From a virus, in IMG/VR virus record IMGVR_UViG_3300008450_000343, positions 1 to 28,392 of that record: a DNA stretch of 28,392 nucleotides, one strand, 5' to 3'. The stretch's first letter is position 1; each line of letters opens with the position of its first letter. The position numbers were made by a program, and so were the translations under genes. Under the pieces are notes generated by a model, which did no database searches, was not told where the DNA came from, and saw only the letters and a program-made list of their open reading frames with translations. Of the stretch, positions 1 through 28,392 are shown piece by piece.

Positions 1-667
1 CTCCTGGGTTTAAGTACTCTTGTAATTTTTTCTTGATGAACTCATAGTCGTACTGAGTTTGTACTTCTAAGGCATTTGGTTGTTCTTTTAACCATAAATC
101 AACTTGTGCATTATCGTCTGATAATGGAGTTTGTTTAGGTTTAATACGAACTGTAGTAGTTGGGAATTGACCTGGTCCTGCTGCTGGTGTAGTTTCAACA
201 ACCATATCCCATCCATTGATTACATCTGTAAAGTCTCCAATATCTTCATCTTCTGCTAAAGCAAGTAATGCTTTATAGATGTTAACTCCGAATGACCAAA
301 GACGTACTCCTTTATCTTCTTCTCCTCTTACAACAACAGGAGCAAAGAATCTTGACTTAGGAGATAACTTTCCAGATAATGACCAGTTGTCTTTATCAGA
401 AGTCTTTCTTAATTCTTTTACAAATTCTTCAATTGGATCTTGTTTGCCGTAATTCGACAATGACATCATAGGGAACTTCCCGATGTTGTAGTGTAGTTTC
501 AATTCTGTGAAAGGATCTGCAGCATTAAAAGCTGAAGGTACAATTCTAATTGTTGATTTTCCGTTTGCAGGTCTCCAATAGATTTTGTCGAAGTCTACTT
601 TCTCACGGTCTTGATTTCCGGTGCTGTTTAGAGCGGCCAGTTTTGCTTTGATAGCATTAATGTCCAT
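1..667 (-). CDS. gp32-like single-stranded DNA binding protein (partial, C-terminus cut by window edge)
   Basis: I translated this by hand from the ATG at 667-665; 222 codons are present and the frame runs off the left edge. The protein starts MDINAIKAKLAALNSTG, followed by IYWRPANGKSTIRIVP, the N-terminal and early OB-fold pattern of T4 gp32 homologues, then a conserved stretch with SPKSRFFAPVVVRGEEDKG and RLWSFGVNIYKALL. gp32 coats single-stranded DNA during replication, recombination and repair, and scaffolds the replisome. The stretch that carries the Cys ligands of the zinc site in T4 gp32 reads GKFPMMSLSNYGKQDPI here, with no cysteine, so zinc is probably not bound. A T4-late-like TATAAATA lies 27 bases before the start. 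There is no Shine-Dalgarno. It sits next to a DNA polymerase gene, consistent with a replication role. Confidence 0.85.
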   Translation of the reverse strand, partial: MDINAIKAKLAALNSTGNQDREKVDFDKIYWRPANGKSTIRIVPSAFNAADPFTELKLHYNIGKFPMMSLSNYGKQDPIEEFVKELRKTSDKDNWSLSGKLSPKSRFFAPVVVRGEEDKGVRLWSFGVNIYKALLALAEDEDIGDFTDVINGWDMVVETTPAAGPGQFPTTTVRIKPKQTPLSDDNAQVDLWLKEQPNALEVQTQYDYEFIKKKLQEYLNPG

Positions 668-694
668 AATGTAACTGATTTTAATTAAAACTTT

Positions 695-702
695 TATTTA
701 TA
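695..702 (-). promoter_or_regulatory. T4-late-type promoter motif before gp32
   Basis: The minus strand reads TATAAATA exactly, the T4 late promoter consensus recognised by the gp55 sigma factor. It lies 27 bases upstream of the gp32 start codon, in the 73-base spacer after the 276-residue gene. The spacer is extremely AT-rich, so a chance match is possible. Elsewhere in the window the structural genes have the reverse complement of this motif instead. Confidence 0.45.
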
Positions 703-740
703 TAATATAAGAAATATAATTGATTATTCCAACTATAATT

Positions 741-1571
741 TTATTTATATGTATTTTTTATTTCTGGTGTGAAGAATATTTTATAGTCTGTAAAGTCTGG
801 TATATTTTGGTATTCCGCTACTGGTTGTGGCATTTTAATAAAATCTGATCCGAATTTGGATCTCATTGCTGCTTGTAATATTCTAAAGTCCTCATCAGAT
901 ATTTTTGAATAAACTTCAGCAGTAACAATGTATCCATTTCTTCCTTTATTAATTCCAATATATGAGCTATAATATGGCTCTACTCCATTTTCTTCAAGAA
1001 CTTTTTTAACTTCTCCTAGTAAATTTAATTTTCCTTGTGCCAATTCTTCCCACTTTTTACTTAGGTATATCTCTATCCTAGTATTAAGAGAGGTCACTAC
1101 TACTTTAAATCTTTCTGCCAAATTTCCAAATACATCCTGTAACTCTTGTACTGCAGATAATGCTCTGTATTTTGAACCTTCAATATCTCCCCCTTCTTTT
1201 TCTGATGTAAGATCGGTTACTAGCTGCAGTCTTGTCTGCCCATTAAATGTAATTTGTTCAAAACCAGTTCCTCTTAGTTCGGGCGACCTGTCTATATTTA
1301 CTTTTGTTAGGTAGGGCTGTACTTTCTGTGCAGTATATCTTTTCATAACCGGAATTACCGGTTGTGTATTTTTTCCTTTTAATTCTGCTGAATCTTCTCC
1401 GTTTCTAAAACTATTAATATATCCTTTTACTAACTGCTTTCCAGCTGTGGATAATTTTCCTCTTTCTTGATCATCGTAAAAGACTCCTTCTGGTGTATTT
1501 TCACTTAACATCCTACTATTAGATGTAAGCTTGTTTTCTACTAAGAATTTTTTTAAATTAAAATTTTCCAT
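741..1571 (-). CDS. conserved phage protein of unknown function
   Basis: A 276-residue protein that I cannot assign. It begins MENFNLKKFLVENKLTSNSR. The first half is polar and probably extended. The second half (about residues 130-276) looks like a folded alpha/beta domain: a helix rich in Glu and Arg (SAVQELQDVFGNLAERFK), a beta segment VVVTSLNTRIEIYL, a Lys/Glu-rich helix, then NGYIVTAEVYSKISDEDF. There is no signal peptide, membrane segment or recognised catalytic motif. It lies 4 bases after the 151-residue gene and just before gp32, so it is probably co-transcribed with replication genes and might act with the polymerase or gp32. That role is inferred from position only. Confidence 0.75.
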   Translation of the reverse strand: MENFNLKKFLVENKLTSNSRMLSENTPEGVFYDDQERGKLSTAGKQLVKGYINSFRNGEDSAELKGKNTQPVIPVMKRYTAQKVQPYLTKVNIDRSPELRGTGFEQITFNGQTRLQLVTDLTSEKEGGDIEGSKYRALSAVQELQDVFGNLAERFKVVVTSLNTRIEIYLSKKWEELAQGKLNLLGEVKKVLEENGVEPYYSSYIGINKGRNGYIVTAEVYSKISDEDFRILQAAMRSKFGSDFIKMPQPVAEYQNIPDFTDYKIFFTPEIKNTYK

Positions 1572-1575
1572 TTAC

Positions 1576-2031
1576 TTATAATTCTATGATGCGAAAAAGT
1601 TTAGTATTGACTCTTTTTAGTTCTGCTCCTTTTGTTAATAGGATGCAGTTTTGGTAGTCATTCCAATTTACTTTGTAGTTTGTATCTAAGATTCCTCCAT
1701 TCAGAGATTCTATTAGACGATTCAATGAATTGATTGTATAAAGAGTGTTTGATTCTTTTTTTCTATGGACTAGGATAGTATTTTCTAAGAAATTAGAAAC
1801 GTTTCCAAATTCCACATTATATGTGCAAATATATTCATCCTGGCTCTTTGAATAAAGAACGAAAATTTTATTATAAATGATCTTGTATTTGGTCTGTATT
1901 GTACTTAATATGCCTTCTAACTGCTGTTCAGAAGAGAAAGTACAAAATAACTTATTGCTCATGTCGGCTGCATTAAAATTGTATTCGATATCGTAATCGA
2001 ACATTACTGGCGCTACATTATCTTGTATCAT
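1576..2031 (-). CDS. conserved phage protein of unknown function next to the polymerase
   Basis: A 151-residue protein with no domain I recognise. It is rich in aromatic and beta-forming residues, with segments such as YKIIYNKIFVLYSK, EYICTYNVEF and NTLYTINSLNRLIESLNGG. It has two Cys (FCTF and YICTY) that do not form a metal-site pattern. It follows the family A polymerase by 19 bases and precedes the 276-residue gene by 4 bases, so the three probably form one unit. The 8-mer TATTTATA lies only 2 bases before the ATG, too close to be a conventional promoter with a leader. An accessory replication role is a guess from position. Confidence 0.75.
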   Translation of the reverse strand: MIQDNVAPVMFDYDIEYNFNAADMSNKLFCTFSSEQQLEGILSTIQTKYKIIYNKIFVLYSKSQDEYICTYNVEFGNVSNFLENTILVHRKKESNTLYTINSLNRLIESLNGGILDTNYKVNWNDYQNCILLTKGAELKRVNTKLFRIIEL

Positions 2032-2050
2032 CTATAAATAGGTTTTTATT

Positions 2051-3376
2051 TTATAAAACTAAATTATTACTGTATTTGAATTTTATAGGGTATTTTCCTC
2101 CCTGATTCATTATTTTTTCTAAGGATTCTAATGTTTCTTTGCCGTCTGATTTATCAAAGTCAAATACAAAAGCATCATAAGTATAGAGTGCTAAGCTACT
2201 CTTCTTATCTTGAAGAAACATTAACACATCTTTTAATATAAGAATATTTCTTGAAGTTTCCAAGCTCTGCATCATGTAGTTCATAAGCTTCTGCGGATGC
2301 ATATCTGGAAGATCTTGTGTAAATCTTTTCCCTGATATTGGATCTTCTACGTATCCTTGTTCTTTAAATTGCTTCCAAAGACCGTTTATATAGTTCTGAA
2401 TCTTATCAAAGATCTCTAGGAAAGCATATTCAGGTGGAATCTTTCCGTAAATGGCATGAAAGTTAATCTGTTTTGCTTTTGCATATTCTTCTTCAGCTAT
2501 TTCATCTTTACCGAAGTATAGTCTAGCCAATTGAACGTGAGCTGATTCATCTGTTAATTCATATCCGATTTGTTCGCATAATAACCTTAAATGATATCCA
2601 TCAAAGTCCATTTCTACAAATACATCATTCTGAGGTATTATTGCTTTTCTAAACTCAGGTGCTTTTGGTATTGCAGCAAAATTTACCGAATTAAAAGCAT
2701 TTGTTGGACGAGAAGTCGTATTATATAAATTATATGAAGTATAAATAATGTTATTATCGATACTATAAACAGGATTACTTGGTTTAAATAATTCTAGAAA
2801 AGATTGGTAAGTTATTCTTAATCCAGCTCTTTCAATCATAAAGAAAACAGACGTTGCAGTTTTATTATAAAAATCAAAGCCATTGGGTATTGCAATCTGC
2901 AATATCTTTTCTAAAGATTTATAATTCTCTTCGCACTTCTCAAATAATTTTGATATTGGAATTATAGCATTTATTTCTTTAAATTCATGAAAGCGATTAT
3001 AATACCAATTACAAGTTGAGTTAGATCTCGGTAATTCAAGTCTATTGTAAGAAGTCATTGAATGAAGTAAGGAAAGATCTATAACATTCGGTAATACAAA
3101 GTGATACATCAATTCTTTCTTATCAAATGTATAAAGTGTTGTGTATGCTTTTAGAATATCAGAGACACAGTCTTTTGATACGTTTAATCCTTCGTCATGA
3201 CTTACTGGTATAATATAACCTTCGTAATGATCTAAAGGCCTTAGGTAGACTGCTACGGTAGTGGTAAGAAGCGGATGGTAGTTATCGTTTGAAGAAATAA
3301 CTTCTACGTAACCTCCTTTCTTTCCTAAATCTTTTAGAAGCTCAATTTGCTCCTCTGTCTCTACTATATAAAACAT
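2051..3376 (-). CDS. compact, divergent family A DNA polymerase
   Basis: A 441-residue protein with the family A polymerase motifs in order. Residues 212-244 resemble the TGRLSS..NLQNIP..R stretch (TTSRPTNAFNSVNFAAIPK). Motif A is EMDFDGYHLRLL with catalytic D257. Motif B is KQINFHAIYG (302-311), matching the O-helix K, F and YG. Motif C is TYDAFVFDF with D401. Residues 21-105 look like a degenerate 3'-5' exonuclease fold (GGYVEVIS.., YTFDKKEL, VIDLSLL) without the usual D-x-E of exo I, so proofreading is probably lost. The steric-gate Glu of motif A is His262, the motif B Arg aligns with Tyr298, and the motif C HDE is YDA. It is much shorter than Klenow-type or T7 polymerases. It is presumably the phage replicative or an accessory polymerase. 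It follows a terminator hairpin and starts a unit leading to gp32. Confidence 0.82.
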   Translation of the reverse strand: MFYIVETEEQIELLKDLGKKGGYVEVISSNDNYHPLLTTTVAVYLRPLDHYEGYIIPVSHDEGLNVSKDCVSDILKAYTTLYTFDKKELMYHFVLPNVIDLSLLHSMTSYNRLELPRSNSTCNWYYNRFHEFKEINAIIPISKLFEKCEENYKSLEKILQIAIPNGFDFYNKTATSVFFMIERAGLRITYQSFLELFKPSNPVYSIDNNIIYTSYNLYNTTSRPTNAFNSVNFAAIPKAPEFRKAIIPQNDVFVEMDFDGYHLRLLCEQIGYELTDESAHVQLARLYFGKDEIAEEEYAKAKQINFHAIYGKIPPEYAFLEIFDKIQNYINGLWKQFKEQGYVEDPISGKRFTQDLPDMHPQKLMNYMMQSLETSRNILILKDVLMFLQDKKSSLALYTYDAFVFDFDKSDGKETLESLEKIMNQGGKYPIKFKYSNNLVL

Positions 3377-3403
3377 TTACTACAACCTTTTCTTTAATAT
3401 AAG

Positions 3404-3429
3404 AAAAAAGGCCTGCAAAAGCAAGCCTT
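3404..3429 (-). terminator. rho-independent terminator after the 214-residue gene
   Basis: On the minus strand 3429-3408 forms a 9-bp stem (AAGGCTTGC with GCAGGCCTT) around a TTTT loop, followed by TTTTCTT. One pair is a G-U wobble on the minus strand but a C-A mismatch on the plus strand, which favours the minus-strand reading. It ends the baseplate unit and separates it from the polymerase gene. Confidence 0.75.
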
Positions 3430-3433
3430 ATAT

Positions 3434-4078
3434 TTATTTTCTTGTATCGAAATTTGCTTTTCGATCGTTTGCTAATTGTACATCTAGATCTTTTTCTATA
3501 AAAGTTTCGGAAGTTGTATCCTGTGGTTCCACTACTACCGGTTCTTCTACTAAGTACTTATAATCTGTTATAAAGGTTGAAATTCCTGGCATAGTCTTCT
3601 CTAATGCTTGAATTGTTTTTTTATTTCTAGATTCTGCTCCTTCGTATGGATATTTTCCAAACATTGTATCTTCAGCCGGCCCTTGTATAATCCAGTTCAC
3701 TTCTGCAAAAATATTATTCACTAAAGTTTTTTTAGCTTGTTCGTAAGTATCTGGGTCTGTTTCTACTATTTTATTATTATACTTATCTTGAATAAAGTTC
3801 CTTTTTACTACTCCTTTATCTCTTTCAGATTGAGTTGGTTTCTTTTTAAATACTCCTGCAAATAGTCCTAAAAGTGTTATAGGTATCGCAAAAGGTATTC
3901 GTAAAATTTTTTTCAGCTCAGGTCCGTTTTCTTCTGGTGTTTTTCCACCGTAGAATTTTCCTTTATAATCTTCTATGTAAAAACCTTTGTACTTCTTTTT
4001 AGAAACTATTTCTACAAATTCTGTACCATCAGTTGACTTAGCTTTTTTATATTTAGATTCTGGTATATATCGTTTCAT
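3434..4078 (-). CDS. unknown protein at the end of the baseplate cluster
   Basis: A 214-residue protein I cannot assign. The N-terminus is basic and Tyr-rich (MKRYIPESKYKKAK, then KKKYKGFYIEDYKGKFYGG). Residues 60-76 are hydrophobic (LRIPFAIPITLLGLFAGVF) followed by KKKP, which could be a membrane-contacting or buried helix. The middle contains IQGPAEDTMFGKYPYEG, and the C-terminus is acidic and Thr/Val-rich. The MKRY start is shared with the LysM protein at 6820-7116. It follows the hub-lysozyme gene by 23 bases and is closed by the terminator at 3404-3429, so it is probably a late gene tied to hub or baseplate assembly. That is inferred from position. Confidence 0.75.
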   Translation of the reverse strand: MKRYIPESKYKKAKSTDGTEFVEIVSKKKYKGFYIEDYKGKFYGGKTPEENGPELKKILRIPFAIPITLLGLFAGVFKKKPTQSERDKGVVKRNFIQDKYNNKIVETDPDTYEQAKKTLVNNIFAEVNWIIQGPAEDTMFGKYPYEGAESRNKKTIQALEKTMPGISTFITDYKYLVEEPVVVEPQDTTSETFIEKDLDVQLANDRKANFDTRK

Positions 4079-4101
4079 GTGCTATCTGTATAGGGTATTT
4101 T

Positions 4102-6807
4102 TTAAGTATATTTTTTTACAGCTTCTATGTACACACCATAAATATCTACGGGTTCTAATCCACCATCCTGGCCACCGTATTTTGATTCTCCTTTTCTATT
4201 TACTAAACTAGCCCAACATGCATAATTCTTATCTAAGAAAGTAAGGAAGCCAGCATTAGCTTTTACGTCTATTTTGCCGCTCTGTATCTGAGCTTTAGCT
4301 GTTGCAAAGCAGCTTTCAACAGCTTTCTGTCCACTTACGAGTTTCCATCCTCCTAAATCTTGATTTGATTTATTAAATTCAGAAAGCTTTAATCCTTTCC
4401 AAGTAGATGTTAAGAACTGATATCTTCCTGCTGCAGTACTTTTAAGTGTTTTACTAAGTGTTACCAATTTGTTAGGATGCCCTTTATCATAGTTCTCTGT
4501 CCATCCTTCAATCTGTCCAAATCCTACTAGTATGTTATATCCGTTATTTCCTGCTCCTGCTGTTCCTTCTGTGTATGCTATTGTGTCTAGTATAGGTTTC
4601 GCATAAAGCGGTACACTATCACTTACCTTTCCAAAAGAAGCTACTTTCTTTTTCGAAGTTGGACGAGCTGCACGTAGGCCTGTTTCCTCTGTATTAGAAG
4701 TTCCGTCTTTATTAGAGTCGTTTGAGTATGTCGGTCCAGATGCTTTGTTAACGCTTCCTTTAAGTACAATTGTCTGAGCTTTTATATTAGTTACCCATCT
4801 ATTACCTGTTATACTATGGTCTAACCCTGTTACAATAAACCCTACTACTCCATCGTATTTAGATGGCATTATTCCTGGGTTAATTCTAAAAGCTTGTCCT
4901 ATCTTTATTCCCGAGATTCCATCCATTTCAATTCGTACTTCGAATGGTATAATTCCTGCCGGTCCTGCATTAATTGCATTTTCCCCATCTTCTGCATAGT
5001 ATTGTACATACTGTGTAGAGTATTGTGCATAATTTGTTCTTGCAGCTGTTATTGCTTCTTGATTGTATATTGCAGAGTTGTAGACTTCTGATAATGTATC
5101 CGTTACGACTTTTCGTCTATCATTTTGCTGTTTAGCTTTTTCCTCACTATCATCTTCTGTCTTTACTGTTTTTTTTCCAATAATCCTATCCTCTAACCCT
5201 TCATTCCATCTTAAAAGTGCTCCTGCTTCTAACCCTACATCTGCTGTTCCTGCTTGAGCAGAGATAGCACACATGGTTGTAATTGCTGGTGAGAGTTTAG
5301 TTACAAAGTCAAATTGAGTTACTGTTGATTTTAATCCTGTAATATTTAGAAGACTAACATCTTTATTTTCTACTTGTGCTTTTCTATCTACAATATAGTA
5401 TGTAAATTCATCTTCTTCGTACTGAAATCCTATATCGTTTATACCTCCTAGTACGTCATTTAATTCTGTGAAGATTGGTTCAAATAAATTTAAAAGAGTT
5501 CTTTCACCTTTTTCTTTTGTAAGTAAGCCTGCTATAGCACTTTCAAGTAAATTTACATTTATGTAAATATTTAAAATTTCATCACTAGATCCTGTTCTAT
5601 TTGCATTAATGGCTGATATTACATCTTCTCTATATGGCCAGTTTTTAGAACCCGGTGTCATAAGTATACATACTCCTGGATCGCTTGATGTATGGAATTT
5701 GTAAGTTCTAAATCTACAGTAAGGAATATCTGTACTAACCTCTCCGAGTGGTGCAATTTGATTATTTAATCTTATTACGTTTTTTTTGTTAGTATCTACT
5801 ATGATAAGCGTATTTACTAGATCACAAAAAGATTGTAAAGATACGTATACAAACTTACCTCCAGCTTTTGGTGGTTGCCCTTTTCCGTTAATTACTACAC
5901 TGGATAATGGCATATTTGTAAGAAATAAACCTGATCTTCCATTAACAGTTGCAAATTTAGATGCAAATTCAGGAAACTTAGCTGTTATTTTTTCCCAGGC
6001 ACCACCCCCTGCTCCTGTTTCTCTGATAGTTTTTAATACATCCTGTAACATTGTAGCAGGTACGATTACGCCTGTATCTCCTGAAGAGTCTTCTGTTTTA
6101 GTTACTGATGCTGTATCTACGTCTATTGTTAGAGATTCCATGATCTCACCTATAGATATGATATCTGTTGTACAATCATACCCTCCATCAGGTCTATATT
6201 TCCAAGAAAAGTTTTTTATAAAGCCAAACATACCCTCGTAATTACCATCACTCTTCTGTCTTAGGGCTGCTATTTCTTTATACAACTGTTCTTTAGTAGT
6301 TCCTTTAGTAAAGAAAGATGTTATTGTTTGTGGGGTTTTTACATAGTTTGTTTCAGAGGTAGCGTAAACAGTATGTCCCCATTCTAGTAATGCTGTAAAT
6401 CCAGGTCTCATAAAGATAAGCTCCATCTCTGTAATTTGAGATCTATCCCAGCAATTAAAAGTTACTGTAGCTTGTTTTAACTGTCCAAACTGTCCTACTG
6501 AATTTACTGTAACTCCGGTTATACCTGGCATTGGTCTAAAACCTTTTCCATCATCTCCTGTAAAGTTACTATATGTATTGGTACCTGTTCTACCCTTAAC
6601 ACCTCCTACTAGTATGTACTTCCTAGCTAATGCGGAAGAACCTGCTACATCTACTCCTGATGTAAACTTAACCCAACCTGTTTTACTTGTTAGGTATATT
6701 AAATCGTCATTAGTTCTAGTACCTTTAGAAACAATTTTACTTCTCAAGGATAATTGAGATATAACTTCATTGCTGAAAGGTCCTCCAATAATCTTACCTC
6801 CTGCCAT
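4102..6807 (-). CDS. baseplate hub protein fused to a lambda gpR-type lytic transglycosylase
   Basis: A 901-residue protein. Residues 1-690 look like a tail hub: an N-terminal part with RPGFTALLEWGHTVY (134-148) and FSWKYRPDGGYDCTTDIISIG (200-220), and near 620-685 a beta-rich stretch with VRIEMDGISGIKIGQAF and FIVTGLDHSITGNRWVT, the pattern found at the end of hub proteins. A polar linker (690-735) leads to a C-terminal lysozyme domain (737-901). This matches lambda endolysin R, a lytic transglycosylase: IAYTEGT with the expected catalytic E747, GYNILVGF, HPNKLVTL, LKSTAAGRYQFL and CWASL. The domain probably cuts peptidoglycan locally during DNA entry. T4 does the equivalent with gp27 plus the lysozyme in gp5. 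The gene sits 12 bases after the LysM gene. Confidence 0.85.
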   Translation of the reverse strand: MAGGKIIGGPFSNEVISQLSLRSKIVSKGTRTNDDLIYLTSKTGWVKFTSGVDVAGSSALARKYILVGGVKGRTGTNTYSNFTGDDGKGFRPMPGITGVTVNSVGQFGQLKQATVTFNCWDRSQITEMELIFMRPGFTALLEWGHTVYATSETNYVKTPQTITSFFTKGTTKEQLYKEIAALRQKSDGNYEGMFGFIKNFSWKYRPDGGYDCTTDIISIGEIMESLTIDVDTASVTKTEDSSGDTGVIVPATMLQDVLKTIRETGAGGGAWEKITAKFPEFASKFATVNGRSGLFLTNMPLSSVVINGKGQPPKAGGKFVYVSLQSFCDLVNTLIIVDTNKKNVIRLNNQIAPLGEVSTDIPYCRFRTYKFHTSSDPGVCILMTPGSKNWPYREDVISAINANRTGSSDEILNIYINVNLLESAIAGLLTKEKGERTLLNLFEPIFTELNDVLGGINDIGFQYEEDEFTYYIVDRKAQVENKDVSLLNITGLKSTVTQFDFVTKLSPAITTMCAISAQAGTADVGLEAGALLRWNEGLEDRIIGKKTVKTEDDSEEKAKQQNDRRKVVTDTLSEVYNSAIYNQEAITAARTNYAQYSTQYVQYYAEDGENAINAGPAGIIPFEVRIEMDGISGIKIGQAFRINPGIMPSKYDGVVGFIVTGLDHSITGNRWVTNIKAQTIVLKGSVNKASGPTYSNDSNKDGTSNTEETGLRAARPTSKKKVASFGKVSDSVPLYAKPILDTIAYTEGTAGAGNNGYNILVGFGQIEGWTENYDKGHPNKLVTLSKTLKSTAAGRYQFLTSTWKGLKLSEFNKSNQDLGGWKLVSGQKAVESCFATAKAQIQSGKIDVKANAGFLTFLDKNYACWASLVNRKGESKYGGQDGGLEPVDIYGVYIEAVKKYT

Positions 6808-6819
6808 TTTTTATTTTAA

Positions 6820-7116
6820 TTAAAGATTTGCTTCATCAAAGTTGCTTAAAATTGTATCTATATTTCCTGGTATCCTAAGTTGAATTCCTGGTTCTACAAT
6901 TAAAGAAGCTCTTTCAGAGTTATTTGCTGCTGCTATTACCCACCATAACGTATAGTCATTATAGAATTGGTTTGCTAAAGTATCGTACCTATCTCCTGCC
7001 GTAGTTATTATATAATAGTCATTATCACTTATAGGTGTATCTGGGTATACAGTTGTTGTTTTATACTGTTTACCTTCTGGTGATTGTAGTACTCTTATAT
7101 TTTCGTATCTTTTCAT
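6820..7116 (-). CDS. LysM-domain baseplate protein (T4 gp53-like)
   Basis: A 98-residue protein with one LysM-type fold at about 37-85: ITTAGDRYDTLANQFYNDY, then LWWVIAAANN, then VEPGIQLRIP. This spacing (GDxxxxLAxxxY, WxxIAxAN, PGxxLxIP) is found in phage tail protein X, gp53 and other baseplate LysM proteins, which bind the hub to the wedge or tube. There is no signal peptide. It starts 6 bases after the stop of the 609-residue baseplate gene and ends 12 bases before the hub gene, so the three are translationally close. The gp53 name is by analogy of domain, size and position. Confidence 0.82.
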   Translation of the reverse strand: MKRYENIRVLQSPEGKQYKTTTVYPDTPISDNDYYIITTAGDRYDTLANQFYNDYTLWWVIAAANNSERASLIVEPGIQLRIPGNIDTILSNFDEANL

Positions 7117-7122
7117 TTAATA

Positions 7123-8952
7123 CTATGGTAATTGTGGTCCAAATGCTGGAGGTAATTGTGGTCCAAATACTGGAGCCGGTTCTAGTAATGCTGGTATAGG
7201 TCTTGTAGCCTGCTGGGTTGTGTTTGTGATTGGGAACCCAAAAGCGTTTGTTGTTGCTGGTGCTGGTTCAGGCAGTGGCCCTATAAATGGCGCTGCTGCT
7301 GCTGTTTCAACTGCTACTTCCGGTACCGGTTCTATACCTGTTTTTTCATTATCTATACCTTTAATACCTTTTTTACCTTTTTCTGTTAAATTAGTTGTTA
7401 TATACTGTCTCAATCCTGTTGTAGGAGTAAATGTATGTATTGGTGTAAAGTCTATTTGACAATCCATTACCATTGGTAATTCTTGTTCAAAATCATCTTC
7501 ACCTGTATTCTCCGGTTCAAGCATTGCTATTTCCCAAGGATACTCTGTATTCCAGGTATATCCTACACTGTTTAATACTCCCGGTAGTTCGTATATATAA
7601 TCCCCTACTGTTATTTTTGTTATAGTTCCTCTCATGAACTGCCCTCCACTTGCGTAGGTTGGTGCTGTTGCTGAAGCAAGCCATACCATTTTTTGGTAGA
7701 TAGGTTTCATCTCGGATCTTGTTGCTGCTGCTATTTTAAAAGATAGTGTAATTTTTCTTTGAAAGCCACCATATACTTGAAAATCTTCTGCTCTACCTAG
7801 ATACTTTACCTGGTTCCATGCTCCTGTGTAGTTGTCTGCAAACGCATCTAAGAATGCTCTAAAATAAAGAACTTTTTCTTTTCCGTCTGCTGTAAGTATA
7901 TGAAATCTAAATTTAATTAAATCTCTACCTTCTTTTTCTCCATTTACTTTCCCATCACTTGGTGCTAGTGAATTTATTCTATCTATCTCTGATTCATCTG
8001 GGCTTGTAGTCCAGTAGGTATTTATCTTCTTATAGACATCATTTCTAGCTCCTTGATCTCCTAAAAGTATTCTAGCCTCTTTTGTAACATTATTATTTTT
8101 TGTTTTAAAGTTCTGCTTTTGAACTAAATAAGTATACTCTGTTGGTACTTCTGTATCAAATACTTGATTTGCATCTTTATTTCCTGAGATTTTTGTTTCA
8201 TCTCCTGTAATTTGTACAAACTCTGATGGAAGTATTGTACCTAGTTCATTACTTCTAGATCCTCTAATACTTCTTGGACTTTTAGTAGTCTGCCTTATAC
8301 CACTTCCTGAAGGGGCTACTTTTATTGGATTTCCTGCTTGAGCGTTTAATCTTGCTTGATTACTTCCAGTAGCTGCGTTTAGGTAATCGTCGTAATCATA
8401 TTGACTGTATCTGTCTGTTAACTCTGTTTTATGCTCTCCTGGTACTATTTCTCCTCTTAGGGCATATTTTGCTCCCTCTACTCCTCCTGCTCCAAAAAAT
8501 CGAGTAAAGGCATTTGTATTACCTGGGTTTGTTGGCTGTAGGTATGTATCGGTTCTAAATCCTTTTAGAAAATGAGTACCTGTTCCGTTTACAGGAACTT
8601 GTGCCAGAGTTGAACCTACAATCTTTAGTGTATTAACTGCTGTATTTCCTAACTGTCCTAAAACTGCTCCAGCTAACGATTTTCCGTCTTTCTGTGCTTT
8701 CTTAATTCTCTCTCCAACACCTATTTGTTGAAGTTGGGCTTCATGTAATAAATACTTTAATCCTGGTTTAGATATAAGCATTTGGGCAATACGGGATGTA
8801 TCGTCAATACGACGAGATATTTCTGTACCTATTTGACTTCCTGGTGCTTGCCCTATATTTTTAGTTATAAGAGGTTTATCGCTCCCAAGAGGCATAGAGC
8901 TGTACTTCAGACTTTTAAGGTCTGTCTGTAAATTTATTAATCCGTCTGCCAT
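7123..8952 (-). CDS. baseplate/tube-initiator-like structural protein
   Basis: A 609-residue protein. Residues 345-480 form the recognisable part: IKFRFHILTADG, then FLDAFADNYTGAWNQVKYLGR, FQVYGGFQRKITLSFKIAA, MKPIYQKMVWLAS, ITVGDYIYELPGVLNSVGYTW and YPWEIAM. I know this pattern from baseplate or tail-initiator proteins of marine and freshwater T4-like phages, where the fold resembles tail tube domains. Residues 1-340 are Gly/Asn/Arg-rich and probably extended. The C-terminal tail (545-609) is Pro/Ala-rich with tandem FGPQLP and EPAP units. The position between the tape measure and the LysM/hub genes fits a gp48/gp54-like role in starting the tube, but I cannot tell which T4 protein it replaces. 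Confidence 0.7.
   Translation of the reverse strand: MADGLINLQTDLKSLKYSSMPLGSDKPLITKNIGQAPGSQIGTEISRRIDDTSRIAQMLISKPGLKYLLHEAQLQQIGVGERIKKAQKDGKSLAGAVLGQLGNTAVNTLKIVGSTLAQVPVNGTGTHFLKGFRTDTYLQPTNPGNTNAFTRFFGAGGVEGAKYALRGEIVPGEHKTELTDRYSQYDYDDYLNAATGSNQARLNAQAGNPIKVAPSGSGIRQTTKSPRSIRGSRSNELGTILPSEFVQITGDETKISGNKDANQVFDTEVPTEYTYLVQKQNFKTKNNNVTKEARILLGDQGARNDVYKKINTYWTTSPDESEIDRINSLAPSDGKVNGEKEGRDLIKFRFHILTADGKEKVLYFRAFLDAFADNYTGAWNQVKYLGRAEDFQVYGGFQRKITLSFKIAAATRSEMKPIYQKMVWLASATAPTYASGGQFMRGTITKITVGDYIYELPGVLNSVGYTWNTEYPWEIAMLEPENTGEDDFEQELPMVMDCQIDFTPIHTFTPTTGLRQYITTNLTEKGKKGIKGIDNEKTGIEPVPEVAVETAAAAPFIGPLPEPAPATTNAFGFPITNTTQQATRPIPALLEPAPVFGPQLPPAFGPQLP
7127..7174. repeat. 24-base tandem duplication coding for the C-terminal Pro-rich tail
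   Basis: Two adjacent 24-base units (7127-7150 and 7151-7174) differ at one base. They encode the duplicated end of the baseplate protein (PVFGPQLP then PAFGPQLP). This is a recent in-frame slippage or recombination event that lengthened the disordered tail. Confidence 0.85.
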
Positions 8953-8962
8953 TTAGTTTATA

Positions 8963-9187
8963 TTAACCCGGTAAATTATTCATGTACGGAAGTCCTTGTC
9001 CAGAAGGTGATACTGTTGGAGGTACTCCGTTTAAGTCTAATGAAGAAGGGCTTTGATCAATATTTGGTTGATCATTGATAGACGATTGGTAATGTAATGT
9101 TGATGTTGGATTAGCACTCGGTATTTGTGCCGGTGTTATTCCGTCTAATCCTAAGTTAGATGTTGGTAATAGATCTAATAGTCCCAT
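8963..9187 (-). CDS. small Pro/Ser-rich protein of unknown function
   Basis: A 74-residue protein (MGLLDLLPTSNLGLDGITP at the start, SPSGQGLPYMNNLPG at the end). It is rich in Pro, Ser, Asn and Gly, has almost no charged residues and is probably disordered. There is no signal peptide or membrane helix. It has its own upstream TATTTATA motif 20 bases before the ATG and lies between tape measure and the baseplate gene (10-base gap), so it is expressed as a late structural-region gene. It could be a virion filler, linker or assembly factor; no function can be assigned. Confidence 0.65.
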   Translation of the reverse strand: MGLLDLLPTSNLGLDGITPAQIPSANPTSTLHYQSSINDQPNIDQSPSSLDLNGVPPTVSPSGQGLPYMNNLPG

Positions 9188-9207
9188 AGTGATTGTTTTT
9201 AATTTAT

Positions 9208-9215
9208 TATAAATA
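9208..9215 (-). promoter_or_regulatory. putative late promoter (TATTTATA) before the small baseplate gene
   Basis: The minus strand reads CTATTTATAATAAATTAA here, 20 bases before the ATG at 9187, in the 42-base spacer after the tape measure gene. Six further bases give the sequence TATAAT. It is nearly identical to the motif before the sheath and tube genes. Confidence 0.5.
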
Positions 9216-9229
9216 GTTTGTTTATTTTA

Positions 9230-11956
9230 TTATCTCATTGGATGTAGGTTAAGCCCTATAGCTTCATTTAATTTATTGGCTCCAATATGTATGTTTCCTC
9301 CTTGTTTAACTGCTACGATTAATTCATCTATCTTAGCATAGAACTCTCTTAATGGTATAACTGCTTCTGGACCTGCTTCTCCTACAACTGCTCTTGTAGC
9401 TCCTGTTACAATTCCTCCTGTAGCCATTTTCCTTTCTCCTGCTGGTGCAGTTGCTTTTGGAGCTTTTCCTCCTCCTGCAAAAGTATCTATTACCAATTTA
9501 CCTAAAGAAGGTCCTCCTATATAGTCTGAAATTGCTCCTCCTACCCATCTACCTAACATATCTCCTCCTGTATACGCTAAGGGTGCCATAAGCCATGACG
9601 GTATTCCCAATGCTGCTGGTGCTGATATTAAGGTTGCAGCTAAAGATCCTCCTAGTATACCCATTCCTGAACCTATAAGTGTTTTACCTGTTTCAGAATA
9701 AAGCTGGTCTTTTGTTAGGTCTTTTTGTGCTGCTAAGTCTGATATTGACATTCCTGCTGATAGAGCTTCTATTAGAGCTCCAACATACGGTATTTTCTTT
9801 AAAAGAGATCCTCCTGTTCCTTTTAAGAACTTAGGTACAAGTTTACCTATGTTTTTTCCTATCCATCCTATAAGGGCTTTTCCACCACTTTTTTCAAGCA
9901 CAAAGTTTCCTGCTCCTTTCACTGCTCCTCCAACTGCGGAAGCCCCACTCTTTATTCCTCCCCATGCTTTACCTGCAAGATTTTTCAATCCACTAAACAT
10001 TCCGCCGCCGCCTGCTTCTGCTGCTTGTTTACCTACATTACCTGCGGCTTTGTTAGCTGAGAATCTCATATCAGGTTTTCCTGATTTTGTTAACGGGCCT
10101 GCTGCTTCACCTGCTGCTGAAGCTGCACTCTTACCCATATTTCCTGATATTGCAGATTTTATTGGATTTACTATGGATTTACCTAACTGCAGTCCTGCTA
10201 ATAACACTATTGCAGCTGTTAGGGCTTTTATACTTGAATCAAGAGTATCCATTGTTTTTTGCAGTCCTTCAGGCCCTACTGCTTTAGCTACTGCTTCTGC
10301 AGCTTTTTTCTGCTCTAGCTGCATTCTCTCTGCTAACGTATTTGCATCTACTTGGTTTCTTAATTTCTTATCCCCAATTTCAGCTAACGCTTTTTCCATC
10401 CCTATTTCCTTGCCTTTAGAATCCTTCATACGAGCTCTCATAACCACTTGTTTTTGAAGATCTTCTAAAGACTGGGCATCTCTATATCCTGATTCTTTTG
10501 AAACTGTTTTTAACTGTTCCTGTAACGTTAATGAATTTCCTAATTCATCAGCAGACATTCCAAGCATCTTAGCAGTAGCTTCTTGCTCTATTCTGTTCAT
10601 TTTACCAAACGATGCTGCGGTAATTTGCTGCTTAGCTAACTCAGAGGTTAACGTTGTCATGTCGTTGGTCAAGGCAGCAGCTCTTGCTTTCTCCAGGTTA
10701 TATTCTTTTCCTGATAGTAATTCTGCTTCTAATTCATTTGCAATAGATGATTCAAAATCCAATAAACTATCTGCTGTTTTTTCAACCTGCGCCATACTCA
10801 TACCTAAACTCTTTGCTTGGTATACTGCTTGTGCTAGGTTTTGTCCTGAGGCTTTGAAGCTTAACTGTACTCGTGTGGAAGTGCTTGCTACTCCTTTTAG
10901 TATTTCTCTATTATCTATTTGGAGTTTTTTCTGACCATTTAATAGCTTAGTTTGAACGGTAATACTTGCTGTATAGTCCTTAGCATTCTTACCCATATTC
11001 ATAGAAGCTAAGCTGAATTGTGTAGCTTCTTCTGTACTAAGTCCCATTTGGTGATGCAAAGCTGCATAGTTTTCTGCCATATCAGCAGAAATTGCACCAT
11101 TACTTCCTAATGTTTTATTTATATCTTCCTGTGCTTCTTGAAATCTTTCTGAGTTAAAATATAATTTACCTGAAGCTTGAGAAGCATCTATCATAGCATC
11201 GTTCATCTTAAGAGCCTCTAATCGAGATACTCCTAAGTTACGTTGCATACTAACTGATCTTTCGTTTAATTTAGTGAATTCGTCAACTGCTGTACCTAGT
11301 ACTGCTCCTAAAGCTGCTTGACCTAGTCCGTTCGAAAGAACTTTTGCCCCTTCTCCCCAAGATTTCATCTTACTGTTTCCTTCCTGTAAACTGTCTCTAA
11401 AAGCTTTAGAGGCCTTAGTCATTTCAGGTAAAGCTTTATTCAGATACGGAATTTTTTCCATCATCTGTTTAAAAGGAGCGAAGACATCTACCTTAGATAT
11501 TTCTTCATACTTCTTTTTTAACTTGTCTGCATGGTCTAATTGAGACTCTATTGCATCGTCTACATCTTGAAGAATCTTAAGAGTTTTGTCAATATACTCC
11601 TGCTCCTTTTTAGTTGCAGTAGCTTTTCTATCTTCAAGTTCTGCAATTTTAGCTTGTACTCTAGCTTGATCTTGTTGTGACTTTAAAACTTTTTTATTAA
11701 ATTCTGCTTCAGTTTTCTTATCTGCTAATTGTTTTGCAGTATAGCCTGCTAACTCTTTAGCCGAATTAACAGCGTTTGAAAAGGAAGTTTGATATGCAGC
11801 TGCAGACTCTCCTGTAAATTTAGCAGCTTCTTTTGCATTCTTACTTAATGCATCTGCTAATTCTCTAAGTACAGTAGTTAGTCCAGAAGCTTCTTTATTG
11901 AATTCTTTTAGGTTTTTTAAATCTGCTGGTGAAACTGTACTCTTATTGACTGCCAT
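9230..11956 (-). CDS. tail tape measure protein
   Basis: A 908-residue protein with tape-measure architecture. The N-terminal 170 residues are a Lys/Glu/Ala-rich coiled coil (for example KVLKSQQDQARVQAKIAELE). Helical stretches extend to about 560. Hydrophobic segments follow near 580-605 (IKALTAAIVLLAGLQLGKS) and 740-825 (IPYVGALIEALSAGMS, MGILGGSLAATLISAPAALG). A Gly/Ala/Ser-rich region lies at 610-700. The end has the hallmark GGIVTGATRAVVGEAGPEAV. Tape measure proteins set tail length and exit with the DNA, often touching the inner membrane. At 908 residues against 590 for T4 gp29, a longer tail is expected. The gene directly follows the frameshifted chaperone, as in most long-tailed phages. 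A hairpin and a TATTTATA motif precede it. Confidence 0.92.
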   Translation of the reverse strand: MAVNKSTVSPADLKNLKEFNKEASGLTTVLRELADALSKNAKEAAKFTGESAAAYQTSFSNAVNSAKELAGYTAKQLADKKTEAEFNKKVLKSQQDQARVQAKIAELEDRKATATKKEQEYIDKTLKILQDVDDAIESQLDHADKLKKKYEEISKVDVFAPFKQMMEKIPYLNKALPEMTKASKAFRDSLQEGNSKMKSWGEGAKVLSNGLGQAALGAVLGTAVDEFTKLNERSVSMQRNLGVSRLEALKMNDAMIDASQASGKLYFNSERFQEAQEDINKTLGSNGAISADMAENYAALHHQMGLSTEEATQFSLASMNMGKNAKDYTASITVQTKLLNGQKKLQIDNREILKGVASTSTRVQLSFKASGQNLAQAVYQAKSLGMSMAQVEKTADSLLDFESSIANELEAELLSGKEYNLEKARAAALTNDMTTLTSELAKQQITAASFGKMNRIEQEATAKMLGMSADELGNSLTLQEQLKTVSKESGYRDAQSLEDLQKQVVMRARMKDSKGKEIGMEKALAEIGDKKLRNQVDANTLAERMQLEQKKAAEAVAKAVGPEGLQKTMDTLDSSIKALTAAIVLLAGLQLGKSIVNPIKSAISGNMGKSAASAAGEAAGPLTKSGKPDMRFSANKAAGNVGKQAAEAGGGGMFSGLKNLAGKAWGGIKSGASAVGGAVKGAGNFVLEKSGGKALIGWIGKNIGKLVPKFLKGTGGSLLKKIPYVGALIEALSAGMSISDLAAQKDLTKDQLYSETGKTLIGSGMGILGGSLAATLISAPAALGIPSWLMAPLAYTGGDMLGRWVGGAISDYIGGPSLGKLVIDTFAGGGKAPKATAPAGERKMATGGIVTGATRAVVGEAGPEAVIPLREFYAKIDELIVAVKQGGNIHIGANKLNEAIGLNLHPMR

Positions 11957-11974
11957 TTACTTTGTGGGTTTACT

Positions 11975-11982
11975 TATAAATA
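11975..11982 (-). promoter_or_regulatory. putative late promoter (TATTTATA) before the tape measure gene
   Basis: The minus strand reads ACTATTTATAAGTAAAC, 18 bases before the ATG at 11956 and immediately after the hairpin at 11985-12011. This is the same core 8-mer as before sheath, tube and chaperone. Confidence 0.5.
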
Positions 11983-11984
11983 GT

Positions 11985-12011
11985 AAAAGGCATCATTTTT
12001 TTGATGCCTTT
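11985..12011 (-). terminator. hairpin overlapping the end of the chaperone extension
   Basis: There is a perfect 10-bp stem (AAAGGCATCA with TGATGCCTTT) with a loop of six A on the minus strand. The stop codon TGA of the extension lies inside it. The following bases are TACTATTTAT, a poor U-tract, so it may be a weak terminator, an attenuator limiting read-through into the tape measure gene, or a 3'-end stabiliser. Confidence 0.55.
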
Positions 12012-12253
12012 GTTATATATGTGGATTCTTTAGCCTGTCTCTCTATAAGAGCTCTCTTTATTCCTTCCTGTACTGCTTTGTCGGCGTTACTTTCTTCCTT
12101 CTCCTGGTAGAATTCATATAGTTTATTATATGTGAATTTTCTCAACCAAAGAGGCATATTGTAGACAGTGTTCCAATCGTAACCTCCTTTTCCGAAAAAC
12201 ACTATATCATGTATTTGTGTAAATACTCCAAGCCTATATTCTGGCGTCAGGCC
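11993..12253 (-). CDS. C-terminal extension of the tail assembly chaperone, reached by ribosomal frameshift
   Basis: The frame is open from 12268 to the TGA at 11993. From 12253 it encodes 86 residues: GLTPEYRLGVFTQIHDI, then VFFGKGG, then YDWNTVYNMPLWLRKF, ending in a charged helix. The first 17 residues look fully protein-like but have no ATG; the first standard start is the GTG at 12202, which would discard them. The frame overlaps the end of the gp26-like gene at a run of seven T and is +1 (or -2) relative to it. This is the classic layout of the paired tail chaperones that bind the tape measure protein in long-tailed phages. A fused product would be about 328 residues. Independent translation from the GTG remains possible, though no Shine-Dalgarno is present. 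Confidence 0.75.
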   Translation of the reverse strand, partial: GLTPEYRLGVFTQIHDIVFFGKGGYDWNTVYNMPLWLRKFTYNKLYEFYQEKEESNADKAVQEGIKRALIERQAKESTYITKASKK

Positions 12254-12980
12254 AAAAAAAGGTAATCCCTATCGGCAAATCGACGTCCTCCTCTTCGCCT
12301 GTTGAATTTGTTACTGTTGTACTTAGGTCTAAGTCTGGATTTATACTACTGTAGTATTTTCTAAATTCCCTAGCATCTCTTGCAAGGAAATAGTTATTTA
12401 CAAAATCTCTAATGTCTTTTTGATCTCTATTTCCGTTAATAGATGTAACTAAATATGCAAGTCGTACTGTAACGTCGCTTATGCTATCTTTATTTATCTT
12501 CTGTAATCCTTTTACTTCTTGGTCAATTTTTATATCTTCTCCGTGTGTTAAAAGTTTAAAGGTAATTACATTTCCTGTACTTGGAAGTGTAAATGTAAAT
12601 TCATTCTCTGTTGCTTTTTCTAATTCCGGGGCAAGAGGTTTTGGTTCAATATTACTTAAATCAACAGTCTGTTTAACTCCGTCATACTCAAACTCATACT
12701 CCTTTCCGTATGCTAAGATACGTGCTGCAACCATCATAGCATTCTTATCTCCTACTAGTATGTCATTATAATTAACATCCGATACTATTAACGATTGTAA
12801 AAGTTTGTCTATAACAACTCCCTGTTTAATGTAATTTGCGTTTGTTAAAATATCCTCTTCTTTAGCAGTCATATATTTCATTTCAATTTTTCCTGATGCT
12901 AGAGGGGAATCTTTTGGGTAAAGTAATCCTTTTGAAGGAAGTTCTACTGTTTCAGTAGGTAGTTTAAATTTTTGTTCCAT
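12234..12980 (-). CDS. gp26-family tail assembly chaperone / baseplate hub assembly protein
   Basis: A 248-residue protein matching the T4 gp26 baseplate-assembly family: LPSKGLLYPKDSPLASGKIE near the N-terminus, MKYMTAKEEDILTNANYIK, VIDKLLQSLIV, then a beta domain (YEFEYDGVKQTVDLSNIEP) and a helical end. It lies between the tail tube and tape measure genes, the position of tail assembly chaperones, which keep the tape measure soluble during tail growth. The last residues, GITFFWPDARI, are read across a run of seven T at 12254-12260, where a shift into the next frame would replace WPDARI by the 86-residue extension. The short form would be the abundant product and the fused form the minor one, as in other phages. 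The ATG at 12980 is followed by EQKFKLPTETVELPS, which fits the family start. Confidence 0.85.
   Translation of the reverse strand: MEQKFKLPTETVELPSKGLLYPKDSPLASGKIEMKYMTAKEEDILTNANYIKQGVVIDKLLQSLIVSDVNYNDILVGDKNAMMVAARILAYGKEYEFEYDGVKQTVDLSNIEPKPLAPELEKATENEFTFTLPSTGNVITFKLLTHGEDIKIDQEVKGLQKINKDSISDVTVRLAYLVTSINGNRDQKDIRDFVNNYFLARDAREFRKYYSSINPDLDLSTTVTNSTGEEEDVDLPIGITFFWPDARI
12254..12260 (-). promoter_or_regulatory. probable programmed frameshift site (run of seven T)
   Basis: The minus-strand mRNA reads ACC UUU UUU UGG in the gp26-like frame. If the tRNA-Phe on the second UUU slips one base forward, the next codon is GGC and translation enters the GLTPEYRL frame. A -2 slip on the same run gives the same frame. 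A -1 slip would instead hit UGA within three codons, so it is excluded as the productive event. Confidence 0.7.
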
Positions 12981-13010
12981 AAATTTTATCTGTTAGTAAC
13001 TAGTTCTATA

Positions 13011-13018
13011 TATAAATA
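13011..13018 (-). promoter_or_regulatory. putative late promoter (TATTTATA) before the gp26-like chaperone
   Basis: The minus strand reads CATATATTTATATATAGAAC, about 30 bases before the ATG at 12980 and just downstream of the terminator at 13041-13067. The terminator followed by this motif suggests a new transcription start for the chaperone. Confidence 0.5.
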
Positions 13019-13040
13019 TATGAAAAAAACTTTCTCAAAA

Positions 13041-13067
13041 CAACAAAGCCCAGCTAATGCCAGGCTT
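13041..13067 (-). terminator. terminator after the tail tube gene
   Basis: On the minus strand 13067-13046 folds into a 9-bp stem (AAGCCTGGC with GCTGGGCTT) around ATTA, followed by TGTTGTTTT. Two pairs are G-U wobbles on the minus strand and mismatches on the plus strand, which supports the minus-strand reading. The tube protein is needed in many more copies than the chaperone, so a terminator here makes sense. Confidence 0.7.
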
Positions 13068-13089
13068 GTTAATTTTTATTTGAATTTTA

Positions 13090-13578
13090 TTAGTAATTTA
13101 ATACACAATAATCCATTGCTATTGAGATTCCTATCTCTACTAATCCGTCAGCAGAAGTCCAGTCAAATTGTCCAAAGTCTCCTTTTGTTAAGAAAGCTCC
13201 TTTAATAATCCACTCTCCTACGATATCCCCTACAGGACCTAAGATGTTAAGAGTTAAATCTTTTTTGTAGAAATCAGAGTAACCAGCTCTACCAGTTACT
13301 GATTCATATCCTAGACGTGCCCATTCCATTACTGCTTGAGCTCCTGAAGGAGTGATTGGTGAATATAGAGTCATATCCATATCTTGCCATTCTCTTTTTC
13401 CTCTTATTTTTCTGTAAGAGTTGATGTGGTCAAGTTTAATTGCATTATCTGTAAAGTTCGGTGCTTTCACGTTTTTAACCATGAATGCTGGGATATTGTC
13501 TATATACATTACGAACCTGTGCTGAACCATTGGTTCGAAGGCTCTGAACATTATTTCGTTTGGATCTAATACTGCCAT
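13090..13578 (-). CDS. tail tube protein (T4 gp19-like)
   Basis: A 162-residue protein of the size and pattern of T4 gp19. It contains FEPMVQHRFVMYIDNIPAFM (14-33), VKNVKAPNFTDNAIKLDHIN (35-54), REWQDMDMTLYSPITPSGAQ (62-81), the helix VMEWARLGYESVTGRAGY, and DLTLNILGPVGDIVGEWIIK followed by GAFLTKGDFGQFDW. These are the beta strands and helix of the contractile tail inner tube. It forms the rigid hexameric tube inside the sheath through which DNA passes. It follows the sheath gene by 45 bases and has its own TATTTATA motif 21 bases before the ATG and its own terminator, consistent with high late expression. Confidence 0.92.
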   Translation of the reverse strand: MAVLDPNEIMFRAFEPMVQHRFVMYIDNIPAFMVKNVKAPNFTDNAIKLDHINSYRKIRGKREWQDMDMTLYSPITPSGAQAVMEWARLGYESVTGRAGYSDFYKKDLTLNILGPVGDIVGEWIIKGAFLTKGDFGQFDWTSADGLVEIGISIAMDYCVLNY

Positions 13579-13599
13579 TTTATTGTTTACTTATTTAAT

Positions 13600-13607
13600 T
13601 ATAAATA
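13600..13607 (-). promoter_or_regulatory. putative late promoter (TATTTATA) before the tail tube gene
   Basis: The minus strand reads GATATTTATAATTAAATAAG, 21 bases before the ATG at 13578. It is nearly identical to the motif before the sheath gene (GATATTTATAATAAATTAA). Confidence 0.55.
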
Positions 13608-13623
13608 TCTGTTTTTCTAAATA

Positions 13624-15777
13624 TTATCCAAAAGTTGCTCCTGTTGGTTCGATTGTGAAATCTAATACAACAAATTCAATTGTTTTAGCTGGTTGAATAA
13701 ATATTTGACCTATTAATTGATTTCTATCAACTACGTCTGCTGTGTTATTAGTATCGTCCATTACAACTCTGTATGCATAAAGACCTTGTCTTTGTACTAC
13801 TGATTCTAGATAAGGATTAACTGTCGCTAAGAATCTATTTCTAGTTGCAATAGTATTTTGTTCGAATACTAAGTTTCTTGCTTGGTCACCAATGAACTTC
13901 TTAAGTTCTATTAATAAACGTCTAACGTTTACTCTATCTAAAGCTGATGCTTTAGTTTGTAAAGTTTTCTGTCCGAATACTGATATACCTGTTCCTGGGA
14001 ATGTAGCGATTGGATTAACTTTAGCTGCATAAAGAGTGTCTCTATCACCTTTAGTTAATTTTCTTTCTGCTTGAATTACTCCTCCAATTCCACCTCTTAC
14101 AAGTCCTGCTGGTGCAAACCATGGTGCTGAAGCTGCATCTGTAAATGCATATACTCCTGGAATAACTGTTCCTGCTGGAGTCCATTCGTTTCTACCTGTA
14201 GCAGATTTGATTTGTAACCATGGCCAGTAAGTTGCTGCATATGAACTATTCAATGAAGCTGCTTGTGCTGTTACGTTTGTTACTGCTGGTTCGCTCAATC
14301 CAACTAAGTCTATTACTGCGATACAATCTCCTCTATTTTCTGCTAATGAAATGAAAGAGTTTACTATAGAAGTGAAAGCACTGTTTTTGTAGATTAGACC
14401 TGGTGTTGATATAATATTAAATTGGTACTCATCTTTATTTGCAAGTAGTGATAAAGCTACATTATAGTTTGCTGCTACTAATCCTTGTGCATCTGTAGAT
14501 GTATTTGTAATATCTCCAAAGAACTTAGCTCCTGCTTTAACTGCTCCTGATGCTCCGTAAAATGAACCTGAGGTTACTTGCGGTAATGATGCTGAGTATG
14601 ATAGGTTGTTTGCATCTTTGTTAACTGTTATACCATCGTTTGCTAAGTAGTAGTTTGTTGGTAAATTAATTGCACTTACTCTAACATAGTTAGAAGCATT
14701 TGGATATTCACCTACTGTAGTGTTATATGATACTCCTGAAGTTGAGTCCGTAGCTACTGTTACGTACTGGTTACCAATTACTTTTTCAATGTAATTATCT
14801 GAATTTGGATCAAGATTTACAGTAAATGTCTCTAAGATAGTTTTATTATTTGCACTATCGTCTCCTTGTCTTATAATTAAAGAAAATGTTCCTAATGCAT
14901 TGTTTACGTTTGCAATTTCCCATCTTACGTTATCTGCAGATCCAGATACTAAAGATCCATCTGAGTTTAAAGCTCCTGAATCTGTAGCTGATGTTGAGTT
15001 GTTATATATAGTTCCTTTTCCTAAAGTTTGTATTTGAAATACTGCAGTTCCAGTTGCTCCACTAAAATAAGTAGTAGTACTTCCGGATACATAACTATAC
15101 CCATTCAACACAGTAGATAATACATTTGTTCCTATTTGAGAAGCAGATGTAAATAAGTCTAATCCTGTAGTACCGTTTATACTTGCTGATATGTTAGATA
15201 GGTTAGCACTGTAGAATGCGTTTGATCCACTAACGTTAATAGAGTTAACAATATTGTTAATTGTTGTTTGAGGAGTAGATCCTGTTGGAATATACATTAA
15301 GTTTGCTGCATTAATTAATGCACCTGTTCCTACTTGTGCTACACCTCCTGATACTGCAAGGGTAACTCCGTTTAATGTAAAAGTTCCTGATGGTGTAATG
15401 AATGGTGCTAAGCTTGCACTAGAGATTGCAAGAGATGCTGTTGAAGCTAAAATTCCACTTGAAATTGTTGTATTGCTAGCTGCTGTGTATGATCCCGATA
15501 CTACTCTGGTTACTAAGGCTGTTTGCCCACCATTTTGGAAATAGTTCTTAACTGCTACAGAAGTAAGGAATTCGTATTGCTTGTTAGAAGCTGATAAAAA
15601 TGTTTCACCAAACTTTCTTACGTAGTCACTATAAGATGTAACAATGAGAGGCTGGTTATTCGGCCCTTTAACTGTTGGTCCAACAAATGCTGCTCCTGCC
15701 TGAATTGGTGCTGGTGTGATATAAGAGATATCGTTTTCTCTTGTATATACTCCTGGAGAGATAATTGATTCTGCCAT
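13624..15777 (-). CDS. tail sheath protein (T4 gp18-like)
   Basis: A 717-residue contractile sheath protein. The N-terminus IISPGVYTRENDISYITPAP and GAAFVGPTVKGPNNQPLIVT with SYSDYVRKFG (about 48-57) are the standard sheath start. The C-terminal third (about 515-717) is the conserved core: WTPAGTVIPGVYAFTDA, VNPIATFPGTGISVFGQKTL, LDRVNVRRLLIELKKFI, VVDRNQLIGQIFIQPAKTIE and FVVLDF. The middle (about 95-450) is Ser/Thr/Asn/Gly-rich and beta-like, presumably the variable surface domains inserted into the core. The sheath surrounds the tube and contracts on infection. A long 142-base leader with a hairpin and a TATTTATA motif precedes it. Confidence 0.93.
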   Translation of the reverse strand: MAESIISPGVYTRENDISYITPAPIQAGAAFVGPTVKGPNNQPLIVTSYSDYVRKFGETFLSASNKQYEFLTSVAVKNYFQNGGQTALVTRVVSGSYTAASNTTISSGILASTASLAISSASLAPFITPSGTFTLNGVTLAVSGGVAQVGTGALINAANLMYIPTGSTPQTTINNIVNSINVSGSNAFYSANLSNISASINGTTGLDLFTSASQIGTNVLSTVLNGYSYVSGSTTTYFSGATGTAVFQIQTLGKGTIYNNSTSATDSGALNSDGSLVSGSADNVRWEIANVNNALGTFSLIIRQGDDSANNKTILETFTVNLDPNSDNYIEKVIGNQYVTVATDSTSGVSYNTTVGEYPNASNYVRVSAINLPTNYYLANDGITVNKDANNLSYSASLPQVTSGSFYGASGAVKAGAKFFGDITNTSTDAQGLVAANYNVALSLLANKDEYQFNIISTPGLIYKNSAFTSIVNSFISLAENRGDCIAVIDLVGLSEPAVTNVTAQAASLNSSYAATYWPWLQIKSATGRNEWTPAGTVIPGVYAFTDAASAPWFAPAGLVRGGIGGVIQAERKLTKGDRDTLYAAKVNPIATFPGTGISVFGQKTLQTKASALDRVNVRRLLIELKKFIGDQARNLVFEQNTIATRNRFLATVNPYLESVVQRQGLYAYRVVMDDTNNTADVVDRNQLIGQIFIQPAKTIEFVVLDFTIEPTGATFG

Positions 15778-15804
15778 GTTTTATAAATTTGTTTTTTAAT
15801 TTAT

Positions 15805-15812
15805 TATAAATA
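15805..15812 (-). promoter_or_regulatory. putative late promoter (TATTTATA) before the sheath gene
   Basis: The minus strand reads GATATTTATAATAAATTAA, 27 bases before the ATG at 15777. A small 6-bp hairpin (TGGTTT, loop ACCA, AAACCA; 15818-15833) lies directly upstream, so the site could also carry a protein-binding element. Confidence 0.55.
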
Positions 15813-15870
15813 TCATCTGGTTTTGGTAAACCATCCTATAGTGCTAGGTTATATATTCTTTAATAAATAG

Positions 15871-15894
15871 GAAAGGAGAGTCGAAACCCTCCTT
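15871..15894 (-). terminator. terminator-like hairpin after the 90-residue gene
   Basis: On the minus strand 15894-15873 forms an 8-bp stem (AAGGAGGG with CTCTCCTT) with loop TTTCGA. One pair is a G-U wobble on this strand and a mismatch on the other. The tail TCCTATTTATT is only moderately T-rich. It separates the fibre-side genes from the sheath gene. Confidence 0.6.
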
Positions 15895-15919
15895 ATTTAC
15901 ATTACTATTTTACTGGTAA

Positions 15920-16192
15920 TTACTCTGACTCCTTTACCTCTTCTACAAAAGGTGTAAATTCTCCTTTTTCAAGATCAATTGTACCTTTTCCATAAGCAGT
16001 TTCTAATGCCTGAGCTAGTGTTCTCTCTTCTTGTTTTAATTCTTGTAAGAAGGTAAGTGCATTGTCTTTTCTACTTTTTAAGTCTAAATTTAATAATTCA
16101 ATTTGACCTAATTCTTGAACAATTGCTTGACTCTTTTGTTTAATTATTTCAATTTGAGACAATTCTTCTTGTGTTAATTTTTTAATTTCCAT
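15920..16192 (-). CDS. small coiled-coil protein
   Basis: A 90-residue protein. Residues 5-68 are a strongly helical, Gln/Glu/Leu/Ile-rich segment (LTQEELSQIEIIKQKSQAIV, then LGQIELLNLDLKSRKDNALT) with heptad-like spacing, so a coiled coil is likely. A short acidic C-terminus follows (GTIDLEKGEFTPFVEEVKES). No signal peptide or known domain. Placement between fibre and sheath genes suggests a structural or assembly role, perhaps a trimerising or chaperone-like coiled coil, but I do not recognise a family. A hairpin follows it. Confidence 0.65.
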   Translation of the reverse strand: MEIKKLTQEELSQIEIIKQKSQAIVQELGQIELLNLDLKSRKDNALTFLQELKQEERTLAQALETAYGKGTIDLEKGEFTPFVEEVKESE

Positions 16193-16206
16193 GAAACTTA
16201 TTTCTA

Positions 16207-16222
16207 TATTAATCGATTAATA
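16207..16222. repeat. 16-bp perfect palindrome between two genes
   Basis: TATTAATCGATTAATA is a perfect inverted repeat in the 57-base gap between the genes ending at 16250 and starting at 16192. It could be a dimeric repressor or activator site, or a weak RNA hairpin. There is no U-tract. Confidence 0.6.
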
Positions 16223-16249
16223 ATGTAATGTATTAAATGTTTTTTAATT

Positions 16250-16573
16250 TTACAACTCTGTTTGCCAAGGAGCTGGTAGGGTTGTTATTACCGGGTGTTT
16301 GGTTAGGTTGATTTGATCTGTTATGTTTTCTTGCATAGTTTCAATATCCATAACGGGTTCTATCCACCCAATAACTTGATCTTTACTTATCTGCGGATAA
16401 GGAGTAAAAGCATCAGGGTTAGGTTCTCCTACAGCTTGAGATCCGTACATAAAACCTGTTACACCGTCTTCGTCTACACCTGTATATACCCAGTGTACTG
16501 CTGTCACAACTCTATCAAGTTGTTCGTCTAATCTGCAATCAAATGCAGGAAAATTCCATTCGTAAGTTACCAT
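16250..16573 (-). CDS. small conserved fibre-region protein of unknown function
   Basis: A 107-residue protein: VTYEWNFPAFDCRLDEQ, VVTAVHWVYTGVDEDGVTGF, then YGSQAV, FTPYPQISKDQVIGWIEPVM and an acidic amphipathic end. Proteins with this pattern (W-x-F-P-x-x-D-C, V-x-W-x-Y, Q-V-I-G-W) are common among uncharacterised genes near tail fibre genes of cyanophage-like T4 relatives. Residues 1-55 look like a small beta sandwich and the rest helical. It is the last gene of the adhesin operon (18 bases after the previous gene). It could be a fibre chaperone or virion protein. Confidence 0.7.
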   Translation of the reverse strand: MVTYEWNFPAFDCRLDEQLDRVVTAVHWVYTGVDEDGVTGFMYGSQAVGEPNPDAFTPYPQISKDQVIGWIEPVMDIETMQENITDQINLTKHPVITTLPAPWQTEL

Positions 16574-16591
16574 ATTCTATTTCTCTTTTTA

Positions 16592-17290
16592 TTATACTCC
16601 TAATACTTTACTTATACTCATTTTAGATACTCCATCTATATTCTGGTAGTTAGCAGTAATTATTCCATTTACTGTCTGCCCATATCCTGTAGTCATTGTA
16701 TAATCCAGGTATGGTACATATCCGGAATAGTTATACCTATACTCTATATAACCATCGTCAAATGGATCAGTCAAGTTTGTATAGTAGGCATAGTCGTAGT
16801 AGTTATCTTTTAGGCAAAATGTTACTTCATTATTACTTTCTGTTTGAGAGAGTCCTGTACTATTCATGGTTAATGTATTCCAGGTATTATTTCCTAATGC
16901 AGTAGCAGTTGTTACTGCACCGTAGGAGTAAGGTGCCCAGTCACTGACTGTTAAGGCTGTCGAGAGAGTTGGGCTATTTACTACCTCCACAATCATGTCA
17001 GGAGTATAGTTAGTATCGAGTATGGAATTTACAAAAACGTTAAGGGAAAGACTAGTGAGTGTTCCTGTTATTGCTGATGTATCAAATACTAAATAACTTC
17101 TTCGACTCACCCATAAGGGGTTTCTAAAACTTGCAACATACTGTGCTCTAGTATATATGTATGTTCCGTTTACGTCTGCCGAAGTTGCAGAACCAACGTT
17201 AAAGAGCGTATCCTCCCATGAAAGGAAACTTGCCGCTCTTGATTGTTGAAGATACCCTCCTTGTGCTGTTGTTGCATTTATCGTTGCCAT
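16592..17290 (-). CDS. virion surface protein with carbohydrate-binding-like beta domain
   Basis: A 232-residue protein. Residues 60-205 contain SRRSYLVFDTSAITGTLTSL, SLNVFVNS, and ALGNNTWNTLTM, which resemble the DNRLRE-type beta-sandwich (CBM96-like) of cell-surface and fibre proteins, where R-S-Y-L-x-F-D starts the domain. The end, NGIITANYQNIDGVSKMSIS plus KVLGV, is a short tail-protein motif. Many Tyr and Asn suggest a sugar-facing surface. The start codon overlaps the methyltransferase stop by one base (TAATG), so the two are translationally coupled. It is probably an accessory adhesin. The fold assignment is tentative. Confidence 0.65.
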   Translation of the reverse strand: MATINATTAQGGYLQQSRAASFLSWEDTLFNVGSATSADVNGTYIYTRAQYVASFRNPLWVSRRSYLVFDTSAITGTLTSLSLNVFVNSILDTNYTPDMIVEVVNSPTLSTALTVSDWAPYSYGAVTTATALGNNTWNTLTMNSTGLSQTESNNEVTFCLKDNYYDYAYYTNLTDPFDDGYIEYRYNYSGYVPYLDYTMTTGYGQTVNGIITANYQNIDGVSKMSISKVLGV

Positions 17291-17889
17291 TAAAACTGTA
17301 TTTTTGGTAGATAATAAACATTAGCTGTATAATAATCATTATCTGGTATATATACTTCTTTTAAATCTATAGTATCGTATGTTATTATTGCATTTGGTAG
17401 TTTTTGTTCTTCTCTACCAAATGGATACGGTAATGGGTTCCATAATGTGAATCTACCTCCTGGGTTGATTATACTTGCACAGAAGCTTACTAAATGTTTT
17501 ATATTTTCATCTGCGTATGCATCGTAGAATATACCATCGTATGGTCCAAGCCCTCCTATTTCTTTTGTCAAACTATACCAATCTCCTTGAAGAATTGTTA
17601 CACCTCCTCTCCTAGCCCCCCACTTGTTTGCTTTATTTGCTATTTCAGGATGTATCTCTACTATAGTATGAGATCTGGGGCTAAAGGTTTGAATATAGCC
17701 TGCTGATATTCCCATACCGTATCCTATCTCTAGAATATTTCCTCCATTCTCTGCTACATATTGTGCTGAGGCATACATGATAGGGGCTTCCCAATCCATC
17801 ATCACTTCCTTCCTACCTGTAGGTGATGTTGCATCTGTGAAGTATATTTTACTTTCTTCGAATACTAACTGTTTTTGTATATATGCCAT
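17290..17889 (-). CDS. SAM-dependent methyltransferase resembling guanidinoacetate / arginine N-methyltransferase (GAMT/RMT2-like)
   Basis: A 199-residue class I methyltransferase. The order of motifs follows GAMT and yeast RMT2 closely. VMMDWEAPIM (29-38) corresponds to VMERWETPYM of GAMT. GGNILEIGYGMGISAG (49-64) is the SAM motif I. VEIHP (77-81) has the acidic ribose-binding residue. GDWY (102-105) and YDGIFYDAY (117-125) follow, then INPGGRFTLWN (141-151). In GAMT the Glu of W-E-x-P and the Asp of Y-D-x-Y hold the substrate guanidino group; both are present (E34, D123). The substrate could be a small guanidino compound or arginine side chains of a virion or host protein; this is inference. 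It sits inside the fibre operon, 1 base after the collagen-like fibre and overlapping the next gene, so it is expressed late with adhesins. Confidence 0.75.
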   Translation of the reverse strand: MAYIQKQLVFEESKIYFTDATSPTGRKEVMMDWEAPIMYASAQYVAENGGNILEIGYGMGISAGYIQTFSPRSHTIVEIHPEIANKANKWGARRGGVTILQGDWYSLTKEIGGLGPYDGIFYDAYADENIKHLVSFCASIINPGGRFTLWNPLPYPFGREEQKLPNAIITYDTIDLKEVYIPDNDYYTANVYYLPKIQF

Positions 17890-17890
17890 A

Positions 17891-20056
17891 TTATGCTAAT
17901 GTAACCCATGTGTTGTCTGGGCAGAAATAAATTTGATCACTTGTTGTACTCTGTACATATCCAATTATTCTCACTACCTGCCCTGTAGTTGAAGGTACTG
18001 TTTGTGTAAATCCTCCTGCTGTTGGAGAAACATATAATTTTGCTCCTATTGTTGTAACTCCTGTATATAGTGAATTTGCTGTAAATCTAGCATGACCTCT
18101 TAGAAGCATTCCTACACTACCAGCTGTTCCTGTTGCTTGTGCAATACCTAACATTCCTGTTGATGTAGATTCACTGTCTGCATCTGCTGCTGTCCAGTTT
18201 CCTGATGAATCGTAATAGTACAGGTTACCTGCTGTTACGGATCCTCCTCCCCAGTATGCTACTTCTCCTGTTACTGATGCAGTACCTATAGCACTGTTAT
18301 GCTCTATCGGCTGTTGAAATTTTAGGAAACCTGTGGCTGTTTGAAAGACTGTGTTTCCTCCTTGACCATATAGGGTACTTCCATAGCCATTTCCATTCCA
18401 ATCTCCTATTGCTAAGTCCCCTCCATCACTGTAGATTCCGGTTGTGTTAAGATCTACCTCTATGTTACTTGCAATAATTCTGTTTGCCGAGCTATCTATT
18501 GTAAGTGTAATATTTGCTGCTGAACCAAAACGTTGTATTTGGTCATTTGGATCTCTTTCCCACCAAGTTCTTGTATTATTACCTGGTGTATCGTAAGCTC
18601 CGTCTATATCAATAGAGTTATGGTGTCTCCAAGTAGTCCAGGTTGTACCTGTAGCATCTCTGTAGGCATAGTCTTTTACATATACATTGTTTCCTCCTGA
18701 TCCTCCTAGTGTCTGTAAAGTCTGGAGTTTTAAATTATTTCCTGCAGTTCCTCCTAACGATGCTGTTTGATAAACATGCCATATACCTTGAGGAGATGAT
18801 TGATTAACTGCTAATGAACCTTTTGCTATATTTACATTATTAAATACAGATCCAGGGCCTCCTCCTAAACTTATAGTAGTACCTGCAGCGGCTGTTAGCA
18901 CACAGATCCCTAAGTAGTTAAAAAGTGCATGTCCTCCATTTAAGTTAACTGAACTACCTGAAATTGTAGTTACTCTTATTTGATTATCATTTGGATTATA
19001 GGTGAAAGTTCCTGATTCTGAATCTTGTAATAATCCGTAATTACCTGTTGTATTACCGGTATGATTAATAAAAGGTATTTTAAAGTAACTATTTGTAGCA
19101 GATGTGGTTGCAGTTACATTTGTAGCGTTTGTTGCAGTTGTAGCTGTTGTAGCTGTTGTAGCTGTTGTTGCATTTCCTGATAAAGCTCCTATAAAAGTTG
19201 TAGCTGTTAATGCGTTAGTTGATGCATTATAACTAAATGCAGTAGCAGTTGTTCTAACTTTAGGGGTTTGATTACTTCCTGCAGCACCTACTGTTACTGG
19301 GTATAGTAGTGTTGTAGTTGTGTCATTTGTAGCATTAATCGCTGTGGAAGGACCAGTTGCACCTGTTACTCCAATGGCTCCTGTTGCTCCACTTACTCCC
19401 ACTACCCCTGTTGCCCCAGATACCCCGATTACACCTGTTGCACCGCTTACTCCGATTACACCTGTTGCCCCTGTTAATCCGGTTGCTCCAGATACTCCGA
19501 TTACTCCGGTTGCACCACTAACACCTATGACTCCAGTTGCACCACTTACTCCTACCGGACCTGTTGCTCCTGTTACTCCTACCGGACCTGTTGCTCCTGT
19601 TACACCAACTGCTCCAGTTGCTCCTGTTAAACTCAAACTTGTATTATATGCTAACGCTTTTGTAGTTGTGTTAAATACTACTACATTTGTATCTGCAGAT
19701 GTTCCTAATGAAACTGCTTTAATGGATCCGCTTAATTGTAAAGAATTATTTGATCCAGAAATTACAATTGCTTCAGCTCCGTATTTTCCTATTTTAACAG
19801 TATTGTCAGCAAATGCTTCTATTACTGGAAGTCCTGCTACGGTGTTTACTGAGAATAAAGAATCAGATAAATCATCAGATACTGAGAATAATCTTCCGTT
19901 ATTTCCGTCTATTGAAAATAATTCTGTTCTTCCGGTTGACCCTGAACCATATAGGGTTAGGGATCCGGAAGGATCTTGTGTTATTCTTTCTATGTAATTT
20001 AATGAACTTGTAAAGCTCATTATTGCATTTCCGGGTACTATTCTAATATCTGGCAT
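17891..20056 (-). CDS. collagen-like tail fibre protein
   Basis: A 721-residue fibre. Residues 1-143 are an N-terminal head with [20 protein letters not shown] and [19 protein letters not shown] repeats typical of fibre attachment domains. Residues 144-237 are an uninterrupted Gly-X-Y shaft, mostly GATGVIGVS and GATGPVGVT units. Residues 293-322 are an Ala/Thr repeat (GNATTATTATTAT) that often marks a trimeric coil in phage fibres. The C-terminal 400 residues are beta-rich with many Asn/Gly/Tyr ([36 protein letters not shown]) and probably include the tip; the end is [20 protein letters not shown]. It is almost certainly a trimeric fibre for host contact, placed just before the methyltransferase gene. 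Confidence 0.82.
19130..19171. repeat. short tandem repeats coding for the Ala/Thr coil
   Basis: Tandem copies of a 9-base unit (gtagctgtt on the plus strand) encode the ATTATTATT segment of the collagen-like fibre. Slippage here would change coil length in frame. Confidence 0.6.
19346..19627. repeat. collagen-like Gly-X-Y coding repeat of the 721-residue fibre
   Basis: These 282 bases encode residues 144-237 of the fibre, built from repeating 9- to 18-base units for [18 protein letters not shown] and related triplets. Codon choice varies among units, so the array is not a fresh expansion. The same units occur in the 989-residue fibre. Confidence 0.85.
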
Positions 20057-20057
20057 A

Positions 20058-20399
20058 TTATTCTAAAGTTTGTAAGGGTGCTGTCCACTCTTCCGTTGAT
20101 AATATATGAAGAATTTCTTCATGATTATACTCTGTATCACCTTCCTGATAAATACTTGGTCTTCCGTATATTCCTGCAAGAGTTGTAGAAGTTGTTTCTT
20201 CTCCTGTTATAAGATTAGTTCCTGTATGTACTATATCCTCTAACACTTCATTTATTTCATATTTAATAAAAGTCTTAGTACCGTCTACAGATAGTCTTAA
20301 ACTCTCTGGTGATGACTCTAAGACTTGATTGAAATCAATCGATCCTGTCATACTGGTTGGTATTATCAACCATCTTCTATTTGGAAATTGTGTACTCAT
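20058..20399 (-). CDS. small fibre-operon protein of unknown function
   Basis: A 113-residue protein starting [20 protein letters not shown], then [31 protein letters not shown] and a C-terminal [15 protein letters not shown]. Trp and Ile near the N-terminus and a short amphipathic end suggest a small alpha/beta fold. It sits 12 bases after a LamG protein and 1 base before the collagen-like fibre, tightly coupled to both. It might be a fibre-specific chaperone or a virion adaptor. I do not recognise a family. Confidence 0.65.
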
Positions 20400-20411
20400 A
20401 TATAATAAATA

Positions 20412-21521
20412 TTAACTTAAGTTGAATCTTGTTTTATAATGTAAATAATTTTGTCTTATTTCTGCTCCTGATAGTCCTCTATTGTATAATTTCATCACAG
20501 GGATTTTTCCGTTTAGAACCTCACCTCCGCTTGTATTGGTTCCCATTCTAAAAGAATTAGTACCTATATTTGTACTGTTAGTTGCTGTGTTTACTAACAC
20601 TCCGTTTAAGTATAGTTTACAGGTTCCTGATCCGTCTCTTGTAGCGGCAGCATAATACGTTCCTGGACCTAGAGAGGAAGGGAAATAACAGCTACCGTTT
20701 ATGTACAGTCCGTACCTACCCATAAATTGAAGAGAACTTGCAGGATAATTTCCTATAAGAGTGTGTGTATCTGTTGTGTTTAGTGTATATACAGTCTCTA
20801 TAGTAAATGCTCCTGTTCCACTAAACGGGGCATACCCTAAATCAATGTAATCATTCGTACCATCGAAAGTTATTTGAGCATTTGAATCAAAAGATACGTT
20901 TGTTAAATCTATTGTTGAATTTCCTACCAATGGTAAAAGTCCTTGTGTTGCTGATCTTGTTGTATTAGCAGTTGTAAACTGAGTAGCGTACGATTTAGTC
21001 TCTACTTGCCAATCTGTTACATAGCATGTTCCTGTTTGAGAGGAATTAAACCCTGCTAACCATACTGGGGAAGATGTGCCGCCTCCTGTTGTTTGGCATA
21101 AATACCATCCGTCTTCTAAAGGAGTAACAGTTACTCCTGGGTAAAAGTAGTCTGCATCTGTATAAATGTACCCTACTACAAAGGAAGGTACTTTTCCATC
21201 TGCCCATTTCATTTTCCATGAAAATGTAAAGATAGTACTACTAGTTGCTGTAAAGTTTCCCGGTCTTCCTGCTCTGTATAAATTCCACTGTCCTACAGAT
21301 ATAACCCTTACTGACGGTCTTCCTCTATAGGTTATGTTGTAATCAGCTGTTTGACTAACAAGATTTGCTCCATAATCATTATTAAAATTAGCAACCGTAA
21401 CATTAAAGAGTACTAAATTTGTAGTAGGCTGTCCAATATAGCTATTTCTAGTATCTGCTACGTCATAAGCAAACACCGATCCTGATGTGACTGTTTTTCC
21501 GTATCCTTGTGCTACTGCCAT
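20412..21521 (-). CDS. two-domain lectin-like adhesin with C-terminal LamG domain
   Basis: A 369-residue protein. Residues 30-190 look like a jelly-roll carbohydrate-binding module: LYRAGRPGNFTATSSTIFTF near 81-100, DGWYLCQTTGGG, and YVTDWQVETKSYATQF. Residues 207-369 form a LamG/concanavalin A-like domain: ITFDGTNDYIDLGYAPFSGT, FTIETVYTL, YYAAATRDGSGTCKLYLNGV and KLYNRGLSGAEIRQNY. The C-terminus NYLHYKTRFNLS parallels the ends of the two other LamG proteins here. It is probably a virion-surface sugar-binding protein. It lies 1 base after the previous adhesin gene. Confidence 0.75.
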   Translation of the reverse strand: MAVAQGYGKTVTSGSVFAYDVADTRNSYIGQPTTNLVLFNVTVANFNNDYGANLVSQTADYNITYRGRPSVRVISVGQWNLYRAGRPGNFTATSSTIFTFSWKMKWADGKVPSFVVGYIYTDADYFYPGVTVTPLEDGWYLCQTTGGGTSSPVWLAGFNSSQTGTCYVTDWQVETKSYATQFTTANTTRSATQGLLPLVGNSTIDLTNVSFDSNAQITFDGTNDYIDLGYAPFSGTGAFTIETVYTLNTTDTHTLIGNYPASSLQFMGRYGLYINGSCYFPSSLGPGTYYAAATRDGSGTCKLYLNGVLVNTATNSTNIGTNSFRMGTNTSGGEVLNGKIPVMKLYNRGLSGAEIRQNYLHYKTRFNLS

Positions 21522-21522
21522 A

Positions 21523-22797
21523 TTATAAACCGTATTTACTTTTATGCATTTTAAAATTAGCTTCTATTTCAAGTGGAGTAAGTGCCGTATTATGTACTGT
21601 AACTTGTGAGATTAAAGTACCTGCTGGTGCTGGATTACTTCCGTTGTTTGCGTTTCCAATCATAAGAGGTACGTTATTGTTCCAAGTATGTGTTCCTCCT
21701 GAATAGCTAGATGTTCTCAATCCTTGGGCATCCCACACGTAAATGTACCTAGTACTTCCTTCTTGTACAGCATTCAAGTATACCCATTTTCCATAATCTC
21801 TTCCTGCATCTTTAGCAATATACGGAGCATTTGCACTATTCCAAGCCAAAGCCATAAATCCATTTCCATTCCATCCGTATCCTAATGCCATTCCGTAAGT
21901 CGCTGATGAAGATTTTCCTACTATGCCACAACTTGCATCTGATGCAAAATTTACCCAGCAAGAAAGTGTTTTATCTCCTGCTATATCCAGAGCTGTTGAA
22001 TCAGTTACAGAAACGTAATCGTTACTTCCATCAAAATACATTGACCCTCTTGCTTTAATTGGAAGTCCAAAATTAACATGTGCTACTTGTGCAGCATTTG
22101 TTGTATAATTTTCATATACCCATCCAAAAGCATTTCCTGTTCCTAGACCTGGTCTTCCTATTAGTATCCACTCTGGTGCTGCTATATAGTCTGAGTCAAT
22201 ATACCCTGTAGGCATTCCTAAGTCATATAGAATTGTTCTTAGAGCTGCTGTATATTGATCAGCTCTATGTGATCCTGCTACAATAAATGTACAGTTCGGA
22301 AAAGTACTCTTCAGTGTATTATAATCTGAGATAAATAAACCTATTTCATATAAGTACCCTGTTTCTGCTCCTGAGTAGTTGTCGTAGCAATGTCCTGCTA
22401 ATCTTGCTCCTCTAAAGTATGTTGTACCTCCATTATCAATCCAGGAGTTTGTATCGTTATTATACACCCATAGGTGTAGTGCTCTTGAAGCATCATACAG
22501 TTTTCCTCCAGACCTTACATCATATCCTGGTGTTATTCCTTGTCTACCTGCTCCATCTCCTCCATAAGAGCCTTCAGGATAGTCGATAGCAAAAGCTGTA
22601 AAAAAATCTCTTCCGGTCAACTTCATACCATTCATAAATTGGTAGATCGTTCCATCTAGTATGTTTTTTATACCTTGATTGGCTGTAGTAAAACCTCCAC
22701 ACCCTAGAGGAGTTATTCCCAAAGCAGTATCATTAGTATCTGTTAAAAATACTAAACTCTGTTTTGCTGATATTTTTGGTCCTGATGATGTTGGCAT
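21523..22797 (-). CDS. adhesin with an ILEI/FAM3-like middle domain and C-terminal LamG domain
   Basis: A 424-residue protein. The C-terminal part (248-424) is a LamG domain (GSMYFDGSNDYVSVTDSTAL, TLSCWVNF, KWVYLNAVQEGSTRYIYV and a final NFKMHKSKYGL). The middle part (about 105-230) reads RALHLWVYNN, EIGLFISDYNTLKSTFPNCT, FIVAGSHRAD, TILYDLGMP, then APEWILIGRPGLG. That order (self-directed strand, stepwise time/length phrase, V-A-x-x-D, L-x-x-L-G, W-I-L-I-G) resembles ILEI/FAM3-type domains known from vertebrate cytokine-like proteins and some phage fibres. This is a weak match by eye. The first 100 residues are Gly-rich and unassigned. It is probably a receptor-binding or virion decoration protein. 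Confidence 0.7.
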   Translation of the reverse strand: MPTSSGPKISAKQSLVFLTDTNDTALGITPLGCGGFTTANQGIKNILDGTIYQFMNGMKLTGRDFFTAFAIDYPEGSYGGDGAGRQGITPGYDVRSGGKLYDASRALHLWVYNNDTNSWIDNGGTTYFRGARLAGHCYDNYSGAETGYLYEIGLFISDYNTLKSTFPNCTFIVAGSHRADQYTAALRTILYDLGMPTGYIDSDYIAAPEWILIGRPGLGTGNAFGWVYENYTTNAAQVAHVNFGLPIKARGSMYFDGSNDYVSVTDSTALDIAGDKTLSCWVNFASDASCGIVGKSSSATYGMALGYGWNGNGFMALAWNSANAPYIAKDAGRDYGKWVYLNAVQEGSTRYIYVWDAQGLRTSSYSGGTHTWNNNVPLMIGNANNGSNPAPAGTLISQVTVHNTALTPLEIEANFKMHKSKYGL

Positions 22798-22798
22798 G

Positions 22799-23512
22799 TT
22801 ATAGTCCGTATCTTGTTTTGTTTACATTGTAATTGTCCTTAACCTGCTGTGCTGTTAATGCTCGGTTATATACTCTAAATTGAGAAAAAGATCCTTTATA
22901 AGGAGCACCGCCTGCGTAGTACGTTCCTAAGGCATATCCATTAGAACCTCTTCCCATACCGCCATTGTGAAAATTATAATTCGTAGTACCATCAACATAT
23001 GTTCCGTTTACGTATGTTCTAAGGTACCCTGTGTTACTATCAGTCACAGTGTTTCCAAATACCCATGTGAAAATATTCCACGTATTGTTGACCCAGTATC
23101 CCATTCCTCCAGGATAGTCTCCGCTAGGGCTGCCTGGAAAGTAATGAGATCCCATACAGCCGTAATGGCAGTAGAACATTGGTCCGTAGTTACCATTGGT
23201 TCCCATAGAAATAACTCCATAAGATGATCCTTGATCTAATCCGTTGTGAAAAAACATTAACTCTAATGTAAAGTCAGAATGACTTCCTGGTAGTGTTGTG
23301 TTTCCTATCCAGTCGTTAGATCCGTCTAATGTTAGTGCTTTAACTCCGTTAATAGTTGTAAAAGAAACCCCGTTATATAAATCTCCGTTATAACCACCTC
23401 CGCTCAAGTCGTACCAAGTCGTTCCAGATCCTGGATAGGAGTTTATATCTGCTGCGTCTAAATTAAGTATTAATCCATCCTTAATTACTTTTGGTCCATA
23501 AATTTCAGCCAT
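22799..23512 (-). CDS. single-domain LamG adhesin
   Basis: A 237-residue protein that is nearly all one LamG/concanavalin A-like domain: LILNLDAADINSYPGSGTTW (a common phage start for this fold), WYDLSGGGYNGDLYNGVSF, LTLDGSNDWIG, FTLELMFFHNG, NTWNIFTWVFG, LRTYVNGTYVDG and SQFRVYNRALTAQQVKDNY. It ends in NVNKTRYGL. The start codon shares one base with the fibre stop (TAATG), so it is translationally coupled to the 989-residue fibre. It probably binds a host glycan or decorates the fibre. It is shorter than the two neighbouring LamG proteins because it lacks an N-terminal extra domain. Confidence 0.82.
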   Translation of the reverse strand: MAEIYGPKVIKDGLILNLDAADINSYPGSGTTWYDLSGGGYNGDLYNGVSFTTINGVKALTLDGSNDWIGNTTLPGSHSDFTLELMFFHNGLDQGSSYGVISMGTNGNYGPMFYCHYGCMGSHYFPGSPSGDYPGGMGYWVNNTWNIFTWVFGNTVTDSNTGYLRTYVNGTYVDGTTNYNFHNGGMGRGSNGYALGTYYAGGAPYKGSFSQFRVYNRALTAQQVKDNYNVNKTRYGL

Positions 23513-26481
23513 TACTTATCGAATTCTGTTATCAATTTTCCAATATCCTTTCTTTCAGCAAATACTGTATAGAAGCAGTTTATCTCATTTTCTGATCCTA
23601 CTGTAATAGCAGTGTCTGATACTGTTTCTACCCATAGGTTTTGATGTTTACCTATTGGTGTTAGATTTACAGTAGTTGTATCTTTATATACAAGAGCATG
23701 CCAATAATCTGGAAGTGTAATTATATTACTATTTACTAATCTTCCTCTTACGTATACTGAATGTTCTGGTCCTTCTAATACTCCGTATTGAAGTTTTTTA
23801 CCTTCTTTGGTTGGGTGATCAATGATGAACGATTTTACAGTTGCAAGTAATGTACCTGTCACAGTTAAAGTACTTCCGTCAAATGTTAGATTAGATTCAC
23901 CATTTACTGTTGAACCTCCTGTTGCTGTAAGAACGTAGTTATTAGTATTATTTACTACACTCAAAGTAGCTCCTGTTGCTCCAACTGGTCCAGTTGCTCC
24001 TGTAACCCCGATTGGTCCAGTTGCACCACTTACTCCAATCACACCCGTTGCACCTGTTACCCCAACTGGTCCGGTTGAACCTGTTAGTCCGGTAGCTCCG
24101 CTTACACCTACTACACCAGTTGCTCCAGTTAAACCTGTTGCCCCAGATACTCCGACTACCCCAGTAGCGCCTGTTACTCCTACCGGACCTGTTGCTCCGC
24201 TAACACCAATTACTCCAGTTGCTCCTGTAAGTCCTGTAGCACCGCTTACTCCCACTACTCCAGTAGCACCTGTTACTCCAACTGGTCCTGTTGCACCTGT
24301 TAAACCTGTTGCTCCGGATACTCCGATGACACCTGTAGCTCCTGTTAATCCCGTTGCTCCGCTTACTCCAACTACACCTGTTGCTCCAGTTACCCCTATT
24401 GGTCCTGTTGCACCTGTTAAACCTGTTGCTCCGGATACTCCGACTACTCCTGTAGCACCGCTCACACCTGTTGGTCCTACTACACCTGTTGCCCCTGTTA
24501 CTCCTACTGGTCCGGTTGCACCGGTTACACCAATTGGTCCAGTAGCCCCAGATACTCCAATGACTCCGGTAGCTCCGGTAGCCCCTGTTTGCCCTTTATC
24601 CCCTGTTGTTACAAATGATATAATAATATCTTCGTTATTTGTAAAAGGTGAAGTTGCTGAAGATGCTTGGTTTGTTACTGTAAGTGTCCACCAGCCTGTA
24701 TTATTTGTTAGAGCTGATATTTGAAATAATAAGAATTGAGTAGCATCTGTTCTATTTGCTATTCTTACGTATCCTTTAATTAATGATGTTACACTATTTA
24801 TTGTGGTTAAAAATGATGAAATATCTGTACCTTGGTCATTTAGTGAGTCGACGTACATTGCTGTTGCAGCATTTTCTGTAGCACTATTTAATCTTACTTT
24901 TCCTTGTCCCGGGTCTGATGCTGTAAGTGTTGTATCGTATGTATAATCAAAAGTAGCTCCACCAAAAGATCCATCAGCACCAGTTGCTCCAACTGGACCT
25001 GTAGCACCTGTTACCCCTGTTGGCCCTATCAGACCTGTTGCACCAGATACCCCTATTACTCCTGTTGCTCCGCTTACACCTATTACACCTGTTGCTCCAC
25101 TTACTCCAGTTGGCCCTGTAAGTCCTGTAGCTCCTTGCGGTCCTGTAGCTCCTGTTAATCCTGTTGCACCTGTTATACCAGTTGCTCCTTGAATACCTGT
25201 CGAACCTGTAAGTCCTGTTGCTCCTGTCAAACCTGTTGCTCCACTCACACCTACTACCCCTGTAGCACCGGTTAATCCTGTAGCACCTGTTAAACCAGTC
25301 GCTCCTGTAAGACCGGTTGCACCACTTACTCCTATTACTCCTGTAGCACCAGATACTCCAGTTGGTCCGGTTAATCCCGTAGCTCCACTTACTCCGACTA
25401 CTCCCGTAGCTCCGCTTACTCCTGTTGGTCCTGTAAGGCCTGTTGCTCCTTGAGGTCCTGTTGCTCCGGTAGGACCTGTTGCACCTGTTGGTCCACCTGC
25501 TAATAAGTCAGTTCCTACACCTGGTGCTGCTGCTGTAAGATCTATGAAAGCTCCTCTTGCTGCTCCTCCCTGTTCAAAGAATCTTAATCTATTTTGCCAT
25601 ACGTCGACAGTAATTCCACTACCTGTAAGTGATGTATTAGTTGCTGCTTTTCCTAAAAGAATTTCTCCTCCTTCGTCTCCTGCTTGATACAGTACACTTA
25701 GTTTTTGACCGTCAAATTGAAGTAGTGATTCGCCATTTATTGTTCCATTTCCATTAGCAGTTAATACATAATTATCTGTATTATTTGTAATGGCTGGTGT
25801 TATGTTTGAAGCTGTTAGAGCATTTGATGAGCTTATTACATTCTGAATTGAAGATGTTGCTATTGGAATTGCTACACCGTTTGAATTACCGACCCAAGTA
25901 TATCCTTGTTGAATGTTTGGTACTTCATTGTAGTATCCTGGTCCATTAATAACTCCTGAACCATTAGAGGCATGTGATTTCTCTACATTACCTAACTTTT
26001 GTATTAATACTGAAGAGCCTGTAGGTCTTATATTTGTATACCCTCCTCCTACTGCTACATATATTGAATCTCCTGCTGCAAAAGCAGAAGTATTTACATT
26101 TCCTATATATCCGTTTATTAATCCTACTCCTTCTGCACCTGCTGTTAAAGTCTCTCCTGCTATTACTCCGGCTGGCATTCTTAAGGGATTACTAGCATCC
26201 GCTGGCCATACTCCTGCTAAATTTCCTGATGTTCCTGAACCTGTTATGTAACAAGGTGTACCTTTTTGAATAGTAACTCCAGAAACGTTTTTGATAATAA
26301 TTGCTGTATTTTCTACAGGTGAGAATGATAAATTTCCTGCACCATCAGTTATAAGAACTTGACCTGGTGTACCGTCTGTGGTAGGGTATATTAATCCACT
26401 TGCAGTAAGTGATGTAGAAACATTAAGAGAGTTTAAAGCAGCATTTGAGCCGCTAATTATGACTTTTTTCCAACTTGGCAT
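23512..26481 (-). CDS. large collagen-like tail fibre with two Gly-X-Y shafts
   Basis: A 989-residue fibre. N-terminus [20 protein letters not shown], which resembles the start of the 410-residue protein. Residues 60-200 contain [20 protein letters not shown] and [20 protein letters not shown], a beta domain common in phage fibres. Residues 330-503 and 627-839 are collagen-like Gly-X-Y shafts ([21 protein letters not shown]). A 508-625 beta domain sits between them. The C-terminal 884-989 domain, with [58 protein letters not shown] and [12 protein letters not shown], recurs at the end of fibres in many marine and freshwater T4-like phages and may be a tip or trimerisation domain. It begins the adhesin operon. 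Confidence 0.85.
23965..24603. repeat. second collagen-like coding repeat of the 989-residue fibre
   Basis: These bases encode residues 627-839, built from [15 protein letters not shown] and GATGPVGVT units. The middle units are highly similar to each other, so length variation by recombination is likely. Confidence 0.85.
24973..25494. repeat. first collagen-like coding repeat of the 989-residue fibre
   Basis: These bases encode residues 330-503. The units are richer in GLTGATGLT and GPTGVS than the second shaft and include three PQGATGLT blocks, so the two shafts are not simple duplicates. Confidence 0.85.
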
Positions 26482-26499
26482 ATTAAGTAGTATTATGAT

Positions 26500-26536
26500 T
26501 GGTTACCGGTTTGCCGGCCCACTTCCCATTCGGGTC
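26500..26536 (-). promoter_or_regulatory. GC-rich structured leader before the large fibre gene
   Basis: In a very AT-rich spacer, the minus strand carries two adjacent hairpins: CCC-GAAT-GGG (26534-26525) and CCGG-CAAA-CCGG (26517-26506), the second extendable by GG/CC with a 3-base bulge. They lie between the TATTTATA motif and the fibre ATG, so they would be in the 5' untranslated RNA. There is no U-tract, so a terminator is unlikely. Confidence 0.5.
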
Positions 26537-26548
26537 TATAATATATAA

Positions 26549-26556
26549 TATAAATA
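26549..26556 (-). promoter_or_regulatory. putative late promoter (TATTTATA) before the large fibre gene
   Basis: The minus strand reads AGTATATTTATATTATATAT, 67 bases before the ATG at 26481, with the GC-rich leader in between. The longer distance than at the other sites fits a structured leader. Confidence 0.45.
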
Positions 26557-26558
26557 TA

Positions 26559-26783
26559 CTACGATTGTGCTTTAGCTGCTTTTTCTATTTTAGCAATTCC
26601 TGCTTGCTTTTTTTGCTCTTCTTCTAAAAGAAGCAATTTTATCTGATTAATTTCGTTATCTAATTTATTTTGAAGATTGGCAATAAATTGAGCAGAAGAT
26701 CCTTTGATCTCGATAACGTTTAATGCTTGTCTTAAAACTGCAATTTCATCTAGTGAAAGATTTTCTATTGTAAATAAATCCAT
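26559..26783 (-). CDS. small helical (coiled-coil) protein
   Basis: A 74-residue protein: MDLFTIENLSLDEIAVLRQA, then LNVIEIKG, a helix FIANLQNKLDNEINQIKLLL with Leu/Ile heptads, and a Lys/Ala-rich tail (EEEQKKQAGIAKIEKAAKA). A coiled coil is likely at about 33-70. No signal peptide. It lies between two fibre genes, after the terminator at 26832-26853. It could help fibre trimerisation or assembly, but its function is unknown. Confidence 0.65.
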   Translation of the reverse strand: MDLFTIENLSLDEIAVLRQALNVIEIKGSSAQFIANLQNKLDNEINQIKLLLLEEEQKKQAGIAKIEKAAKAQS

Positions 26784-26831
26784 ATATTTTTCTTTTTAAG
26801 TTATGAATTTTTTTTTAAAGATTCAACTAAC

Positions 26832-26853
26832 AAAAAAGAGCCCTAAGGCTCTT
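26832..26853 (-). terminator. rho-independent terminator after the 60-residue gene
   Basis: On the minus strand there is a 7-bp perfect stem (AAGAGCC with GGCTCTT) with loop TTAG, followed by TTTTG. It ends the unit containing the 410-residue fibre-like gene and the 60-residue gene. Confidence 0.75.
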
Positions 26854-26855
26854 GT

Positions 26856-27038
26856 TTATTTTTCTAGATTTTCTAATTCTTTTGAAATCTTAACCCATAT
26901 GTTATAGAACGTTTCAAATTCATGTCCTGTATAGGTTGCTGTTCTTAACTTTAAAAGTAAAAACTTTAATTCTTCTACTGTTAAACCTTCAACTTCTTCT
27001 TGTTTTTGTTGAGGTCTAATCTTATCAATTAATCCCAT
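26856..27038 (-). CDS. small protein of unknown function
   Basis: A 60-residue protein: MGLIDKIRPQQKQEEVEGLT, VEELKFLLLKLRTATYTGHE, then FETFYNIWVKISKELENLEK. It is predicted to be mostly helical, with Leu-rich residues 20-34 and an aromatic segment. Similar very small proteins sit among structural genes of related phages. It follows the 410-residue gene by 24 bases and is closed by a terminator, so the two form one unit. No function can be assigned. Confidence 0.65.
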   Translation of the reverse strand: MGLIDKIRPQQKQEEVEGLTVEELKFLLLKLRTATYTGHEFETFYNIWVKISKELENLEK

Positions 27039-27062
27039 ATAACTTTTTTAATTTAGTAACTA

Positions 27063-28295
27063 TTATGAATATATCCAAATATCTTCGTTTGCTGTTGAAA
27101 CGTATATATTTCCTTTCTTGTTATATCTTGCGTCTGGTCCTGTTGTATTAGGATCTGTACTTGCAAGGTTTATAGCTGCTGCCATGAATGCATCTGGTGT
27201 AAATGCTGATTGATTAGCTACAAAACTTCCTGTTACTGCCCATCTTTTTTGACCATCATCCCATCCAAATAATTCACCTACGTTTTGAGTATCTTGCTGT
27301 ATTACGATACCCCCGTCTCCGTATGCATTTGATCCTGAAGCTAATAGTACAAATCTATCTGCTACTTCTAAGTTTGTTGTTTGTTGGAAAGATGCTGTAC
27401 CGAATACTGTTAAATTGTTTGTTACTGTTAAATTGTTTCCAATAGTAACGTTATTTGGTAATCCAACTGTAACCTTTTGTGGTGATACTGTAGTTTCAAT
27501 TTCATTAGCAGTACCTTCAATATCAAGTTGCTGTGTTTGTAAAGCAATTGTAGTAGTCCCTCCTGTATCTCCTGTAACAGTTAATGTACTTGCTACTCCT
27601 GTCAATCCTGAACCGTCTCCTACAAATGATCCTGTGAAAGATCCTGTTAAGCTTGAATTAGCTCCTGATAGTTGAATAGAACTTACACCTGATACTACAG
27701 TACCGTTATCTGTTAAAGAAGAAGTTTGGAATTTACCATCACCAGTATCCCATTTCGTAATAGCGTTATCTGTTAAATCTACTGCTCCAGATACTGATAC
27801 TTCAATTGGAGTTGTATTATTATATACGAAATCCGATATACCTAATCCACCTGATATAGCGTTCTGTAAGGATGTACCTGTTGCTACAATTCCTGTTAAG
27901 TTTGATCCATCTCCTTGGAAAGATCCTGAGAATGATCCTGATGCTACTACACCTGTAAGTGTTAAACCTGTAACAGTTGTAGCTGTACCTCCTAAATTAA
28001 TACTAGTTCCTCCAACAGTAATTGAACTATTTAACAAACTAGCATTAGGAATAGCTGCTAAACCGAATGTTAAAGTATCACTTCCAGCATTAGCAGAAAT
28101 AGTTAAACCTTGTCCTGATGAAGAAGCAAAATTTAAAGACCCTGTTATGTTATTTGCTAATAGGTCTGTACCTGCAAAAGATGCTGTTGCAAATCCGTTA
28201 ACTTGTCCAAGAGTACCTGCTGTTAAATAGCCTGCATCATTGTTTAATTGAGAGACGTTGCTCCCGGATACTACAATCTTTTTCCAATTTGCCAT
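27063..28295 (-). CDS. fibre-like virion protein
   Basis: A 410-residue protein. It begins MANWKKIVVSGSNVSQLNND, related to the start of the 989-residue fibre. The body is beta-rich with short repeats such as GSFSGSFQGDGSNLTGIVAT and GSFTGSFVGDGSGLTGVAST (tail-fibre GDGSxLTG units). It then has NNVTIGNNLTVTNNLTVFGT, a triple-beta-like pattern, and a C-terminal domain with LASGSNAYGDGGIVIQQDTQ, LFGWDDGQKRWAVTGSF and GPDARYNKKGNIYVSTANED. It is probably a trimeric tail fibre or long-fibre segment. The first gene of its unit, with a 7/8 match to TATTTATA (AATAAATA on the plus strand at 28317-28324) 21 bases before the ATG. Confidence 0.75.
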   Translation of the reverse strand: MANWKKIVVSGSNVSQLNNDAGYLTAGTLGQVNGFATASFAGTDLLANNITGSLNFASSSGQGLTISANAGSDTLTFGLAAIPNASLLNSSITVGGTSINLGGTATTVTGLTLTGVVASGSFSGSFQGDGSNLTGIVATGTSLQNAISGGLGISDFVYNNTTPIEVSVSGAVDLTDNAITKWDTGDGKFQTSSLTDNGTVVSGVSSIQLSGANSSLTGSFTGSFVGDGSGLTGVASTLTVTGDTGGTTTIALQTQQLDIEGTANEIETTVSPQKVTVGLPNNVTIGNNLTVTNNLTVFGTASFQQTTNLEVADRFVLLASGSNAYGDGGIVIQQDTQNVGELFGWDDGQKRWAVTGSFVANQSAFTPDAFMAAAINLASTDPNTTGPDARYNKKGNIYVSTANEDIWIYS

Positions 28296-28328
28296 GTTTT
28301 ATTGTTTTATTTTATTAATAAATATTCA

Positions 28329-28392
28329 TTAGTTATTAAACCCTAAGTAAAAAGCGTCACTAGAGCTGTAAAAAATACCCCCTGTTACTGCT
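28329..28392 (-). CDS. C-terminal end of an unidentified structural protein (partial)
   Basis: Twenty codons before a TAA at 28331-28329 read AVTGGIFYSSSDAFYLGFNN. The G-G-I-F-Y-S-S-S pattern looks like the end of a beta-rich virion or fibre protein. It is too short to name. Its stop is 33 bases before the ATG at 28295. Confidence 0.5.
   Translation of the reverse strand, partial: AVTGGIFYSSSDAFYLGFNN

Follow-up and report, generated by a model that had tools for sequence, protein, structure and literature searches.

Few uses of recoding are as widespread as frameshifting in tail chaperone genes. In phage lambda, the G/GT pair is located before the tape measure gene, and a -1 shift adds a low-abundance, out-of-frame C-terminal extension. 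A review of 2016 described the G-T frameshift as conserved among long-tailed phages except T4, with a -2 shift in Mu and a probable +1 shift in HSTV-2 (PMC5009743). For T4-like phages, the link of the gp26 family to tail chaperones is not new and is credited to Vladimirov, Gautam and Davidson (2022) by the citing papers PMC10885494 and PMC12846349; according to these, some T4-like phages carry a short gene together with a fused long one, and their chaperone genes contain poly-T -1 signals. When T4 gp26/gp51 (TAC-N/TAC-NC) is compared with the locus described here, common are the PF12322 N-terminal family, a homologous C-terminal extension and the presence of a short and a long form. The -1 members among the T4-like phages have a U-rich site at two phenylalanine codons (FF), as have the relatives of our locus. 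T4 has two genes and other T4-like phages use -1, whereas the clade described here is assigned a +1 shift at UUU_Y with a base other than T before the run. In the literature searched, which covers Vladimirov et al. (2022) through citing papers, no report of a +1 form in the PF12322 chaperone family was found; the +1 form, its spread, the switching of direction and a synonymous signature appear to be new.

The window, the whole stretch of 28,392 nucleotides that was analysed, carries on its minus strand a contractile-tail module with the genes for sheath (13624-15777), gp19-like tail tube (13090..13578; phrog_4542, E 1e-16), a gp26-like protein (12234..12980) and tape measure (9230..11956; phrog_1535, E 1e-6). 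The gp26-like gene thus lies downstream of the tube gene and upstream of the tape measure gene, a likeness to lambda in arrangement, with +1 in place of -1 as the proposed shift. In T4 itself, genes 26 and 51 are situated away from the tube gene. A 74-aa ORF of unassigned function (8963-9187) separates the tape measure gene from the next tail gene, and tail-fibre-like ORFs with many collagen-like GATG-type repeats occupy 17891-26481. The gp26-like gene codes for 248 residues with matches to PF12322 (27.6 bits, cut-off 24.5) and phrog_150 (E 7e-12).

We are confident that a single tail assembly chaperone is made from this locus in a short and a long form, the long one arising by a +1 slip at UUU UUU UGG. 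The majority of ribosomes would translate the short form of 248 residues. In a minority, the P-site tRNA-Phe would move one base forward onto the overlapping UUU (or UUC), and translation in the +1 frame would add 86 residues to give a long form of 328 residues. By analogy with lambda G/GT, the tape measure protein may be bound by both forms, with tube subunits recruited through the extension. We infer that the slippage is ribosomal, and likewise its direction and its efficiency.

Reading frames and their conservation

The zero frame terminates at CTTTTTTTGG, and its product ends in GITFF-WPDARI, encoded at CTTTTTTTGGCCTGACGCC. The slippery run TTTTTTT (12254..12260, minus strand; CTTTTTTTGGCCTGAC) is read TTT TTT T|GG. 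Across this run the +1 frame is open to 11993 and reads FF|GLTPEYRLGVFTQIHDI, followed by a GTG at 12202, YDWNTVYNMPLWLRKF and a stop at 11995-11993; the extension of 86 residues plus stop (11993..12253, minus strand) results in a fusion protein of 328 aa. Both frames overlap at 12234..12253 on the minus strand, where WPDARI and its stop in the zero frame face GLTPEY in the +1 frame; in 81 of 83 clade members the site continues with CCTGAC. As the original prediction had it, the gp26-like frame overlaps with an open frame, and a -1 shift leads straight to a stop, the sequence being TTG GCC TGA with termination after two codons. A lambda-type -1 shift was rejected for the window: the run is preceded by C, an X_XXY_YYZ heptamer is absent and TGA closes the -1 frame.

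The comparison comprised 80 IMG/VR loci as well as several isolate phages, and 83 clade members including the window were scored. The +1 frame was open through the site in 83/83, among them Flavobacterium phage immuto 2-6A, an isolate with a complete genome and a conserved site. Two extensions were shortened (33 and 4 residues), one of them (L085) at a contig end. The dual-frame pattern is not due to chance. The extension has the consensus FGLTPEYRxxLFxQIHEIVFHGKGGYDWxTVYNMPIWLR, and the residues before the first ATG are its most conserved ones (G100, L100, R100, H98, G100, G100). Within the extension, the ratio pN/pS was 0.40 (residues 8-19) and 0.35 (residues 20-53), with synonymous sites near saturation.

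This conservation bears on the origin of the extension. An independent small protein, started at the GTG (12200..12202, minus strand) or by re-initiation past the zero-frame stop, would dispense with slippage. A GTG is indeed present in the window, annotations of KVP40 and cyanophages list the extension as a separate ORF, and two loci (L109, 1501-2540; L114, 1501-2510) have lost the slippery site and encode the extension in an ORF of its own with an ATG directly after the zero-frame stop. However, conservation covers the 17 residues preceding the GTG, where a start codon is absent, and does not include the GTG: the first ATG, GTG or TTG was at that position in only 7 of 81 extensions. In the window, no ATG precedes NMP in the extension, and no ATG, GTG or TTG occurs in the +1 frame between the upstream stop and the T-run. 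The first ATG was at residue index 33 or higher in 75/81 extensions; with GTG and TTG counted as well, 70/81 had no start before index 28, and in 32/83 loci the +1 frame had no start codon ahead of the site either. Most cyanophage-type loci have their first ATG at codon index 21, past the conserved residues, and the extension of SRB7757 is devoid of methionine. An independent origin is thus extremely unlikely, and the claim that slippage rather than initiation produces the residues before the GTG is supported by the alignment of the 86-residue extension, in which conservation reaches the T-run across relatives. An extension with a start codon of its own, named beforehand as a refuting case, exists in L109 and L114, but both are nested inside the +1 clade in the tree, so that the split is most likely a derived loss. 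The separate ORF in these loci means that the fusion is not indispensable everywhere.

In immuto 2-6A (MW353175), the sole annotation for the C-terminal part of the extension is a 36-aa 'hypothetical protein' (L001, 4354-4464), a probable mis-annotation.

Slippery site and direction of the proposed shift

The motif TTTYTWTGG was present in all 83 scored members, as TTTTTTTGG in 64, TTTCTTTGG in 18 and TTTCTATGG in one. A sister group (L099-L113 except L109) has TTC TTT TGG (TTCTTTTGG), and more distant sites are TTT CTA TTC in LR756508, TTT TTT CAC in SP-15, TTT TTT AGT in LIS04 and TTC TTT CGT in GXN1. The seven-T run proposed originally is one variant, although the prevailing one. Common to TTTTTTTGG, TTTCTTTGG, TTTCTATGG, TTCTTTTGG, TTCTTTCGT and TTTTTTCAC is an in-frame UUU_Y. 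Since an in-frame UUU is followed by U or C in every variant, the P-site tRNA-Phe would be able to re-pair after a +1 move; and because TTTCTTTGG, TTTCTATGG and TTCTTTTGG occur besides seven T, the site rule read from the aligned loci calls for a pyrimidine after UUU rather than for a homopolymer. At the RF2 site, CUU is the codon that shifts most readily, and UUU is one of those ranking next (review, PMC10885494).

The variants discriminate between mechanisms as well. RNA polymerase could add or drop a U in the T-run, and a run of seven T in 64 of the 83 members would suit such transcriptional slippage. However, the run is broken to TTTCTTT or TTTCTAT in 19/83, and only four consecutive T are left in the L099 group, in each case with the same extension; of the alternatives, this is the least probable. 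A -2 ribosomal shift as in Mu would enter the identical open frame, with one extra residue, and would also re-pair on seven U. In relatives with TTC TTT TGG or TTT CTA TGG it would place the P-site tRNA mismatched on UCU or UUC, while +1 re-pairs on UUU_U or UUU_C. Full -2 re-pairing is impossible in the TTCTTTTGG and TTTCTATGG relatives, and we regard a -2 shift as very unlikely. From the earlier alternative '+1 (or -2)', the +1 slip is thus favoured and the -2 shift disfavoured. The tail chaperones of Mu and of the halovirus HSTV-2 are likewise made via a shift into the +1 frame (PMC5009743), in Mu by -2 and in HSTV-2 probably by +1; HSTV-2 is an archaeal myovirus, and the comparison with the window family is by frame only.

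A re-pairing site, a conserved +1 frame and the lack of an alternative start, criteria for a programmed +1 site, were found together. In the RF2 gene prfB, with CUU UGA C, the P-site tRNA slips by +1 from YUU onto UUU, a move like the one proposed here; CTT TGG C is present in 18 relatives. RF2 has a stop codon in the A site, whereas the window clade has the sense codon UGG and no conserved upstream Shine-Dalgarno (SD) sequence, an SD-like sequence being present upstream of the site in only 38/83. Downstream of the +1 site, no conserved signal for a stimulatory RNA structure was detected in the clade (mean z -0.6).

Relation to gp26 and gp51 of T4

T4 gp26 and gp51 share a paralogous region of about 200 residues, beyond which gp51 has about 45 more at its C-terminus. 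When a profile of the window extension was run against 2843 ORFs, taken from all six frames of distant phage loci, the best 13 matches were all predicted extension ORFs. After removal of close relatives, the top 8/8 of 2838 ORFs retrieved by the location-blind HMM were predicted out-of-frame or gp51 ORFs, compared with 0 to 3 for 60 column-shuffled profiles and 0 in the top 12 for the reversed profile. An iterative HMM search starting from the window extension matched T4 gp51 over the whole stretch that follows the FF junction; E was 1.4e-6 one round ahead of inclusion and 6e-12 thereafter. Inclusion was at E < 0.05, which renders later single E-values optimistic. The extension of RM378 was not recovered in this search, and Kuja and Ps15 stayed non-significant. 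Direct alignment of extension and gp51 by hhalign was weak (E 0.0036, probability 9%), so the link to gp51 needs intermediates. The PHROG matches of extension members were all weak, the families hit most often being a tail assembly chaperone (9/52) and the gp51 family phrog_634 (3/52). Taken as sequence comparisons, these results support the assignment of the extension to the C-terminal domain of T4 gp51 and of the zero-frame protein to the T4-type short chaperones.

Gene copy numbers were inspected in complete genomes. Two PF12322 copies were found in T4, Aeromonas phage 31 and RB43, and a single match in nine complete phages with a short gene and an out-of-frame extension; the search missed the known gene in the window record, immuto and Mel-JY01, so that single-copy counts cover the phages with a match.

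Short form and extension were modelled separately. The AlphaFold model of the short form had a pLDDT of 91.7, and with VIA-align only four PDB chains reached Z 2 for its first ~95 residues, among them YqbN (3klu; Z 5.8, rmsd 4.3, 88 aligned), the HK97 tail assembly chaperone (2ob9; Z 4.8, rmsd 3.7, 79 aligned) and a PICI-like protein (Z 4.1). Foldseek alone gave non-significant E-values (2ob9, E 1.2), and sequence searches of the PDB returned nothing relevant. The model-based likeness to solved tail assembly chaperones weakly backs the gp26-chaperone link. The extension was predicted as three helices, confident over the first ~50 residues, with no fold match at E <= 0.001. The earlier proposal that the gp26 family belongs to the frameshifting tail chaperones is strengthened by synteny and by the homology of the extension to gp51, and weakly by the fold.

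Two adjacent UniProt accessions of Leptospira phage LE4, A0A343LED6 and A0A343LED7, gave fold matches to the short form and, weakly, to the extension; the models suggest a similar arrangement in a spirochaete phage.

Phages with a -1 site and history of the family

In KVP40, Syn1, P-SSM2, phiAS5, Astolliot, Ps15, SRB7757 and Atu_ph07 the site is T_TTT_TTC with the extension in the -1 frame, in XacN1 and RAS14 it is T_TTT_TTT, again with the extension in -1. The heptamer TTTTTTC was present in 80/80 cyanophage-type IMG/VR loci. Locus scans with the XacN1 query yielded none, those with GXN1 and KVP40 few. The annotated 'gp51' of -1 phages was described in 2010 as being without the first ~200 residues (PMC3037559) and probably represents the C-terminal piece of a protein made by frameshifting. 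In cyanophages, KVP40 and Flavobacterium phages, the small ORFs labelled 'gp51' or 'hypothetical' are likely mis-annotated fragments of this kind, derived from the C-terminus of a longer protein.

The codon before the run differs between both groups. In +1 phages it is AAC, ACC, AGC, ACA, GAC or AAG (ACC in the window, 12261..12263, minus strand) and never ends in T, the base that would complete a -1 heptamer: 0/83 against 47.1 expected from codon usage, or 0/44 against 26.0 in the non-redundant set. In the -1 phages it is AAT, AGT or TCT, ending in T in 80/80 (58.6 expected), and FF is always encoded as TTT TTC. Naive probabilities of this contrast assume independence and are hence overstated; its direction is clear. 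This base in front of the U-run may determine which way the ribosome slips.

A tree of the shared domain (46 rows, midpoint root) separated, with support of 100/100, a side with T4, cyanophages and KVP40 (-1 or duplicated) from the window clade, Thornevirus, RM378 and jumbo phages, the rooting leaving the direction of the first change undefined. The side of the window clade consists of +1 phages and a subset that uses -1, the T4 duplicates cluster together (92/87), and the distribution of +1 and -1 requires at least three changes. On balance, we favour a single family that switched among -1, +1, duplication and splitting at the same FF junction, with a synonymous base (T for -1, non-T for +1) helping to set the direction. 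The two genes of T4 would then be one outcome in a family exchanging -1 and +1 sites at one homologous junction. Natural -1/+1 pairs, a few bases apart, allow tests of what sets the slippage direction on U-rich sites.

Several cyanophage-type loci (within L130-L209) had unusually stable stems right after T_TTT_TTC (mean z -2.2, nine loci), possibly a -1 stimulator of a type not seen in the +1 clade.
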